64,000 nt of DNA from an uncultured Eubacteriales bacterium (lineage in GTDB: Bacteria; Bacillota; Clostridia; Christensenellales; Aristaeellaceae): positions 1 through 64,000 of the forward strand of contig CACWXP010000017.1 in NCBI GenBank assembly GCA_902764875.1, read 5' to 3'. How positions within the stretch are numbered: the first letter of the stretch is position 1; every line of letters begins with the position of its first letter. The notes under the pieces were generated by a model, which worked only from the letters and a program-made list of their open reading frames with translations, made no database searches and had not been told where the DNA came from. The translations under genes and the position numbers were made by a program. Below, in pieces: positions 1 to 64,000 of the stretch.

Positions 1-29
1 GTTTACATACAACACTTTTTCGAAAGAGT

Positions 30-70
30 AAAACCCGCTTTGCGTTATGGCGTAACGCTCAGCGGGTTTT
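30..70. terminator. Bidirectional hairpin terminator after rluB
   Basis: A 10-bp stem (AAAACCCGCT at 30-39 pairing with AGCGGGTTTT at 61-70) encloses a second inner stem (GCGTTA / TAACGC). T-runs occur on both strands, so it can end rluB transcription on the minus strand and anything arriving from the left. Confidence 0.75.
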
Positions 71-157
71 CGCTACCTTCCAAGTGTCAAACTCGGGATT
101 ATACCGCCGAAACGGATTTTGTCAAGGGAAAGATTTTGAAAACCGGAAGGTTTTGCG

Positions 158-868
158 TCAGATTTCCTTCAGGGCGGCAATTTCTTCTTCTGTCAGCGGT
201 CGCCACATGCCCGTGGGGAGACTGCCGAGGGAGACCGGCCCGAAGCCCACGCGGCGCAGGCGGACCACCTGATGGCCGATGGCATCGACCATACGGCGAA
301 CCTGGCGGTTGCGGCCTTCATGAATGCTGATCAGCAGCACGGTATCGAAGGTCTCTTCCCGGATGAGCCGCACAAAGGCGGGGGAAGTCAGCTTTCCGTC
401 GATCATGACCCCCTTGCGGAGAATGCTGATCTCCTCCGGCGTGACGTGATTGGAGACTTTGGTCCAGTACACCTTGAGCACTTCACGACTGGGATGGAGA
501 ACCCGGTTCATCATGTCTCCGTCGTTGGTGAGGAGGAGCAGCCCCTCACTGTCGTAGTCCAGACGGCCGACGGGGAAAAGACGGACCGGATAGTCCGCAA
601 ACTTGTCCATGACGGTGGCGCGACCTTCGGGATCGGAAACCGTCGTGACCTCGCCGATGGGCTTGTTATAGGCGATATAGTGCTTTTCTTCCTCCGGACG
701 GACGACTTCACCGTCCACGGTGACCGTATCCCGGGTTTCGTCCACCTGAACGCCCATTTCGGTGATGACCGAACCGTTCACGGCCACGCGGCCTTCCTGA
801 ATCATTTTTTCGGAGGCCCGGCGGGAGGCGACGCCGCACAGGGCAAGGTACTTTTGCAGTCTGATCAT
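158..868 (-). CDS. rluB: 23S rRNA/ribosomal large subunit pseudouridine synthase, RluB/RsuA family
   Basis: This 236-aa cytoplasmic enzyme should isomerise a uridine in 23S rRNA to pseudouridine. The N-terminus (about residues 1-60) is an S4 RNA-binding domain (IRLQKYLALCGVASRRASE). The RsuA-type catalytic loop is GRLDYDSEGLLLLTNDG, whose Asp is the expected nucleophile, and EGRNRQVRRM is the family signature near the C-terminus. The length is normal for Gram-positive RluB. The ATG at 868 has an AAAGGA ribosome binding site. It is followed by a hairpin terminator and lies downstream of proA in the same direction, separated by about 46 bases, so co-transcription is possible. RluB is favoured over RsuA or RluF by overall similarity, but the exact target uridine is inferred. 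Confidence 0.9.
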   Translation of the reverse strand: MIRLQKYLALCGVASRRASEKMIQEGRVAVNGSVITEMGVQVDETRDTVTVDGEVVRPEEEKHYIAYNKPIGEVTTVSDPEGRATVMDKFADYPVRLFPVGRLDYDSEGLLLLTNDGDMMNRVLHPSREVLKVYWTKVSNHVTPEEISILRKGVMIDGKLTSPAFVRLIREETFDTVLLISIHEGRNRQVRRMVDAIGHQVVRLRRVGFGPVSLGSLPTGMWRPLTEEEIAALKEI

Positions 869-914
869 GAATGATTCCTTTCGGGGTTGTTTGGGATTGT
901 GTATGGGCAGCGCA

Positions 915-2225
915 TTACAGGGGACAGGTGTCAGAGAGGGGGTTGTGGGTATACGCCCGCTCGCCGGATTTCATTTCCGCCATGGTCTGTCCGGAACCGA
1001 TGAGCTTGTATTTATAGGTTGTCAGCCCTTCCAGGCCCATGGGGCCGCGGGCATGGATCTTGCCGGTGGCGATTCCAACCTCTGCGCCAAATCCGTACAC
1101 AAAGCCGTCGGCAAAGCGGGTTGAAACATTCCAGTAGACTCCGGCACTGTCCACCCGCTGCATAAAGACAGCAGCGTTTTTCTCGCTGGCGGTGCAGATG
1201 CAGTCGGTATGATGGGAGCCGTAGGCATTGATATGCTCCACGGCCTCGGCAAGAGAGGCGACGGTTTTCACGGAAACAATGTAGTCCAGGTATTCGGTTT
1301 CCCAGTCCTCCGCCTGAGCGGGGACGCAGGGCACGATTTTTCGAACCGCTTCGTCCCCGCGGATTTCCACACCGGCTTTTTTAAGAGCATCACACAGCGG
1401 CGGGAGTACGGCGGGGGCTATTTTTTCATGCACGAGGATGGTTTCGGCGGCGTTGCAGACGGACACGTTCTGCACCTTGCTGTCCAGGGCGACTTTCACG
1501 GCAAGGGCGGGTTCGGCGAATTCGTCGATATAGACATGGCAGATGCCGTCGGAATGGCCGAGCACCGGGATGCGGCTGTTGTCCATGATATAGCGGACAA
1601 ACTGACGGGAACCGCGGGGAATAATGAGATCGATGAGCGCATCTTCCTTCAGCATGGAGGCCACATCCTCCCGGGATTCGAGCAGCTGAGCCGAATCGAA
1701 GGGAAGGCCGGCCTCCTCCAGGGCCAAGCGAACACAGTCACACAGAATCCGGTTTGTGCGGATGGCTTCGCGCCCGCCTTTCAGAAGAACGGCGTTCCCG
1801 CTCTTGATGCAGAGGGAAGCGATTTGGATAAGGGCGTCCGGACGGCTTTCGAAAATGACACCGATGACGCCGATGGGGCAGACGACGCGGTAAACCGAAA
1901 GACCTTCGGTGATTTCCATGGCATAGGTGGTTTTGCCCAGCGGATCGGGAAGTGCGGCAAGGGCGCGAAGCCCGTCGGCCACCTGGTTCAGTTTTTTCCG
2001 ATCAAAGACAAGCCGGTGCATCAGCGGAGCGGCCAGATGATCCTGCTCCGCGGCGCGAAGATCCTCCCTGTTGGCGGCCTGAATTGCCTCATAACGCTCC
2101 TCCAGAACCCTGGCAAGGGCGAGCAACGCCTGATTCCGGGCATTGAGAGACGCGGCAGAAAGATCATAGAAGGCTTTTCGGGATCGAAGAGACATTTCAT
2201 GAAGATCGCGGAGGGTTGTTTCCAC
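915..2225 (-). CDS. proA: Gamma-glutamyl phosphate reductase
   Basis: ProA reduces L-glutamyl 5-phosphate to glutamate-5-semialdehyde with NADPH, the second step of proline synthesis in the cytoplasm. The protein has the aldehyde-dehydrogenase fold: a cofactor-binding region with IGVIFESRPDA, GNAVLLKGG and LIIPRGS, and the catalytic Cys in VQNVSVCNAAET. The C-terminal signature RGPMGLEGLTTYKY is typical of ProA. Length (about 436 aa) is normal. A GTG at 2234 sits too close to the AAAGGA site, so the GTG at 2225 (spacing about 10) is preferred. The usual partner proB (glutamate 5-kinase) is not adjacent in this window. Confidence 0.93.
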   Translation of the reverse strand: METTLRDLHEMSLRSRKAFYDLSAASLNARNQALLALARVLEERYEAIQAANREDLRAAEQDHLAAPLMHRLVFDRKKLNQVADGLRALAALPDPLGKTTYAMEITEGLSVYRVVCPIGVIGVIFESRPDALIQIASLCIKSGNAVLLKGGREAIRTNRILCDCVRLALEEAGLPFDSAQLLESREDVASMLKEDALIDLIIPRGSRQFVRYIMDNSRIPVLGHSDGICHVYIDEFAEPALAVKVALDSKVQNVSVCNAAETILVHEKIAPAVLPPLCDALKKAGVEIRGDEAVRKIVPCVPAQAEDWETEYLDYIVSVKTVASLAEAVEHINAYGSHHTDCICTASEKNAAVFMQRVDSAGVYWNVSTRFADGFVYGFGAEVGIATGKIHARGPMGLEGLTTYKYKLIGSGQTMAEMKSGERAYTHNPLSDTCPL

Positions 2226-2299
2226 GGCAGGCACATCCTTTCAAAACCGCCCCAAAAACGGCGGAAATCCTTGAAAAAGTATAGCAGACAATGAATGAA

Positions 2300-2328
2300 T
2301 TGAAAAGAGGAAGAAAATGTGGTATAAT
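2300..2328 (+). promoter_or_regulatory. Sigma-A promoter for smpB-ssrA
   Basis: TTGAAA (2300-2305), a 17-base spacer and a perfect TATAAT (2323-2328). Transcription would begin around 2335, which places two upstream in-frame ATGs outside the message and fixes the smpB start at 2354. Confidence 0.85.
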
Positions 2329-2353
2329 GACTGCGTCCGGAGGTAAGAAGACG

Positions 2354-2821
2354 ATGCCGCATCAGAAAGGGATCAAGACGATCGCCCAGAACCGAAAGGC
2401 CTGGCACGATTATTTTGTGGAAGACAAGGTGGAATGCGGGGTCGTTCTGTTCGGAACCGAAGTGAAAAGCGTGCGCCAGGGCAGGGTTAACCTGAAGGAA
2501 AGCTGGGTGCGGGTTCACAACGGGGAAGTGTGGGCTGAAGGCATGCACATCAGCCCCTATGAACAGGGAAACCAGTTTAACCGGGACCCGCTGCGGATGA
2601 AAAAGCTACTGCTGCACAAGGCGGAAATCCGGAAACTGGACGCGACGGTGACGAAACAGGGATATACCCTGATTCCGCTGGAGCTTTACCTGAAGGACGG
2701 ACGGGTGAAGATGTCCCTCGGCATCTGCCGGGGCAAACAGCTTCACGACAAGCGGGACAGCATCGCAAAACGCGATTCTGACCGCGAGATTCAACGGGCG
2801 CTCCGCAACCGGCAGCGGTGA
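2354..2821 (+). CDS. smpB: SsrA-binding protein SmpB
   Basis: SmpB binds tmRNA and delivers it to stalled ribosomes for trans-translation. The 155-aa protein has the usual OB-fold core: an N-terminal QNRKAWHDYF segment, GTEVKSVRQGRVNLKES, and the basic C-terminal tail (KRDSDREIQRALRNRQR) that mimics the mRNA in the ribosomal channel. The start at 2354 is chosen because GGAGG lies 10 bases upstream and because a consensus promoter (-10 at 2323-2328) makes earlier ATGs untranscribed. ssrA begins 20 bases after the stop, the usual smpB-ssrA pairing, and no separate ssrA promoter is visible, so the tmRNA is probably processed from the same transcript. Confidence 0.96.
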   Translation: MPHQKGIKTIAQNRKAWHDYFVEDKVECGVVLFGTEVKSVRQGRVNLKESWVRVHNGEVWAEGMHISPYEQGNQFNRDPLRMKKLLLHKAEIRKLDATVTKQGYTLIPLELYLKDGRVKMSLGICRGKQLHDKRDSIAKRDSDREIQRALRNRQR

Positions 2822-2841
2822 CGGCGCCCGGAATGAAACAC

Positions 2842-3183
2842 GGGGATGATCCGGTTTCGACGGGAATATCGGAGGGTGAACCAGCGAGCCGCAGACCCTG
2901 TACTGCGTAAAAACGGGGAAAAACAATAACTGACAATACCAATTACGCTTTCGCGGCTTAAAGCCGCGCGTCGGCCCTGACCGCCTGCAGATCAGGTCAC
3001 CGGCGTCAAGATTGCAGGGAACGAGCATCGCCTAAGCTTTGCAGCGATGTCCGTAATGATGAAGCTACCCTGACGGCAGTTTGTCCGCGGACGGCCGGAT
3101 AGGGGAAACCAAACCACGGACTGCGCTCGGAGAAGATTCATCGGACGGATTTTCGGACAGGGGTTCGACTCCCCTCATCTCCA
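2842..3183 (+). ncRNA. ssrA: Transfer-messenger RNA (tmRNA)
   Basis: The 5' end GGGGATGATCCGGTTTCGAC and the T-arm GGTTCGA near the 3' end are diagnostic; the 5' GGGGATG pairs with CATCTCC (3176-3182) as the tRNA-like acceptor stem, with A3183 as discriminator. CCA is not encoded (CTT follows). The tag reading frame ends at TAA 2959-2961 and its last residues are DNTNYAFAA (GAC at 2932 onward); the resume codon is either ACT 2929 or GAC 2932, neither being the common alanine codon. The C-terminal AFAA fits the ClpXP/ClpAP degron pattern. It rescues ribosomes on broken mRNAs with SmpB. Confidence 0.95.
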
Positions 3184-3192
3184 CTTTGTGGC

Positions 3193-3222
3193 CTTAAACA
3201 AACCCCTGAGGGTTTGTTTAAG
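3193..3222. repeat. Perfect 13-bp inverted repeat after ssrA
   Basis: CTTAAACAAACCC (3193-3205) and GGGTTTGTTTAAG (3210-3222) flank a 4-base loop CTGA. There is no U-run immediately after it, so it may be a processing or terminator-like hairpin rather than a classical terminator. It lies between the mature tmRNA 3' end and a second copy of the tmRNA 3' terminal sequence at 3230-3240. Confidence 0.7.
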
Positions 3223-3248
3223 CTCTCCACATCTCCACCACGACAAAG

Positions 3249-3280
3249 AAACCCTGTGATTCAAAAGATCACAGGGTTTT
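3249..3280. terminator. Bidirectional terminator between ssrA and tRNA-Leu
   Basis: AAACCCTGTGAT (3249-3260) pairs with ATCACAGGGTTT (3268-3279) around a 7-base loop, with T-runs on both strands. It separates the rightward ssrA transcript from the leftward tRNA-Leu gene. Confidence 0.85.
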
Positions 3281-3287
3281 GATCAAG

Positions 3288-3369
3288 TGCGGTTGACGGG
3301 ACTTGAACCCGTACCCGTTGCCGGACACGCCCCTCAAACGTGCGCGTATGCCGATTCCGCCACAACCGC
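3288..3369 (-). tRNA. tRNA-Leu (anticodon GAG)
   Basis: The 82-base gene folds as a class II tRNA with a long variable arm. Acceptor stem GCGGTTG pairs with CAACCGC; the T-loop GGTTCAA and D-arm are present. The anticodon loop is TTGAGGG, giving GAG, which reads CUC/CUU leucine codons. CCA is not encoded. Confidence 0.93.
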
Positions 3370-3383
3370 AGGCGAACAGGTGA

Positions 3384-3412
3384 ATTATACGGCGCATGAT
3401 CGGCTTTGTCAA
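3384..3412 (-). promoter_or_regulatory. Consensus promoter for tRNA-Leu
   Basis: On the minus strand: TTGACA (3412-3407), 17-base spacer, TATAAT (3389-3384), both perfect consensus, as expected for a stable RNA gene. Confidence 0.88.
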
Positions 3413-3441
3413 GACAGAAAAACGCGGAATGGAGGAGAAAG

Positions 3442-4890
3442 ATGCATCGGAGGATCAAAATCCATGCTGCGGTTTGCTGCTTTCTTTTTTTCCTGTTTTC
3501 GTTTGCGACGGCGGAGCCGGCCGGCGGGGAGAGCGAATTCCGCGTGGAACGGATCGGGCAGATGCGCGGATTCGGCCAGAACGCCTTTCTGGTCCACGCG
3601 CTGGAGGACGGCGTGTTTTCCGTTACGATCCGGGATGCGAACGGCGTGTACCGGGTGATCCGGGAGAACGTGGCAAAGGGAGACACAGAACTGGCATGGG
3701 ATGCGTGCGGCAAGAACGGAGAGCCGCTGGCCGAAAAGTATTATATCTTTGATTTCCTGCTGAAAACCGAAGAGGGAAAAGAATATTCCTATGTGTTTGA
3801 AAGCTCAATCGTTGAAAATCTTCAGCATCTGCAGTTTGTGCTTCCGTCCGGCGGAAAGGCCTCCCTGGAGAAACCCGATGACTGGTTTGTCGAGATGAAA
3901 GCCATCCATGAGGGAACCGTTGCCATGGAACTAACGCCGGAGGACGGCGGGAAAGCGGCTTATACCTGGTTTCGCAACGTACATCCGGGGCGGATTGAAC
4001 ATTTCACTTTGGGGAAGATGGCCGGCAAAAATCTGCCGGAGCCGGGGAGATACCGAGCGCGTTTTTATGAAATTTCCAGAGAGGATGAGGCGACGGAGTT
4101 TTCACTGGAGATTACGGAACAGGAAGAGGAAGCGCCGGAAGTTACGGTGACAGGAGACATCATGCCGGAAAGAGGCGCGGACGACAGCGACATCTGGGCC
4201 GCGATGATGCAGCCGTCGGTGGTCGTGGATATTGATTATCTTGAGCATCAGAAGATTCTGGCGGCGCCGGAGGAAAAAGCGGAAAGCCTGGGCACGCTGC
4301 ACGGGCAAAGCCAGGGGCTGCAGGTGTTGGAAATCAGCGGGGAATGGGCCAGAATCGGCGCCTGGAACCACGAGGAAGGCGAATACGTTGAAGGATGGGT
4401 GCCGCTGGGGCGGCTGAAGGTGGTTGAACCGAACCCGGAATACGGGATTCTGATCGACAAAAAAGACCAGAGTCTGACGCTGTATCATCATGGACAGCGC
4501 ATCGAAAGGCTGCTCGTTTCCACGGGTAAAATGGACAAGGGGCATTATGACCGGGAAACATCTGCCGGGTGCTTCCTGACCGGTCTGCACCGGGTTGATT
4601 TTTCAACGCAGGGATCCAAATACGATTTTGTGATCCAGTACGACGGGGGAAATCTGCTGCATCAGATTCCGTATTCATCTGACGGGAGAAGGGACTTTAC
4701 AAAAGGCAAAACCGGGCTGGGTCAGAAAGCGTCCCACGCATGCATCCGGATTCAGGACGAACCCGGAGAAGAAAACGGGATCAACGCCTACTGGATCTGG
4801 ACCCATATTCCGTATCGCACGCGGGTGATCATTCTGGACGATCCGGAAGAAAGAAGGGCCGAAAAGCAGCGGCTGGAAAGCGGAAACTAA
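3442..4890 (+). CDS. Secreted L,D-transpeptidase (YkuD domain) with SH3-like module
   Basis: The 482-aa protein likely forms 3-3 cross-links in peptidoglycan outside the cell. An N-terminal signal peptide (about residues 1-27, basic MHRRIK then a hydrophobic stretch) is followed by about 240 residues resembling beta-rich, FlgD-like/Ig-like modules, then an SH3b-like segment (about 265-330, with ISGEWARIG and GWVPLGRL). The C-terminal YkuD domain (about 335-470) carries the catalytic signature SHACIRI with His432 and Cys434. The start is set by GGAGG before ATG 3442. Its stop overlaps the stop of the convergent methyltransferase gene by four bases. The catalytic domain call is firm; the role of the middle region is unknown. 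Confidence 0.85.
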   Translation: MHRRIKIHAAVCCFLFFLFSFATAEPAGGESEFRVERIGQMRGFGQNAFLVHALEDGVFSVTIRDANGVYRVIRENVAKGDTELAWDACGKNGEPLAEKYYIFDFLLKTEEGKEYSYVFESSIVENLQHLQFVLPSGGKASLEKPDDWFVEMKAIHEGTVAMELTPEDGGKAAYTWFRNVHPGRIEHFTLGKMAGKNLPEPGRYRARFYEISREDEATEFSLEITEQEEEAPEVTVTGDIMPERGADDSDIWAAMMQPSVVVDIDYLEHQKILAAPEEKAESLGTLHGQSQGLQVLEISGEWARIGAWNHEEGEYVEGWVPLGRLKVVEPNPEYGILIDKKDQSLTLYHHGQRIERLLVSTGKMDKGHYDRETSAGCFLTGLHRVDFSTQGSKYDFVIQYDGGNLLHQIPYSSDGRRDFTKGKTGLGQKASHACIRIQDEPGEENGINAYWIWTHIPYRTRVIILDDPEERRAEKQRLESGN

Positions 4891-6005
4891 AAGATATAAT
4901 ATGTACATTCGAGGCGGCCGTTGTAGAGCCGCCTTTTCTTTGCGGATCTTTTGCCGAAGGACCGCTCAAAGGCGGGATCCGAGGAGATGACGCACATGGA
5001 CCAGCCAGGATGGCGCAGAAGCAGCGCGTGCAGATCCCTGTACAGCAGACGGCAGGACTTCTGGTCACTGAGGCGTTCGCCGTAGGGCGGATTGCAGATA
5101 AAGACGCCTTTCGGCTCGCTGAGGGTCAGTTGCTGGAAGGGAAGGGTTTCCGTGCGGACGGTTCCGGTCAGATTGGCCTGGCGGATATGACGGCGGGAAA
5201 GTTCCACCGCTTCCGGGTCGATATCGGATCCGCAGACGGAGAGGGCGGGAGAGACGGCTTCGGCAGCAACAGCGGCGCGCAGAACGGAAAATGGAAGAGT
5301 GCGGAAGGGGGCGAACTGCTCCATCACAAAAGAACGGCGGATGCCGGGCGCAATCCGGGAAGCCATGAAGGCCGCTTCAATGAGAATGGTTCCCGTTCCG
5401 CAGCAGGGATCATAAAGAGGAAGGGACGGATTCCAAGGGCTCAGATGCACCAGGGCGGCGGCCAGTGTCTCACGCAGCGGGGCTTCTCCGTTCCAGGTGC
5501 GGTAGCCCCGGCGGGACAGGGCTTCCCCGGAGGTGTTGATCAGGATTCTGACCACATCGGAATGAACGGAAACCTGCACCGGGAGTTGAGGACCTTTTTC
5601 GGGGAAAACGGAAAGATGCAGGGCTTTCTTCAGTTTCTCAAGGATCGCCTTTTTGGTAATAGACTGGCAGTCGCGGGGCGACATGAGCCGGCTGCGCGCA
5701 CATTTGGCCGAGACCATAAAAGCTTCGCTTCCGTCGGCAAACTCCTGCCAGGGTACGGAGAAAACAAGACGGAAAAGTTCCTCAAAAGAGGTGCAGACCG
5801 CTTCGGCGGCCAGAATAAAAACACGGTCGCAGAAATGGAGCCGCAGATTGCAGAGAAAAAGATCTTCGGGAGAGGCGGAAAAACGGACTCCTCCGTTTTC
5901 AGCCTTTACATCCGCAAGCTTCAGATTTCTGAGTTCCCCGGCTACCAGGCCTTCCAGCCCAAAAGCAGCCGACGCATAACAGGGCAGTTTTTCACGCATG
6001 AACAT
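4887..6005 (-). CDS. THUMP-domain class I RNA methyltransferase (RlmL N-terminal-like/YpsC family)
   Basis: This 372-aa cytoplasmic enzyme should methylate N2 of a guanosine in 23S rRNA with S-adenosylmethionine. Residues 1-60 are ferredoxin-like, a THUMP domain follows to about residue 155, and the rest is a Rossmann methyltransferase. Visible signatures are DPCCGTGTILIEAA (SAM-binding), GSDIDPEA and the catalytic NPPYGERL. It is the single-domain form found in Bacillota (YpsC) rather than the fused RlmKL of enterobacteria. The gene converges on the L,D-transpeptidase with overlapping stop codons and no visible terminator between them. Confidence 0.88.
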   Translation of the reverse strand: MFMREKLPCYASAAFGLEGLVAGELRNLKLADVKAENGGVRFSASPEDLFLCNLRLHFCDRVFILAAEAVCTSFEELFRLVFSVPWQEFADGSEAFMVSAKCARSRLMSPRDCQSITKKAILEKLKKALHLSVFPEKGPQLPVQVSVHSDVVRILINTSGEALSRRGYRTWNGEAPLRETLAAALVHLSPWNPSLPLYDPCCGTGTILIEAAFMASRIAPGIRRSFVMEQFAPFRTLPFSVLRAAVAAEAVSPALSVCGSDIDPEAVELSRRHIRQANLTGTVRTETLPFQQLTLSEPKGVFICNPPYGERLSDQKSCRLLYRDLHALLLRHPGWSMCVISSDPAFERSFGKRSAKKRRLYNGRLECTYYIF

Positions 6006-6077
6006 CCCTCCGTGAACCAGTTTACAAAGAAACAGCCGGATTGTAAAGAAGCGGCAGGAGCCGCAGACGGATTTTCC

Positions 6078-6106
6078 TTGATTTCGGAGGAAATATCGGG
6101 TAAAAT
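6078..6106 (+). promoter_or_regulatory. Promoter for the darA-holB-ricT operon
   Basis: TTGATT (6078-6083), 17-base spacer, TAAAAT (6101-6106), 35 bases upstream of the first start codon. Confidence 0.65.
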
Positions 6107-6140
6107 AAATTGATTATGCAGGAAAGGACGGGATTCATTT

Positions 6141-6473
6141 ATGAAACTGATTATTGCAATCGTTCAGGATGAAGATTCCTCCAAGCTGCTGTCCAAACTC
6201 ATGCAGATCGGGCTCAGCGTGACCAAGCTCGCTACCACAGGAGGATTTCTGAGGGCCGGCAACACGACGCTGCTGCTCGGCGTTGAGGAGGACAGGATTC
6301 AGGAAGCGATACATGTGATCGAAACCGTATGCAAGAGCCGGAAGACAATGACCTCTGCTCCTGCCGCACTGACGGGAATGACGCACGGTGAATATACCAC
6401 CTATCCCGTTGAGGTGACCGTCGGTGGAGCGACGCTGTTCATTCTGAGCATCGAACAATTCCTGAAAGTATGA
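6141..6473 (+). CDS. darA: Cyclic di-AMP receptor, PII-like (DarA/PstA family)
   Basis: DarA is a homotrimeric PII-like protein that binds c-di-AMP; its downstream target is unknown. The 110-aa sequence matches the family along its full length: MKLIIAIVQDED at the N-terminus, the TKLATTGGFLRAGNTTLL segment that lines the nucleotide pocket, and the C-terminal FILSIEQF strand. It sits directly upstream of holB with a four-base ATGA overlap, as in Bacillus (yaaQ-holB region), but tmk and yaaR, which usually accompany it, are missing. It is evidence that this organism uses c-di-AMP as well as c-di-GMP. Confidence 0.93.
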   Translation: MKLIIAIVQDEDSSKLLSKLMQIGLSVTKLATTGGFLRAGNTTLLLGVEEDRIQEAIHVIETVCKSRKTMTSAPAALTGMTHGEYTTYPVEVTVGGATLFILSIEQFLKV

Positions 6474-7522
6474 CACCGAACAAGATTTCCATCAAGGACA
6501 GTTTTCTGCAACACGGCGAAGAATTCCGGGTGCTTTTCGGACAGCTGGCGGAATGGAAAAACGTTCACGCCTATCTGATCTGCGGCGAAAAAGGAACCGG
6601 AAAGCGCACGCTAGCCCGGCTGATGGGTGCGGCGCTGCTGTGTTCGGCCGAAGGAAACAGACCCTGCGGCTGTTGCAGAAACTGCAGGCTGGCCGAAAGC
6701 GGGGAGCATCCGGATCTGATCCGGATTGAAAAAGGTAATCCGATTGCACCGGGAGTCAAAAAAGACAGGTCTACGATCCCTGTTGAGGATATCCGCGAGA
6801 TGATCCGGATTTGCAGCGTGCGGCCGACGGACGGGAGCATGCATATCGTTTTGATCTGCGACGCCGACAAAATGACCGCACAGGCCCAGAACTGCCTGCT
6901 GAAGACACTGGAGGAACCGCCGGCGGATACATGCATCATCCTTATAACGGAACACACGGAAAGCCTTTTGACCACCGTGATCAGCCGGTGCAGAACGGTC
7001 CGGGTGCGGGCATGGGAGGATGAATACATTCTTTCGGTGCTTGAAAGAAATGGCGCCCCGAAAGACAGAGCACTGGAAGCGGCCGCGGCTGCGGGCGGAT
7101 CGATCGGAAAGGCACTTGAGCTTGTTTCGGACGATGAATACTGGAAACTTCGGGAAGAAGTGCTGAATCAGTTTCTGAAAAGCACCTCCCGAAGTGAAGT
7201 GATAAAAATCTCCAACCAGTGGAAAGATCGAAAACAGGACAGCGAAAAGCTGATGACCATTTTGGAATCCTATGTGAGGCAGATGACGGAATACAGATTC
7301 GGAGCCGCACGAACCGATCTGAGCCGATTTCCGGCACAGTGGCAGCGGTTTTCCGAAAAGGCCGGGAAAGAAAGCTTTTTGCGCCTGTCCGAAGCGCTGT
7401 CAGACGCCAGAAAACAGCTGCAGTTTAATACGAATTATCAGGCTGTGCTTGAAAAACTCATTTTTGCATTTATGGGAGAAGGAAATTTATGGCTATCATC
7501 GTCGGAGTCCGTTTCCAGATGA
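6470..7522 (+). CDS. holB: DNA polymerase III subunit delta'
   Basis: HolB is part of the clamp-loader complex that places the beta clamp on DNA. The 350-aa protein is an AAA+ ATPase-fold subunit with a Walker A-like GEKGTGKRT (about residues 39-47), a zinc module CGCCRNC, and a sensor-type segment LKTLEEPPADT. Translation is coupled to darA by an ATGA overlap, and its last 34 bases overlap the start of ricT. Delta' rather than the tau/gamma subunit is indicated by the length and by lack of a long C-terminal region. Confidence 0.9.
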   Translation: MTPNKISIKDSFLQHGEEFRVLFGQLAEWKNVHAYLICGEKGTGKRTLARLMGAALLCSAEGNRPCGCCRNCRLAESGEHPDLIRIEKGNPIAPGVKKDRSTIPVEDIREMIRICSVRPTDGSMHIVLICDADKMTAQAQNCLLKTLEEPPADTCIILITEHTESLLTTVISRCRTVRVRAWEDEYILSVLERNGAPKDRALEAAAAAGGSIGKALELVSDDEYWKLREEVLNQFLKSTSRSEVIKISNQWKDRKQDSEKLMTILESYVRQMTEYRFGAARTDLSRFPAQWQRFSEKAGKESFLRLSEALSDARKQLQFNTNYQAVLEKLIFAFMGEGNLWLSSSESVSR

Positions 7523-8796
7523 ACGGAAAAATCTATAACTACGATACGAACGGGCTGGATGTGCGACCGGAAGATTACGTGGTTGCCGACACGCCCCGAG
7601 GGGCTGACCTGGGACAAATTGTCGTCGGGGGCAGAACCGTGGAAGATCAGGAAGGCGTCCAGTTCAGAAAAATCATCCGGATTGCAAATGAAAAAGATCT
7701 TCAGATCAGCGCTGAAAACCGGACAAAGGAAAAAGAAGCCTTTACGATTTGTCAGAAGAAGATTGTCGAACATCAGCTGGACATGAAGCTTGTTTCGGTT
7801 GAATACGCTTTCGACAACAGCAAGGCGCTGTTTTATTTTACAGCCAACGGACGGGTTGATTTCAGAAGCCTGGTGAAAGACCTTGCGTCTGTTTTCAAGA
7901 TGCGGATTGAGCTTCGGCAGATCGGGGTTCGGGACGAAGCGCGGATGATTGGCGGCCTGGGTCCCTGTGGGAGACAGATTTGCTGTGGCGCGTTTCTTGA
8001 CGAATTTCAGCCTGTTTCCATCAAAATGGCAAAGGAACAGAATCTTTCTCTGAATCCCACAAAAATCAGCGGCGTGTGCGGACGGCTGATGTGCTGCCTG
8101 AAATACGAACAGGATCACTATGAGCAAACGAGAAAGATGATGCCGAGAATCGGCAGGGAAGTAATTACGCCCGACGGGACGGGCACGGTGTGCGACCTGA
8201 ACATCGTGAAGGAAACGGTTTTTGTCCGGATTGTCAACGGTGATTCCAGTGAAATCAAGGAATATTCGCTTGAAAAGATTGAAAGAATCGAAAGAAAGCC
8301 GGACGAGACACCCAAAGCTTACGAACCCAGGACAAAGGAAAAAGGCGAGACCGCCACAGGAAAGCCTGCGGGAGGGGAAAACGATGAACCCGCCGCTCAG
8401 AAAGAAAACGCCGGGCGGAACGGACGGAATAACCCGTCAAGAAACCGCGAACCCAGAAAAAACGATCAGCTTGGAAAACCCGTGATGCGTGAGAACCCGA
8501 ACCGGAATACGACAGAGCCGCCGAAGAAAGACGAAAACCCGGAGAAAGAGCCGGAGACAGTGACAGAGACGGCCGAAGCAGCCTCGAAGGTTCCTGAAAT
8601 GACTTCGAAGGCAGAAGAGAGTGCCGTAACGACGGCTGAGACATCACCACGGGCAGCAGCGACGGTGACGAAGAACGCCGAAACCGCTCCGACGGCCACG
8701 GATGAAGCTCCGAAAGCAGCGAAACCGGCCGCGAAAACATCCAACTGGGCGGATGCCGTGCAGAGAATGATGGATTCCATGAATGGAAACGAATAA
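7489..8796 (+). CDS. ricT: PSP1-domain protein RicT (YaaT) with long disordered tail
   Basis: In Bacillus RicT joins RicA and RicF in an Fe-S-containing complex that modulates RNase Y cleavage of mRNAs, with effects on sporulation and biofilm. The PSP1 core spans about residues 1-265 and keeps the Cys sets CGRQICC (C160, C165, C166) and CGRLMCC (C197, C202, C203) expected for cluster binding. Residues about 270-420 are low-complexity, rich in Lys, Glu, Thr and Ala, and appear disordered; the last residues NWADAVQRMMDSM may form a helix. The start at 7489 has a GGAGAAGG site inside holB. The tail is much longer than the approximately 275-aa Bacillus protein. Confidence 0.9.
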   Translation: MAIIVGVRFQMNGKIYNYDTNGLDVRPEDYVVADTPRGADLGQIVVGGRTVEDQEGVQFRKIIRIANEKDLQISAENRTKEKEAFTICQKKIVEHQLDMKLVSVEYAFDNSKALFYFTANGRVDFRSLVKDLASVFKMRIELRQIGVRDEARMIGGLGPCGRQICCGAFLDEFQPVSIKMAKEQNLSLNPTKISGVCGRLMCCLKYEQDHYEQTRKMMPRIGREVITPDGTGTVCDLNIVKETVFVRIVNGDSSEIKEYSLEKIERIERKPDETPKAYEPRTKEKGETATGKPAGGENDEPAAQKENAGRNGRNNPSRNREPRKNDQLGKPVMRENPNRNTTEPPKKDENPEKEPETVTETAEAASKVPEMTSKAEESAVTTAETSPRAAATVTKNAETAPTATDEAPKAAKPAAKTSNWADAVQRMMDSMNGNE

Positions 8797-8813
8797 CAGA
8801 CAAAAAGTTTCAC

Positions 8814-8842
8814 TTGAATTGTTATGCATTCGATGATACAAT
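8814..8842 (+). promoter_or_regulatory. Promoter for the ferredoxin gene
   Basis: TTGAAT (8814-8819), 17-base spacer, TACAAT (8837-8842), just after the ricT stop. Confidence 0.72.
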
Positions 8843-8892
8843 TATAACGTAATCAACGTTCGCAGAGAACGTAAAAACTTGGAGGTAAAAAA

Positions 8893-9063
8893 ATGGCTTA
8901 CAAAATTTCCGATGAATGCATCAGCTGCGGCGCCTGCGCTGCCGAATGCCCCGTTTCCGCGATCTCTGAAGGCAACGGAAAGTACAACATCGACGCGGAT
9001 ACCTGCGTGGAATGCGGTGCCTGCGCTTCCACCTGCCCCGTCGGCGCTCCCGTCCAGGAATGA
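8893..9063 (+). CDS. Clostridial-type 2[4Fe-4S] ferredoxin
   Basis: A 56-aa electron carrier of the cytoplasm, the small ferredoxin that serves pyruvate:ferredoxin oxidoreductase, hydrogenases and similar enzymes in anaerobes. Two classic cluster motifs are visible: CISCGACAAECP and CVECGACASTCP, with the internal two-fold symmetry of the family. A strong GGAGG site precedes ATG 8893. It is monocistronic, with its own promoter (8814-8842) and a strong terminator (9083-9110). It indicates an anaerobic host. Confidence 0.96.
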   Translation: MAYKISDECISCGACAAECPVSAISEGNGKYNIDADTCVECGACASTCPVGAPVQE

Positions 9064-9082
9064 GACTGAGCATGTGAGACGG

Positions 9083-9110
9083 AAAAAGACCGGCTTCGGC
9101 CGGTCTTTTT
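9083..9110 (+). terminator. Terminator of the ferredoxin gene
   Basis: GACCGGC (9088-9094), UUCG tetraloop, GCCGGTC (9099-9105), followed by TTTTT. Confidence 0.92.
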
Positions 9111-9132
9111 CTATGCCATCCTGTACACGGGT

Positions 9133-9161
9133 AAAACAAAAACCTCCGGCCGAACCGGAGG
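9133..9161 (-). terminator. Terminator of tRNA-Lys
   Basis: On the minus strand CCTCCGG, loop TTCGG, CCGGAGG (plus 9161-9143), followed by TTTTTGTTTT. Confidence 0.9.
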
Positions 9162-9164
9162 CTG

Positions 9165-9237
9165 TACACCATTAGGGACTCGAACCCTAGACACCCTGAT
9201 TAAGAGTCAGGTGCTCTACCAACTGAGCTAATGGTGC
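9165..9237 (-). tRNA. tRNA-Lys (anticodon CTT)
   Basis: A 73-base cloverleaf: acceptor GCACCAT/ATGGTGT, D-arm AGCTCAGTTGGTAGAGC, anticodon loop CTCTTAA giving CTT (reads AAG), T-arm with GGTTCGAGTCC. CCA is not encoded. Confidence 0.95.
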
Positions 9238-9254
9238 TCAAGCGAACAAAACGT

Positions 9255-9282
9255 ATTATACATGATTCCGGGAATTTGTCAA
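9255..9282 (-). promoter_or_regulatory. Consensus promoter for tRNA-Lys
   Basis: Minus strand TTGACA (9282-9277), 16-base spacer, TATAAT (9260-9255). Confidence 0.85.
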
Positions 9283-9354
9283 CCATAAATTTTCGAAAGA
9301 ATCATTTTTTTTTGTAAAAGTAGCTAAATGCTTCTGTTTTCCCGAAAAGAAGTA

Positions 9355-9363
9355 TGATATAAT
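9355..9363 (+). promoter_or_regulatory. Extended -10 promoter element for mrnC operon
   Basis: TGATATAAT: an extended -10 (TG at 9355-9356 plus TATAAT 9358-9363). No good -35 is seen, which fits an extended -10 promoter. Confidence 0.6.
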
Positions 9364-9392
9364 TCTTCAGGAACATAAGGAGGATTCGGCTT

Positions 9393-9806
9393 TTGCTGTT
9401 CGAGATGTTTAAACCGGTAGCGGAGAAGGACGCCGGGATGATGAATGTTCTTCAGCTTGCCTATATTGGGGATGCCATTTGGGAGGTTTTTGTCCGGAAC
9501 GATCTGATCCGGAAAGGCCTGAACGTTCATCACATGCATTCCGAATGCATCCGTCGGGTAAGCGCTAGAGCCCAGGCCGGTTTTATTCAGGAACTGGAAG
9601 AATTGCTTTCTCCGGAAGAAGCGGAACTGGTCCGCAGGGGGAGGAACGCTCACACGCATCATCCGGTTCCCAAAAACCAGCATCCGGAAGACTATGCACT
9701 GGCCACGGGATTCGAAACGCTGATCGGGTATCTGCACCTGACGGGAAAAGACGAACGGATTGCCGAACTAGCCGGAAAGATCCTCGGAGGAGAAGAAAAT
9801 GGCTGA
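9393..9806 (+). CDS. mrnC: Mini-ribonuclease III
   Basis: Mini-III is an RNase III catalytic domain without the double-stranded-RNA-binding domain; in Bacillus it matures 23S rRNA. The 137-aa protein contains the signature LAYIGDAIWEVFVRN and the C-terminal LATGFETLIGYLHL, which carry the Asp/Glu metal ligands. The likely start is TTG 9393, nine bases after AAGGAGG (9377-9383); ATG 9405 is a less well placed alternative. The stop overlaps the thyX start by eight bases. The order mrnC-thyX-rlmB-sigH is a common clostridial operon. Confidence 0.9.
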   Translation: MLFEMFKPVAEKDAGMMNVLQLAYIGDAIWEVFVRNDLIRKGLNVHHMHSECIRRVSARAQAGFIQELEELLSPEEAELVRRGRNAHTHHPVPKNQHPEDYALATGFETLIGYLHLTGKDERIAELAGKILGGEENG

Positions 9807-10551
9807 AAGAAAAGAAATGAACGTGACGCTGATCCGGCATACGCTGCAACCGGAGGAACTGATCGCCCTGAGCGCCAAGCTGTGCTATTCCAAATCCACG
9901 ATCAGCGGATTGAGTGAACGCGTATCTGCAAAGGATCAAAGTAATTTTATCGAACGGCTGATGAACATGGGCCATGAATCGACCTTCGAGCACGCCAGCT
10001 TCACTTTCGGAATCGAAGGCGTCAGCCGGGTGCTGCTGGCTCAGCTGACGAGGCACAGGCTTGCCAGCTTCAGCGTTCAGAGCCAGCGGTATGTGTCGTA
10101 TGAAAACGGCTTCGGATATATTCTTCCGCCGAAAATCGAAGCGCTGGGCGAAGAAGCCGTTGCCAGATATACGGCACAGATGAGCCAGATTGAGACCTGG
10201 TATAAAGAATGGCAGGAGCAGCTTGGGAAAAAGGGAGAGCAGAGCAACGAGGACGCGCGGTTTGTGCTTCCGAACGCCTGCGAAACCCGGATTATGCTGA
10301 CGATGAACATTCGTGAGCTCCGGCATTTCTTCAGCCTTCGCATGTGCAACCGGGCCCAGTGGGAAATCAACGAACTGGCAACAAGAATGCACCGGCTTTG
10401 CCTGGAGACGGCTCCGGCGCTGTTTGAAGACGCCGGCCCGGCCTGCCTTCGGGGAAGATGCCCGGAAGGAGAAAAGACCTGCGGACAGGGCCCGCAAAAA
10501 AGAGCGGAACGGGAAGTACTGCTGAAAAGCCTTGAAAAGCCCATAAAATAG
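9799..10551 (+). CDS. thyX: FAD-dependent thymidylate synthase ThyX
   Basis: ThyX makes dTMP from dUMP using methylene-tetrahydrofolate, NADPH and FAD, in place of ThyA. The family motif RHRLASFSVQSQRYV (about residues 84-98) matches the RHRxxSxxxxSxR signature, and the second part of the active site is in LRHFFSLRMCNRAQWEI. The 250-aa length is normal. The C-terminus has three Cys close together (CLRGRCPEGEKTC); this tail also occurs in related clostridial proteins. ThyX's need for little tetrahydrofolate regeneration fits an anaerobe. Translation is probably coupled to mrnC. Confidence 0.95.
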   Translation: MAERKEMNVTLIRHTLQPEELIALSAKLCYSKSTISGLSERVSAKDQSNFIERLMNMGHESTFEHASFTFGIEGVSRVLLAQLTRHRLASFSVQSQRYVSYENGFGYILPPKIEALGEEAVARYTAQMSQIETWYKEWQEQLGKKGEQSNEDARFVLPNACETRIMLTMNIRELRHFFSLRMCNRAQWEINELATRMHRLCLETAPALFEDAGPACLRGRCPEGEKTCGQGPQKRAEREVLLKSLEKPIK

Positions 10552-10562
10552 AGACGTATAAT
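10532..10562 (+). promoter_or_regulatory. Possible internal promoter before rlmB
   Basis: TTGAAA (10532-10537) and TATAAT (10557-10562), but with a 19-base spacer, which is long. It lies across the thyX stop. Confidence 0.4.
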
Positions 10563-10597
10563 TCAGACAAAAATAAATTGCAACAGGAGAAAAGACG

Positions 10598-11707
10598 ATG
10601 GCATACAGGAACGATTCGGATCCATACGGAAAAAGGCCCGCCGCAGACGGTCGGAAACCGCAGGGAAACAGAAGAGAAACCGCTGGGAGCGGGAAAAAGT
10701 ACGACGACTACCGCTTTGACAGTGGAAAAAACACCGGACGGGGCAGAAATGACGACGGTCGTGGAAGCAGCAGCCGATCCAGAAACAGCGACAGCAGGAA
10801 CAGAAACACTGACAGCCGGGTCAGCTATGACAACAGCCGTGGAAACAACAGCAGAAAATTCAGCGAGGAAGGTTTTGAGGGCCGCAGGTGGGAAGATCCT
10901 CGGCCCGCAAGACCGATTCGCCGGGAGGAGGCGGCTTACGAAGAACGTGGAGCGGTTGCTCAGAACGACATTCGGGAGGAAAACTACATTCTGACGGGCC
11001 GTAATCCGATCCGCGAGGCGCTGAAGAATGGCCGGGACCTGGAAAAACTGTTGGTTCAGAAGGGCGAATTGAGCGGAAGCGCAATGGAAATCGTGAAAAC
11101 GGCCAAGGAACGCAAGGTCATGATTCAGGTGGTCGAAAAAAGCCGGCTGGACGAGATCGCACCCCGCCATCAGGGACTGATCGCCTTTGCCAGTGCGTTC
11201 CGTTATTCCACGGTGGAGGACATGCTGCAAAAGGCCGAGGAACTCGGGGAAGCCCCTTTCCTGATCCTGCTGGACGGGATTACGGATCCGCACAATCTGG
11301 GCGCGATCATCCGGAGCGCGGAATGCACCGGGGCTCACGGAATCATCGTTCCGCAGCACCGGAGCGTCGGCCTGACGCCAGCTGCGGTGAAAGCAAGCGC
11401 GGGAGCTGTGGAATATATTCCGATTGCCCGGGTGACCAATCTGAACCGGACCATTGAAGAACTGCAGAAGAAAAACGTCTGGGTCTATGCGCTGACGATG
11501 AACGGGGAGGACTACGAAAAAGTATCCTTTACCAGCGGATGCGCCGTCGTGATCGGTGCTGAAGGAGACGGCATCAGCAAACTGACGGAGGAGAAATGCG
11601 ACGTCAGCGTTTCTCTGCCGATGAAGGGTCATCTGGACAGCCTGAACGCGTCTGTTGCCGCCGGCGTGATCATGTACCGCATTATGAGTGCCAGGAAAAA
11701 GGACTGA
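10598..11707 (+). CDS. rlmB: 23S rRNA (guanosine-2'-O-)-methyltransferase, SpoU family, with disordered N-terminal extension
   Basis: RlmB 2'-O-methylates G2251 in the peptidyl-transferase loop of 23S rRNA. The C-terminal 250 residues hold the substrate-binding domain (GRNPIREALKNG) and the SPOUT trefoil-knot core (LDGITDPHNLGAIIRSAE, then VIGAEGDGIS and LPMKGHLDSLNASVAAG). The first 125 residues are an unusual extension rich in Arg, Gly, Ser, Asn and Asp with RG and RD/RN repeats and no predicted fold. Typical RlmB is about 245 aa. ATG 10598 has an ACAGGAG site. Assignment to RlmB over other SpoU enzymes rests on the operon and similarity. Confidence 0.88.
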   Translation: MAYRNDSDPYGKRPAADGRKPQGNRRETAGSGKKYDDYRFDSGKNTGRGRNDDGRGSSSRSRNSDSRNRNTDSRVSYDNSRGNNSRKFSEEGFEGRRWEDPRPARPIRREEAAYEERGAVAQNDIREENYILTGRNPIREALKNGRDLEKLLVQKGELSGSAMEIVKTAKERKVMIQVVEKSRLDEIAPRHQGLIAFASAFRYSTVEDMLQKAEELGEAPFLILLDGITDPHNLGAIIRSAECTGAHGIIVPQHRSVGLTPAAVKASAGAVEYIPIARVTNLNRTIEELQKKNVWVYALTMNGEDYEKVSFTSGCAVVIGAEGDGISKLTEEKCDVSVSLPMKGHLDSLNASVAAGVIMYRIMSARKKD

Positions 11708-11710
11708 ACC

Positions 11711-12373
11711 ATGGATAAAGACGAACGTTTTGAAACGGAAGAAATGCAGGGTGAATTCAGCAGGTATACCGACCTCACGGACGAGAAAATCGTTGAACTG
11801 AGCCATGAGGGCGATGCAACGGCGGAAGAATACCTGCTGGACAAATACAAGAACTTCGTTCGCAGCAAAGCGAGGAGTTATTTCCTTGTGGGCGCCGATC
11901 ATGAAGACATCGTTCAGGAGGGCATGATCGGACTGTACAAGGCCATACGGGATTATCGGCCTGACAAGCTGAGTTCCTTCCGGGCCTTTGCCGAGCTTTG
12001 CATTACCCGTCAGATTATTACCGCCATCAAAACCGCAACAAGGCAGAAGCATATCCCACTGAACAATTATGTTTCACTGAACAAACCGCTGTATGACGAA
12101 GAGAGCGACCGCACCCTTCTGGACGTGATTATTGAGGGCAGAACCTCCGATCCGGAGGAAATGATCATCAACATGGAAAACGTCGGAAATATCCGGACGA
12201 AAATCAATGAAGTGCTTTCCGGACTGGAACAGGAAGTGCTGAACGCTTATCTGGACGGGAAAAGCTATCAGGAAATCGCCGAATCCCTGGGAAGACATGT
12301 GAAATCTATTGACAATGCGCTGCAGCGTGTCAAACGAAAACTGGAAAAATATCTGGAAGAAAACAAAAACTGA
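11711..12373 (+). CDS. sigH: RNA polymerase sigma factor SigH
   Basis: SigH (Spo0H) is the sigma-70-family factor that starts early stationary-phase and sporulation transcription in Bacillota. The 220-aa protein shows region 2 (DHEDIVQEGMIGLYKAIRDY; region 2.4 in AFAELCITRQIITAIKTA) and region 4 with a helix-turn-helix (KSYQEIAESLGRHVKSIDNALQRVKRKL). It follows rlmB after three bases and ends the operon. Sporulation cannot be inferred from sigH alone, since non-sporulating clostridia also keep it. Confidence 0.93.
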   Translation: MDKDERFETEEMQGEFSRYTDLTDEKIVELSHEGDATAEEYLLDKYKNFVRSKARSYFLVGADHEDIVQEGMIGLYKAIRDYRPDKLSSFRAFAELCITRQIITAIKTATRQKHIPLNNYVSLNKPLYDEESDRTLLDVIIEGRTSDPEEMIINMENVGNIRTKINEVLSGLEQEVLNAYLDGKSYQEIAESLGRHVKSIDNALQRVKRKLEKYLEENKN

Positions 12374-12374
12374 A

Positions 12375-12689
12375 TCAGGGAGCTGCCAGTTCCGCCGCCT
12401 CGTCGATCATTTCCTCGAGACGGATGGGGGGAGAACTGTGCCGGCTGCCGGCGGAGATAACCTGAATATCTCCTTCGGGTTTTGAACCGATGGCAAATAC
12501 ACACAGCACGACAAGCACTGCGGACAGACAGCAGAGCGCAATCACCGTACGGAAGGAAATTTTTCTTTTTTCACGGCCCGAAGCAGCAGAAAGAAGAATT
12601 TTATGCTTCAGGGCTTCGTCTGCTTTGAGGCTGGAAAGAACGTGATCCGATATTTCCGGAAGATGGCGGAGTCGATCGTCCATATTCAT
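12375..12689 (-). CDS. Small single-pass membrane protein, candidate anti-sigma factor
   Basis: The 104-aa protein has a charged cytoplasmic N-terminus (about 1-45), one transmembrane helix (about 47-67, TVIALCCLSAVLVVLCVFAIG) and a short outer part. No family is recognised with confidence. Its start overlaps the stop of the ECF sigma factor gene by four bases (ATGA), so it is translated with it. This arrangement suggests an anti-sigma factor that holds the sigma factor at the membrane; no zinc-finger HxxxCxxC motif is present. It converges on sigH with only a one-base gap. Confidence 0.55.
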   Translation of the reverse strand: MNMDDRLRHLPEISDHVLSSLKADEALKHKILLSAASGREKRKISFRTVIALCCLSAVLVVLCVFAIGSKPEGDIQVISAGSRHSSPPIRLEEMIDEAAELAAP

Positions 12690-13201
12690 TCTCCTTTCAA
12701 TTCTTTTGACAGCCTGCCTCTGGCCCTGGAGAGACGGGAGGATACCGTTCCCTCGGCAATTCCAAGCATTTCGGCGATTTCAGAGACGCCGTAGCCCTGG
12801 TAATAATGGAGGAGGACCACATCTTTGAACTCGGCCGGGAGGCGGCTGACCGATTCGGCCAGGGCGATTGAATCGGCGGCCCTGCCGATTTCATCATCGG
12901 CGGGGAACAGCTCGAAGGCGGGATGGCCAAGCACGACCTTCTTCAGCCAGGAGCTTCGCCAAAGATCACGGCAGCGGTTGAGCGCAACTTTCAGCAGCCA
13001 TGATTTTTCGCGGCCGCTGACCAGGGCGGGACGATTCTGCAGATAACGAATGAAGACGTCCTGGGTGACATCCTCGGCGCGCTGCCGGTCGCCGAGATAA
13101 TAATACGAAACGCGGAGCACATCGGTTGCATACAGGGCATAGAGCTCATCAAAGGAAAGCTCGGAAACCTTGCCCTCCTGATCGGAAGGATCGCGGCCCA
13201 C
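12686..13201 (-). CDS. ECF-type RNA polymerase sigma factor
   Basis: An alternative sigma factor of the extracytoplasmic-function group. Region 2 is seen in LYALYATDVLRVSYYYLGDRQRAEDVTQDVF and region 4 in LPAEFKDVVLLHYYQGYGVSEIAEMLGIAEGTVSSRLSRARGRL, the standard helix-turn-helix. GTG 13201 is preferred because GGAGG lies five bases upstream; a TTG at 13252 lacks a site. It is co-transcribed with the membrane protein at 12375-12689. The signal sensed and regulon are unknown. A promoter is visible at 13273-13301. Confidence 0.87.
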   Translation of the reverse strand: MGRDPSDQEGKVSELSFDELYALYATDVLRVSYYYLGDRQRAEDVTQDVFIRYLQNRPALVSGREKSWLLKVALNRCRDLWRSSWLKKVVLGHPAFELFPADDEIGRAADSIALAESVSRLPAEFKDVVLLHYYQGYGVSEIAEMLGIAEGTVSSRLSRARGRLSKELKGE

Positions 13202-13272
13202 AGATTCCTCCACGGATAATAACGAACAAAACAAACCGATTCTTCCCTCCAAAGGAAAAATTTTTCTGTTCT

Positions 13273-13301
13273 ATTATAATCTGAAGCAGGACAAAGGGCA
13301 A
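13273..13301 (-). promoter_or_regulatory. Promoter for the ECF sigma factor operon
   Basis: Minus strand TTGCCC (13301-13296), 17-base spacer, TATAAT (13278-13273). Confidence 0.55.
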
Positions 13302-13316
13302 ACCTGAAATTTGCAC

Positions 13317-13346
13317 TTGACGAACCATACAGAAAACAGGTAAAAT
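13317..13346 (+). promoter_or_regulatory. Promoter for the glycogen operon
   Basis: TTGACG (13317-13322), 18-base spacer, TAAAAT (13341-13346), 75 bases before glgC. Confidence 0.65.
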
Positions 13347-13420
13347 AAACAAAACAAGGAGTTCCAAAGCCTTCGGTATGAACGGAATAAATTTTTTATG
13401 AATAAGGAGAGTGTTGTTCT

Positions 13421-14611
13421 GTGTTGAGAAAGAAAACTTGCGTTGCAATGCTTCTGGCCGGCGGACAGGGAAGCCGGCTCGGGGTCCTGACCCAAAAGGT
13501 GGCGAAGCCCGCTATTCCCTACGGCGGAAAGTACAGAATCATTGACTTCCCGCTGAGTAACTGCACGAACAGCGGTATTGACACGGTTGGCGTGCTGACC
13601 CAGTATCAGCCTCTGGAACTGAATGCCTACATCGGCAGCGGTGCTCCCTGGGATCTTGACATCAGTAACGGCGGCGTGTTTGTTCTTCCGCCCTATCAGA
13701 AGGGAAAGAGCGGAGAATGGTACCGGGGAACCGCCAACGCCATCTACCAGAATATCGCCTTCATCGAACAGTACAACCCGGACTATGTGCTGATCCTGAG
13801 CGGCGACCACATCTACAAGATGGATTACAACGCCATGCTCAACTATCATATCCGGCACGGCGCGGACGCCACGATTGCCGTCCGTGAAGTCCCATGGGAG
13901 GAAGCATCCCGCTTCGGCATCATGAATACCGATTCGGACGACAGAATTATCGAATTCGAGGAAAAACCGAAGAATCCCAAGAGCAACAAGGCTTCCATGG
14001 GTGTTTATATCTTTACATGGAGCAAACTGCGGCAATATCTTGAAAACGACGAAGGCGACAAGAAGAGCAACAACGACTTCGGAAAGAACATCATTCCGAA
14101 TATGCTGGCAGACAAACAGGTTCTGGTGGCCTACAGCTTCAACGGCTACTGGAAGGACGTCGGAACGATCGAGAGCCTGTGGGAAGCCAATATGGACCTG
14201 CTTGAGAAGCCAATGCCCATCGACATGCACGACAAAAGGTGGCGTATTTACGCCAAGAACCCCGGCATGGCTCCGCATTACATCGCAAAAGGCGCCACGG
14301 TACATGACACACTGATCACGGAAGGCTGCGAGGTTTACGGAAACGTGGAACACTCCATTCTTTTTGCCGGCGTTATCATTGAAGAAGGCGCGAAGGTCGA
14401 ATCCAGCGTGATCATGCCCGGCAGCGTGATTAAACGCGGCGCGGTTGTGCAGCGGGCCATCGTGGCGATGAACGGTGTGGTCGGCCCCGGCGCATTCGTC
14501 GGAGAGGAAACCGGCAATATCGCCGTTGTCGGCCCCGGCATGACCGTTCCGGCCGGAAAACATATTCCCGCCGGAGATCAGGTTGACGAAGCCTACGTTT
14601 TTGACAAGTAA
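13421..14611 (+). CDS. glgC: Glucose-1-phosphate adenylyltransferase catalytic subunit
   Basis: GlgC makes ADP-glucose from glucose-1-phosphate and ATP, the committed step of glycogen synthesis. The 396-aa protein begins with the nucleotidyltransferase signature [16 protein letters not shown] and includes the [11 protein letters not shown] allosteric/catalytic segment, [11 protein letters not shown] and, in the second half, the left-handed beta-helix hexapeptide region. The GTG at 13421 is ten bases from AAGGAGA. It is the first gene of glgC-glgD-glgA. Confidence 0.95.
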
Positions 14612-14663
14612 GATAACATCAATTCAGACAACCGAAAACAGCCGGAAAGGATGAGAAAATCAT

Positions 14664-15785
14664 ATGAAGGATATCATGGGACTTATTTATACGGGCGAAA
14701 ACGACGCCAGACTTCGCGAACTGACGGTTACGCGCGCCATCGCTGCCATGCCGGTTGCCGGAAGGTACCGGGTGATTGACTTCCTGGTGAGCAGCATGGT
14801 CAACGCCGGAATGAAGAATATCGGCGTGATCACCCAGAAAAACTACCACAGCCTGATGGACCATCTGGGCAGCGGCAAGGAATGGGATCTTCACGGAAAG
14901 AACAACGGTCTGCACATTCTGCCTCCCTTCCTGACAAGGGAAAACGTGGGCCTATATCCCGGACTGCTGGACGCTCTGCGGAGTAACAGTAATTTCTTCG
15001 TCCGGAGCAAGCAGGAAATTCTGGTGCTGAGCAACAGCAGCATTATTTACAACGCACGGCTGGATGAACTGGTTCAGTTCTATCAGGATACGAACGCCGA
15101 CATCACCCTGCTTTATACCAAGGATCCTACGATGAAGCGGGATGAATACGGCACGTACCTGCAGCTGGACAAGAGCGGCAACGTGACGGACATGGAAGTG
15201 CAGCCGACCCATCCCGGATACGACAATGTTTACATGCAGGTGATGGTGATCAAGCGCGAGCTGATCAAGGAACTGGTCGACAAGGCTGTAAGCCACGGAC
15301 AGCACAGCATGGATCGCGACATTCTCCTGCGGTTGGTTCAGGACAGAAGCGCCAAGGTCAATGCCTATGAATACAAGGGCAAGTGCTGGATGATCGACAG
15401 CGTTCAGAGCTACTTCAAGTTCAACATGGACATTCTGGATCCCAAGATGCGGAAAGGACTTTTCCGGGAAGATATGCCGGTATTCACCAAGGTCCGCGAC
15501 GAAATGCCTGCGTGCTACGGCGACGACGCGACGACTGTCAACTCTCTGGTGGCAGATGGCTGCCAGGTGGACGGCACCGTTGAGAACAGCATTCTGTTCC
15601 GCGGCGTGAAGATCGCGGCCGGCGCCCATGTGAAGAATTGCATTATCATGCAGGACGGCCAGGTGCATGAAGGCGCCTACATCGAGAACTGCATTCTCGA
15701 CAAGCAGGCGGTCATCAAACGGAACTCCAAGCTGATCGGGCCGGAAGCCTATCCGATCGTAATCGGCAAGGATGTTGTAATCTGA
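14664..15785 (+). CDS. glgD: Glucose-1-phosphate adenylyltransferase subunit GlgD
   Basis: GlgD is a paralogue of GlgC found in Bacillota that forms a hetero-oligomer with it and raises its activity; it is weakly active or inactive alone. The 373-aa protein has the same fold, but the N-terminal glycine-rich nucleotide loop of GlgC is replaced (MGLIYTGENDARLREL) and the AGRYRVIDF segment is kept. The C-terminal beta-helix repeats are clear (GCQVDGTVENSILFRGVKI). It lies 52 bases downstream of glgC and 22 upstream of glgA. Confidence 0.94.
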   Translation: MKDIMGLIYTGENDARLRELTVTRAIAAMPVAGRYRVIDFLVSSMVNAGMKNIGVITQKNYHSLMDHLGSGKEWDLHGKNNGLHILPPFLTRENVGLYPGLLDALRSNSNFFVRSKQEILVLSNSSIIYNARLDELVQFYQDTNADITLLYTKDPTMKRDEYGTYLQLDKSGNVTDMEVQPTHPGYDNVYMQVMVIKRELIKELVDKAVSHGQHSMDRDILLRLVQDRSAKVNAYEYKGKCWMIDSVQSYFKFNMDILDPKMRKGLFREDMPVFTKVRDEMPACYGDDATTVNSLVADGCQVDGTVENSILFRGVKIAAGAHVKNCIIMQDGQVHEGAYIENCILDKQAVIKRNSKLIGPEAYPIVIGKDVVI

Positions 15786-15807
15786 AACAATTCGGGAGGG
15801 AAGCTAT

Positions 15808-17310
15808 TTGAAAATTCTGTTTGTGGCCAGTGAAGCCGTTCCGTTTGTCAAGACTGGCGGCCTGGCTGATGTAGTCGGCGCGCTTGCGCCGGTACTGGCA
15901 AAGGAAGGGCACGACGTCCGGGTGCTGATTCCGGACTTCAGCCAGATTCCGCGCGAATACTCGGAAAAGATGTCCCATGTATGCGATTTTGAAATCCAAC
16001 TGGGATGGCGGCGCCAGTACTGCGGCATCGAACAGATCGAAATGAACGGCGTGACGTGGTATTTCATGGACAACAAATACTACTTCGCGCGACCGTATAT
16101 CTACGGCATGGGCGGGGACGAATACGAACGGTTCGGATTCTTTTGCCGCGGGGCGCTGAATATGCTTCCCCTGGTGGATTTCCAGCCGGACGTGATTCAC
16201 TGCCACGACTGGCAGAGCGGCATGATTCCGGCACTGCTGAAGATTCAGTATGCGCATCTGCCGTTCTATGCCGGCATTCGTACGGTTTTCACGATTCACA
16301 ATCTTCAGTATCAGGGCATTTTCGGCATCCGCGAGGTGCAGGATGTGCTGGGGCTGGGCGACAGCCTGTGGACCGAAGACAAGCTGGAATGCTTCGGATG
16401 CGCCAACTTCATGAAGGCCGCGCTGGTGTATACGGATCTGATCACCACCGTCAGTCCTTCCTATGCGGAGGAAATCCAGACAGCCTACTACGGCGAGCGC
16501 CTGGACGGGCTTCTCCGCGCCCGCAAGGCAGACCTGAAAGGCGTGCTGAACGGCATTGACATGGAAGGATACAACCCGCAGACGGACGAGCTGATTGCGG
16601 AAAACTTCAGCGTGGACCATCTGGAGGGCAAAGCGGCCTGCAAAAAGCAGCTGCAGGAAGAGCTGGGGCTGGACGTACGGGACGATGTGCCGGTGATCGG
16701 CATGGTGGGTCGTCTGAGCAATCAGAAAGGCCTGGATTTGGTGGACTACGTGATCGCAGACATCATGCGTCAGGATGTACAGATGGTCGTGCTGGGCATG
16801 GGCGAAGGCAGATACTTCAATCTGTTCAGCTGGGCCGAAGGCGAATACAAGGGGAGAATTGCGGCCCGGTTTACCATGGACCATGCATTGGCCCACAAGA
16901 TTTACGCCGGCGCGGACATCTTCCTGATGCCGAGTCAGTTTGAGCCCTGCGGTCTGAGCCAGATGATCGCCATGCGGTACGGAACGATTCCGATTGTCCG
17001 GGAAACCGGCGGACTGCGGGATACTGTGCTGAGCTATAACGAATTCACCGGCGAAGGAAACGGATTCACCTTCTTCAACTACAACGCGCACGACATGCTG
17101 CATGTGATCGAACGGAGCGTCGGTTACTACAAAAACCGCCGTGATATCTGGGCAACGCTTCAGCAACGGGGAATGACAGGCGACTACAGCTGGACACATT
17201 CTGCCGGAGAATACATGAAGCTTTACGAGAGCCTGTTTGAGGAAAAGAAGCCTGCGGATGAACCGGAACAGCCGGAAAAGAACCCGGTTGTGATTGAATT
17301 CGAAGAGTGA
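15808..17310 (+). CDS. glgA: Glycogen synthase (ADP-glucose)
   Basis: GlgA extends glycogen with glucose from ADP-glucose. The 500-aa GT5 enzyme shows the N-terminal KTGGLAD motif that binds ADP-glucose, HDWQSGMIPALL, and the C-terminal GT-B half with GMVGRLSNQKGLDLV and FEPCGLSQMIAMRYG. Translation starts at TTG 15808 after GGGAGGG. A strong terminator follows at 17327-17362. Branching enzyme (glgB) and phosphorylase (glgP) are not in the window. Confidence 0.96.
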   Translation: MKILFVASEAVPFVKTGGLADVVGALAPVLAKEGHDVRVLIPDFSQIPREYSEKMSHVCDFEIQLGWRRQYCGIEQIEMNGVTWYFMDNKYYFARPYIYGMGGDEYERFGFFCRGALNMLPLVDFQPDVIHCHDWQSGMIPALLKIQYAHLPFYAGIRTVFTIHNLQYQGIFGIREVQDVLGLGDSLWTEDKLECFGCANFMKAALVYTDLITTVSPSYAEEIQTAYYGERLDGLLRARKADLKGVLNGIDMEGYNPQTDELIAENFSVDHLEGKAACKKQLQEELGLDVRDDVPVIGMVGRLSNQKGLDLVDYVIADIMRQDVQMVVLGMGEGRYFNLFSWAEGEYKGRIAARFTMDHALAHKIYAGADIFLMPSQFEPCGLSQMIAMRYGTIPIVRETGGLRDTVLSYNEFTGEGNGFTFFNYNAHDMLHVIERSVGYYKNRRDIWATLQQRGMTGDYSWTHSAGEYMKLYESLFEEKKPADEPEQPEKNPVVIEFEE

Positions 17311-17326
17311 ACAGGACAGAAAAACG

Positions 17327-17362
17327 AAACAGGGATGTGCCCTTCAGGCACATCCCTGTTTT
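17327..17362 (+). terminator. Terminator of the glycogen operon
   Basis: AAACAGGGATGTGCC (17327-17341) pairs with GGCACATCCCTGTTT (17347-17361) around a 5-base loop, ending in TTTT. Confidence 0.92.
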
Positions 17363-17376
17363 AGAAAGAGGAACGA

Positions 17377-18135
17377 ATGGACGCGGATTGGGTGAAAGAA
17401 GATGAAACACTGGAAGACCTTCAGCTGAAGGAACTGAAAGTGATCCAGAAGAAAGACGGATTCCGTTTTGGCATGGATTCGGTGCTGCTGGCTCATTTCG
17501 CGCGGATCGGGGAAAGAGATCATGTGGCGGATTTCGGCACCGGAAGCGGCGTGATCCCTCTTCTGCTGATCGGGCGGAACAAGGGACGCACCTTTGAATG
17601 CTTCGAAATTCAGGAAGAAATCGCCGAAATGGCGAGGCGGACCATGCGGATGAACGGCCTGAGCGACCGGGTGCATATTCTCCATGAAGATGCTGCGAAA
17701 GCCTTTGAACATCTGGAAGGCTGCAGCATGGATGCGGTGATCTGCAATCCGCCCTACGGCATTCCGGGAACGGCGCTGAGCAGCCCGTACAACAGCCGGG
17801 CGATCGCCCGGAATCAGGACAACCACACGATGGAAGGGTTTTTGATCAGCGCTTTCCGGATCCTGAAAGGGCGGGGACGCATGATCACCGTGTATCCGGC
17901 GCAGAGGATGCTGCACCTGATGAATCTGATGCAGAAAGCCCATCTGGAACCAAAACGGTTTCAGCTGGTTTACCCGGACGCGGAAAAGCCGGCAAACCTG
18001 GTGCTGATCGAGGCCGTGAAAGACGCGAAACCCATGCTGCATCCGATGGAACCCATGATTCTGTACAATGCAGACAGAAACTTGACAACCAGACTGAAGT
18101 CTGTTTACAATATACAGGAACAGGACGAAGTATAA
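17377..18135 (+). CDS. N6-adenine methyltransferase, TrmN6/YfiC (YabB) family
   Basis: This 252-aa SAM-dependent enzyme resembles the tRNA1(Val) adenine-37 N6-methyltransferase group. It has a glycine-rich SAM site (VADFGTGSGVIPLLL), an acidic ribose-binding strand (FECFEIQEE) and the catalytic NPPYG motif in AVICNPPYGIPG, which identifies amino-group methylation. The start codon is only 14 bases beyond the glg terminator. It may be co-transcribed with the flavoprotein and TetR genes downstream. The exact substrate is inferred from the family. Confidence 0.85.
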   Translation: MDADWVKEDETLEDLQLKELKVIQKKDGFRFGMDSVLLAHFARIGERDHVADFGTGSGVIPLLLIGRNKGRTFECFEIQEEIAEMARRTMRMNGLSDRVHILHEDAAKAFEHLEGCSMDAVICNPPYGIPGTALSSPYNSRAIARNQDNHTMEGFLISAFRILKGRGRMITVYPAQRMLHLMNLMQKAHLEPKRFQLVYPDAEKPANLVLIEAVKDAKPMLHPMEPMILYNADRNLTTRLKSVYNIQEQDEV

Positions 18136-18158
18136 TTGCGCCGGAAGGATGGACGGAA

Positions 18159-19385
18159 ATGGAGGAGACCTTCGATTTTGCGGTGATCGGCGGCGGGGCG
18201 GCCGGACTGGCGGCAGCCGTGGCGGCGGCAGCATACGGCGACCGGACGGCTGTTTTTGAAAAGAACAACGCGATCGGCCGGAAAATCTCCGCCAGCGGCA
18301 ACGGCAGATGCAACCTGATGAACAGCGGAACACTGAAATACTTCGGAGACAGCGTGTTCGCGCTGGAGGTCTTGCGTGCTTTTCCGCAGAATGCGTTGAA
18401 GGCAGCCTGGGAGGATCTTGGCATCCGGCTGTGCGAAGAAAGCGAAGGAAGAATGTATCCCTGCACCTTTCAGAGCGCCACGGTGACAGATGCTTTCAAA
18501 ATCCGGCTGAAGACGGCCGGCGTAAGGATCTTTTTGCAATGTCCGGTGAAGGAACTGCGAAAGGAAAACAGTCTGTTCCTTCTTTCGACCGAACAGGGAA
18601 CCTTCCGGGCGGAACGCGTTCTGATCGCCTGCGGCGGGTCGGCCAGTCCGAAATTGGGAGGCAGCGAAAGCGGATACGAACTGCTTCAGCATTTCGGCCA
18701 CAGCATTCTTCCGCCGAAACCGGCGCTCTGCCCGCTGACCACCGATTCGAAAAGCATCTCAGGACTGAGCGGAATCCGTGTGAAGGGCGGCGTTACGCTG
18801 AAAGATGCGGATGACCATATCCTTCAGAAAGAGAACGGAGAGATCCTTTTCACGGAAACGGGCATCAGCGGCATCTGCGTGATGCAGACGGCACGGCAGG
18901 CCGAACCCGGAACATTCATTGAACTGAATTTTGCCGGAAGGATCTTTACAGACAGAGAAAAGCTGGTGCAGGCCCTGATGCGAAGGCAGCAGAATGTTTC
19001 CGATTTTGGTCCGGAAGTGATCCTCAGCGGGATACTCGTTCCGAAACTGGCCTATGCCGTGCTGAAGCAGGCCGGGACCGATATGAAAGGCAGAAAAGCC
19101 GGCGATCTTTCGACAGACGAAATCCGGAAAATTGCCGAAAAATGCTTTGGTTACCGGCTGACCGTGACCGGAAACCGGGGATTGGAAGAAGCCCAGGTGA
19201 CTGTCGGCGGAGTGAACTGCAGCGAATTTGATCCGGGAACTATGGAAAGCCGCAGGATCAGGGGATTACATGCCGCCGGCGAAGTGCTGAACGTGGATGG
19301 GGACTGCGGCGGATTCAACCTGATGTTTGCTACAGCGAGCGGCATTCTGGCGGGATTAAACGGAAGAAAGGTTTTGCCACTGTGA
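18159..19385 (+). CDS. NAD(P)/FAD-dependent oxidoreductase, HI0933/YhiN family
   Basis: The 408-aa flavoprotein belongs to the BaiN/HI0933-like family of unclear physiological role; some gut members reduce bile-acid intermediates. It has the N-terminal dinucleotide-binding motif DFAVIGGGAAGLAAAVAAA, the family segment ASGNGRCNLMN, and the C-terminal GLHAAGEVLNVDGDCGGFNLMFATASG, which closes over FAD. Length is normal. It lies 23 bases after the methyltransferase gene and 43 before the TetR gene. Confidence 0.87.
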   Translation: MEETFDFAVIGGGAAGLAAAVAAAAYGDRTAVFEKNNAIGRKISASGNGRCNLMNSGTLKYFGDSVFALEVLRAFPQNALKAAWEDLGIRLCEESEGRMYPCTFQSATVTDAFKIRLKTAGVRIFLQCPVKELRKENSLFLLSTEQGTFRAERVLIACGGSASPKLGGSESGYELLQHFGHSILPPKPALCPLTTDSKSISGLSGIRVKGGVTLKDADDHILQKENGEILFTETGISGICVMQTARQAEPGTFIELNFAGRIFTDREKLVQALMRRQQNVSDFGPEVILSGILVPKLAYAVLKQAGTDMKGRKAGDLSTDEIRKIAEKCFGYRLTVTGNRGLEEAQVTVGGVNCSEFDPGTMESRRIRGLHAAGEVLNVDGDCGGFNLMFATASGILAGLNGRKVLPL

Positions 19386-19428
19386 GCGGCGCTCCGGCGG
19401 AATTAAACGGAAGAAAGGACAAGGGCAT

Positions 19429-20121
19429 ATGAAAAAGGGCGAACTGAAGAAACAGGAAATCCTCCGGACGGCGGAAGCCCGGTTTTGCCGGGACGGGTAT
19501 GAAAAAACCAGTATTCAGGATATTCTGGACGACCTGCACACAAGCAAAGGCAGCTTTTACCATCACTTTGTGAGCAAAGAAGCACTGCTGGAGGAAATCT
19601 GCAGAAACCGGGCGGCAGAATATTCCGAACAGGTTTTTCAGCGCATCACGGAGGACTTGAACCCTTCGGAGAGATTAAATCTGCTGATCGATGGGATGAT
19701 TCCGTTCAACGGGGAAAAGATCAGTTTCCTGTTGATGTTGATTCCGGTCTTTTCCGGGCCTGAAGGGATTATGATCCGCAACTGCTATGCGAACGAACTG
19801 GAACGCCTGTACGGCGGTAAAATCGCGGATACGCTGCAAAAGGGAACGGAAGAGAGCGTTTATGCATGCTCCGATCCAGAGTTCAGCGCGAAGATGCTGA
19901 GCATGCTGGTGAACCGTTTCTGGCTGGAAATCTGCGATCAGGTGCTGGAAAACGAAGCGCTGGGGCGCAACACGGACGCCGGAGACCTGATGAGCCTGAC
20001 CGACAACTATCGGCGGGTGATGGAACGGCTGATCAGCGCGCCGTACGGTTCGCTGGATCTGATTTCACTGCCGGAAGTTCAGGCGCTTACCGAACAGATT
20101 CATCTTCACTGGAAGAAATAA
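19429..20121 (+). CDS. TetR/AcrR family transcriptional regulator
   Basis: The 230-aa protein has an N-terminal TetR helix-turn-helix (residues about 5-50: EILRTAEARFCRDGYEKTSIQDILDDL, then TSKGSFYHHFVSKEALL) and an all-helical ligand-binding domain of unknown specificity. TetR proteins usually repress a neighbouring gene until they bind a small molecule. The closest candidate target is the upstream flavoprotein, but no clear operator palindrome was found. The flanking sequence GGAATTAAACGGAAGAAAG occurs twice just before the start codon (in the end of the flavoprotein gene and at 19399-19417), a short local duplication. Confidence 0.88.
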   Translation: MKKGELKKQEILRTAEARFCRDGYEKTSIQDILDDLHTSKGSFYHHFVSKEALLEEICRNRAAEYSEQVFQRITEDLNPSERLNLLIDGMIPFNGEKISFLLMLIPVFSGPEGIMIRNCYANELERLYGGKIADTLQKGTEESVYACSDPEFSAKMLSMLVNRFWLEICDQVLENEALGRNTDAGDLMSLTDNYRRVMERLISAPYGSLDLISLPEVQALTEQIHLHWKK

Positions 20122-20145
20122 AAAAGGATCTGCTTTCACAGATCC
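20120..20145 (-). terminator. Terminator of the aminotransferase-tyrS-yigZ operon
   Basis: Minus strand GGATCTG (20145-20139), loop, CAGATCC (20132-20126), then TTTTTTATTT. The yigZ stop codon lies in the loop. Confidence 0.85.
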
Positions 20146-20777
20146 CAGGCTTTGTATTCTTCCGACACCGGTTCACAGGTCATTTTTCCATCCGAGAGAT
20201 TCCGGAGCTGCAGTACGGTGGCTTCGGAGTCTTTTTTTCGCACGATCAGGACAAAAGCCACGTCTTCGGCATAGACGGTGTCGCCGAGCTGCACCGGCAG
20301 TTTCTGCACGGCATATTGGACGCTGTTCCAAAGCGGGTAGGAAATCCGGCAGCGAAGAACGTCGGACAGTTCCATGCGGACCAGCCCGGCAGCTTCCAGC
20401 GCGATTTTGCACCCCAGGGTATAGGCCCGGACCAGGCCGCCGGTTCCAAGAAGGACGCCGCCGAAATAACGGACTACCACGACGCAGCAGTTGACGGCAC
20501 CGGCGTTTTTCAGCACGTCCATCATGGGGAGACCCGCCGTTCCGCCGGGTTCGCCGTCGTCGCTGTAGCGCATAACGCCGGCGTTCAGACCGATGACATA
20601 AGCATAGCAATGATGCCGCGCATCCCGGTGCTTCTCTTTGATACGGCGGAGAAAGGCGAGGGCGTCTTCTTCCGTTTCGCAGGGGGCGGCATAACCGATG
20701 AAGCGGCTTTTCATGATTACCACTTCATCGGAAGCTTCTTCGCGGACGGTGATGTAGGAATCAATGTTCATGAACAT
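20136..20777 (-). CDS. YigZ/IMPACT family protein
   Basis: A 213-aa protein with the UPF0029 N-terminal domain (SRFIGYAAPCETEEDALAFLRRIKEKHRDARHHCYAYVIG, DDGEPGGTAGLPMMDVLKNA, GGVLLGTGGLVRAY). Its mammalian relative IMPACT modulates the translation-control kinase GCN2; the bacterial role is unknown, with RNA or ribosome binding suspected. It starts one base after the tyrS stop, so the two are co-translated. Confidence 0.88.
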   Translation of the reverse strand: MFMNIDSYITVREEASDEVVIMKSRFIGYAAPCETEEDALAFLRRIKEKHRDARHHCYAYVIGLNAGVMRYSDDGEPGGTAGLPMMDVLKNAGAVNCCVVVVRYFGGVLLGTGGLVRAYTLGCKIALEAAGLVRMELSDVLRCRISYPLWNSVQYAVQKLPVQLGDTVYAEDVAFVLIVRKKDSEATVLQLRNLSDGKMTCEPVSEEYKAWDL

Positions 20778-20778
20778 T

Positions 20779-22008
20779 TTATCCCAAAACGACTTTGCAG
20801 AAGCCTTTTTTGCCCTTCTTGATCAGCACGCCGTCGTCGGAAAGCTGATCCGCGGTGAGCTGCGCCGCTACGTCGGTGATCTTTTCATTGGCAACGGAGA
20901 CGGCGTTCTGCTCAATCTGCTTGCGGGCGTCGCTCTGGCTTTTGCAGAGACCGGAACGCACGAGCATGGTCGACACGCGGGCGTCTTCGGCCAGTTCCGC
21001 GGCGGTGACGGTCAGCGTCGGGATATCGCCGCCCGCGGCACCGCCGGCAAAAAGGGACGCGGCGGCAGCTTCCGCCTGACGGGCGGCTTCTTCACCATGG
21101 ACCAGCTTTGTGACCTCGAAGGCCAGCACCTTTTTCGCCTCATTCAGTTCGGCGCCTTCCAGCGCACCGAGGCGGCGGACTTCATCCATGGGAAGGAAGG
21201 TGAGGAGCGCCAGGCACTTTTCGACGTCCTTGTCATCCACATTGCGCCAGTACTGGTAGAAATTGTAGGGCGTGGTTTTTTCTGCGTCGAGCCAGAGAGC
21301 ACCGGCTTCGGTTTTGCCCATCTTGCGGCCGTCGTGGGTCAGGAGGAGCTGGAAGGTGCAGGCGAATGCCTTTTCCTGTTCCTTGCGGCGGACGAGATCG
21401 GCGCCGCCGAGCATGTTGCTCCACTGATCGTTGCCGCCCATCTCCAGACGGCAACCGTAGCGGTGGAACAGCTCGAGGAAATCGTAGCTCTGCATGAGCA
21501 TGTAGGTGAATTCAAGGAAGCTGAGGCCGTTCTCTGAAGCCATACGGGCTTTGTAGCACTCGGCGGTCAGCATTTTGTTGACGGAGAACATGGAGCCGAT
21601 GTCGCGCATGAATTCAATGAAGTTGAGATGCCGGAGCCAGTCGGCATTGTTGACGATGATCGCCTGACCGTCCGAGAAATCCAGAAAGCGGGACATCTGC
21701 TTTTTAATGCATTCGACATTGTGATCGATGGTTTCGGTGGTGAGCATCTTGCGCATATCGGTCTTGCCGGAAGGATCGCCGATCATGGCGGTTCCGCCGC
21801 CCATCAGGGCGATCGGCTTGTGGCCGGCGCGCTGCATATGGGCCATGGCCATGATCGGAATGTAGTGCCCGATGTGCAGAGAGTCCGCCGTGGGGTCAAA
21901 GCCGACGTAAAAGGTTGTAGGAGTTTTCAGCTGTTCGTAGAGTTCGTCCTCAAAAGTGGTCTGGGCGATAAAGCCCCGTTCTTTCAGAATGTCCAGAATA
22001 TGTTCCAT
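20779..22008 (-). CDS. tyrS: Tyrosyl-tRNA synthetase
   Basis: TyrRS charges tRNA-Tyr. The 409-aa class I enzyme has HIGHYIP (the HIGH motif), the tyrosine and tRNA recognition segments, [11 protein letters not shown] (variant of KMSKS) and an S4 RNA-binding domain at the C-terminus. ATG 22008 has a GGAGGA site. It is preceded by an aminotransferase gene with only 18 bases between, so no T-box leader can lie directly before it; the operon promoter is at 23241-23269. Confidence 0.95.
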
Positions 22009-22026
22009 CAGATTTTCCTCCGATTC

Positions 22027-23202
22027 TTAAATGTTTTCTGCAACGAGATCCCGCAGGAAATTCATGCCGGTTTCGATCTGCTCCATGGTGCTGTTTGAAA
22101 AATTCAGGCGGAGCGTGTTCTCATGACCGCCGCCGACGCAGAAATGCGTTCCCGGGACATAGGCAACCTTGCGCTCAATGGCTTTGTCGAGCAGAGATTT
22201 CGCGTTCAGATGCTCCGGCAGTTCCGCCCAGATGAAGAGCCCCCCCTGGGGCTTCGTATATCGAACATCCCCCGGGAATTCGGCAAGCTTGGACAGCATG
22301 AACTTCATCTTTTCGCCGTAAGCGGCGCAAACGGTCTGAATATGGTCCGGCAGCAGGTTCCGGCGGATAAACTGATCCACCACAGCCTGGTTCAGGTTGG
22401 CGGTATGCACGTCGGTGGACTGCTTTCCGACGGTACACTTGCGGATCAGATCCGGATGGCCGGCGATATAGCCGACCCGCAGGCCTGGGGAGATAATTTT
22501 GCTGAAGGAACCGAGGAACATGACCCAACCGTCCCGATCAAAGCTCTTGATGGAGGGAACGGGCGTTCCGTCGTACCGGAGATCCCTGTAGGGATCATCC
22601 TCCGCAACCACGAAATGATATGCATTGGCCAGCTCGGCAACCTTCTGCCGCCGATCTTCCGGCAGGGTTTTGCCGGTGGGGTTCTGGAAGGTCGGGATGG
22701 TGTAGAGCATTTTGGGATGATATGCCTTAATTTTCGCCTCCAGATCGGTTATGATCATGCCGTCTTCATCGCTTTCGACGGGGATGAGATTGGCCTGATA
22801 GAGCTTCATGCACTGCATGTTGCCGAGGAAGGAGGGATTTTCGATGAGAATATTGTCACCGGGATCGATGAGTGCCTTGCAAAGCAGATCCATGGCCTGG
22901 GTGGAGCCGGTGACCGGCAGGACGGCGGGAATGTCGCATTTCAGCATGTCACGGACATATTGCAGCAGGCTTTCGACAAAGGGCGGATAGCCTTCGGTGG
23001 CCCCGTACTGCAGCAGCACCTTGCCCTTTTCGCGGAGAACCTCATCCGCGATGACACGGACCGTATCGTCGGGCAGGGCCGCAGGGGACGGATTGCCGCC
23101 GGCAAAGGAGATCATCCCGGGCTGGGCGATGACCTTGAAAATCTCACGGATCGCGCTGCCGGAAACCTGATCAAAACGATGGGCGAAAGTGAACTGTGAC
23201 AT
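22027..23202 (-). CDS. PLP-dependent aminotransferase, class I/II (2-aminoadipate/aromatic type)
   Basis: A 391-aa fold-type I aminotransferase. PLP-binding features are TGSTQAMDLL, NPTGKTLP, AEDDPYRDLRYDG and the Schiff-base lysine in SFSKIISPGLRVGY; the C-terminal RLNFSN provides the substrate-carboxylate Arg. It resembles LysN-type 2-aminoadipate aminotransferases and related broad-range enzymes without the MocR DNA-binding domain. Being in an operon with tyrS, it may act on aromatic amino acids, but this is inference. ATG 23202 is chosen because GGAGG lies eight bases upstream; a TTG at 23217 overlaps that site. Confidence 0.85.
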   Translation of the reverse strand: MSQFTFAHRFDQVSGSAIREIFKVIAQPGMISFAGGNPSPAALPDDTVRVIADEVLREKGKVLLQYGATEGYPPFVESLLQYVRDMLKCDIPAVLPVTGSTQAMDLLCKALIDPGDNILIENPSFLGNMQCMKLYQANLIPVESDEDGMIITDLEAKIKAYHPKMLYTIPTFQNPTGKTLPEDRRQKVAELANAYHFVVAEDDPYRDLRYDGTPVPSIKSFDRDGWVMFLGSFSKIISPGLRVGYIAGHPDLIRKCTVGKQSTDVHTANLNQAVVDQFIRRNLLPDHIQTVCAAYGEKMKFMLSKLAEFPGDVRYTKPQGGLFIWAELPEHLNAKSLLDKAIERKVAYVPGTHFCVGGGHENTLRLNFSNSTMEQIETGMNFLRDLVAENI

Positions 23203-23240
23203 CGGGAACGCCTCCAAACCAAAAAGGATAAAGATAAGTT

Positions 23241-23269
23241 ATTATGTGCAAAACGGGAAAAGATGTCAA
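23241..23269 (-). promoter_or_regulatory. Promoter for aminotransferase-tyrS-yigZ
   Basis: Minus strand TTGACA (23269-23264), 17-base spacer, CATAAT (23246-23241). It is divergent from the Asp23 promoter only 14 bases away. Confidence 0.8.
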
Positions 23270-23282
23270 GCTATTTTACAAC

Positions 23283-23311
23283 TTGATAAAACAGGGTTCT
23301 TCCTGTATAAT
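23283..23311 (+). promoter_or_regulatory. Promoter for Asp23-fakA-recG
   Basis: TTGATA (23283-23288), 17-base spacer, perfect TATAAT (23306-23311). Confidence 0.85.
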
Positions 23312-23379
23312 AATATGAATCCTTTTTCATTCGATGGAGGATGTAAGCATTCATCCGGACACGCAGGAGGAGTGGTTTG

Positions 23380-23730
23380 ATGGAGTGCAAGATTAAAAAC
23401 GATCTGGGTACCATCTATATTGCGGAAGACGTCATGATGAAGGTCGTCGGATATGCCGCCCTGGAATGCTACGGCATTGTGGCCATGAGCGGAAAGAAAG
23501 CCACGGACGGCATCGTGGAATGGCTCGGAAGGGAAAATCTTTCCAAAGGCGTTCAGATCCGGAATGTCGGCGATATGCTGGATGTGGATCTGTACATCAT
23601 TGTGGAATACGGCATTTCCATTTCCGAAGTGTGCAAGACGATTGTGGAAACCGTCCGCTATAAGCTGGAAAGCATGACGGGCGTGAAGGTCCGCAAAGTC
23701 GGCGTTTCCGTGGAAGGAATCCGTATCTGA
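23380..23730 (+). CDS. Asp23/Gls24 family envelope stress protein
   Basis: A 116-aa protein of the Asp23/Gls24 family (YloU in Bacillus), linked to envelope stress and membrane-associated assemblies in Bacillota. The family core is recognisable: GTIYIAEDVMMKVVGYAALECYGIVAMS, then DVDLYIIVEYGISISEV and KVGVSVEGIRI at the end. ATG 23380 is nine bases after GGAGG; a TTG immediately before it is less likely. The order Asp23 - fakA-like - recG is conserved in Bacillota. Confidence 0.9.
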   Translation: MECKIKNDLGTIYIAEDVMMKVVGYAALECYGIVAMSGKKATDGIVEWLGRENLSKGVQIRNVGDMLDVDLYIIVEYGISISEVCKTIVETVRYKLESMTGVKVRKVGVSVEGIRI

Positions 23731-23770
23731 TTTTTTCGACCGAATTATGAAATGACGGAGGAGTATTCCT

Positions 23771-25450
23771 TTGATACAGTTCAAAACGATTGACGGTCTT
23801 TTGCTGCGCGATATGGTAGTGGCCGGAACCGCGCTGCTGGAGAAGAACAGGGAAGCGGTGGACGCGCTGAACGTTTTCCCCGTTCCGGACGGCGACACCG
23901 GAACGAACATGTCCCTGACGATGCAGAGCGCGTGCCGCGAAGTAAACAGCAAAGAGTACCTGCGGGCGGATGAAGCGGCGAACGCTTTGTCCAAAGGCGC
24001 GCTGAAAGGCGCTCGGGGCAATTCCGGCGTCATCACGAGCCAGCTTTTCCGCGGCTTTTCCAAGGCGCTGAAGGACGTGGAAAAGATTACGCCCGTCCAG
24101 TTTGCCCAGGCCCTGCAGAAGGGTTCCGAAATGGCCTATAAAGCCGTGATGAAGCCCAAGGAAGGCACCATTCTGACCGTTGCGCGCGTCGTGGCCGAAG
24201 ACGCCGTGAAACAGGCGGCCAAGGATCCGGACGATTACGACAAGCTGTTCAACGTGATTCTGAAGAGCGGCGAGGCGATCCTCAAAAAGACGCCGGAAAT
24301 GCTTCCGGCACTGAAACAGGCCGGCGTTGTGGACAGCGGCGGCCGGGGACTGATGCTGATCTATCAGGGCTATGCGGCGGTTCTGCGGGGAGAGGATATC
24401 AACCTGACAGAGACCGGCATGGAAAGCGATTTCACGGCCGGGGACGAAGACTGCCACGATATGAGCAAGGATCTGACCTACTCATACTGCGTGAGCTTTA
24501 CGCTGAACCGGTTCCGCGAAGACTGCGACGAGCACGACCTGGATTCTTTCCGCCGCCGGCTGAACCGGATCGGCGACAACGTTACCGTGAACGGCGATCT
24601 GACAAAAGCGGAAATCCACGTGCATACGGACAATCCCGGCGCCGCGCTGGAATACGGCATTGAGCTGGCTGAGATTTCCGAAGTCAAGATCGACAACCTG
24701 CTGGAGATGAAGCGGGCATGGGAAGCGGAGAACAATCCGCAGCCCGAAGAAGAAGCCGAGGAAGAAAAATCCGATGAACCGGCAGCGGCGGAAAAGCGCT
24801 ACGGTTTCGTGGCAGTTTCCCTGGGCGGCGGATTCTCCCAGTTCTTCCAGGACCTGAACGTGGACCGGATTGTGGAAGGCGGACAGACGATGAACCCGTC
24901 GGTGGACGATCTGCTGAACGCCGTGAACCAGGTGCCGGCGGAATGTGTTTTCATCCTGCCGAATAACGGCAACGTGATCTTTGCCGCGAACCAGGCAGCT
25001 GAGCTGAGCAAAAAAGAAGTGCACGTGATTCCCACGAAGAACGTGGCGATGGGCATTGCGGCGGCCATCGCGTTCCAGAATGAGCTGGAGCCGGCCGACA
25101 ACGCCGCCCGGATGGAAGAAGCCGCCCAGCATGTGAAGACGGCAATGATTACCTATGCAATCCGGGACAGCGAATACAACGGCATCCAGATCAAACAGGG
25201 AGACATTATCGGCCTGCATAACGGGCAGATCGAGTTTTCCGGAAATTCCATCCATGACGTTGTGATGGACATGATGAAGACCATCGTGACGGACGAGGAT
25301 GAACTGATTACCGTTTATTACGGCGCGGATGTGTCGGAATCCGACGCGGAAAGCGTGGCCGCGGACATTGAGAAGGACTACGATTTCTGCGACGTGGAAT
25401 GCCATAACGGCGGCCAGCCGCTGTATTATTACCTGATCTCTGTGGAGTAA
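23771..25450 (+). CDS. fakA: DAK2-domain protein, fatty acid kinase subunit FakA-like (YloV)
   Basis: FakA is the ATP-binding subunit that phosphorylates fatty acids presented by a FakB protein. The 559-aa protein has an N-terminal DhaL/DAK2 domain (residues about 1-200) with the Mg-ATP signature NVFPVPDGDTGTNMS, a middle domain (about 210-310), a short acidic Glu-rich linker near 320-335, and a C-terminal DegV-like domain. No fakB is in the window. Translation starts at TTG 23771 after GGAGGAG. recG follows after seven bases. Confidence 0.88.
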   Translation: MIQFKTIDGLLLRDMVVAGTALLEKNREAVDALNVFPVPDGDTGTNMSLTMQSACREVNSKEYLRADEAANALSKGALKGARGNSGVITSQLFRGFSKALKDVEKITPVQFAQALQKGSEMAYKAVMKPKEGTILTVARVVAEDAVKQAAKDPDDYDKLFNVILKSGEAILKKTPEMLPALKQAGVVDSGGRGLMLIYQGYAAVLRGEDINLTETGMESDFTAGDEDCHDMSKDLTYSYCVSFTLNRFREDCDEHDLDSFRRRLNRIGDNVTVNGDLTKAEIHVHTDNPGAALEYGIELAEISEVKIDNLLEMKRAWEAENNPQPEEEAEEEKSDEPAAAEKRYGFVAVSLGGGFSQFFQDLNVDRIVEGGQTMNPSVDDLLNAVNQVPAECVFILPNNGNVIFAANQAAELSKKEVHVIPTKNVAMGIAAAIAFQNELEPADNAARMEEAAQHVKTAMITYAIRDSEYNGIQIKQGDIIGLHNGQIEFSGNSIHDVVMDMMKTIVTDEDELITVYYGADVSESDAESVAADIEKDYDFCDVECHNGGQPLYYYLISVE

Positions 25451-25457
25451 ACGGACC

Positions 25458-27461
25458 ATGAATCTGAGTGATCTGGAAGGCGTCGGTCCGGTTCGCCTTG
25501 AAACCCTGCGCGCAGTGGGCATTGTCTCATTGCGCGATTTGTTGTTTACGCTGCCCGTTCGCTATGAAGACCATCATACGGAGTTTCCGTGCTCCGTCAA
25601 AACGCCGGGCAATATTCTGGTGAACGGCGTTTTTCAGGATGCACCGAAGACCGCCTTCTTTCATGGAATTTCCCGGGTGACCGGCACGATCTGCGACGGG
25701 AGCGGCAAACTGCCGGTCTGCTGGTTCAATGAACCCTGGATGGCGAAAACGATCAAAGCCGGGGAGCCTGTGCGGCTATACGGACGGCTGAACATCAAAA
25801 ACGGCCGGCGGACGCTGCAGAACCCGAAAATTGTGACGGACAGCGGATGGATTCCGGTCTATAAAGCGCTGAAAGGATTTCCGGCCAAGAGTTTCCGGAA
25901 CCTGATCGAGCAGGCGCTGGAAAACCTGGAAGACTGCTGTCCGGAAACACTGCCGTCCTCCTTTCGGATGCAGAACCATCTGTGTGAACTGAATTTTGCC
26001 CTTCGGGAGGCGCATTTCCCGGGCAGCATGATGAATTTGGAGATCGCCCGGAGACGTCTGGCCTTTGAACGGATTATGATCTATCTGCTGTATGTATCCC
26101 TTGCCGGAAAAGTGCGCAGCAGGGCCGTACCCATGCATTTTTCCGCCGGTGCGGAGGAGACTTACTGGCAATCGCTGCCTTTTGAACCGACGGCGGGACA
26201 GCGGAAGGTACTCGGAGACATTGCCGGCGACCTGCAGGAAGATCATGCCATGGCGCGACTGGTTCAGGGCGACGTGGGCTCCGGCAAGACTGCGGTGGCT
26301 TTCGGCGCGATCGCGCTTGCGAAGGAAGCGGGATTCCAGAGCTCCATGATGGCGCCTACGGAAATCCTGGCCTCCCAGCATTATCTGAATGCCCGACAGA
26401 CGCTTGAACCGCTCGGCATCCGCTGCCGGCTGCTGACCGGGAGCACGAAGGCAAAGGAACGCAGGGAGATTCTGAAGGAGCTGGCAGAGGGAAGCTGCGA
26501 CGCTGTATTCGGCACCCATGCTCTGATCAGCAAGGACGTGGTCTACGGAAAACTGGGCCTGGTGATCACGGACGAACAGCACCGGTTCGGCGTGAAACAG
26601 CGGACGGCCCTGCAGGACAAGGGGGCTTCTGAGGACGAAACGAGTCCCCATGTGCTGGTGATGAGTGCGACGCCGATTCCGCGGAGCCTTGCCCTGATTC
26701 TGTACGGAGACCTGGATATTTCCGTGATCCGCGAGCTTCCCAAAGGCCGGCAGGCGGTGAAAACGCGCATCGTTCCGGAAGCAAAAAGAGAAGACATGTA
26801 CGGTTTTCTGCTGAAGGAAGCCGGGAAGGGACGGCAGGCATATATTGTGTGTCCGGCGGTGGAGGATTCCGAGACCTCGGACGAGCTTCGCAGCGCGAAA
26901 GCCGTTTACAGCAGCCTGAAAGAATCCCGGCTGAAAGATCTGCGGATCGGCCTGACCTGGGGCGGACAGAAAAGCGCGGAGAAGGAACAGGTGCTGCAGG
27001 ACTACCGGGACGGTAAGTACGATCTGCTGGTATCCACCACGGTGATCGAAGTCGGAATCAATAATCCCAACGCCACGGTAATGGTGATTGAAAATGCGGA
27101 ACGCTTCGGACTCAGCCAGCTGCATCAGCTGCGCGGGCGCGTCGGCCGCGGCAGCGAGGAAAGCTGGTGCTTCCTGCTTTCCGAGCATTCGGAGAAACTG
27201 GATATCCTCTGTAAATCCAACGACGGCTTTGTGATCTCCCAGAAAGACCTGGAGCTTCGCGGGCCGGGAGACCTGATGGGCACCCGGCAGAGCGGCGACG
27301 GGATCTCGCTGTTTGCCGGTGACGCGCGGCTGCTGGAGGAGGTTTCCGACGCAGTGAAAAAACTGCGCAGGGATCCGGCCCAGGCTGAAACGCTGGAAGC
27401 ACTGAACCTGTACGCCACTTCGTATTTTGCTGACAACGGGCATATGATTGCTCTGAATTAA
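25458..27461 (+). CDS. recG: ATP-dependent DNA helicase RecG
   Basis: RecG remodels stalled replication forks and branch-migrates Holliday junctions. The 667-aa protein has the N-terminal wedge/OB domain (about 1-150) followed by an SF2 helicase: Walker A GDVGSGKTAVAF, DEQHRFGVKQR (DExH box), SATPIPRSLAL (motif III) and the C-terminal QLRGRVGRG with the TRG motif region after it. The order after Asp23 and fakA is standard. No clear terminator separates it from convergent hemW. Confidence 0.95.
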   Translation: MNLSDLEGVGPVRLETLRAVGIVSLRDLLFTLPVRYEDHHTEFPCSVKTPGNILVNGVFQDAPKTAFFHGISRVTGTICDGSGKLPVCWFNEPWMAKTIKAGEPVRLYGRLNIKNGRRTLQNPKIVTDSGWIPVYKALKGFPAKSFRNLIEQALENLEDCCPETLPSSFRMQNHLCELNFALREAHFPGSMMNLEIARRRLAFERIMIYLLYVSLAGKVRSRAVPMHFSAGAEETYWQSLPFEPTAGQRKVLGDIAGDLQEDHAMARLVQGDVGSGKTAVAFGAIALAKEAGFQSSMMAPTEILASQHYLNARQTLEPLGIRCRLLTGSTKAKERREILKELAEGSCDAVFGTHALISKDVVYGKLGLVITDEQHRFGVKQRTALQDKGASEDETSPHVLVMSATPIPRSLALILYGDLDISVIRELPKGRQAVKTRIVPEAKREDMYGFLLKEAGKGRQAYIVCPAVEDSETSDELRSAKAVYSSLKESRLKDLRIGLTWGGQKSAEKEQVLQDYRDGKYDLLVSTTVIEVGINNPNATVMVIENAERFGLSQLHQLRGRVGRGSEESWCFLLSEHSEKLDILCKSNDGFVISQKDLELRGPGDLMGTRQSGDGISLFAGDARLLEEVSDAVKKLRRDPAQAETLEALNLYATSYFADNGHMIALN

Positions 27462-27502
27462 CAGAAAAACGGATACTACATAAAATGGCTACATAAACTC
27501 CA

Positions 27503-28654
27503 CTACATCAGTTCCACAAGAACCGTGTTCTGTATATCCATTCCTTTGCGGGTGAGGGCCCATGCGCCGTTTTCATGGCGCATGAGGCCTTTTTTTCGCA
27601 TTTCCTCCAGCTTTTCGCCGTAAACTTCATCGATGGATACGCCGTGCAGCGCAAGAAAACGAGATTCGGAGACGCCGCGGTTCATGCGCAGGGAAAGCAT
27701 CATCGTTTCAAACCGGGATTCCTCCGGGGAGATAGTTTCCCGTACAGCGGCGGAAAGATTGCCGGAACGAATCATTTCCTGATATGCAGCGAGATCGGAC
27801 GGATTAGTGGTCCGCAGGCAGGTCAGACCGAGGCCGGTTTGTTGTTCCAGAATCCGCATGGATGCGGCGGCGAGGCCGAGGCCGAGATAGGGAACCTGGG
27901 TCCAGTATCCGATGTTGTGGCGGCATTCATAGCCCTTCCGGGCAAAATTGGAGATTTCATACTGCTCCAGACCGGCTGTGCGGAGCTTTCGGATGGCCAG
28001 ATCATACATTTCACGCTCCAGGTCCGGGTCCGGCAGTACGGCTTCTCCGTTCTCCAGCCGGCGCTGCAGGGGCGTGCCTTCTTCGGGAATGAGGCCGTAG
28101 GCACTGAGATGATCGGGAGAAAGAGATAAAGCGGCATCCAGCGTTTCGTCCCAGTCGGACAGCGTCTGGCCCGGGATGCCGAAGATCAAGTCGAGATTCA
28201 GATTGTTCAGCCCCGCAGCGCGGGCCATGGAGACGGACCGGGAAACCTCCTCAAAGGAATGAATCCGGCCGAGAAACTGCAGGATTTCCGGCTGATAAGC
28301 CTGCATCCCCAGGGAAAGACGGTTGACGCCGGCGCTGACTGCGGTATCCAGAAACGCGGCGGTCAGGGTGCCCGGGTTGGATTCCATGGATAACTCGGCA
28401 TCCGGCCGGATCTCATAATATTCGCGCAATCCTGCGATCAGACGTCTGAGCTGGGACGGAGACAGCAGCGAAGGGGTGCCGCCGCCGATATAGACGGTTT
28501 CAACAGGCCCGTCTGCTTCGGACTGCCTTAATTCTGCTTCCCGGAGGAGGGACGCGACATATGCATCCTTTTCTTCCGCTGCAGCGGGGAAAGAGACAAA
28601 GGAGCAGTAAGCGCATTTGCGGACGCAGAAGGGGATGTGAAGATACAGTTCCAT
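27503..28654 (-). CDS. hemW: Radical SAM heme chaperone HemW (HemN-like)
   Basis: HemW is a radical-SAM protein related to coproporphyrinogen III dehydrogenase that binds heme and may insert it into proteins. The 383-aa sequence begins with MELYLHIPFCVRKCAYCSF, containing the Cx3Cx2C cluster motif, then YIGGGTPSLLSP. The C-terminal HemN-type domain is recognisable. Genuine coproporphyrinogen oxidases have a longer N-terminus, so HemW is favoured. Its first 127 bases overlap the SLOG-protein gene upstream in a different frame. Confidence 0.88.
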   Translation of the reverse strand: MELYLHIPFCVRKCAYCSFVSFPAAAEEKDAYVASLLREAELRQSEADGPVETVYIGGGTPSLLSPSQLRRLIAGLREYYEIRPDAELSMESNPGTLTAAFLDTAVSAGVNRLSLGMQAYQPEILQFLGRIHSFEEVSRSVSMARAAGLNNLNLDLIFGIPGQTLSDWDETLDAALSLSPDHLSAYGLIPEEGTPLQRRLENGEAVLPDPDLEREMYDLAIRKLRTAGLEQYEISNFARKGYECRHNIGYWTQVPYLGLGLAAASMRILEQQTGLGLTCLRTTNPSDLAAYQEMIRSGNLSAAVRETISPEESRFETMMLSLRMNRGVSESRFLALHGVSIDEVYGEKLEEMRKKGLMRHENGAWALTRKGMDIQNTVLVELM

Positions 28655-29175
28655 ATATTCTCCCTGAAAACCGGCGGATTCGGATCCGGCATCGCAAGAT
28701 TGATGACTGTTAAGGAATGACGCAGCGCACTGCGAACCGTGAACCAGGTTCCGCCTTCAAAGCGTTTCATCCAGCAGAAACACAGGGAAGAAGCATCCAC
28801 CATAAAAAGGTTTCGCGCGTGCATACAGCCGTCGTAATAAGTTTCCGACAGGACCCGGACCTCGTCCGCTCTTTCGAGAATGGCTTTCCGGCGGGCTTTT
28901 TCCTCTTCGGTCCAGCGGCTTGCCTGATTGGCACAGGGAATGGCCAGAAAGAGGCGGATATCTCCGTGTGTTTCACGGAAGCGGATCACAGCCTCAGCGG
29001 CCAGGGTGTCGAATCCGCGGGCACCGCCGCACATGTAGGTTCTGTAGCCGCCTTCGTATGCCTGCTGCAGGGCGGAAGATAAACGGAAACGAAGGGTCGG
29101 CTCTTCAGACGGTGGAACGGTGCGGTGCCCAGTAAAGCACGCTGTGGTTTCCGGATCCGGAATAGTCCTGTTCAT
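28528..29175 (-). CDS. SLOG-family protein (DUF1273/YpsA-like)
   Basis: A 215-aa member of the SLOG (SMF/DprA-LOG) superfamily, Rossmann-like proteins thought to bind nucleotides or nucleotide-derived signals; the Bacillus relative YpsA affects cell division. The family features are TACFTGHR at the start, CGGARGFDTLAAE, GCMHARNLFMVDASS and GGTWFTVRSA. The conserved domain ends near residue 163 (VINLAMP); the remaining 50 residues have no family resemblance and mostly (174-215) overlap the hemW start in another frame. The natural stop may have been lost by a frameshift. Confidence 0.8.
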   Translation of the reverse strand: MNRTIPDPETTACFTGHRTVPPSEEPTLRFRLSSALQQAYEGGYRTYMCGGARGFDTLAAEAVIRFRETHGDIRLFLAIPCANQASRWTEEEKARRKAILERADEVRVLSETYYDGCMHARNLFMVDASSLCFCWMKRFEGGTWFTVRSALRHSLTVINLAMPDPNPPVFRENIWNCIFTSPSASANALTAPLSLSPLQRKKRMHMSRPSSGKQN

Positions 29176-29288
29176 GATCGAAGATCCTTCGCTTTGTTCT
29201 GAATGAAAAAGAAAATCGGTACGCCGGAGAAATCTCGGAATGGAAAGAAAGTCGACGAGCAGGGAAAAGCAGACATGAGATACAGACC

Positions 29289-31088
29289 TCAGTCCATCTT
29301 GAGCACAGCCAGGAAGGCTTCGCTGGGGACCTGGACGGTACCGAACTGGCGCATTCTCTTTTTGCCTTCCTTCTGCTTTTCGAGCAGCTTTTTCTTCCGG
29401 GTGATATCACCGCCGTAGCACTTGGCCAGTACGTCCTTGCGCACGGCTTTGACTGTTTCGCGGGCGATGACTTTGCCGCCGATGGCGGCCTGGATCGGGA
29501 TTTCAAACATCTGGCGCGGAATGACGTCCTTCAGCTTTTCGGCGATGCCGCGGCCGCGGGCATAGGCCTTGTCCCGGTGGACAATGATGGAGAACGCGTC
29601 GCAGAGATCGCCGTTGAGCAGAATGTCCAACTTCACCAGATCGCTTTCGCGGTAGTCCTTCAGCTCGTAATCAAAGGAGGCATAGCCGCGGCTGCGACTC
29701 TTGATCTGATCAAAGAAATCAAAGATGATCTCGTTCAGCGGAAGATCGTAATTCAGCTTCACGCGGCTGCCCTCATACTGCATGTCAATGAAGATGCCGC
29801 GTTTGTCCTGGCAAAGCTCCATCAGCGTGCCGACACAGTCCTGGGGCGTGTAGATGGTTGCGTGAACGAAGGGCTCCTCCATATAGTTGATCTCGCCGGC
29901 GGGGGGGAGATTGGTGGGATTGTCGATCATCCGCACCTCACCGTTGTTTTTCACGACCTTATAAATGACGCTGGGGGCGGTGGTGACAAGGTTCAGATCG
30001 AATTCCCGCTCGAGGCGTGTGGTAATGATGTCCATGTGTAAAAGACCCAGGAAGCCGCAGCGGAAACCGAAGCCCAGCGCTACGGAGGTTTCCGGCTCGA
30101 AAGAGAGTGAAGCGTCGTTCATCCGCAGCTTTTCCAGCGCGTCCTTCAGGGCGGGGTAATCCGCACCGTCGGCCGGGTAGATGCCGCAGTAGACCATGGG
30201 CGTGACCTCCCGGTATCCGGGAAGGGGCTCGGCAGCCGGGTTTGCCGCGTCCGTGATCGTATCGCCGACCCGGGTGTCGCGCACATCCTTGATGGAGGCG
30301 GAAACGTAGCCCACGTCGCCGGCCTTCAGTTCCTCGCAGGGAATATAGCCCGGGGAGAGATGACCGACCTCCACCACGTCAAACTCGCTGCCGGTGGCCA
30401 TCAGGCGCATCCGCATGCCGGGACGCAGGGTCCCGTGCTTGACACGGATGAAGCAGATGGCTCCGCGGTAATTATCGTAGAAAGCGTCAAAAATCAGCGC
30501 CTGCAGCGGCTGATTCGCGCTGCCTTCGGGGGCTGGGATGTGCTGCACAATGGCTTCCAGCACCTCCTCAACATTTTCGCCGGTTTTCGCGGAAATGCAG
30601 GGTGCAAAGCTGGCATCCAGGCCGATGACGTCCTCGATTTCACGGCGGACTACCTCCGGCTGGGCGGAAGGCAGGTCGATCTTGTTGATGACGGGAATGA
30701 TTTCCAGGTCATGATCCAGGGCCATATAGACATTGGCCAGAGTCTGGGCTTCAATGCCCTGGGTGGCGTCCACCACGAGGAGGGCGCCTTCGCAGGCGGC
30801 CAGGGCACGGCTGACCTCATAGGTGAAGTCCACATGGCCGGGGGTGTCGATCAGGTTCAGGATAAACTCTTTCCCGTCTTTGGCACGGTACTTCATATGA
30901 ACAGCTTTGCTCTTGATGGTAATGCCGCGTTCGCGCTCCAGCTCCATGCTGTCGAGAATCTGCTCCACCATTTCACGCTGCTCAAAAACACCTGTTTTCT
31001 CCAGAATCCGGTCGGCCAGGGTGCTTTTGCCGTGATCGATGTGGGCGACGATACAGAAATTGCGGATCCGGTTCATCTCGTTGGACAT
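29289..31088 (-). CDS. lepA: Elongation factor 4 (LepA)
   Basis: LepA is a ribosome-associated translational GTPase with roles in 30S assembly and translation under stress. The 599-aa protein has G1 [31 protein letters not shown] (G3), NKIDLPSA (G4) and the LepA-specific C-terminal domain ([23 protein letters not shown]). ATG 31088 is used since GGAGG lies just upstream; an ATG at 31100 would overlap that site. It is in a leftward run with plsY, der and DUF512. Confidence 0.96.
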
Positions 31089-31103
31089 GAGGACCTCCAT
31101 GAA

Positions 31104-31739
31104 TCAGTTTGTATTGACTTTATGGCCGAGCTTGTTTTCAGTACCGTGGATCAGGCGGCCGATATTCGCGTGATGGCGGGCGATGCACATCGCCGCCAGC
31201 AGGCAGGCCCAGATGATGATGCAGGGATTGCCTTCGGCATAGAAGACGGAGAAGGCCGTAAAGGATACGACCATCAGCATGCTGCCGACGGAAATATACT
31301 TAAAGATCGCGATGACCGCGATGGCCAGCACAATGGAGATCAGCCCCCAGACCGGGAAACAGTAGAGAATGACGGCGCCTGTGGTGGCCACGCCTTTCCC
31401 ACCCTTGAATTTGAAGAAAACGGGCCAGTTGTGGCCGATCACGCAGAAAAGCCCGGCCAGCAGAGAAGCGAAATTGCATAAAGGAGAATCATAAGCGGTT
31501 CCTGTGATGATCTGCGCAAGCCAGCAGGAAAGGAGCCCCTTGAGCACGTCAAAGAAGAAGGTCATCAATCCGTATTTCCAGCCCATAGTCCGCTGGACAT
31601 TGCTGGCGCCGGTACTTTTGCTTCCGACGGTATGCAGATCCGGGCCGTGGGCGATCTTTGAAATGATGATGCCGCCGGAAAGGGAACCCAGCAGATAGGC
31701 GATCACGCAGGAAAGAATCAGTTTCAGCGTATCGGACAT
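31104..31739 (-). CDS. plsY: Glycerol-3-phosphate acyltransferase PlsY
   Basis: PlsY transfers the acyl group of acyl-phosphate to glycerol-3-phosphate, the first step of phospholipid synthesis, at the membrane. The 211-aa protein has about five hydrophobic helices and the family motifs YLLGSLSGGIIISK, GSKSTGASNVQRTMG and FKGGKGVATTGAV. It lies between der (five bases) and lepA (15 bases) in one operon. Confidence 0.95.
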   Translation of the reverse strand: MSDTLKLILSCVIAYLLGSLSGGIIISKIAHGPDLHTVGSKSTGASNVQRTMGWKYGLMTFFFDVLKGLLSCWLAQIITGTAYDSPLCNFASLLAGLFCVIGHNWPVFFKFKGGKGVATTGAVILYCFPVWGLISIVLAIAVIAIFKYISVGSMLMVVSFTAFSVFYAEGNPCIIIWACLLAAMCIARHHANIGRLIHGTENKLGHKVNTN

Positions 31740-31744
31740 TGGAA

Positions 31745-33079
31745 TCAGTCCTCCTTTTTCTTTTCGCGCAGGATAAACCGGATGGGCGTTCCTTCCAGGG
31801 GGAATGTTTTGCGGAACCAGTTTTCCAGATATCTTTCATAGGAAAAGGACATCAGCTTCTCGTCGTTCACAAAGAGGACGAAGGACGGGGGCTGGACGCC
31901 GATCTGGGTTCCGTAATAGATCTTCAGCCGCCTGGTGCCCTGGAGCGGGGGCTGAAGATGATCGGTGGCGTCGTTGAGCACGTCGTTCAGGACGCCGGTG
32001 GTGATCCGGCGGCGGGTGGTTTCGAAGACTTCCTTCACCTTGTCAAAAACCGTCTGCACGCGCTGACCGGTTTTCGCGGAGATGAAAAGCACCGGCGCGT
32101 AGTCCATGAACTTCAGCCTGTCGATGACTTCCTTTTTATACTTCTCCAGGGTACCGGTTTCCTTTTCCAGGGCGTCCCACTTGTTGACGACAATGATGAC
32201 GCCTTTGCCTTCCTCATGAATCAGGCCGGCAATTTTTGTGTCCTGCTCGGTAACGCCGTCGTTGGCGTCAACCAGCAGCAGCGCCACATCGCAGCGGCGG
32301 ATGGCCGCCACGGAGCGGAGCACGCTGTAACGCTCAAGGCTCTCATCCTCAATGGAACTTTTGCGGCGCATGCCGGCCGTGTCGATGATATTGAAGACCG
32401 TTCCGTCTTCGGCGGTGAACTCGGTATCAATTGCGTCACGCGTCGTGCCGGGAATATCGGACACCATGGTGCGGTCCTGGCCCAGCAGCCGGTTGGTCAG
32501 GGAGCTTTTGCCCACATTCGGCCGGCCAACGATAGCCATCTGAATGACGGTTTCCTCCTGAGCCGAAAGGGAAGGATCCTCCGGTGGGAAATGGCTGATG
32601 ATCTGGTCGAGCAGATCACCGAAACCGAGCATGTTCACGCTGCTGATGCCGATGGGATCGCCCAGACCGAGCTCGTAAAACTCATACATGGAATCGTTGA
32701 GGCCGAGATAGTCCACCTTGTTGACCACAAGAAGGACGGGCTTCCCCGTGCGGCGCAGAAGATTCGCCACATCGCGGTCATCGTCGGTGAGGCCGTCGCG
32801 GGCATTCGTAAAGAAGCAGATCACGTCCGCCAGCTCCATAGCGGTCTGCGCCTGGGCGCGCATCTGGGACAGAAGCACATCGTCGCTCTTCGGATCGATG
32901 CCGCCGGTATCCACCAGGGTAAAGGGATGGCCGAGCCATTCGGCATCGGCGTGGATCCGGTCCCGGGTGACGCCGGGAACGTCCTCCACAATGCTGATCC
33001 GCTTTCCGGCAATCTTGTTGAAAAAGGTGGATTTGCCGACATTCGGCCTGCCGACAATCGCAACAATCGGTTTATTCAT
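31745..33079 (-). CDS. der: Ribosome assembly GTPase Der (EngA)
   Basis: Der is an essential double-GTPase for 50S subunit assembly. The 444-aa protein has two G domains, each with a P-loop (GRPNVGKSTFFNK and GRPNVGKSSLTNR), DTGG and DTAGM, and NKVD and NKWD motifs, followed by the KH-like C-terminal domain. ATG 33079 is preceded by GGAGG; it overlaps the end of the DUF512 gene by eight bases. Confidence 0.96.
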   Translation of the reverse strand: MNKPIVAIVGRPNVGKSTFFNKIAGKRISIVEDVPGVTRDRIHADAEWLGHPFTLVDTGGIDPKSDDVLLSQMRAQAQTAMELADVICFFTNARDGLTDDDRDVANLLRRTGKPVLLVVNKVDYLGLNDSMYEFYELGLGDPIGISSVNMLGFGDLLDQIISHFPPEDPSLSAQEETVIQMAIVGRPNVGKSSLTNRLLGQDRTMVSDIPGTTRDAIDTEFTAEDGTVFNIIDTAGMRRKSSIEDESLERYSVLRSVAAIRRCDVALLLVDANDGVTEQDTKIAGLIHEEGKGVIIVVNKWDALEKETGTLEKYKKEVIDRLKFMDYAPVLFISAKTGQRVQTVFDKVKEVFETTRRRITTGVLNDVLNDATDHLQPPLQGTRRLKIYYGTQIGVQPPSFVLFVNDEKLMSFSYERYLENWFRKTFPLEGTPIRFILREKKKED

Positions 33080-34394
33080 GGTTATCCTCCAACTGATACA
33101 GTGCCCGGATAAACGCTTCTCCGGTATTCTCAACGATCCGGACCGGTTTCCCGATTTTCCGCCGGACCTCTTCCAGGGTCATATCGTCCAAAAAACATTC
33201 CGTGTTTTCCCGCAGCATGGACGCGGAGATCAGCACCGCGTCGAATTCCTTTTCCTCCACAGTCCGAAGCAGATCCTGCCCGACGATCAGGCCTGTGACA
33301 GTAATGGTCTCCCCGAAGAAACGGTTGGCAACGGGAACGACTTCGGCATGCACCCAGGGCGGCGCATAGTGGCTGCAGAGCCTTTCGATATGCGGGGCGA
33401 CGGAAACGCCGGTTGGAATCAGCAGCCGTACCGGGCGGGAAGAGCGGGGCGTTTCCGCTGCCTGCAGCTCCCGGAAAGCCTCTTCGCATTCATCCTTGAA
33501 CTGACGGATCATGCCGACGCCGTTTTCAAGCTGGGGATAATCCTCGTAGATTTCCTTTTCTGGCAGGTCCCGGCCGGCAATGCAGTAGAACTCGTCGGAA
33601 AGGAAGGCAAAGCGGGTTCCGAACCGCCCGAGACATTTTTCCTGGAAGGTGGCGACCTCTTCAATCAGCCGGGCGGCCATTTCCGGGTCGACGCAGGGGA
33701 TCTGTGCCAGCTTATCCCGGTAACGGGTCATCCCGATGGGTACGATGGCCACGGAAAGGGCCGAGGGCCAGAGAGCGGCCAGATCCTCCAGGGATTTTCT
33801 GAGCACATCCCCGTCATTGTATCCCGGGCAGAGAACGATCTGCGCGTGGAACTGCAATCCGTGATTCTTCAGGGCGGTAAGCCGCTCGAGAATGTTTCCG
33901 GCGTTGGGATTGCGCAGCATGCGGCAACGGACTTCCCCGTCGGTGGCATGGACGGAGATGTAGAGCGGGGAGGCATTGCGCTTCAGAATGCGGACGAACT
34001 CCGCGTCGTCCACATTGGTGAGGGTTACATAATTGCCCATCATCAGGGACAGGCGCCAGTCGTCATCCTTGACATAGAGGGATTTACGCATGCCGGGGGG
34101 CATCTGGTCGATGAAGCAGAACACACAGTGATTCCGACAGTGCCGCGGCTTCATAACCACCGTTTCATCCAGTACAAGTCCGAGCGAATCCCACCGGGAC
34201 TTGGCGACCGTGACGGCGCGCTGCGTTCCGTCCGGTCCGGAAAGAACGATTTCCAGATGCGGATGAACGATCAGCGCCTGGTAATCGATTTCATCGATCA
34301 CGGGCTCGCCGTTGATGGAAACGATGGCATCGCCAGGATGAATGCCGGCTCCGGCGGCAGGAGAGGCAGAAACCACGGACAGAACCCGGATCAT
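33072..34394 (-). CDS. DUF512 radical SAM protein with PDZ domain
   Basis: A 440-aa protein of unknown function conserved in Clostridia. The N-terminal 60-70 residues form a PDZ-like domain (SPAAGAGIHPGDAIVSINGEPV). A CRNHCVFCF motif (Cx3Cx2C) then marks a radical SAM cluster site, followed by the DUF512 region to the C-terminus. Close relatives always travel with der/plsY in this group. ATG 34394 has two GGAGG-like sites upstream; earlier ATGs are less well placed. Its promoter is at 34435-34463. Confidence 0.88.
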   Translation of the reverse strand: MIRVLSVVSASPAAGAGIHPGDAIVSINGEPVIDEIDYQALIVHPHLEIVLSGPDGTQRAVTVAKSRWDSLGLVLDETVVMKPRHCRNHCVFCFIDQMPPGMRKSLYVKDDDWRLSLMMGNYVTLTNVDDAEFVRILKRNASPLYISVHATDGEVRCRMLRNPNAGNILERLTALKNHGLQFHAQIVLCPGYNDGDVLRKSLEDLAALWPSALSVAIVPIGMTRYRDKLAQIPCVDPEMAARLIEEVATFQEKCLGRFGTRFAFLSDEFYCIAGRDLPEKEIYEDYPQLENGVGMIRQFKDECEEAFRELQAAETPRSSRPVRLLIPTGVSVAPHIERLCSHYAPPWVHAEVVPVANRFFGETITVTGLIVGQDLLRTVEEKEFDAVLISASMLRENTECFLDDMTLEEVRRKIGKPVRIVENTGEAFIRALYQLEDNHE

Positions 34395-34434
34395 TGACCT
34401 CCCGCCTCCTTCCATCGCCATAAATACCCAATTT

Positions 34435-34463
34435 ATTATCAATTAATTAGAAGGAGTTGTCAA
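34435..34463 (-). promoter_or_regulatory. Promoter for the DUF512-der-plsY-lepA operon
   Basis: Minus strand TTGACA (34463-34458), 17-base spacer, GATAAT (34440-34435). Confidence 0.78.
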
Positions 34464-34513
34464 GTTTCATCCGCAAAAGAAAAGCATCTGCAGCCAATAA
34501 ATGGAAATATCTG

Positions 34514-34541
34514 TTGACTTTTGCGTTTTATTTGATACAAT
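34514..34541 (+). promoter_or_regulatory. Promoter for the duplicated-domain lipoprotein
   Basis: TTGACT (34514-34519), 16-base spacer, TACAAT (34536-34541). Confidence 0.72.
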
Positions 34542-34585
34542 CGGTTACAGTCGAAAGACTAACAAATATTTGGAGGTAACTTCAC

Positions 34586-35320
34586 ATGAAAAAGATTCTT
34601 GCAATCCTCGTGGCCGTCCTGATGTTGGCGAGCTGTACTGCGCTGGCCGAAGCGGTTGAAAGCGTCGAAATGCAGACCGGCAAATATGCCATCATCAACA
34701 GCACCGGCGAAGACGTTGTGATGATTTCCATCACCGACAACAACAATCCCGAGATGACCACAAAGGAAGAGTATTCCAACGGATTACCGAACGGAACCGG
34801 CACCTACTTTGAATTCTCCATTCCCGCTTCCGAAGACGGCAGTCACCGGCTGACGCTGGCATTCGAAACGAAGAGCGGCTACAAGGGATCTTTTGAGACC
34901 CTGAGCATTGAAGAAGCGGGCATTACCCTGTTGGCCCAGGACGCCCTGACCGGCGCAACGCCCATTGCTTTCTCGGCTATGCCACAGATGGGGATTTACT
35001 ACATTGTGAACAAGACCGGCGAAGACATCGCAAAGATTTCCATGGCCACGAATGCGACCAAAGAACCGGAAGCTTCTGAAATTGACTTTGAAAAAGGCGA
35101 ATTCCCGGACGGTGAAACGATCGAGTTCGGTTATAGCATCGCCGCTGACGAAGAACCCAGCCACGCGCTGACTTTCGGCTTTGAGACAGCCAGCGGCTAT
35201 AAGGCCGAGTTCAAGACTCTGAGCATTGAAGAAGTCACCATCACCCTGCTGGCCAAGGACGCCATGACCGGCGCCACCCCGATCGCTTTCGGACCCGCTC
35301 CCGCTGCCGAAGCCGAATAA
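34586..35320 (+). CDS. Predicted lipoprotein with two tandem copies of an unknown domain
   Basis: The 244-aa exported protein begins with a signal sequence whose LMLASC looks like a lipobox (Cys at residue 17), though signal peptidase I cleavage after ALA is also possible. Two copies of a roughly 100-residue beta-rich domain follow (about 32-130 and 136-236). Each contains the pattern NxTGEDxxxIS, an LTLxFETxSGYK segment, ETLSIEE and ITLLAxDAxTGATPIAF. The DNA for the two copies is also similar (for example 34898-34972 and 35216-35291), pointing to a fairly recent tandem duplication. No known family recognised. It is a single-gene unit with its own promoter and terminator. Confidence 0.75.
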   Translation: MKKILAILVAVLMLASCTALAEAVESVEMQTGKYAIINSTGEDVVMISITDNNNPEMTTKEEYSNGLPNGTGTYFEFSIPASEDGSHRLTLAFETKSGYKGSFETLSIEEAGITLLAQDALTGATPIAFSAMPQMGIYYIVNKTGEDIAKISMATNATKEPEASEIDFEKGEFPDGETIEFGYSIAADEEPSHALTFGFETASGYKAEFKTLSIEEVTITLLAKDAMTGATPIAFGPAPAAEAE

Positions 35321-35334
35321 TCCTTTCGTTTCAT

Positions 35335-35370
35335 TACCGGTTCCGCCTTTGCGCGGAGCCGGTATTTTTT
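35335..35370 (+). terminator. Terminator of the duplicated-domain lipoprotein gene
   Basis: TACCGGTTCCGC (35335-35346) pairs with GCGGAGCCGGTA (35353-35364), followed by six T. Confidence 0.9.
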
Positions 35371-35503
35371 CTCCGGTGCACGTTTCTTCTGCCTCCCGTG
35401 CATTCGGCAGAGCTGAAGGGAATGAAAAGAACAATGAATTGTGTTTTTCTGTTCCGTGTATATAATAATCTCAAACTGGTCCAAATGGAAGATTCCCAAT
35501 TTC

Positions 35504-36781
35504 TCAGTTCTTACGGATCCTCAGGAGCCATTCGCCGTATTCCTCCGTCGTAGTCATTTCAAATCCGTCGTCGACGCTGTAACCTTCGGGAAGATCCACT
35601 ACCTGGACGTGATAGGCATAGGGCTTGCCGGTGAAGGTGATGACGCCGGATGCATCGGCCTCACAGGGCACGCAGGCTTCATCGGTGCAGAAGGAGACGG
35701 TGACTTCCGGTACGGGGCTGCCGTCCTGGTCCACGACACGGAGCACGTAGGAACCCTGCTTTTCAGCGGCTTTGGCGGGAGCGGCTTCCTCCACGGTCCA
35801 GGTGACGTTTTCAAGCCCGCTGTACTCCAGATACTCTTTCAGATCTTTCAGGTGATCATCGGAAGATATCACAAAGATATCCACGGCTTCCGGATCTTCC
35901 TCCAGATTCGTGTCGGCCAGATACGCATAGTTGAAGTATATTTCCTCGTCCTTGGCAGGCACAGAAATCTCGCAGGTGAAAACGTTCCTTTCCGGATCCA
36001 GAAGCGAGGTGAGGGGAGAAATGATTCCGTCGTTCTGTTCCCTGTATTTCAGCGAACCCGGATTGTCCGTGCCGGAGATTTCCAGACGGAGCGTTGCCTT
36101 TTGCTCCGGAACAATCCAGACGGGAATATCATCGGTGAAATTGTCACCCCGGAACACGACTTTCTGCGCGTTTTCGTTTTCCACGATGATGGCCCGGCAT
36201 TCGGAAACGGGGAAAGCCTTTGTGGCTGATTCTTTCGGAATCTCATTCAGCACGGTGCTTGATGCATACTCCTGACCGACAAACTGATCCAGCACCCGGC
36301 GGATCTCGTCGGCGCTGAAGAATGCGCCGGCATGTCTGAAGACCATGTTGCCAAACCGGTCGATGATGACTGTCGTGGGCAGGCCTTCGCTGACCGCGTC
36401 GGCAAGCTTTGAGTTTTCATCCCGGCCCATGGGGAAGAGCAGACCGTTTTCCTTCCGGAAATCGTTGATGACTTTGTCCGTATCGCTGGGTTCCGTGGTC
36501 AGTGCGATGAAGGCCACACGGTCCTTGTATTCATTGTAGACTTCATTCACGTACGGGAACTCATAGACGCACCAGCCGCACCAGGTAGCCCAGAAATTGA
36601 GCAGGACAGCCTCATGATCCTTCAAGGCTTCGGAAAGGGTGAAGGTGATTCCGTCGGAATCGGTGACGGTGAAGTCCGGGAATTGCTTTCCCATTCCGAT
36701 GCTTCCCTCCGCGGAGGCGGCGGTGAGGCAAAGCGTCAGGGAGAGCGAGAGGGCCAAAAGGATTGCAATCAGTTTCTTCAT
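35504..36781 (-). CDS. Secreted TlpA-like thiol-disulfide oxidoreductase with C-terminal beta domain
   Basis: The 425-aa exported protein has a signal peptide (about 1-24), then a thioredoxin-fold TlpA/ResA domain (about 28-165) with the active-site WCGWC (Cys68 and Cys71) and the cis-proline region GLPTTVIIDRFG. Residues about 190-330 are an unassigned region, and the last 80 residues look like a carboxypeptidase-regulatory-type beta sandwich (VVDQDGSPVPEVTVSF). It probably reduces disulfides in exported proteins. ATG 36781 is supported by an AGGAAAGGA site and by the signal peptide. No cytochrome c maturation genes are near. Confidence 0.82.
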   Translation of the reverse strand: MKKLIAILLALSLSLTLCLTAASAEGSIGMGKQFPDFTVTDSDGITFTLSEALKDHEAVLLNFWATWCGWCVYEFPYVNEVYNEYKDRVAFIALTTEPSDTDKVINDFRKENGLLFPMGRDENSKLADAVSEGLPTTVIIDRFGNMVFRHAGAFFSADEIRRVLDQFVGQEYASSTVLNEIPKESATKAFPVSECRAIIVENENAQKVVFRGDNFTDDIPVWIVPEQKATLRLEISGTDNPGSLKYREQNDGIISPLTSLLDPERNVFTCEISVPAKDEEIYFNYAYLADTNLEEDPEAVDIFVISSDDHLKDLKEYLEYSGLENVTWTVEEAAPAKAAEKQGSYVLRVVDQDGSPVPEVTVSFCTDEACVPCEADASGVITFTGKPYAYHVQVVDLPEGYSVDDGFEMTTTEEYGEWLLRIRKN

Positions 36782-37010
36782 GTTTTTCTGTTTCCTTTCC
36801 TGGGAATTTCCCAGCATATTTCGGATCGGCCGGATGGGATGCTCACCAACCGGCTCCATATCCATATACGCAGGGGTTTTGCAAGGTGGCAGTGAAAAAA
36901 AATCCGGAAGCATCCGCGCATCCCCGGAAAGTATATCACATCTTTCATGGACAAACAAAGCCCGCGGTGGTACACTTCTTCTGTACATAAACGCAAGCAG
37001 GAGGCAGAAC

Positions 37011-37316
37011 ATGGTTAAGCATGTGATTATCTGGACGCTGAAGGACGAATATACCGAAGAAGAAAAGAGCACCATCAAAAAGGGCATCAAGGAAGGACTG
37101 GAAGGATTGCAGGGCGTCGTGCCGGGGCTGATCAAAATCCGGGTCTACACAGAAGGCCTGGAAAGCTCCAACGCCGATCTGATGCTGGATTCCCTCTTTG
37201 AAAACGAGGAAGCTCTGAAGGGATACGCGGTGCATCCAGCCCATGTGACCGTGGCCCAGGGGAAAGTCCGGCCTTATACGAAGACCCGCAGCTGCTTCGA
37301 TTTTATCGGGGAGTGA
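37011..37316 (+). CDS. Dabb (stress-responsive A/B barrel) family protein
   Basis: A 101-aa dimeric alpha-beta barrel protein of the Dabb family: MVKHVIIWTLKDE at the start and VHPAHVTVAQGKVRP near the end are typical. Family members include small enzymes and stress proteins; no substrate can be named. ATG 37011 has an AGGAGG site. The ATPase gene starts 40 bases later, so they may share a transcript. Confidence 0.85.
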   Translation: MVKHVIIWTLKDEYTEEEKSTIKKGIKEGLEGLQGVVPGLIKIRVYTEGLESSNADLMLDSLFENEEALKGYAVHPAHVTVAQGKVRPYTKTRSCFDFIGE

Positions 37317-37356
37317 ACAGGGGCAGAAGACAGCATCCGACGGAGGCATGGAAGCA

Positions 37357-39984
37357 ATGAATCTGAAACCGTATCTCGAAGAAAAGGAAAAGGTCCTGGA
37401 AGCACTGGGGTCTTCCATGGCGGGGCTTTCCGACGCGGAAGCGGCGGAGCGCCTTGCGAAGGAAGGTCCCAACCGGCTGAAGGAAGAAAAGAAGGAAAGC
37501 GTTTTCCGGAAATTCCTGGGAGAGCTGAAGGACCCCATGACCATCGTGCTGATCATCGCGGCGGCGGTGAGCGCGGTGACGGCAATTTATGCCAACGAGA
37601 GCCTGACAGACGCCGGAATTATTCTGGCCGTGGTGCTGATCAACGCCTGTTTGGGCGTTTATCAGGAAAACAAGGCCGAAGCGGCCATTGAAGCGCTGCA
37701 GCAGACAGCCGCCGCCACGGCCAAGGTGATCCGTGGCGGTCACCAGAAGACGGTCCGGGCGGATGAAGTGGTCCGGGGCGATCTGCTGGTGCTGGAAGCC
37801 GGCGACGCAGTGCCGGCGGACGCACGGATCGTCGAATGCGCCTCGATGAAAACCATGGAAGCGGCCCTGACCGGCGAATCCACCGATGTGGAGAAACAGA
37901 GCGAAGCCCTGACAGCGCCTGAGGGCGGGGACGTGACGCTGGGCGACCGGAAGAACATGACCTATATGGGGTCCATCGTGACCTATGGACGGGGGCACGC
38001 CGTCGTGACCGGTACGGGCATGGATACCGAAATGGGCTCCATTGCCGACGCGCTTTCCAGCGCCAAGGAAGAGGAAACGCCCCTGCAGATCAAACTGAAC
38101 GAGCTTTCCAGAAAGCTGAGCTGGATGATCCTGGTGATCTGCGGATTTGTGTTTGTCGTGAATCTGGTCCGCAACGGCGGGAAGGCGGTACTGGATACCT
38201 TCATGATCGCCGTTTCGCTGGCCGTGGCCGCCATTCCGGAAGGCCTGAGCGCGGTAGTAACCGTGCTGCTTTCCATCGGGGTGACCAAAATGAGCAAAAA
38301 CCACGCGATCATCCGGAAACTGACCGCCGTGGAAACGCTGGGTTGCACGCAGATCATCTGTTCCGATAAAACAGGCACGCTGACCCAAAACAAAATGACC
38401 GTGGTGCAAAAGGTCACGGGGGACGAAAAGCTCCTGATGACCGCCATGGCCCTTTGCTCCGACGCTGAGCTTGAGGGTGGGGAAGCCGTGGGTGAGGCAA
38501 CGGAATGCGCACTGGTGAACGACGCATATCAGCACGGGCTTACGAAAAACGAGCTGGCCGAAGATTTGCCAAGGGTGGACGAGGCGCCCTTCGACTCGCT
38601 GCGTAAGATGATGACCACGATCCACCGGGCCAGGGCCGGTGCCGGATTTATCCAGTTTACCAAAGGCGCGCCGGACGAGGTGCTGCGCCGGTGCACAAAG
38701 ATCTGGGAAAACGGGCAGGCGGTTTCCCTCAGCGAAAAGCAGCGGAGAACCATTCTGGAAGAAAACAAAGGCATGGCGGACCGGGCCCTTCGGGTGCTGG
38801 GCGCGGCCCAGCGGATCTATGAGGAAAAGCCGGCCGATAACACGCCGGCGGAGCTGGAACAGGACATGACCTGGGTCGGTATGTGCGGCATGATCGATCC
38901 GATCCGGCCGGAAGTGAAGGACGCCATCGGACAATGCCGGAACGCCGGTATCCGTCCGATCATGATTACCGGGGACCACAAGGATACCGCCACGGCGATC
39001 GCGAAGGACCTGGGCATTCTGGAGCCCGGGCAGCTGGCCATCACCGGCGCGGAGCTGGACGCCATTCCGGACGAGGATTTTGCGCAGGACGTACGCAAAT
39101 ATTCGGTCTATGCACGGGTTCAGCCGGAAAACAAGGTGCGCATCGTGAACGCCTGGAAGAACGCGGGCATGGTGACCGCCATGACGGGGGACGGCGTGAA
39201 CGACGCGCCTTCCATCAAGAGCGCGGATATCGGCGTCGGCATGGGTATTACCGGGACGGACGTGACCAAATCCGTGGCGGACATGATCCTTGCGGACGAC
39301 AACTTTGCCACCATCGTTTCCGCGGTGGGCGAAGGGCGGCGGATTTACGACAACATCCGCAAGGCGATTCAGTTCCTGCTTTCCGCCAACCTGGCGGAAG
39401 TGCTGGCCGTGTTTTCCGCCACGCTGATGGGATTCACGATCCTGAAGCCGGTGCATATCCTTTGGATCAACCTGATCACGGACACGATGCCGGCCATCTC
39501 CCTGGGCATGGAAGAGGCCGAACAGGACGTGATGCAGCGTCCGCCGCGGAACCGGAAAGAAAGCATCTTCGCGGGCGGACTGGGCTTCGACGTGATTTTT
39601 CAGGGTGCGGTGATCGCGCTGCTGACGGTTTTGAGCTATTTCGTCGGATACCGGCTTGAAAACGGCGTTTGGGGCATCGCGGAATCGGCGACAGGCATGA
39701 CCATGGCTTTCCTGACGCTGAGCATGATCGAGATTTTCCACTCCTTCAACATGCGCTCGCGGACCCGGTCGCTGTTCGGGCTGAAGAAACAGAACAAATG
39801 GCTTTGGGGTACGCTGGTCTTCTCGGTGCTGATCACCGCAGCGGTGATTTTTGTGCCGTTCCTGAGCCGGGCCTTCGCCTTCCGGGCTCTTACCATCACC
39901 GAATACGCAGCAGCCATGGTGCTGGCCCTGGCAGTGATTCCGATCGTGGAGATCGAAAAGCTGATTCGGCGGAAACACATGTAA
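37357..39984 (+). CDS. Calcium-type cation-transporting P-type ATPase (PMCA/SERCA-like)
   Basis: An 875-aa P2-type ATPase that should export Ca2+ (or a similar cation) across the membrane. Domains in order: N-terminal cation ATPase domain, TM pair, actuator with TGES, TM pair with the ion-binding PEGL (AAIPEGLSAVVTV), phosphorylation site DKTGTLTQNK (Asp337), nucleotide domain with KGAPDEV, GDGVNDAPS hinge, and a C-terminal six-helix block. ATG 37357 has GGAGG at a good distance; ATG 37348 lies too close to it. Confidence 0.92.
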   Translation: MNLKPYLEEKEKVLEALGSSMAGLSDAEAAERLAKEGPNRLKEEKKESVFRKFLGELKDPMTIVLIIAAAVSAVTAIYANESLTDAGIILAVVLINACLGVYQENKAEAAIEALQQTAAATAKVIRGGHQKTVRADEVVRGDLLVLEAGDAVPADARIVECASMKTMEAALTGESTDVEKQSEALTAPEGGDVTLGDRKNMTYMGSIVTYGRGHAVVTGTGMDTEMGSIADALSSAKEEETPLQIKLNELSRKLSWMILVICGFVFVVNLVRNGGKAVLDTFMIAVSLAVAAIPEGLSAVVTVLLSIGVTKMSKNHAIIRKLTAVETLGCTQIICSDKTGTLTQNKMTVVQKVTGDEKLLMTAMALCSDAELEGGEAVGEATECALVNDAYQHGLTKNELAEDLPRVDEAPFDSLRKMMTTIHRARAGAGFIQFTKGAPDEVLRRCTKIWENGQAVSLSEKQRRTILEENKGMADRALRVLGAAQRIYEEKPADNTPAELEQDMTWVGMCGMIDPIRPEVKDAIGQCRNAGIRPIMITGDHKDTATAIAKDLGILEPGQLAITGAELDAIPDEDFAQDVRKYSVYARVQPENKVRIVNAWKNAGMVTAMTGDGVNDAPSIKSADIGVGMGITGTDVTKSVADMILADDNFATIVSAVGEGRRIYDNIRKAIQFLLSANLAEVLAVFSATLMGFTILKPVHILWINLITDTMPAISLGMEEAEQDVMQRPPRNRKESIFAGGLGFDVIFQGAVIALLTVLSYFVGYRLENGVWGIAESATGMTMAFLTLSMIEIFHSFNMRSRTRSLFGLKKQNKWLWGTLVFSVLITAAVIFVPFLSRAFAFRALTITEYAAAMVLALAVIPIVEIEKLIRRKHM

Positions 39985-40006
39985 AGAAAACCGAAAAAGA
40001 TATAGC

Positions 40007-40033
40007 AGAAGGACCGGCCCGGCCGGTCCTTCT
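40007..40033. terminator. Bidirectional hairpin between the P-type ATPase and the EAL gene
   Basis: AGAAGGACCGGC (40007-40018) pairs with GCCGGTCCTTCT (40022-40033). The U-tracts on both sides are weak, so efficiency is uncertain. Confidence 0.7.
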
Positions 40034-40062
40034 GTCTGTCGCAACGCTGCAGTGAGCAGGAT

Positions 40063-41745
40063 TTATTTGTCGGCATAAATGCTCATTTCGAGGCGCTTTT
40101 CGAACTCGCGGACGGGGAGAGGCTTGTCGTAGTAGAACCCCTGGGCGATGTCGCAACCGCTTTTGCGGAGAATACTGACCTGATCGCCGGTTTCCACTCC
40201 CTCGGCTACACAGGTGAGGCCGATTTCCTTGGCCATGTTGACCACATGACGGAACATGATGTTCTGGCGGTTCTGAACGGCCTGTTCACTGTACGGAAGG
40301 AAATCCTTGTCGACCTTGAGAATGTTCCAGGGGATTTCGCGGATGAGGTTAAGGGAGCTGTATCCGATACCGAAATCGTCTACCGAGGTGAAGATGCCGG
40401 CTTCCTGCAGGCCGGTGACGATCCGCTTGAGATCCTTGAACTCGACGTCGGTGGTGGTCTCGGTCAGTTCGATTTCGATGAAGTGATGTGGAACGTGGTG
40501 CTTATCGACCACAGAGAGGATATGGTCCAGCAGATCCAGGTCAATCAGGTTGCGCCGGGAGAGGTTCACGGAAATGCGGACGACCGGCTTTCCTTCATCC
40601 AGCCAGCGGCGGATAAGCCTGCAGACCTGATCGAGTACGTAGAAATCGAGCTTGCAGATGTCCATGGACTGCTCCAGCACGGGGATAAACTCGGAGGGCA
40701 TAATCAGTTTTCCACTGTGATACCAGCGGCTGAGCGCCTCGGCGCCGACGATGGTGTTCGTGCTGACATTGATTTTCGGCTGGAAGAAAATCAGGATCTC
40801 TTCGTTCTGGAGCGCGACGGGGAACATCTGCTTCACCCGCATCATGTGCTCCTTCTGTTCCAGCATTTTTTCGTTGGAAAAGACCACATCGCCCCGGGCA
40901 CCGCTTTTTGCTGCATTGTAGGCGTTGATGATCCGGTCCATCAGGTCGCCGAAATCGTGATAATAGTAGTCGTCGGGAATCACGAATACGCCGGCGTGGG
41001 CGGACAGCATGGCCCGCCCTTCTTCCGAGTCGCCCAGCTGCACCGGGGCGCCTTCGAAGATGCTGATGACTTTGTCGAGATTTTCCTTGCGGAAGAGCAT
41101 GACAAAATTGTCGCCGCCGAGACGGCTGACAATGCCGTCTTCACCGACCTGCTGCTCCAGAAGGCGGATGTATTCCCGCATGACGCGGTTGCTGAGGTCG
41201 CGCCCCAGCTGCTGGTTGATGAGGGAGAAATGCTTTAAATCGATCCGGGCGGCGCAGAAATGGCAGAGCTCCTGCCGGTTGCCGATGGCTTCGACCACGT
41301 TGGTGAACATGCGGATGTTGCTGAAGTCGGCATCGTCATACAGCGTGGCCTTTTTGATCATCATCTTCATCCGGTCTTTACTGAGGAAGTTGAGCATCAT
41401 ACGCTGGACGACGTCGATGCGGGAGAGCTCCTCCTCCGTCCACGGTGCGTCGCCTTTGGCGTGATAGCACGTGCACTGGCCGACGAGCATGCCGGACAGC
41501 TCACTCCGGATGGTGACCGCCTTGTCGGACTCGACGCCGGTATCGTAGGGAATATAGGTGTCGCCTTCGCCCCTGCGCTCGAGGGCGATGCTGTTGTAGA
41601 ACGTGGTGACGCCTTTGCAGACGCGAAGCAGTTTGCACAGCTCCTGAAGATCCGCGACAATTTTGTCCACGCGGATCTGCTCCGGACTGACCATTTCGCG
41701 GGTGACTCTTTCAAGACACTCGAAATATTGTACATTCTGATCCAT
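40063..41745 (-). CDS. c-di-GMP phosphodiesterase: degenerate GGDEF plus EAL
   Basis: A 560-aa soluble protein expected to hydrolyse c-di-GMP. Residues about 1-140 are an unassigned, possibly GAF-like sensor region. The GGDEF domain (about 145-300) has GGDNF instead of GGDEF/GGEEF, so it is likely catalytically dead and may bind GTP as a regulator. The EAL domain (about 310-560) keeps EAL (GAEALSRW), IELTET, VDDFGIGYSS, KVDKDF and AEGVET, so it should be active. ATG 41745 is preferred over the adjacent GTG. No membrane segment is present. Confidence 0.88.
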   Translation of the reverse strand: MDQNVQYFECLERVTREMVSPEQIRVDKIVADLQELCKLLRVCKGVTTFYNSIALERRGEGDTYIPYDTGVESDKAVTIRSELSGMLVGQCTCYHAKGDAPWTEEELSRIDVVQRMMLNFLSKDRMKMMIKKATLYDDADFSNIRMFTNVVEAIGNRQELCHFCAARIDLKHFSLINQQLGRDLSNRVMREYIRLLEQQVGEDGIVSRLGGDNFVMLFRKENLDKVISIFEGAPVQLGDSEEGRAMLSAHAGVFVIPDDYYYHDFGDLMDRIINAYNAAKSGARGDVVFSNEKMLEQKEHMMRVKQMFPVALQNEEILIFFQPKINVSTNTIVGAEALSRWYHSGKLIMPSEFIPVLEQSMDICKLDFYVLDQVCRLIRRWLDEGKPVVRISVNLSRRNLIDLDLLDHILSVVDKHHVPHHFIEIELTETTTDVEFKDLKRIVTGLQEAGIFTSVDDFGIGYSSLNLIREIPWNILKVDKDFLPYSEQAVQNRQNIMFRHVVNMAKEIGLTCVAEGVETGDQVSILRKSGCDIAQGFYYDKPLPVREFEKRLEMSIYADK

Positions 41746-41860
41746 CACGTCTTACCCCTTCCGACGTCAAATCACAGATTACATTAGCATATTTTACCAT
41801 TCAAAAGAATGTAATTCAAGGATTTTTTGCTCGTTCTCTGTTCTTTTTTCCCATTTTCCC

Positions 41861-41868
41861 TTATAATA
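41861..41868 (+). promoter_or_regulatory. -10 element before the membrane protein/zinc-ribbon pair
   Basis: TTATAATA around 41861-41868, 32 bases from the start codon; no convincing -35 is visible. Confidence 0.4.
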
Positions 41869-41900
41869 GAGAAGCACAGACGAGAGGAGGTTTACCTGAT

Positions 41901-42398
41901 ATGCAGAATATGAGGGGGCCGGATCCGGCCAAAATGAAAACCGCAGGTCGCCTGATCAGCATGATGATGGGCCTGATCCTGAGCTTTTTCCAGTCTCTTG
42001 CGGGCCAGCTTCGTTCGGGACAATTCACTTTTCAGGGATGGATTATCTCGCTGGCGCTGAGTATCGCCGTCAGCTGGCTGATCGGTTACATTGTTCCGAT
42101 GGGCAAGGTTTCCCAAAGTATCTGCAGGAAACTGAAGTGTCCTGAAGGAAGCCTGAAGGCGAGGATCGCTGAATCCGCGGTTTCCGACCTGATTTTCAGT
42201 CCATTTATTACACTGGCTAACGTGCTGCTGGCCTGGCGGAATATCCCGCCCCAGGCAAGACCCCCGTTCCTGCCGATGTTCCTGCCTTCCCTGGGTATCA
42301 GCCTGCTGATCGGATTTGTTCTGGTCTTTATCTTCCAGCCGATCTGCAAAAAGTTCGTACTGAGCAGGGTTTTCGGAAATAAAGGGGATGCAAGATGA
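41901..42398 (+). CDS. Uncharacterised multi-pass membrane protein
   Basis: A 165-aa protein with about four hydrophobic helices (approximately residues 17-33, 46-66, 95-112 and 124-146) and a basic loop. There is some resemblance to small DUF2798-like membrane proteins, but no firm family. A GAGGAGGT site precedes ATG 41901. It overlaps the zinc-ribbon protein gene by four bases (ATGA), so the two are made together and may act as a pair. Confidence 0.7.
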   Translation: MQNMRGPDPAKMKTAGRLISMMMGLILSFFQSLAGQLRSGQFTFQGWIISLALSIAVSWLIGYIVPMGKVSQSICRKLKCPEGSLKARIAESAVSDLIFSPFITLANVLLAWRNIPPQARPPFLPMFLPSLGISLLIGFVLVFIFQPICKKFVLSRVFGNKGDAR

Positions 42399-43087
42399 AA
42401 ATCCAATACTGTCCCGAATGTAAGCATCAGATTGAAAGCAAGGGCCGGTTCTGCATGTTCTGCGGGTGCGACCTGCGGAAGACGCCTCCTGTCGCTATGC
42501 CTGAAAAGACCACAGAAAAACCGGCTGATATCCGTCCGGCCAGGGATATCCCGATCGGGCTGCCGCCGGATGACGACGCTGCGTACGATCCGAACAAGAG
42601 ACCCCTGAAAAACACCGTTTTCGGCATCCTGCTCATCATTGGCGCGGTGATCGCCCTCGTGATCGGGATCGTGAATTCCAATAAGAAGCAAAAGGGCAAC
42701 TATCTTTCAACCGGAAATTCTTTTTCAAGCGTCTGCCGCGCACTGGAAAACAGCGGATTTACCAAGGTCGGCGGCGAGGAGGAAGAAAACGGCAAACTGA
42801 CGCAGCGCTTTACAGGCGGCCGGGTGTACGGATATCCAACCATCAGCACCATTGTGACGGAAGAGAAAGACGAAATCACCCTTTCCCATTATTTTTCAAA
42901 ATCAAACATGAATACCGGGGTCGCACTGGCGTTCATGAGCATGAAAGGCGAACTGAACAAACAGTACGGGAAGCCGGTCTATCAAGCCGATGACAATTCC
43001 TATTATTCCTGGGAGCAGAACGGAAAAGAAATTGCGCTGATGCGCGCCGGTGATGTAGTTTTTATCATGGAAAGTATCCAGAAATAA
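42395..43087 (+). CDS. Zinc-ribbon membrane protein of unknown function
   Basis: A 230-aa protein with an N-terminal zinc ribbon (CPECKHQIESKGRFCMFCGC, Cys in two CxxC pairs), a Pro-rich linker, one transmembrane helix (about 70-90) and an outer or inner C-terminal domain of about 140 residues without a recognised family. Zinc ribbon plus single-helix proteins are common and poorly understood in clostridia. Translation is coupled to the upstream membrane protein. Confidence 0.75.
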   Translation: MKIQYCPECKHQIESKGRFCMFCGCDLRKTPPVAMPEKTTEKPADIRPARDIPIGLPPDDDAAYDPNKRPLKNTVFGILLIIGAVIALVIGIVNSNKKQKGNYLSTGNSFSSVCRALENSGFTKVGGEEEENGKLTQRFTGGRVYGYPTISTIVTEEKDEITLSHYFSKSNMNTGVALAFMSMKGELNKQYGKPVYQADDNSYYSWEQNGKEIALMRAGDVVFIMESIQK

Positions 43088-43138
43088 ACCCCAGGAGGAT
43101 TTGGGAACGAATACTTTGGGGAACAAAAAAACGGGAAC

Positions 43139-43176
43139 AAAAAACGGCAGCTCCTTCATAACGGAAGAGAGCTGCC
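43139..43176 (-). terminator. Terminator of the PspC-domain gene
   Basis: Minus strand GGCAGCTC (43176-43169), loop, GAGCTGCC (43153-43146), then GTTTTTTG. Confidence 0.82.
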
Positions 43177-43213
43177 ATTCGTTTGCCCGCAGGGCGTCAG
43201 ACCAGAGGATCCA

Positions 43214-43480
43214 TTATTCCTCAGGCAGAATGACCGCGCAGATGATGTAGGCCAGGAGTCCTGTGCCCCAGCCGCAGATCAGCAGCGCCCAGACCAGACG
43301 GATGACGGTCGGATCCACGCCCAGCCATTCGGCGATACCGCCGCAGACGCCGGCGACTTTTTTGTCCGTGGCACTCTTGTGAATTCTTCCGTTCAGCTTG
43401 CCGCCGTTGTTACTGGTGAGGTACTGATACACAAAGTATCCGATGCCCAGGCCTGCCGCGATTGTCATGATGGTTGTCAT
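43214..43480 (-). CDS. PspC-domain protein
   Basis: An 88-aa membrane protein with a PspC domain (RIHKSATDKKVAGVCGGIAEWLGVDPTVIRLVWALL) and two hydrophobic segments. PspC proteins are linked to envelope stress and membrane-integrity responses. ATG 43480 is preceded by GGAGGAGG; longer in-frame extensions lack a site. It is a stand-alone gene with its own terminator. Confidence 0.9.
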   Translation of the reverse strand: MTTIMTIAAGLGIGYFVYQYLTSNNGGKLNGRIHKSATDKKVAGVCGGIAEWLGVDPTVIRLVWALLICGWGTGLLAYIICAVILPEE

Positions 43481-43700
43481 ATTCTTTTCCTCCTCCAATG
43501 ATTCGTTCTCCTGATTCGTACCGGTCACCCGGTACTCCTGCAGTATACAACGATTGATCCGGTGAATACAGTCCGTGTTCGGAAAAATAGCGGGATTTAT
43601 TTCTCCTTCCCGGCGCATTCGTCTATTAGACGCGGAAAAACGGCTTTCGTTACAATTTTTTTCAAATTTTTTTTCGAACCCGAAGCGAGATGAAGACGGC

Positions 43701-43729
43701 TTGAAAAGGCTGCCTTATTTTGGTATATT
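43701..43729 (+). promoter_or_regulatory. Promoter for the LacI-GGDEF-C39 gene
   Basis: TTGAAA (43701-43706), 17-base spacer, TATATT (43724-43729). Confidence 0.78.
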
Positions 43730-43758
43730 ATGGATTGGGCAACAAGGAGGAAAACTTT

Positions 43759-46700
43759 ATGATCTTTACAGAGCGAAAAACGATCGGCGTATTTATCAGC
43801 AAGATGTTCAGGAGCTTTGACGAAGCGTTTTTTGCCGCCATCGACCGGGAGGCCCGACGGCTGAATGTCGATGTGGTCGTTTTTCTGTCTGCAGGATACT
43901 ATCTGTCGACCACCGACTATGACCTTCAGGAAAAGAACATTCTGCGGCTTGCCCCGCTGGAAAAGCTGGACGGCATCCTCGTCGTGCCTTCCACCTATGA
44001 GAAGGGCGAATTCCGGAACCTGGTTTACGAAATGCTGGACAGAAGAATCAACTGTCCGGTGGCGGTGGTCCGTGAAGAAGCGGAACGGTTCAACAGCGTG
44101 TTTATGGATAATCTTGCCGCATTGCGGATGATGACCCGGCACCTGATTGAGGACCATCATCTGACAAAAATACGCATGCAGATCGGTGATTTTGAAAACC
44201 CGGAAGTGGCCGTGCGGCTGGCGGGCTTCAAAGAGGAAATGGCCGCGCACGGGCTGACGGTTTCGGAAAAGGACGTCTGCAGCGGCAATATGTGGACAAA
44301 CTGCGGCGAAAAAGCCTATAACGCTTTTTTCTCCGACCCGGAGGACCTTCCGGAGGCTGTGATCTGCGCCAACGACTATATGGCCATGGGCCTGATCCGC
44401 GTGCTGCGCGACAAGGGAATCCGGGTGCCGGAAGGCGTAATCGTTACCGGGTTTGACCATATTACGGACTGGGGCACCGATATTCCCAGCCTGACAACGA
44501 TTGAACCGGATTATCAGGGCATGGTGACCCACGCCATGGAACAGCTGGACCGGGAGATCCGCGGCGTATCGGAAAGCCGCATGAGGACCGGTCTGCCTGG
44601 GAAACTGATCCTCGGGGAAAGCTGCGGATGCGGAAAACGGCATAACGATTTCTACCGGGATATGACGAACCGGCTGACGGCCCTCCTGGAAGCGGAAAAC
44701 GACCAGGACGCGGCCATGAACAACATGAGCATCGACCTGGGGGCCTGCACCGACCTGACCGAACTGCACAAGGCCCTCGTCAGCCGGAGGACGGAGAATC
44801 CGATCGTCCGGGATCAGTATATCTGCCTGTTCGGAACGGCGGAAAAACTGATGGACGAAGAAAGCGAACAGGCCTGCCTGGTTCACGCGGTGCGGGATCA
44901 CCGGGACGCGGGCATGCCGATGATCACCTTCGACCGCAAAGACGTCCTTCCGCCCATGGCCGAACGGAAAGACGAAGCGCAGGTTTTTTATTTCAAACTG
45001 CTGCATCAGATGGGGCACAATTACGGGTATTGCGTGATTCATTACGACCCGGGGAAGGTTCCGTCCCGGTGCTTTGTGCAGACCAATGTGCTGCTGTCCA
45101 TCGCCCTGGAAAACATCCACAGGCAGCGTGAACTGATGGCCCTGTATGAGGAACGGCGGATTTCAAGCATTACGGATCATATGACGGGTCTTCTGAACCG
45201 GCGGGGCCTTCTGGAGTCCATCGAACCCTTCTGGGGCGCTTTGACGGGCCGGGATGTTGCGTTTATCTGCATCGACATGGACTATCTGAAGCATACGAAC
45301 GACAATTTCGGGCATGCGGCGGGAGACGTGGCCATCCGGATGATCGGCAAGGCCATTCAGCGGTCGCTGCCGAAGGGCGCGCTCGGCGCCAGAACCGGCG
45401 GGGACGAATTTATCATCTTCCTGCCGGACGCCCGGGACAAAGCGGCCAAAGAGCTGGTTCAGAAATTCCATCAGATTCTGGAGGAACTGAACCGGGAGGA
45501 ACGGCGGTCCTTCACGGTTTCCGCCAGCGTCGGATATCGGGTGGTGCAGCCCGGCCCGAGCATCACCGTTGACGAATGCATCCGAGCCAGCGACCAGGTG
45601 ATGTATCAGATCAAGGAAAACCGTCCGGACCAAAAGACCCGGGCCGCATGGAACAACTGGCAGACGGATCAGATGCCCATTCCTTTCGGAACGGCCACTG
45701 TCAATGCCCCTTATTACGCGCAACCCTGCAACGAGCGGCTGGCTTCCATCCCGGAGGCCCTGATGAAGCTTGCGGAGGGCGGCTATACCTGGGAGCACTC
45801 CTATGTGGCGGGGAAGCCGAACTACGCACTGACTCTGATGGACTATCCGAACATCTATTCCTTTATTCACACCCACGATCTGAACAGGGACGCCGTACGG
45901 AAGGTTCTGTCCGACGCGACGCTGATGGTGCACCGGAAAGCGTTTACGGAGGAGGAAATCGACCTGCTTCTGGACGACGATCAGGCGAAAGCCATGGCGC
46001 ACTTCGCTTCTCCGTCGACCATCGTGCTGGGCGCAAAGGGATACAGCGAGAAATGGATGTACGACCATACCTCCCAGACATGGAAGGCGGAAGGCATCAC
46101 CCCCGGCATGGTCATCGGGGTGATGAACCATTACTACAACCCGCTGTTTGTACAGAAAGCTGCGGACGCGTTCTCACGGAAGCTGTACAATTATACCAAT
46201 ATGGTGGTTCCCGTGAAGTGGAACCAGTGGAAAAAAGGCGAACTCCGGCCGGACGGCTCCATTGAAGAAGGAAACCCCGGGGGAAAGGGCGTGCTGCTGG
46301 ACGTGATGGAATTCTGTCAGTACGGCAATTATCCCACCGGGTGCGAGAGCGTAGCGCTGTACATGCTGCTGCAATTCTACAAGGCGGATGTGACGGTGGA
46401 CCGGATTTACGATCTGCTGCCCATGGGAGCGCAGCCTTTTGACACCGAGAGCGGCGTGCGCTACGGCGGGAACCCGGAACGGGAGTTCGTCGGGGATCCG
46501 AGAAAAGAGATCTCCTACGGCGTTTTCAATGCGCCGGTGGCCGGCGTCGCGGAGCAGATCCGGCCCGGCGTGAATACGAGAAAAGGCGCTGCGATCGACG
46601 AAATCAAAGCAATCCTTGATACGGGAAACCCGGTGCTGGCCTGGTATGTTTCCGCGCCGATGCGGCCGATAATGTACCGGTGGAGCTGGCAGGATACGGA

Positions 46701-46878
46701 CAGCGACGCCATGATCCACTGGCCGGGCGGCGAGCACGCGGTGGTGGTGTGCGGCTACAACGAAAACACCCTCGTGTACCGCGATCCGAACGCCGGCACC
46801 ACAGTTGAAATCGACTGCGAAACCTTTGAAAAGGGCTTTACGGAGATGGGCGGAAGAATCATCTGGTACGAACGGTAA
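43759..46878 (+). CDS. Fusion protein: LacI-type ligand-binding fold, GGDEF diguanylate cyclase, C39-like cysteine peptidase
   Basis: A 1039-aa protein without signal peptide or membrane helix. Residues about 1-285 match the sugar-binding periplasmic-binding fold of LacI-family regulators (TIGVFISKM at the start, VICANDYMAMGLIRVLRDKGIRVPEG, VTGFDHI) but without a DNA-binding helix-turn-helix. About 285-455 is unassigned. About 455-620 is a GGDEF domain with an intact GGDEF (547-551), so it should make c-di-GMP; no RxxD inhibitory site is seen. The C-terminal region contains a C39_2-like peptidase: Cys862 (YPTGCESVAL), His993 (GEHAVVVCGY) and Asp1009 (YRDPNAG). The 640-840 stretch is unassigned. 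ATG 43759 has an AGGAGG site. Cytoplasmic location and the function of the peptidase are inferred. Confidence 0.85.
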   Translation: MIFTERKTIGVFISKMFRSFDEAFFAAIDREARRLNVDVVVFLSAGYYLSTTDYDLQEKNILRLAPLEKLDGILVVPSTYEKGEFRNLVYEMLDRRINCPVAVVREEAERFNSVFMDNLAALRMMTRHLIEDHHLTKIRMQIGDFENPEVAVRLAGFKEEMAAHGLTVSEKDVCSGNMWTNCGEKAYNAFFSDPEDLPEAVICANDYMAMGLIRVLRDKGIRVPEGVIVTGFDHITDWGTDIPSLTTIEPDYQGMVTHAMEQLDREIRGVSESRMRTGLPGKLILGESCGCGKRHNDFYRDMTNRLTALLEAENDQDAAMNNMSIDLGACTDLTELHKALVSRRTENPIVRDQYICLFGTAEKLMDEESEQACLVHAVRDHRDAGMPMITFDRKDVLPPMAERKDEAQVFYFKLLHQMGHNYGYCVIHYDPGKVPSRCFVQTNVLLSIALENIHRQRELMALYEERRISSITDHMTGLLNRRGLLESIEPFWGALTGRDVAFICIDMDYLKHTNDNFGHAAGDVAIRMIGKAIQRSLPKGALGARTGGDEFIIFLPDARDKAAKELVQKFHQILEELNREERRSFTVSASVGYRVVQPGPSITVDECIRASDQVMYQIKENRPDQKTRAAWNNWQTDQMPIPFGTATVNAPYYAQPCNERLASIPEALMKLAEGGYTWEHSYVAGKPNYALTLMDYPNIYSFIHTHDLNRDAVRKVLSDATLMVHRKAFTEEEIDLLLDDDQAKAMAHFASPSTIVLGAKGYSEKWMYDHTSQTWKAEGITPGMVIGVMNHYYNPLFVQKAADAFSRKLYNYTNMVVPVKWNQWKKGELRPDGSIEEGNPGGKGVLLDVMEFCQYGNYPTGCESVALYMLLQFYKADVTVDRIYDLLPMGAQPFDTESGVRYGGNPEREFVGDPRKEISYGVFNAPVAGVAEQIRPGVNTRKGAAIDEIKAILDTGNPVLAWYVSAPMRPIMYRWSWQDTDSDAMIHWPGGEHAVVVCGYNENTLVYRDPNAGTTVEIDCETFEKGFTEMGGRIIWYER

Positions 46879-46909
46879 AAAGCGGGCCGGGGAACAACTC
46901 CCCGGCCCG
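46877..46909 (-). terminator. GC-rich hairpin terminating the Card1-like gene
   Basis: CGGGCCGGGGA (46883-46893) pairs with TCCCCGGCCCG (46899-46909). A T-run (CTTTTTA) follows on the minus strand only, so it serves mainly the minus-strand gene. Confidence 0.8.
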
Positions 46910-46915
46910 GCATGA

Positions 46916-48085
46916 TTATTCCTGATTCCGAAGACGGGCGATCAGCCTGTCCAGGGATAAATCCTCCCATTCAATCAGCTCGATGCCCAGCTTGGCCGCG
47001 CGATTCCGAACGGACGCGCGGTTTCTGCTGCCCGCGATCCCCGAAGTGGCCAGGATGGCCCGGGAATACTTTCCGCCGAACCGTTCCCGGAGGATGGACA
47101 GCTCGTTGAGCGCCTCGGTGTGCACCTCACAGGCTTTGCAGCTGATAAACACGGGCCTGAGCTCCTGAACGGCCATGACGTCGATTTCGTTGGTGACGCT
47201 GTCGCTTCGGATGCTTCCGTTCTGCCAGTTCACAATGGCGCTGAGCACCACATCATCAAAGCAGCCGGCGGCTTTGCAGGCACGCCAGAGCTGCAGCTCG
47301 AGAACGGCGCCCACGTCCCGCAGCCAGAAACGGACGGTTTCATCCGGAAAACGGAAACGGATGCTGTCTTCGGTGATTTCCAGATCCAGAATCAGCTTTG
47401 ACTGGGCCAGGGCAGTGAAAAGACTCTGCTCCACGGTTACGTTACCGTTGCCCGTGTGTTCGGTGAGGGGGCCGGAGACTTCCAGCACGCCGGGTTCGGA
47501 GGACGAAACCTTCTGGAACCAGCTGATCTGCCTGTTCCAGATGCGGCGATATTTTCCGTAGATGGCAAAAAGGCTGTCGATCTGTTCGATGCGGCTTTCC
47601 AGTTCCGCATTATCCGCCCGGCCGGGCAGCAGCGTTCCGCCGGCCATCAGCAGACTGGATTCGACATCCAGCTTTATGTTGGGGATCACGCCCCTGGCAA
47701 AAGATGCATTGTTGATTTCGAAGAAAGCGTTCTTCCGGCGGCTGTAGGTGAAAACAGGCGTCAGGCATTTGTAGGCCACCGCCCCGGCGGCAAAAAGAGC
47801 CGCGTCCGATCCGCCGGATATGTTGATTGCACAGTCCTGATGGGAATCCTGCACTTCCTTCATCACTCTGGCGATTTTGACGGCATTATCCATACTGACG
47901 GGGATAAACGTCAGTTTTGTATCGATTCCTCTGTGCTTCAGGAAGTTCTTTGTGGCGCTTTTCAGCTCCCTGCTCTTCGCAATGTCGGGAGGGCAGAGCA
48001 GGACGCATTCCTGCGGGGAGAACACCAGCGTGGCCAGAACGTTCTCTATCGGCGAATCGTCGTACAGCTCGATCAACGTTTTCAT
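46916..48085 (-). CDS. Orphan Card1/Can2-like (DUF1887) protein: CARF-like sensor plus PD-(D/E)XK nuclease
   Basis: A 389-aa protein resembling Card1/Can2, nucleases activated by cyclic tetra-adenylate in type III CRISPR systems. Residues about 1-145 form a CARF-like Rossmann domain with INISGGSDAALFAAGAVAY (88-105), corresponding to the family's N-x-TGGTK motif but with SGGSD in its place. About 250-389 is a restriction-endonuclease fold: E263 (VLELQLW), E300/D302 (TNEIDVM) and K317 (ISCK), so the nuclease looks catalytically complete. No CRISPR array or Cas10 gene lies in the window. Translation has a GAGGGG site. It converges on the upstream GGDEF fusion. Ligand identity is not predictable. 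Confidence 0.78.
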   Translation of the reverse strand: MKTLIELYDDSPIENVLATLVFSPQECVLLCPPDIAKSRELKSATKNFLKHRGIDTKLTFIPVSMDNAVKIARVMKEVQDSHQDCAINISGGSDAALFAAGAVAYKCLTPVFTYSRRKNAFFEINNASFARGVIPNIKLDVESSLLMAGGTLLPGRADNAELESRIEQIDSLFAIYGKYRRIWNRQISWFQKVSSSEPGVLEVSGPLTEHTGNGNVTVEQSLFTALAQSKLILDLEITEDSIRFRFPDETVRFWLRDVGAVLELQLWRACKAAGCFDDVVLSAIVNWQNGSIRSDSVTNEIDVMAVQELRPVFISCKACEVHTEALNELSILRERFGGKYSRAILATSGIAGSRNRASVRNRAAKLGIELIEWEDLSLDRLIARLRNQE

Positions 48086-48150
48086 TGCACATACCCCTCT
48101 TTCACATTTTAAATCAGTATAACATAAAACCGGAAGATGCGCAAAAAAAG

Positions 48151-48179
48151 TTGACCGACGGCTCCTTTTCGTTTATCAT
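48151..48179 (+). promoter_or_regulatory. Promoter for the lipid kinase gene
   Basis: TTGACC (48151-48156), 17-base spacer, TATCAT (48174-48179). Confidence 0.65.
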
Positions 48180-48216
48180 ATTTTGGCATGAAGAAACGGA
48201 AAAGGAACAGACAGCC

Positions 48217-49089
48217 GTGAAGTACATTTATATTGTAAACCGGTTTCAGACAAAGGACAGAACCGACGAACTGATCCGGAAACTGGAGAAGGTTTCCAGG
48301 GAAATGGACCGGGATTTTGAAATCAGGGTCTATGAAACGCCCGAGGAGGCCGGAACGATCCGGAAAGATTACAAATATACGGAGCATATCCTGACCGCCA
48401 TCGGCGGTGACGGATCCATCAACTGCCTGCTGAACGACATTGCGGACACCCACAATATTCTATCCTTTATTCCTTCCGGCACCGGAAACGATTTTTACCG
48501 GGCTGTGGCCCAAAACGTCGCTGCCGGCATTCACCGGGCAGACATCGTCCGGATCAACGACCGGTATTTTATCAACGCCGCCTGCTTCGGCATCGACGCG
48601 GACATCGCCAACGACGAAAGCTTTATTCACAACAGGTTCATTCCGAAATCCATGCGGTTCAACGCCAGTGTGGTCCGGCATTTTCTTTCGTACCGGAAAG
48701 GACGTTTTCTGAAGGTTGAATGCAACGGGGAAGTCTATGAGGGGGAAGTAACCACTGTGGTCGCCGCCAACAGTCAGTACTACGGCGGCGGGTACCGTAT
48801 TTCCCCGGAAAGCAGGATCGACGACGGGAAGATGGAACTTTACATCTTCGATCATATGAACCGCCCGAAGGTGGCGAAAACCATTCTTTCCATGAAAAAC
48901 GCCGGGCATCTGAACAGCCCGGCCCTGAAAAGAATGCAGACGAACCGCGCCGTGATCACCGCATCAGAGCCCTTTCAGGCAAACATTGACGGTGAAGCGC
49001 TGCTTTCCGACCGGTTCGACATCGAAATGATTCCCGCCGGCATTCGGCTGGAATACAACCCGGTGTTTGTGGAGTCAATGCTGAAATAA
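48217..49089 (+). CDS. Diacylglycerol kinase family lipid kinase (YegS/DagK type)
   Basis: A 290-aa soluble lipid kinase expected to phosphorylate diacylglycerol or a related lipid with ATP. The nucleotide loop is AIGGDGSINCLLNDI, followed by FIPSGTGNDFYRAV and the C-terminal NIDGEAL motif of the YegS/DagK family. Translation most likely starts at GTG 48217; no in-frame ATG precedes it. It is a separate transcription unit with its own promoter. Confidence 0.88.
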   Translation: MKYIYIVNRFQTKDRTDELIRKLEKVSREMDRDFEIRVYETPEEAGTIRKDYKYTEHILTAIGGDGSINCLLNDIADTHNILSFIPSGTGNDFYRAVAQNVAAGIHRADIVRINDRYFINAACFGIDADIANDESFIHNRFIPKSMRFNASVVRHFLSYRKGRFLKVECNGEVYEGEVTTVVAANSQYYGGGYRISPESRIDDGKMELYIFDHMNRPKVAKTILSMKNAGHLNSPALKRMQTNRAVITASEPFQANIDGEALLSDRFDIEMIPAGIRLEYNPVFVESMLK

Positions 49090-49119
49090 AGGAACCGGAA
49101 TGCCGGGTCCGGAATAAAT

Positions 49120-49149
49120 GTGCCAATGGGGTCTGTCCCCAATGGCGCG
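49120..49149. repeat. Imperfect extragenic palindrome
   Basis: GTGCCAATGGGG, 5-base centre TCTGT, CCCCAATGGCGC: a near-perfect inverted repeat in the short gap between two convergent genes. It resembles REP-type or GGGGNCNGNCCCC repeats seen in many genomes, but only one copy is seen in this window. Confidence 0.4.
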
Positions 49150-49152
49150 GCG

Positions 49153-52100
49153 CTACCATTCCAGGATGCGGTCGAAGGGGAGAGGCCTGGCGTAGAAATA
49201 GCCCTGGAAGCTGCGGACATTGTATTTGCGCAGAATATCCCGCATACCGACGGTTTCAATCCCTTCCACACACACCTTTGCATTGCAGATGGACGCAAGG
49301 CCGACGATATTGCCGACGAGCTTTCGGTCGGTTTCGCTGTTTTCGATGTTCATGACGAAACTGCGGTCGATTTTAATGGTGTCAAAGGGAATCTTGCGGA
49401 TCAGCCCCACCGAGGAGAAGCCGGTTCCGAAGTCGTCCATGGCAATGAGAATCCCCATGGCTTTCAGGCGCACGATCACATTTTTGAGCAGGTCTTCATC
49501 CAGCAGACGGCAGCGTTCCGTGATCTCCAGGCACAAATGCTCCGGCGGATAATCCGTATCCTTCAGGATGTGCAGGACCGTATCCACGAAATCCGGCTTT
49601 TCCAGCTGGGTGTAGGACAGATTGACATTGATTACAAAGCCTGGATGCTTTTTCAGGATATTTTTTGCCGAAAACAGGGATTCCCGGAGGATCCAGGCGC
49701 CCAGCTCGGAAAACAGCGGATCCACCTCCAGCACGGGAATAAAATCGTCGGGCGGCACCATGCCGTATTTGTCGTTCTTCCAGCGGAGCAGCGCCTCCGC
49801 GCCGATGAGCTGTTCCGTCTGCGCATCCACCACCGGCTGGAACAGCAGATGGAACCCCTCAAAGTCATGGAGGATGGATTCCCGGATGGCGTGGAGCTTT
49901 TCCAGACGACGGTGGCTGCCTTCGCTGGGATCGTTATGAAACTCCGTGAGATCGCCGCGACGGCGAAGCTTGGATTCGTCGTAGGCGAAATTCAGGCAGC
50001 TGTAAACGGTCTGGGAATCGGTGTCAAAGCCGTCCACCCGGAGGGCGCCGCAGTTCAGATCCATAAGGACCTGCTGGCCGTCCACGGTAAAGGCTTCATG
50101 CAGATAAACCCGGAAACCGTTATAGAAATCCCGCAGTTCGGAAACGGAAAGGGTGTTGCTGATGATGGCAAACTTTGTACCGTCGATGCGGTAGGTATGT
50201 CCGGTGTTTCCGATCTTTTCGAACAGCGCGCGGGCATACTGCTGGATCACGCGGTTTCCGAAGTGGTAGCCGTAAATCTCGTTGACTTCGGAGAACTTGC
50301 TGATGCCGAGCAAAAGCACACTGACCGGCGCGTTCCGGCGAATGGCGTTATCCAGATCCTCAAAGAACCCGTATTGATTGCGGAAACCGGTGAGCGTGTC
50401 AATATGGCCCTGGATCCCGTGATTCCGGATGGTACCGGCGAAGTAATCCGGCTCTCCGGAGGGATCGCGGATCACCGTGCCGCGGCAGGTGCAGACGTCG
50501 TATTCCCCGGAAGGCCGGCGGGCACGGTACTGCATATCGTGGTCCCCGGCGTTTCCGCTGAAGATTTCATCAATGCCTTTGTGATAAGCTTCCCGGTCGT
50601 CGGGATGAATATGGTTTTCCCAGATGTCGCCCGCGCCGTACATATACTCGGAGGGCAGATCAAAGGTTTCCACCGCGTTTTTGGACCAGCGGGAGAAATC
50701 GTATTTCATGTCGCAGAGATAGACATAGGTTCCCTCCGAAACGATTTCGAAGGACTTGAACAGCGTGTCCAGCATGGTGCGCCGCTCGTCGGTGATCATC
50801 CTGAAATTGGCCATCTGCATGAGCATGCGGGCTTCCTGTAGACGCTTTTCTTCCTTCAGGCGGGTTTTGTCATCGTACATCTGATGATCCGCCCGGTTGA
50901 AAACGTCCTCCACAGACAGATCGTGATTCGGAATATAGTCCGCCAGGCCGGCGGCTACAACCGCACCTTCGCCCTTTCGGACATTGTTCAGCGACTGTTT
51001 GTTCAGATCGGTGATCAGCTTCAGCCGGTTTTTATAATCCTCGCCTACGAGAACGATCAGGAATTCATCCCCGCCGATGCGAAACACAGGGCTGTGCTGG
51101 AAGGTGCGGCAGACCAGCAGAGAGGAAGCGCGGATATAATCATCGCCGGCCTTGTGCCCCTCGGTGTCGTTGACCGCTTTCAGCCCGTTGATATCGCAGA
51201 TCACCAGACCGAAGGGATCGCAGCCGCCGGCGGCAATGCGGCGCTGCAGCTCGTTTTCCAGCTCGGTCCAGGCGGTTTTGTTCTTTGTGTGCGTCAGGGA
51301 ATCCTGACGCGCCATCTTGTTGGCCACGGACAGCTCCGCCAGGTGCTCCTGCTCCTTTTTGACTTCGCTGTCGCGGTTCTCCACACAGATAATGAAATGG
51401 CTCTGATCGGAGGAGTAGGTGACGGACATGCGGGTATACTGCGTTTTGCCGCCGCCGACATTCATCCGATAATCCTCGTAGACCTGCCGGGTATTCTCCA
51501 GACGGGAAATCAGGTGATCCCTGTCCAGAAATCCACGGATTCTTTCCCGGTCCTCCGGGAAGATCAGCCGGTCCACATTCATGCGGGAGGACGTAAAAAA
51601 GTCTTTTCCCTCCGCCTGTACCTTGAACTGTCCGGACTTGTGCTTCGTGGAAAGCTCCTTATACGCGGAGGTTTCACAGTCCACGTAGTAAATGAGGTCG
51701 TAATGATCGGCCAGACGCTCGGCAATCTGGGTGTAGGTGACGCTTTTTTCCTGCTCTTCCTCCAGTGCCTGCTTCGCCCGCACCTCGGCATCGATATTCT
51801 TCACGCAGACGATGATGTGTTTTTTGTCCCTGGCCATGATCTCGGTATGCCGGATATGCTGCACCCGGCCGTTTACCACGAGGCGGTAGGCGACGGAGAA
51901 GGAATTCCTGTTCTTCAGATTTTTCAGCATCACATCTTTATAATGGAGCTTCAGAATCTTTTCCTGGTCCTCCGGATGGACATATTTTGCGATGCTGCGG
52001 CGGCTTTCGGCGAAGAAATCGTTCCCCGTGGCCGGGACGTTCAGCTTTTTGTATTCGTCGGTTGATGAAATCTCATCGTAGAAATTGGTGGCGATATCGA

Positions 52101-52635
52101 TATAGTACAGCGTATCGTACTGCTCGGCGAGGCTTTCGGTGATCTGGTCGTACACTTCCTTCTGGCGGGCAATTTCCATGTCCATTTCACGCTGTCGGTA
52201 CTGGGCGTCCACGTCGTTGAGACCGACGATCAGCCGGGGACCGTCCTTCTCAGTGATCATGGCGGCGTTCATCTGGACATGGATGGGTTTGCCGTCCATC
52301 ATCAGCCGGTAAACCAGGGTGAAAATGCCGTCACGCTCAATGGAGGAAAGGATATTTTCCCTCTTAAAGGAAGCCAGGAACCGTTCTTCATCGTCCGGAT
52401 GGTTAAAGGTTTTGAAGACCTCCCGGACGGTTTTGAAGAAATCCGACCCGTCCTTGGCCTGCTTAAAGCTGTCGACAAAATTGTCGGTGGCGCTGAACTC
52501 CCGGTATTCATCTGTTTCCGGGTTCACCAGGTAGACGCAGATGAAATTCCCCGTCAGCGCATGCAGACGGGCATAGATCATCCGTTCTTCCTCCAGCTGG
52601 TCCAGTTCAGTTCGGTTATGCTCATTCAAACTCAT
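49153..52635 (-). CDS. Multi-sensor c-di-GMP enzyme: three PAS-like repeats, GGDEF, PAS, degenerate GGDEF, EAL
   Basis: A 1160-aa soluble protein. Residues about 20-435 hold three PAS-like units of some 140 residues each (each with a YYID/YLVN-type strand and a histidine/acidic HPEDxE or FPEDRE motif). A GGDEF domain with an intact GGDEF (around residue 520) follows, then a fourth PAS (about 640-765), a second GGDEF-like domain in which GGDEF is replaced by DGTKF (around 815), and an EAL domain (about 900-1160) with intact GAEAL, LEITER, MDDFGTGFSS, KIDRSF and EGIET. It may both make and degrade c-di-GMP. ATG 52635 has a GAGGAGGG site. No membrane segment. Confidence 0.88.
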   Translation of the reverse strand: MSLNEHNRTELDQLEEERMIYARLHALTGNFICVYLVNPETDEYREFSATDNFVDSFKQAKDGSDFFKTVREVFKTFNHPDDEERFLASFKRENILSSIERDGIFTLVYRLMMDGKPIHVQMNAAMITEKDGPRLIVGLNDVDAQYRQREMDMEIARQKEVYDQITESLAEQYDTLYYIDIATNFYDEISSTDEYKKLNVPATGNDFFAESRRSIAKYVHPEDQEKILKLHYKDVMLKNLKNRNSFSVAYRLVVNGRVQHIRHTEIMARDKKHIIVCVKNIDAEVRAKQALEEEQEKSVTYTQIAERLADHYDLIYYVDCETSAYKELSTKHKSGQFKVQAEGKDFFTSSRMNVDRLIFPEDRERIRGFLDRDHLISRLENTRQVYEDYRMNVGGGKTQYTRMSVTYSSDQSHFIICVENRDSEVKKEQEHLAELSVANKMARQDSLTHTKNKTAWTELENELQRRIAAGGCDPFGLVICDINGLKAVNDTEGHKAGDDYIRASSLLVCRTFQHSPVFRIGGDEFLIVLVGEDYKNRLKLITDLNKQSLNNVRKGEGAVVAAGLADYIPNHDLSVEDVFNRADHQMYDDKTRLKEEKRLQEARMLMQMANFRMITDERRTMLDTLFKSFEIVSEGTYVYLCDMKYDFSRWSKNAVETFDLPSEYMYGAGDIWENHIHPDDREAYHKGIDEIFSGNAGDHDMQYRARRPSGEYDVCTCRGTVIRDPSGEPDYFAGTIRNHGIQGHIDTLTGFRNQYGFFEDLDNAIRRNAPVSVLLLGISKFSEVNEIYGYHFGNRVIQQYARALFEKIGNTGHTYRIDGTKFAIISNTLSVSELRDFYNGFRVYLHEAFTVDGQQVLMDLNCGALRVDGFDTDSQTVYSCLNFAYDESKLRRRGDLTEFHNDPSEGSHRRLEKLHAIRESILHDFEGFHLLFQPVVDAQTEQLIGAEALLRWKNDKYGMVPPDDFIPVLEVDPLFSELGAWILRESLFSAKNILKKHPGFVINVNLSYTQLEKPDFVDTVLHILKDTDYPPEHLCLEITERCRLLDEDLLKNVIVRLKAMGILIAMDDFGTGFSSVGLIRKIPFDTIKIDRSFVMNIENSETDRKLVGNIVGLASICNAKVCVEGIETVGMRDILRKYNVRSFQGYFYARPLPFDRILEW

Positions 52636-52786
52636 ATACGTCCCTCCTCAGGGGGGATTGATCAATCCAGTTTACCATGAAACGCTGATTTTGTACAGGC
52701 GGGGAGCTCATGGAAACAGCCGGGCGTCCGCCTGCGCCTGCATGGATTCCGGGGCCCTTTCCTTATGTGTGAAATCATTCTTTCAT

Positions 52787-52815
52787 ATTATATGACAGGT
52801 GGGCTTTCAGCGCAA
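52787..52815 (-). promoter_or_regulatory. Promoter for the multi-PAS GGDEF/EAL gene
   Basis: Minus strand TTGCGC (52815-52810), 17-base spacer, TATAAT (52792-52787). The 408-base gap at 52636-53043 holds only this and the divergent promoter. Confidence 0.6.
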
Positions 52816-52934
52816 CGCATTCATACAAATGGAAGAAAACCGCCGGATTGTGGCAGCGCTGCGAATCCGGGACGGGGAAGACCGAACAAAGCTGAAAAAA
52901 ATTGTACGGCGGAAAAATTGTCTGTTTTTTTGAC

Positions 52935-52963
52935 TTGAAAATGTCGGGGATTGTCCTTATAAT
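52935..52963 (+). promoter_or_regulatory. Promoter for the secreted 5'-nucleotidase
   Basis: TTGAAA (52935-52940), 17-base spacer, perfect TATAAT (52958-52963). An 8-bp hairpin in the leader (52975-52982 with 52989-52996) follows. Confidence 0.82.
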
Positions 52964-53043
52964 AGTTTTTAAAGATGCCTGAGGTCATTCGGGCATGAGA
53001 GTTCCAAATTATTCATATCCAATAACGGAAGGGGAGGTTTTCC

Positions 53044-54750
53044 ATGAGACTGAGGAAACTGTTCGCACTGATTCTTGCGCTGATGATGGCGCTGACCGCG
53101 ACGGCCGCGCTGGCCGAAGCACCGGCGGCTGACGCGGACTGGACCGCATCGGATTACGCAGCTCACGCGGATCTGCGCGAAGCGCTGGACAAGGACTACA
53201 CCGGCAAGACGGTGATTCTGCATTCCAACGACGTGCACGGCCAGATCGACGGCTATGCCTACATCGCGGGCCTGCGGGATCTGTTCGTCAGCCGCGGCGC
53301 GCAGGTGATCCTGGCGGACGCCGGCGATTTCAGCCAGGGCACGACCTACGTCATTTCCACCAAGGGCAAGGCTGCCATCGACATGATGAACGCCGCTGCC
53401 TACGACGTCGTGACGCTGGGCAACCATGAATTTGACTTCGGCTATGAGCAGATCATGGAAAACCTGAAGGACGCCAAATTCACCACGCTGTGCTGCAACG
53501 TGTACAAGGATGAAGACGGCAGCCCGATTCTGCCCGCTTCGACGGTTATTACGACCGAAAGTGGCCTGAAGATCGGCTTCATCGGCGTGGAAACCCCCGA
53601 AACGGCCACGAAGGTTAACCCCGGACTGATCAGCGAGATTTCCTTCGCCACCTTCGACAAACTGTATGAATCCACCCAGGCCGCCGTGGACACCGTCCGC
53701 AGCGAAGCGGACCTGGTGATCGCACTGTTCCACCTGGGCGTGGACGCCGAATCCAAAGGTAACGGCTACCGTTCCACCGATACCCTGAAAAAGGTGACCG
53801 GCATTGACTTCGTGATCGACGGCCACAGCCACACCGTGATGACCGCCGGACAGGAAGGCGAAGCCATCCAGTCCACCGGCACCAAGTTCGCCAACATCGG
53901 CGTGATCGTGATCGACAACGAAAGCAAGGGCATTGAAAGCAACTTCCTGGTTCCGACCAAGCTCGGCTCTGAACTGTACAGCTTCAAGCTGATCAATGAA
54001 GACGTCGCGGCCAAGGCCAAGGAAATCATGGACAAGGTGGACGCGGAATACAACGCTGTGTTTGCGAAGAGCGAAGTGGTGCTGAACGGTGAAAAGGCTC
54101 CTGGCAACCGGACGGAAGAAACCAACCTGGGCGACCTGATCACTGACGCCATCGTCTGGTCTGTCGTGAAGGAAGGCGGCATCGAACAGGATGAACTGCT
54201 CGACGTCGTCGGCATCCAGAACGGCGGCGGCATCCGTGCCACCATCGGTATTGGCGACGTTTCCAAAAAGGACGTCACCACGGTACTGCCCTTCGGCAAT
54301 ACGGTCGCTGTGGTGTTCGTTTCCGGCGAGGAGCTGCTGGAAGCGCTGGAAGCCTCCACCTTCTGCAATCCCGATCCCGTCGGCGGCTATCCGCAGACCT
54401 CCGGCATCGAATGGACGCTGGACACGACGAAACCCTATGACCAGGGCGAAGTCTATATGCTGGAAGGCAAAGACACCTCCTACTACGGACCGGCCTCCAT
54501 CAAGCGCGTGACGATCAACTCGATCAACGGCAAACCCTTCGATCCGGAAGAAACCTACGTGGTGATTACCAACAATTTCTGCGCGGTGGGCGGCGATACC
54601 TACAACGTATTTGCCAATTCCGGACTCGGTTTTGACACCGGTATCACCCTGGACGAAGCCGTGATGGCCTATATCAGCGAAGCGCTGAACGGCGTGATCA
54701 CTGAAGAAGCCTACGGACAGCCCAAGGGACGCGTGACCGTGATCCAGTAA
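53044..54750 (+). CDS. Secreted 5'-nucleotidase / 2',3'-cyclic nucleotide phosphodiesterase (UshA family)
   Basis: A 568-aa exported enzyme that removes phosphate from nucleotides outside the cell. Signal peptide about 1-25. The calcineurin-like metallophosphatase domain has LHSNDVHGQIDG, DAGDFSQG, LGNHEFDFG and IDGHSHT, supplying the two-metal site. The C-terminal 5'-nucleotidase domain binds the base (IQNGGGIRA, PFGNTVAV). Could also act on NAD or cyclic nucleotides; substrate cannot be fixed. It sits in the c-di-GMP cluster but is likely only for nutrient salvage. Confidence 0.92.
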   Translation: MRLRKLFALILALMMALTATAALAEAPAADADWTASDYAAHADLREALDKDYTGKTVILHSNDVHGQIDGYAYIAGLRDLFVSRGAQVILADAGDFSQGTTYVISTKGKAAIDMMNAAAYDVVTLGNHEFDFGYEQIMENLKDAKFTTLCCNVYKDEDGSPILPASTVITTESGLKIGFIGVETPETATKVNPGLISEISFATFDKLYESTQAAVDTVRSEADLVIALFHLGVDAESKGNGYRSTDTLKKVTGIDFVIDGHSHTVMTAGQEGEAIQSTGTKFANIGVIVIDNESKGIESNFLVPTKLGSELYSFKLINEDVAAKAKEIMDKVDAEYNAVFAKSEVVLNGEKAPGNRTEETNLGDLITDAIVWSVVKEGGIEQDELLDVVGIQNGGGIRATIGIGDVSKKDVTTVLPFGNTVAVVFVSGEELLEALEASTFCNPDPVGGYPQTSGIEWTLDTTKPYDQGEVYMLEGKDTSYYGPASIKRVTINSINGKPFDPEETYVVITNNFCAVGGDTYNVFANSGLGFDTGITLDEAVMAYISEALNGVITEEAYGQPKGRVTVIQ

Positions 54751-54783
54751 TTCAGAGCGTTTTTAACCAAGGTTAAACCAACC

Positions 54784-54820
54784 ACCGGCCTTCGGCATTC
54801 ACTGCCGAAGGCCGGTTTTA
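54784..54820 (+). terminator. Terminator of the 5'-nucleotidase gene
   Basis: Perfect 14-bp stem ACCGGCCTTCGGCA / TGCCGAAGGCCGGT (54784-54797, 54803-54816) followed by TTTTA. Confidence 0.92.
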
Positions 54821-54825
54821 TCGAA

Positions 54826-54854
54826 GTGACTTTCCGGGCGGGATATGATATACT
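54826..54854 (+). promoter_or_regulatory. Extended -10 promoter for the Cys-module GGDEF/EAL gene
   Basis: GTGACT (54826-54831), 17-base spacer, TATACT (54849-54854) with TG before it. It overlaps an upstream ATG at 54845, which therefore cannot be the start codon. Confidence 0.7.
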
Positions 54855-54928
54855 GGGTTCGTCAGCAAACGGAGAACCTCAACGGAAACGCTGACAATCT
54901 CCCTGCTCAGAAACGGAATTACAGAAAA

Positions 54929-57900
54929 ATGTTCACGCAGAAGAAAGAAAACGGATTGAAAGAAAAAGGGTTATCCCTGCGGGCTGTGTATCTCTGGACG
55001 ATGGTCATCGTTCTGGTCCTTTCCGGCCTGACGTTTTATGCGACCTTCAACCTCACCGGTACTTTTCAGAACCTGACGGACGCGACGGAAAACCAGATCT
55101 CCCTGGACAAGGCTGTTCATGACCTGATGAGCGCGTCGGATTACCTGACGGAACGCGTCCAGCGCTTCAGCATCAGCGGCGACCCGCGGTTCATGAACGA
55201 ATACTTCACTGAGGTGCTGGAAACCAACCGGCGGGAGAACGCCATTGAAAAAATGGCCGGTGTTGAGGGAACTGCCGCGGCCTTTGAACAGCTTCAGGAA
55301 GCCATGGAAGGTTCCAAAGCCCTGATGCAACGCGAACTCTACTCGATGCGGCTGGTTACGGAGGCCAAAGGGATTACAGCCATGCCCGCGGAGCTTCGGG
55401 ACGTCACGCTTTCGGCAGAGGACGCCGCCCTTGCACCGGAAGAAAAGATGCGGCGGGCGACGGAAACGGTGATGGACGAGGCCTACTACAACCAGAAGGA
55501 AAGCATCCGGACAGATCTGCAGGAAAGCCTTGACGCGCTGGAAGCGCTGACCCGGAACGCAGAAAACAACGCCTTCAGCAACGTGCGGCGGGACATGCGC
55601 TTTGTCCGCGGCGTGATTATCTTCCATATCTTCGGCACCATCGCGCTGATCTGGGTGACGATCCGCTTCGGCATCAATCCGATTATGAAGGCCGTGGACA
55701 GGATCCGCGGCGACCGCCCGATTGAAGAAAAGGGCGCCAACGAATTCCGCTATCTGGCCCGGGCGTACAACGGCCTGACCGTTCAGCTGAGCGAAGAAAA
55801 CGAGCTGCTGAAAGAAATTTCCCGGACCGACGGCCTGACCGGCATCCGCAACCGGATCGCGCTCCGGGACGACTATGATTCCTACAAAGGGCATGAAGTG
55901 ACGGTTATGCTGCTGGATCTTGACAATTTCAAGACCATCAACGACACCAACGGCCACGAGGAAGGCGACCGGATTCTGAGCGAGACGGGCAAGCTGATCG
56001 GGGAGGCCTTCGGAAAAGATCACTGCTACCGTTTCGGAGGGGACGAATTCATGGTGATCCTTCCGGACTGCTCTGAAGCGGAATTCCTTAAGAAACTGGA
56101 TTGGGTGATGGCCAACCGCCCGATCCTTCAGGATCACGGACAAAGCACGCCGGCCGGGTATTCCGTGGGCTATGTGCACGCGGTGCTGGACGACCGCCGG
56201 AATCTGCGGGATCTTTTCGCCGAAGCCGATCAGAAAATGTACCAGATCAAGCGCGACAAGGTTCGGGCGGAAAAGATCGCCGGCGTACGAAACCAGTCCC
56301 GCCGCGAGGATTCTGTGATCCGGCCGGCGGAATATACGACGGAAGAAATGCGGGCGCTTCTGGCTCAGGCGGACGGGATGTACGACCTGGCCCGGGTGGT
56401 GGATCCGATTGAATGCCGGATCCTGGAGTTCGGCAGCGACGGAACGATCAGCCGGAAGGAAAAGTGCTACGGGATCTGGAACGCAGATCAGAAATGCGTA
56501 AACTGTTCCAGCGCCCTGGCCTGCAGAACCGGATGCCGGCAGGAAAAGGCCGAATCCTTCAACAATCAGCTGTATCATATTCAGTCGAACCCGGTGCGGC
56601 TGAAGCTTCCAGACGGCGGCGCCTACGACGCAGTTGTGGAACTGGTGAGCATTGAGCAGAGCAACCGGGACGCCCACGCGACCAACGACCGGGCGGCGGA
56701 AAACAAGAACCAGCGGGCTGCCCAGTACCGCGCCCAGCACGACACCCTGACCAAGACGCTGAATGCCAACACCTTCTCGGAAATGGCCCGGGAACTGCTG
56801 GTGCGGAATCCGGAGCTTCCCTGGGTCATGATCACCAGCAACATCATGGATTTCCGGCTGGTCAATACGCTGTTCGGCACCCAGAGAGGCAACGAAGCCA
56901 TCGTGCGGAACGCCGCCGCGCTGCAGCAGATCGCCATTACCTGCAACGGCCTTTGCGGAAGGCTGGGCGGCGATCAGTTCGCGCTGCTCCTTCCGAAGGG
57001 AAACTACCGGGAGGAAATGCTGGCGGAAGCCGCCGCAGCGCTCCGGCACGAGTTCAGCAGCGGCGTCTATACGTTCTGTATCCACTTCGGCGTGTATGAT
57101 GTGGAAGATCCCTCCATCCCGATTTCCGTGATGTGTGACCGGGCCAACATGGCGCTGCGGACCATCCGGGACGATCACCGGGAAACCATCGCAACATTCA
57201 AACCTGAGATGATGAAGAAGAGCCTGTTTGCGCAGGAAGTCATCAGCAGCTTTGAGAAGGCCCTCGCAGCCAACCAGTTCCGGATGTATCTGCAGCCCCT
57301 GGCCGCGGAGGACGGCACTATTATCGGAGCGGAAGCACTTGCCAGATGGCAGCGGCCGGACGGCACGGTCGTCACTCCCTCCGATTTCATTGAAACCCTT
57401 GAACACGCCGGCATGATTCACCGGCTGGACGTTTTCATCTGGGAGAAGGCCGTGCGGCAGCTGGCCGCCTGGAGAGGCACGGAACACGGGCATCTGTCGA
57501 TCTCCGTCAATATGTCGGCGAAGGATTTCTACAACATTGATCCCTATCTGGTGCTGACAGAGCTGGCCGACCGGTATCAGGTTCCCTGCAGCCATCTGCG
57601 GATTGAGATCACGGAAACGGCCCTGCTGGAAGATCCGGCGAATGTGAACGAAGTGATTTCCCGGCTTCGGCAGAGAGGGTTCCTGGTGGAGATTGACGAT
57701 TTCGGGAAGGGCTGGTCTTCGCTGGGCCTGCTGAAGGATATTCAGGCGGACGTGTTGAAGATTGATATGAGCCTGATGCAGGAGATCGAACACAAGCCGC
57801 GGAGCCGGATTATCCTTGAATCGATCATCGACATGGCCGGATCGCTGGGGATGGACGTGATCTGCGAAGGCGTTGAAACGGAAGAGCAGCTGAACCTGGT

Positions 57901-58000
57901 GAAAGCCATGGGCTGCCGGCACTTCCAGGGATACTATTTCTCCTGCCCGGTACCTCCGGAGCAATTCGGGAATTGCTGTAAGTCAAAAGCGTCATCGTAA
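54929..58000 (+). CDS. Membrane sensor c-di-GMP enzyme: two-TM sensor, HAMP-like, GGDEF, Cys-rich PAS-like module, degenerate GGDEF, EAL
   Basis: A 1023-aa membrane protein. TM1 about 19-41, an external helical sensor (about 42-223), TM2 about 224-248, then a HAMP-like linker. GGDEF1 is intact (FGGDEF near residue 370). A module at about 450-600 has five cysteines (513, 523, 526, 532, 536) in CYGIWNADQKCVNC and CRTGC, a pattern seen in other clostridial GGDEF proteins and possibly metal or redox sensing. The second GGDEF is GGDQF (near 680). EAL (about 780-1020) keeps GAEAL, IEITET, IDDFGKGWSS, KIDMSL, EGVET. ATG 54929 has a weak site; the promoter excludes ATG 54845. Confidence 0.87.
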   Translation: MFTQKKENGLKEKGLSLRAVYLWTMVIVLVLSGLTFYATFNLTGTFQNLTDATENQISLDKAVHDLMSASDYLTERVQRFSISGDPRFMNEYFTEVLETNRRENAIEKMAGVEGTAAAFEQLQEAMEGSKALMQRELYSMRLVTEAKGITAMPAELRDVTLSAEDAALAPEEKMRRATETVMDEAYYNQKESIRTDLQESLDALEALTRNAENNAFSNVRRDMRFVRGVIIFHIFGTIALIWVTIRFGINPIMKAVDRIRGDRPIEEKGANEFRYLARAYNGLTVQLSEENELLKEISRTDGLTGIRNRIALRDDYDSYKGHEVTVMLLDLDNFKTINDTNGHEEGDRILSETGKLIGEAFGKDHCYRFGGDEFMVILPDCSEAEFLKKLDWVMANRPILQDHGQSTPAGYSVGYVHAVLDDRRNLRDLFAEADQKMYQIKRDKVRAEKIAGVRNQSRREDSVIRPAEYTTEEMRALLAQADGMYDLARVVDPIECRILEFGSDGTISRKEKCYGIWNADQKCVNCSSALACRTGCRQEKAESFNNQLYHIQSNPVRLKLPDGGAYDAVVELVSIEQSNRDAHATNDRAAENKNQRAAQYRAQHDTLTKTLNANTFSEMARELLVRNPELPWVMITSNIMDFRLVNTLFGTQRGNEAIVRNAAALQQIAITCNGLCGRLGGDQFALLLPKGNYREEMLAEAAAALRHEFSSGVYTFCIHFGVYDVEDPSIPISVMCDRANMALRTIRDDHRETIATFKPEMMKKSLFAQEVISSFEKALAANQFRMYLQPLAAEDGTIIGAEALARWQRPDGTVVTPSDFIETLEHAGMIHRLDVFIWEKAVRQLAAWRGTEHGHLSISVNMSAKDFYNIDPYLVLTELADRYQVPCSHLRIEITETALLEDPANVNEVISRLRQRGFLVEIDDFGKGWSSLGLLKDIQADVLKIDMSLMQEIEHKPRSRIILESIIDMAGSLGMDVICEGVETEEQLNLVKAMGCRHFQGYYFSCPVPPEQFGNCCKSKASS

Positions 58001-58066
58001 CACTGTAACAAGAAGCAGATTGAACCAACGAGAAACGTCCCCCGTGGAACGAAAGGAGAGCCGCCA

Positions 58067-60265
58067 TTGAAAAACGTGACGACCCGAAAACGACAACTGA
58101 AGAAGCTGCTCTGTCTGCTCCTCGTGCCGCTTTGCCTGACGTTCGCCACGATTTGCGCAGCCGGAGCCGAAACACTGACCGTCGGCGTGCCGACCGACCG
58201 GTGCCCGATTTTCTATCGGGATGATCAGACGCAGGAAATCATCGGGATCGGCGCCGACCTGATGCGGTCCGCCGCCGGGAACGCCGGATACGACGTTACC
58301 TTCGTTCAGATCGCGGAGCCCACCCTGAAGGAAGCACTGGACAATCCGGAATACGACGTGGTGATGCCCTTCGGCAGCGCCATCTTCAGCGCGGCCGGCA
58401 ATGCGACCGCCGTTTCGGACAACCTTTTCCAGCCCCCCTTTACGCTGGTGACGAAAGGCACCCGCAAACTTCCGGAATTCAACCGGCTGAAGGTCGGGAT
58501 GCTCCGGTCCCAGGGCGGCGTCGCGGAGACCGTTCGCCAGCTGTACCCCGGCATCGAAATCAACATGTACGAGACCATGCCGGAATGCGTGAAAGCCCTG
58601 CGGGAAGGCCGGGTGGACGCGCTGCTGCACAACTCCTATGTGTGGAGCTATGTGCTGCAGAAGCCTTCCTATGAGGACCTGACCATCCAGCCTTCCGCCA
58701 TGTTCACCATGGATTTCCGGGTCGGCACCCCAGACACCGAAGAGGGACGGGCCGTCATTGAACGGCTGAACCGGGGCATTGCCGAGCTGACGGAGACCCG
58801 GCGGCAGGCCATCGCCCTGGACTATACCTCGCGGAAGCTCTATCAATACGACTTCGGCGATTATCTTTATCAGTACAAGTGGATTCTGCTGCTCGTGGGA
58901 GCAGTAACCGTGCTGATGATTCTGATCACAATACAGAAACAGCGGAGCATCCGGCTGCGGCATGAAGAGAAGCTGGAACAGGTTGTGAACACGGATCCGC
59001 TGACCGGCGCGCTGAGCATGAGCGGCTTCCGGAAACGGGCGGAAGAGCTGATCCGGGCGCATCCGGATATTCCTTATCTGATTTCCTTCAACAATATTAA
59101 GAATTTCACCTTCATCAACGACAGCCTGGGGCGGGAAGCCGGAGACGAACTGCTGCGTTTCTGGGCCGCGAAGTCCATGGAACACCTGAATGACAATGAA
59201 TGTATCGGACACATCACGGCCGACCGCTTTGCCATTCTTTTTCAGGCGTCGGGCGATGAGAAGATCGTTCAGGATATCCGGGATGTCGGCGACCCCGTCC
59301 GCAATTACTTTATCGACCGCGGAAAGGAAACGCCCGTCCGCCTTTGCTCCGGGATTTACGTGCTGACCCCGCAGGATTACCAGGAGATCAATGTGGACCG
59401 CATGCTGGACTGCGCCAGGATCGCGGAGCGCAAAGTTCGGCACAACCGCAAGGACGGATATGAATTCTATAACCCGGATCAGTGGCAGAAAGGAAAGAAG
59501 ATTTCGGATATCTGCAACCACCTGCCGAATGCCATGGTCAACGGGGAAATCCGGGTGTGGTATCAGCCGCAAGTCCATTTTGAAACAGGCAAGATCATCG
59601 GGGCGGAAGCGCTGTGCCGCTGGAATCACTCCAGGCTCGGGTGGATTTCTCCGACCGAATTCATTCCGCTGCTGGAAGAATCCGACCTGATCTATGAGCT
59701 GGACTGCTTTGTGTGGGAGAGCGTGTGCAGGGATCTGCAGCGGTGGAACGGGCAGGGAAAACACCGGTCGGTATCGGTGAACCTTTCCCGATGCGACATC
59801 CGGGAGGACCGGAACATTCCCGAACAGTTCGCGGGCCTGATCCGCACCTACGGGCTGACGCCGGATCAGCTTCGGATCGAGATCACGGAAACCGCCTTTG
59901 CGGAAAACAGCGACCTTGTGATCCGCACCACCGTGCAGCTTCGGGAACTGGGTTTCCAGGTGGAAATGGATGACTTCGGCAGCGGATACTCCTCGCTGCA
60001 CATGCTGAAGGAAGTGCCGGTGGACCGCATCAAGATGGACCTCCATTTCCTTGCGGACAGCGGCAATCCGGAAAAAGGACAGATCATCGTGAGCTATATC
60101 ATTCAGATGATCCGGTCCCTTGGGCTGAGCGTGATTGCCGAGGGCGTGGAAAACATTTCCCAGGCCAGCTTCCTGCAGAGCCACGGCTGCTCGGAGATGC
60201 AGGGATTTTATTTCTACAAGCCGATGCCTGTGGAAGAGTATGAAGCAATTGAAACAGAACAGTGA
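58067..60265 (+). CDS. Solute-binding-domain c-di-GMP phosphodiesterase (SBP_bac_3, degenerate GGDEF, EAL)
   Basis: A 732-aa membrane protein. Signal sequence about 1-35, an external solute-binding domain of the amino-acid type (about 36-265; family 3, e.g. PIFYRDDQTQEIIGIGADLM), one TM helix (about 272-292), then a degenerate GGDEF domain (TADRF instead of GGDEF, near 381) and an EAL domain with intact GAEAL (near 512), IEITET, MDDFGSGYSS, KMDLHF and EGVEN. The expected role is to break down c-di-GMP in response to an external small molecule, probably an amino acid. Start is TTG 58067 after AAAGGAG. It follows the Cys-module gene by 66 bases, so the two may be co-transcribed. Confidence 0.88.
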   Translation: MKNVTTRKRQLKKLLCLLLVPLCLTFATICAAGAETLTVGVPTDRCPIFYRDDQTQEIIGIGADLMRSAAGNAGYDVTFVQIAEPTLKEALDNPEYDVVMPFGSAIFSAAGNATAVSDNLFQPPFTLVTKGTRKLPEFNRLKVGMLRSQGGVAETVRQLYPGIEINMYETMPECVKALREGRVDALLHNSYVWSYVLQKPSYEDLTIQPSAMFTMDFRVGTPDTEEGRAVIERLNRGIAELTETRRQAIALDYTSRKLYQYDFGDYLYQYKWILLLVGAVTVLMILITIQKQRSIRLRHEEKLEQVVNTDPLTGALSMSGFRKRAEELIRAHPDIPYLISFNNIKNFTFINDSLGREAGDELLRFWAAKSMEHLNDNECIGHITADRFAILFQASGDEKIVQDIRDVGDPVRNYFIDRGKETPVRLCSGIYVLTPQDYQEINVDRMLDCARIAERKVRHNRKDGYEFYNPDQWQKGKKISDICNHLPNAMVNGEIRVWYQPQVHFETGKIIGAEALCRWNHSRLGWISPTEFIPLLEESDLIYELDCFVWESVCRDLQRWNGQGKHRSVSVNLSRCDIREDRNIPEQFAGLIRTYGLTPDQLRIEITETAFAENSDLVIRTTVQLRELGFQVEMDDFGSGYSSLHMLKEVPVDRIKMDLHFLADSGNPEKGQIIVSYIIQMIRSLGLSVIAEGVENISQASFLQSHGCSEMQGFYFYKPMPVEEYEAIETEQ

Positions 60266-60286
60266 GGCATTGCAGTACGTTTGCAA

Positions 60287-60340
60287 CGGAACAGCGGGGG
60301 TGTTCGCGTAATTGAAGCGGACAGCGGGCATTATTCGCGT
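60287..60340 (+). repeat. Imperfect direct repeat of about 23 bases
   Basis: Two copies (60287-60309 and 60318-60340) of a CGGAACAGCGGG-n-TTCGCGT pattern, 31 bases apart, just after the EAL gene stop. A GAACAGAACAG/GAAACAGAACAG motif also occurs before and after the pair. They look like local slippage or a decayed gene tail. Confidence 0.45.
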
Positions 60341-60370
60341 GAACGGAACAGAACAGTAAGGTAACGAAAA

Positions 60371-60395
60371 ACCGGCGCAAATGCGCCGGTTTTAT
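60371..60395 (+). terminator. Terminator of the EAL gene pair
   Basis: ACCGGCGC (60371-60378), loop AAAT, GCGCCGGT (60383-60390), then TTTTA. Confidence 0.88.
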
Positions 60396-60517
60396 GCAGT
60401 ACGGATTTCATCGAGGGTGAAACGAAGGGCTTCGTCGAGAGAATCTTCATCCGCCGGCATCTCGATCCACGGATGATCCTTCGGATCGTATTCCGGCGCG
60501 TTCGGTTCCTCGGGCAT
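60392..60517 (-). CDS. Small acidic protein of 41 residues (predicted)
   Basis: ATG 60517 is preceded by AAGAAGGGA. The 41-aa product is strongly acidic (MPEEPNAPEYDPKDHPWIEM... with 10 Asp/Glu in the second half) and ends LDEALRFTLDEIRTA. No family is recognised. It lies head-on to the terminator of the EAL gene and just downstream of a palindrome at 60561-60573. It could be a small regulatory protein or an antitoxin-like peptide, or chance. Confidence 0.4.
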   Translation of the reverse strand: MPEEPNAPEYDPKDHPWIEMPADEDSLDEALRFTLDEIRTA

Positions 60518-60560
60518 GGATGGTCCCTTCTTTCCGTTTTTTTCTATATCTGGCACAAAC

Positions 60561-60573
60561 ACCTGTGACAGGT
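60561..60573. promoter_or_regulatory. Operator-like palindrome ACCTGT-G-ACAGGT
   Basis: A perfect 13-base inverted repeat 44 bases upstream of the small ORF start (minus strand), next to an AT-rich TATATAG. No matching regulator is identified. Confidence 0.35.
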
Positions 60574-60671
60574 TACTCTATATAGGGGAAAAGTGCAAGG
60601 GGAACAAACCGATTTTTCTGTACCAAGTATGTTTTTTGTATTCAGGCCTTCAGTTCTGATTGTTTTCCTGA

Positions 60672-60785
60672 TTACCGGAAAAAGTTCGCGATGAAATCGA
60701 TGATGTCCCCGATGATGGTGACTTTGCGTTTCTCCTTTTTCTGAAACTCCACAAATTCCTCATCCGTGAGGGGGACGGGATGCGA
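60672..60785 (-). pseudogene. Headless gene fragment on the minus strand
   Basis: The minus frame reads HPVPLTDEEFVEFQKKEKRK then VTIIGDIIDFIANFFR and a stop at 60674-60672. It looks like the natural C-terminus of a protein (LTDEEF resembles the SHOCT-type tail) but has no start codon and an in-frame stop a few codons upstream. It ends where the receiver-domain fragment begins. Confidence 0.5.
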
Positions 60786-60952
60786 AGAGAATCCCCATCA
60801 TTGCCCTGACGGCAAATGCTTTTGATGAAGATGTACAAAGATCTTTGCAGGAGGGAATGAATGCGCATCTTTCAAAACCGGTCGAGGCGGATCGTTTGTA
60901 CCAGACGCTTGGCGAATTGATTTATGAAGCGGAAAGAGAGGAAAGATCGTAG
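60776..60952 (+). pseudogene. C-terminal half of a response-regulator receiver domain
   Basis: The plus frame reads RDAKRIPIIALTANAFDEDV, QRSLQEGMNAHLSKPV, then EADRLYQTLGELIYEAEREERS and a stop at 60950-60952. IPIIALTAN and HLSKPV are the beta-4 and beta-5 signatures of REC domains, including the conserved Thr and Lys; the N-terminal half with the phosphoacceptor Asp is missing and there is a stop immediately upstream. Such sequence usually ends hybrid histidine kinases. Composition is AT-richer than the neighbours. Confidence 0.75.
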
Positions 60953-61000
60953 AGGCAGCCATCTGCCCGGAAGACGGGTATATGGTGCTGGATGTTGCAT

Positions 61001-61029
61001 TTGGAAATTTTCCGGAAATCTGCTATAAT
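61001..61029 (+). promoter_or_regulatory. Promoter for hsdR with palindrome in the spacer
   Basis: TTGGAA (61001-61006), 17-base spacer, TATAAT (61024-61029). The spacer holds the perfect palindrome TTTCCGGAAA (61009-61018), a possible repressor site. Confidence 0.75.
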
Positions 61030-61123
61030 GATTGATTGTGAAGCAAGCGGGTATAAAACGAACGGGGATCAGGACTTCTGTTCCCGGTTCATTCGGCATT
61101 TTCAGGGATAAGGAGAACGCGCG

Positions 61124-64000
61124 ATGACGTCCAATTTCGAGTTTATGAACCGGTATTGGCCTGTGCTGTATCAGATCGGCAGCGCATCGGAGTCGTATCT
61201 TTATTCCGACCCCAACGCCTGCATCTACAAACTGGGCCAGATCGGGGAACTGGTGGCCCAGGAAATTGCCCGGATGGAGAATATCACGCTGCCTTATCAG
61301 AAGGATACCCAGTATGACCTGATCCGCCGGCTTTCCCAGGAGGGGCTTCTGACCGGCGATATGGACACGGTGCTGGAGACGCTGCGGAAAAGCCGGAATG
61401 CCGCGGTGCATCAGAATCTGAACGACCTGACAAAAGCCAAATCCCTGCTGCGCATGACCTACCGGCTTGCGGGCTGGTTTGTAGAAGTTTATCTCGATCC
61501 GGGATTCATTACGCCGGAATACGCGGAACCGAAAAGGGAAGAACCCATTGACTGGGAATCCATGCTGGACGACAAACGCCGGGCGCTGGAAAGCAGCGAG
61601 GCGGACCTGAAGACCAGCCAGCTGGCCCTGGAAGCGAGCCGGGCAGCACTGGCCCAGCGCCAGGCAGCTCTGGAAGAACTGCAGACCTCCCTTGAGAGCA
61701 GCCAAAGCGCCCTGGAAACCAGCGAAACCGCGCTGGAGGAAAAACAGGCTGAGATCGAAGAACAGAAAACCGCCATCGCGGAAAAACAGAAACAGATTGA
61801 AACCCAGCAGGAAGCCATCCATCGCAGGGAGGCTCAGATTGCAGCCCAGCAAACGGCCATGGCGGAGCAGCAGTCTGCCATCACGGACCGGGACGCGATC
61901 ATTGCCGAAAAGGAGAAGCTGATTGCCCAGCTGCTGGATCAGATCAACCACGGCGCGTCCGCCGAAACAGAGACCACCCGGGAGGAACGGCAGCAGCGGG
62001 CAGAGGAAGCTTCCGCCCGGATGGGACTGACGGAAGCGGAAACCCGGATGCTGATCGACGCGCAGCTACGGGAAGCCGGCTGGGAAGCGGACACGGAGAA
62101 TATCCGCTATGGCAAAGGCGCCCGTCCGAAGAAAGGGCATCATATGGCCATTGCCGAATGGCCTGTGAAAGCCCTTGGCCCGGGAACGGACCGGGCGGAT
62201 TACGCCCTGTTCATCGGACTGCAGCTCGTCGGGATCATTGAGGCCAAGCGGGCGGCGAAGGACGTACCCGCGATCCTGGATAACCAGTGCCGGCTGTATG
62301 CCACCAACATCCGGGACGAAGACCAGCGCTACTGCGTCGGCAAATGGCACGACTACGACGTTCCGTTCCTTTTCGCGACCAACGGCCGGAAGTATCTGAA
62401 ACAGCTTGAAACCGCCAGCGGCATCTGGTTCCGGGACGTTCGGACAGAAAGCAATATCGGCCGGGCTCTGCAGGGATGGTACTCCCCCGAAGGGCTGCAG
62501 AATATTCTGAATCAGAACACGGACGAAGCCAACCGCAGGCTGGAAAACCTGCCGATGGACGTGCTGTCGGATCCGGACGGTCTGAACCTGCGGGATTATC
62601 AGATCAGGGCCATTGAGGCAGCGGAGAAGGCGATCATCTCCGGACGGAAGGCAGTCCTGCTTTCCATGGCCACCGGCACGGGAAAGACCCGAACGATTCT
62701 GGGCCTGATCTACCGCCTGCTGTTCACAAACCGTTTCCGGCGGATTCTTTTCCTTGTGGACCGGAACGCCCTGGGGACCCAGGCACAGGATGTGTTCAAA
62801 GAGGCCAGGATCGACGAGCTGATGACCCTGGACAACCTGTACAACATCAAGGAACTGGGCGAGGGGACATTTGACCGGGAAACCCGGATTCAGGTAGCCA
62901 CCGTGCAGAGCATTCTGCGGCGGATGATCAACGATACCGGCGATGCTCCACGGCTGACGGTTTCGGATTTTGACCTGATCATCATCGACGAGGCGCACCG
63001 TGGATACACTCTCGATCGGGATATGACGGACAGCGAAATGATGTACCGGGATCAGGCGGATTTCATCAGCAAATACCGGATGGTGATCGACTACTTCGAC
63101 GCGGTGAAAGTGGCCATGACCGCGACGCCGGCCCTGCACACGACGGAAATTTTCGGCAAGCCGGTGTTCACCTACAGCTATCGGGAAGCCGTCGTGGACG
63201 GCTGGCTGGTGGATCACGACGCGCCGCATATCATCGTGACGCAGCTGCGGAAGGAAGGTATCCACTACAAAAAGGGCGAGCAGCTGGTGATGGTGGATCC
63301 GGTGACCGGCGAGCTGCTGAACGGCGAAGACCTGCCGGACGACCTGAGCTTTGACGTGGATTCCTTCAACAAAAAGGTCATCACGGAGAACTTCAACAAA
63401 ACGGTTTTCCGGGAAGTCTGCAACGACCTGAATCCCTTCGGCCCGGAGAAAACGCTGATTTATGCGGTGGACGACCGCCACGCGGACCTGATCGTCCAGA
63501 TCATCCGGGAGATTTATCGGGACAACGCGGTGCTGGCGGAAGCCATCCGGAAGATTACCGGATCCATCGGCGACCGGGAAGTCGTTCAAAAGGCCATCCG
63601 GGAATTCAAGAACGAAACCTATCCGACCATTGTCGTGACCGTGGACCTGCTGACGACCGGCATTGACGTTCCGGAAATCACGACGCTGGTGTTTGTGCGC
63701 CGAATCCGTTCCCGGATTCTTTTCGAGCAGATGTTAGGAAGAGCGACGCGCCTGTGCCCGCAGATCGACAAAACACATTTCGATATCTACGACGCTGTCG
63801 GCGTGTATGAATCCCTTTCCGACGTGACCAACATGAAGGCGGTCAGCCCCGGAGCAAGTTTCGCAGACCTGCTGCGGGAACTGAGCCTGGTTTCGGAGGA
63901 CGCGGAGGTCGCGAACACGGTGGCGCGCATCGCCGCAAAGCTCCACCGGAAGAGCCGCCATATCTCCCCGGAAGCACTGGAACGGTTCAAATACTTCCTG
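61124..64000 (+). CDS. hsdR: Type I restriction enzyme R subunit (HsdR, EcoKI-like), incomplete at window end
   Basis: The first 959 residues of a motor-nuclease subunit of a type I restriction-modification system; the gene continues past 64000. Order: DUF4145-type N-terminal domain (about 1-130, SNFEFMNRYW as in enterobacterial HsdR), a long coiled coil with heptad repeats rich in Ala, Gln, Glu (about 146-285), HSDR_N nuclease core with D359 and E373-x-K375 (IIEAKR), then SF2 helicase motifs: ATGTGKT (516-522), DEAH (622-625), TATPAL, and GRATR in QMLGRATRLC. ATG 61124 has an AAGGAG site. hsdM and hsdS are not in the window and should lie downstream. Confidence 0.92.
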   Translation, partial: MTSNFEFMNRYWPVLYQIGSASESYLYSDPNACIYKLGQIGELVAQEIARMENITLPYQKDTQYDLIRRLSQEGLLTGDMDTVLETLRKSRNAAVHQNLNDLTKAKSLLRMTYRLAGWFVEVYLDPGFITPEYAEPKREEPIDWESMLDDKRRALESSEADLKTSQLALEASRAALAQRQAALEELQTSLESSQSALETSETALEEKQAEIEEQKTAIAEKQKQIETQQEAIHRREAQIAAQQTAMAEQQSAITDRDAIIAEKEKLIAQLLDQINHGASAETETTREERQQRAEEASARMGLTEAETRMLIDAQLREAGWEADTENIRYGKGARPKKGHHMAIAEWPVKALGPGTDRADYALFIGLQLVGIIEAKRAAKDVPAILDNQCRLYATNIRDEDQRYCVGKWHDYDVPFLFATNGRKYLKQLETASGIWFRDVRTESNIGRALQGWYSPEGLQNILNQNTDEANRRLENLPMDVLSDPDGLNLRDYQIRAIEAAEKAIISGRKAVLLSMATGTGKTRTILGLIYRLLFTNRFRRILFLVDRNALGTQAQDVFKEARIDELMTLDNLYNIKELGEGTFDRETRIQVATVQSILRRMINDTGDAPRLTVSDFDLIIIDEAHRGYTLDRDMTDSEMMYRDQADFISKYRMVIDYFDAVKVAMTATPALHTTEIFGKPVFTYSYREAVVDGWLVDHDAPHIIVTQLRKEGIHYKKGEQLVMVDPVTGELLNGEDLPDDLSFDVDSFNKKVITENFNKTVFREVCNDLNPFGPEKTLIYAVDDRHADLIVQIIREIYRDNAVLAEAIRKITGSIGDREVVQKAIREFKNETYPTIVVTVDLLTTGIDVPEITTLVFVRRIRSRILFEQMLGRATRLCPQIDKTHFDIYDAVGVYESLSDVTNMKAVSPGASFADLLRELSLVSEDAEVANTVARIAAKLHRKSRHISPEALERFKYFL

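What the first reader, a model, noticed from the sequence alone, without database searches (positions are those of the whole stretch)
43759..46878. LacI-type sensor fused to a diguanylate cyclase and a C39-like cysteine peptidase
The protein links a sugar-binding-type fold without DNA-binding domain, an intact GGDEF (547-551), and a C-terminal domain with Cys862, His993 and Asp1009 in C39_2-like contexts. C39 peptidases are normally found in bacteriocin exporters or as secreted enzymes; linking one to c-di-GMP synthesis in one soluble chain is unusual. A ligand-gated pathway in which c-di-GMP production and proteolysis are coupled is possible. The 640-840 stretch has no assignment.
Basis: partly seen in the sequence, partly recalled or inferred. 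Interest (0 to 1): 0.7.

Follow-up and report, generated by a model that had tools for sequence, protein, structure and literature searches.

The report
Wall-enzyme tail on intracellular signalling protein
A gut Clostridia protein that probably senses a small molecule and makes the signal c-di-GMP has gained, by one gene fusion, a cysteine-hydrolase-like tail whose close relatives are exported cell-wall proteins, so an outside-the-cell module seems to have been put to work inside the cell.

Summary
In detail: window 43759-46878 (+) encodes 1039 aa with a LacI-type ligand fold (no HTH hit), an intact GGDEF motif and a Peptidase_C39_2 domain (Pfam 1.5e-19). Cys862, His993, Asp1009 and Gln854 are invariant in 21 aligned sequences. 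Residues 640-832 are a helical domain X without Pfam or PDB relatives; with C39_2 it forms one conserved ~400-aa module. LacI-GGDEF relatives occur in 58 of 308 family genomes; 3 carry the tail. Trees of front and tail each make these three one clade (100/100): one fusion moved a wall-type module into the cytoplasm. X and C39 are under purifying selection (dN/dS about 0.11-0.22), as are sensor and cyclase. Best reading: a ligand-responsive cyclase with a probably active cytosolic cysteine hydrolase, or else a peptide-binding tail. Substrate, activity and coupling are untested. Known parts, new combination, rare.

The parts
43759..46878 (+). fusion gene LacI fold - GGDEF - X - C39_2, 1039 aa
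   Evidence: two more genomes with the same architecture
43744..43750 (+). Shine-Dalgarno-like AAGGAGG eight bases before the ATG
   Evidence: read from sequence
43783..44625 (+). LacI/periplasmic-binding-type ligand domain, residues 9-289, no HTH
   Evidence: Pfam; LacI-family PDB matches
44626..45153 (+). middle region, residues 290-465, inside the stretch matched by tail-less relatives, no Pfam family
45169..45624 (+). GGDEF domain, residues 471-622
45397..45411 (+). GGDEF motif, residues 547-551
45625..45675 (+). fusion linker, residues 623-639; homology to tail-less relatives ends about here
45676..46254 (+). domain X, residues 640-832, helical, no known family
46300..46791 (+). Peptidase_C39_2 domain, residues 848-1011
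46318..46320 (+). Gln854, candidate oxyanion residue, invariant
   Evidence: role recalled for papain-like enzymes
46342..46344 (+). Cys862, candidate nucleophile
46735..46737 (+). His993, candidate catalytic base
46783..46785 (+). Asp1009, candidate third catalytic residue

Best explanation
A soluble cytoplasmic diguanylate cyclase, controlled by a small ligand through its LacI-type fold, gained by one fusion the X-C39_2 module of an exported cell-wall protein and has kept that module intact. Shown by sequence: the domains, no signal peptide-like or membrane segment, a single fusion origin, invariant catalytic residues, purifying selection on the tail. Inferred: the GGDEF domain makes c-di-GMP; the C39_2 domain is an active cysteine hydrolase; ligand binding or cyclase dimerisation changes its activity or access. 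The most likely substrate, by descent from wall enzymes, is a cytosolic peptide such as a recycled wall peptide or a wall precursor (weak inference).
For: Domains. Catalytic residues invariant in the 21 sequences of A1, window included; of 162 columns invariant in 19 non-fused rows the window keeps 153, and the catalytic ones are unchanged. Relatives with SH3_6/NLPC_P60/SLH, GH25, dockerin, LPXTG. No hydrophobic segment in the window protein or L028: best 19-residue mean 0.97 and 1.16, against N-terminal maxima of 1.43-3.15 in the 16 non-fused rows examined. One clade in both trees. 3 fused among the 58 of 308 family genomes with a LacI-GGDEF match. dN/dS of X 0.11-0.22 and C39 0.12-0.16 in the three fusion pairs, against 0.12-0.27 for GGDEF and 0.17-0.21 for LacI (ratios taken from dN and dS). 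C39-like and papain-like structure matches.
Against: No activity data. Only three genomes, all in many contigs. The fusion lineage evolves somewhat faster in the module (stem branch 0.17; window end branch 0.25 against a median of 0.12), and one non-fused pair is more constrained (L002-L030: dN/dS about 0.05-0.07). Position 856, two residues after Gln854 and proline in all 19 non-fused rows, is changed in all three fusions. The two trees disagree on the branching inside the clade (window with L029, 85/70; L028 with L029, 100/98). The structure model is moderate (pLDDT 69, pTM 0.51), low at module residues 206-220 just before Cys862, 261-282 and 327-341. The genes around it give no clue to substrate or ligand.
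Confidence: 0.55

Rival explanations
1. The tail is an input, not an output: X-C39_2 binds a cytosolic peptide or wall fragment in its old active-site cleft and tunes the cyclase, with catalysis lost or irrelevant, as recalled for the C39-like domain of HlyB-type transporters.
For: One chain with a known kind of output (GGDEF); position 856 beside the candidate oxyanion Gln is changed in all three fusions; weak structure hits include the C39-like domain 3zua (E 0.023) and HlyB/D 7sgr (E 0.010).
Against: Cys862, His993, Asp1009 and Gln854 are kept in all three fusions; a pure binding domain would be free to lose the nucleophile.
Confidence: 0.22
2. The peptidase acts on signalling proteins: it clips itself or other cytosolic targets, so that ligand binding switches c-di-GMP output irreversibly.
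For: The genome has 37 GGDEF matches, so possible targets are many; precedent for c-di-GMP control of a cysteine protease in LapD/LapG (listing and abstract starts).
Against: No partner gene seen; the three fusion genes lie in different neighbourhoods as judged by eye from ORF lists and the window's Pfam scan. No search for cleavage sites was made.
Confidence: 0.1
3. Passive tail: a near-neutral fusion in which X-C39_2 does nothing useful.
For: Rare (3 of 308 genomes); longer module branches in the fusion clade.
Against: dN/dS 0.11-0.22 in X and C39 over dS about 0.6-1.4; reading frame and catalytic residues kept in three genomes of two genera (genus codes g1 and g35).
Confidence: 0.06
4. The tail still acts outside the cell, after non-classical export or release.
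For: The module's place elsewhere is the envelope.
Against: No signal peptide-like or membrane segment; no AGGAGG-like site before the internal Met638 in the three junction sequences (by eye); a GGDEF enzyme needs cytosolic GTP (established knowledge).
Confidence: 0.05

Closest known systems
Exported SH3_6-NlpC/P60-SLH-X-C39_2 proteins of the same bacterial family (own paralogue G000:C30, L092:8451-11531)
   Same: Same ~400-aa X-C39_2 module, 72% identical, same catalytic residues
   Different: Signal peptide-like N-terminus and wall domains in front instead of LacI-GGDEF
LacI-fold GGDEF proteins without tail (nearest: G043, 63% identical, L095)
   Same: Same sensor, middle region and GGDEF
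   Different: End right after the GGDEF domain; no X-C39_2
3erv, putative C39-like peptidase (solved structure)
   Same: C39_2 fold and aligned Cys/His/Asp
   Different: A 236-residue chain, too short for X, sensor or cyclase; function not established here
LapD/LapG c-di-GMP-controlled cysteine protease
   Same: Links c-di-GMP to a cysteine protease
   Different: Two proteins across the inner membrane, another protease family, a c-di-GMP receptor rather than a cyclase (details partly recalled)
C39 peptidases of bacteriocin ABC exporters (PF03412; PCAT1, ComA)
   Same: Distant papain-like fold relation
   Different: No transporter domains; PF03412 scores 22.2 against a cut-off of 22, far below the 71.4 of PF13529

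Membership tests
Peptidase_C39_2 (PF13529) | profile score above the curated cut-off | tested here: met
   71.4 bits, cut-off 24
Peptidase_C39_2 (PF13529) | Cys, His, Asp at catalytic positions | tested here: met
   aligned with 3erv; invariant in 21 rows
Peptidase_C39_2 (PF13529) | papain-like arrangement of the active site in space | tested here: inconclusive
   secondary-structure placement fits and Foldseek's matches with E <= 0.001 are C39-like or papain-like by description or known fold; distances not measured, pLDDT 69
Peptidase_C39_2 (PF13529) | peptide-bond hydrolysis | not testable with these tools
   needs an enzyme assay
GGDEF diguanylate cyclases (PF00990) | profile score and GG(D/E)EF motif | tested here: met
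   117.4 bits, cut-off 23.8; motif at 547-551
GGDEF diguanylate cyclases (PF00990) | RxxD product-inhibition site before the motif (optional in the family; motif recalled) | tested here: not met
   the residues there are PKGA
LacI-family transcription regulators | N-terminal HTH DNA-binding domain | tested here: not met
   ligand fold starts at residue 9; no HTH hit
LacI-family transcription regulators | LacI-type ligand-binding fold | tested here: met
   Pfam; LacI/PurR chains in the PDB down to 3.2e-20
C39 bacteriocin-exporter peptidases (ABC type) | fused ABC transporter membrane and ATPase domains | tested here: not met
   no such domain, no hydrophobic segment
Exported X-C39_2 wall proteins | X-C39_2 module | tested here: met
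   59-78% identity over ~400 aa to 22 of the 23 other rows; 53% to the partial, divergent L049
Exported X-C39_2 wall proteins | signal peptide or membrane anchor | tested here: not met
   hydropathy only, no signal-peptide predictor
LapD/LapG system | LapG-type protease and membrane c-di-GMP receptor | tested here: not met
   no such Pfam hit, no hydrophobic segment

The most novel reading that the evidence does not exclude
A single soluble chain in which one ligand sets both c-di-GMP synthesis and hydrolysis (or sensing) of wall-derived peptides in the cytoplasm: an exported cell-wall hydrolase module re-used inside the cell as a signalling part that reports or adjusts wall turnover, with an uncharacterised domain X recognising the substrate.
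Probability: 0.22. Interest if true: 0.78.

Novelty: new variant of a known kind. Interest (0 to 1): 0.52.

Why it matters
It looks like a natural case of an enzyme module changing sides of the membrane by gene fusion and then being kept under selection, joined to second-messenger synthesis. If the tail is active it would tie c-di-GMP to a cysteine hydrolase in one soluble chain; the LapD/LapG precedent needs two proteins and a membrane. The exported and cytosolic versions in one genome make a ready comparison. Domain X is a highly conserved, unnamed domain that deserves a name and a structure.

Tried and rejected
Stand-alone translation of the tail from Met638 was considered and set aside: no AGGAGG-like sequence at the junction in the three fusions (by eye only).

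A fusion scar from the SLH domain in the linker (A.W..W..Q.MP against A.W..Y/W..QKMP) was tested by shuffling the 20-residue linkers against 12 wall-protein upstreams: 321, 497 and 314 of 5000 shuffles reached the observed score. Suggestive only, not claimed.

Assembly artefact was rejected: three separate assemblies share the architecture and a recognisable linker. Recent foreign DNA was not supported: GC3 of X 0.741 and C39 0.774 against 0.69-0.77 for the three N-terminal parts.

Phage or plasmid origin of the module: the viral-contig scan gave no relative (6 stretches matched a pattern, none confirmed). tblastn at E <= 1e-5 hit 5 of 50,697 phage records and 14 of 72,556 plasmid records; none covers 80% of the query, and the rows shown (5 of 5 and 10 of 14) cover the C39 part, query 191-400.

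Domain X fold: Pfam, PDB by sequence profile (best E 0.37) and Foldseek of an X-only model (best E 0.82) gave nothing usable. PilZ in the own genome: no match at E <= 0.001. ORF lists around six tail-less relatives, read by eye, shared nothing with the window.

Literature searches that gave nothing used here: listings; one review was read in passages; 0 papers.

Full report
Observation. The ORF at 43759-46878 (+) is real: ATG after AAGGAGG, 1039 aa. Pfam finds a LacI/periplasmic-binding-type fold (9-289), GGDEF (471-622, 6.7e-34) and Peptidase_C39_2 (848-1011, 1.5e-19). LacI and PurR structures match within residues 1-297. There is no HTH hit. The C39 part matches 3erv, a putative C39-like peptidase, at 1.8e-15 with the single sequence and 9.8e-19 with a profile, with Cys862, His993 and Asp1009 aligned to its Cys, His and Asp.

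The tail is one module. A search with residues 640-1039 finds relatives in the bacterial family of the window: 25 of 308 genomes at E <= 1e-10. That count includes the window's own genome, several contig-edge fragments, one degenerate copy with stops (G014) and one 33% match to the C39 part only (G189). Genome contigs gave 24 loci, largely the same records, many from ruminant gut by their titles, including four Oscillospiraceae/Ruminococcus records. In a 21-row alignment (window and 20 of the 24 loci; left out: L031 near-copy, L049 divergent, L050 and L051 fragments) both halves are strongly conserved and Gln854, Cys862, His993 and Asp1009 are invariant. Domain X has no Pfam, PDB-sequence or PDB-fold relative. 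In a phylum sample X was found in 1 of 279 genomes, the window's own. A class sample of 391 genomes gave matches in 14; in the 13 other than the window's own they cover only the C39 part (profile positions 185-393).

What carries the module elsewhere. Pfam scans of 21 proteins with the module (window not counted) show: 12 with SH3_6 and NLPC_P60 (SH3_6 above its cut-off in 12, NLPC_P60 in only 2 of the 12; SLH seen in 8 of the 12, above its cut-off in 3), including the 72% identical paralogue of the same genome (L092:8451-11531); 2 with GH25 and dockerin (L044, L046); 2 with dockerin without GH25 (L047, L048); 2 with only a hydrophobic N-terminus (L034, L036); 1 that looks truncated and has neither (L039); and 2 LacI-GGDEF fusions (L028, L029), the window being the third. 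L045, L050 and L051 are cut by contig ends, so their fronts are unknown; L031 was not scanned. So, apart from the fusions, 18 of 19 look like envelope proteins. C39_2 is also listed as a catalytic domain of Gram-positive phage endolysins (PMC8223927 and PMC13284279, one passage each read). In the dockerin-bearing relatives the dockerin lies between X and C39; the window's linker KKGELRPDGSIEEG aligns with its first loop, perhaps a remnant (inference by eye; Pfam finds no dockerin in the window protein).

Where the front came from. LacI-GGDEF relatives are found at E <= 1e-100 in 58 of 308 family genomes. Of 35 homologues read to their stop, 33 stop just after the GGDEF domain and 2 (L093 and L094, the genes of L028 and L029) go on into X-C39. 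For the other tail-less matches I rely on the open-frame lengths; two of them, G024 and G307, are matched only to residues 456 and 577, so their ends were not seen, but neither genome has a tail match. The tree of the front (36 rows) puts the three fused proteins in one clade, 100/100, inside tail-less ones, with tail-less G043 as sister. The tree of the module (22 rows) also makes them one clade, 100/100, among non-fused ones. The trees disagree on the order inside the clade (85/70 against 100/98). The simplest history is one fusion. G043 is not among the genomes with a tail match.

Has the tail been kept? Yes. Pairwise dN/dS (NG86, ratios) for window-L028, window-L029 and L028-L029: X 0.15, 0.11, 0.22; C39 0.13, 0.16, 0.12; GGDEF 0.14, 0.27, 0.12; LacI 0.20, 0.17, 0.21. 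Two non-fused pairs gave 0.05-0.13. Of 162 columns invariant in 19 non-fused rows, the fusions change 9, 8 and 12, never a catalytic one; positions 856, 916, 1030 and 1035 are changed in all three. Against full constancy: the module's branches to and within the fusion clade are on the long side.

Where does it act? The window protein and L028 have no strongly hydrophobic stretch (best 19-residue mean 0.97 and 1.16), while the 16 non-fused rows examined have N-terminal maxima of 1.43-3.15 (L002, L031, L039, L041 and L045 were not in that test). No signal-peptide predictor was run. A GGDEF enzyme needs cytosolic GTP (established knowledge). So the tail is most likely cytosolic.

Active site. The model of the module (pLDDT 69, pTM 0.51) starts a helix at Cys862 (223 in the model), puts His993 (354) at the second residue of strand 353-361 and Asp1009 (370) at the end of strand 365-370, as in papain-like enzymes. 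Foldseek's 11 matches with E <= 0.001 are 3erv (5.5e-10), papain-like toxins, a pseudomurein endoisopeptidase and the ComA peptidase. No coordinates were available, so distances were not measured.

Mechanism. Most likely a ligand-responsive cyclase with a cytosolic cysteine hydrolase whose ancestral work was on the envelope. The own genome has 37 GGDEF matches and no PilZ match, so c-di-GMP signalling is probably in use there, through receptors I did not identify. It has two C39_2 matches, the window's and the exported paralogue. The substrate guess (recycled wall peptides or precursors) rests on descent only. The sensory rival remains open.

Literature. No paper was found on GGDEF with a C39 peptidase in one protein: searches 'GGDEF' + 'peptidase C39' (2 papers, listing only, judged unrelated from title and abstract start), 'diguanylate cyclase' + 'GGDEF' + 'cysteine protease domain' + 'fused' (0), and 'diguanylate cyclase' + 'domain architecture' + 'peptidase domain' + 'GGDEF' + 'unusual' (1, listing only). 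These cover only the held open-access library. A review (PMC8846402, passages only) lists the LacI-type binding domain among putative sensors in c-di-GMP proteins and says that of the PBP clan only SBP_bac_3 had been studied. A C39_2 protein is listed in an Enterococcus biofilm screen (PMC6753144, one passage). LapD/LapG papers were seen as listing and abstract starts only.

Verdict.

Noticed in passing
40066-41748 (-), 49156-52635 (-), 54845-57997 (+), 58067-60262 (+): Four GGDEF-EAL proteins close to the fusion gene: with the fusion, 7 of the genome's 37 GGDEF matches lie in this 64-kb window of a 3.27-Mb assembly.
   Followed up: partly
46919-48085 (-): The next gene resembles a Card1-type nuclease (Card1_endonuc 25.8 bits, just under the cut-off of 26.4), a family recalled as a CRISPR type III helper. 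No CRISPR search was made.
   Followed up: no
L044, L046, L047, L048: Dockerin type I domain between X and C39_2 in Oscillospiraceae/Ruminococcus records, suggesting a link of the module to cellulosome-like assemblies.
   Followed up: partly
L049 (G160:C34): X domain of the usual kind followed by a strongly different C39_2 domain, cut by the contig end: the peptidase half seems to have been swapped.
   Followed up: no
L026 (G014:C15:1847-1981) and L039: A degenerate fragment with stops and a shortened copy without an evident signal peptide of the non-fused form.
   Followed up: no
window 45676-46254; alignment A3: Domain X: 193 residues, 60 columns invariant in 15 sequences, helical, with no named family.
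   Followed up: yes
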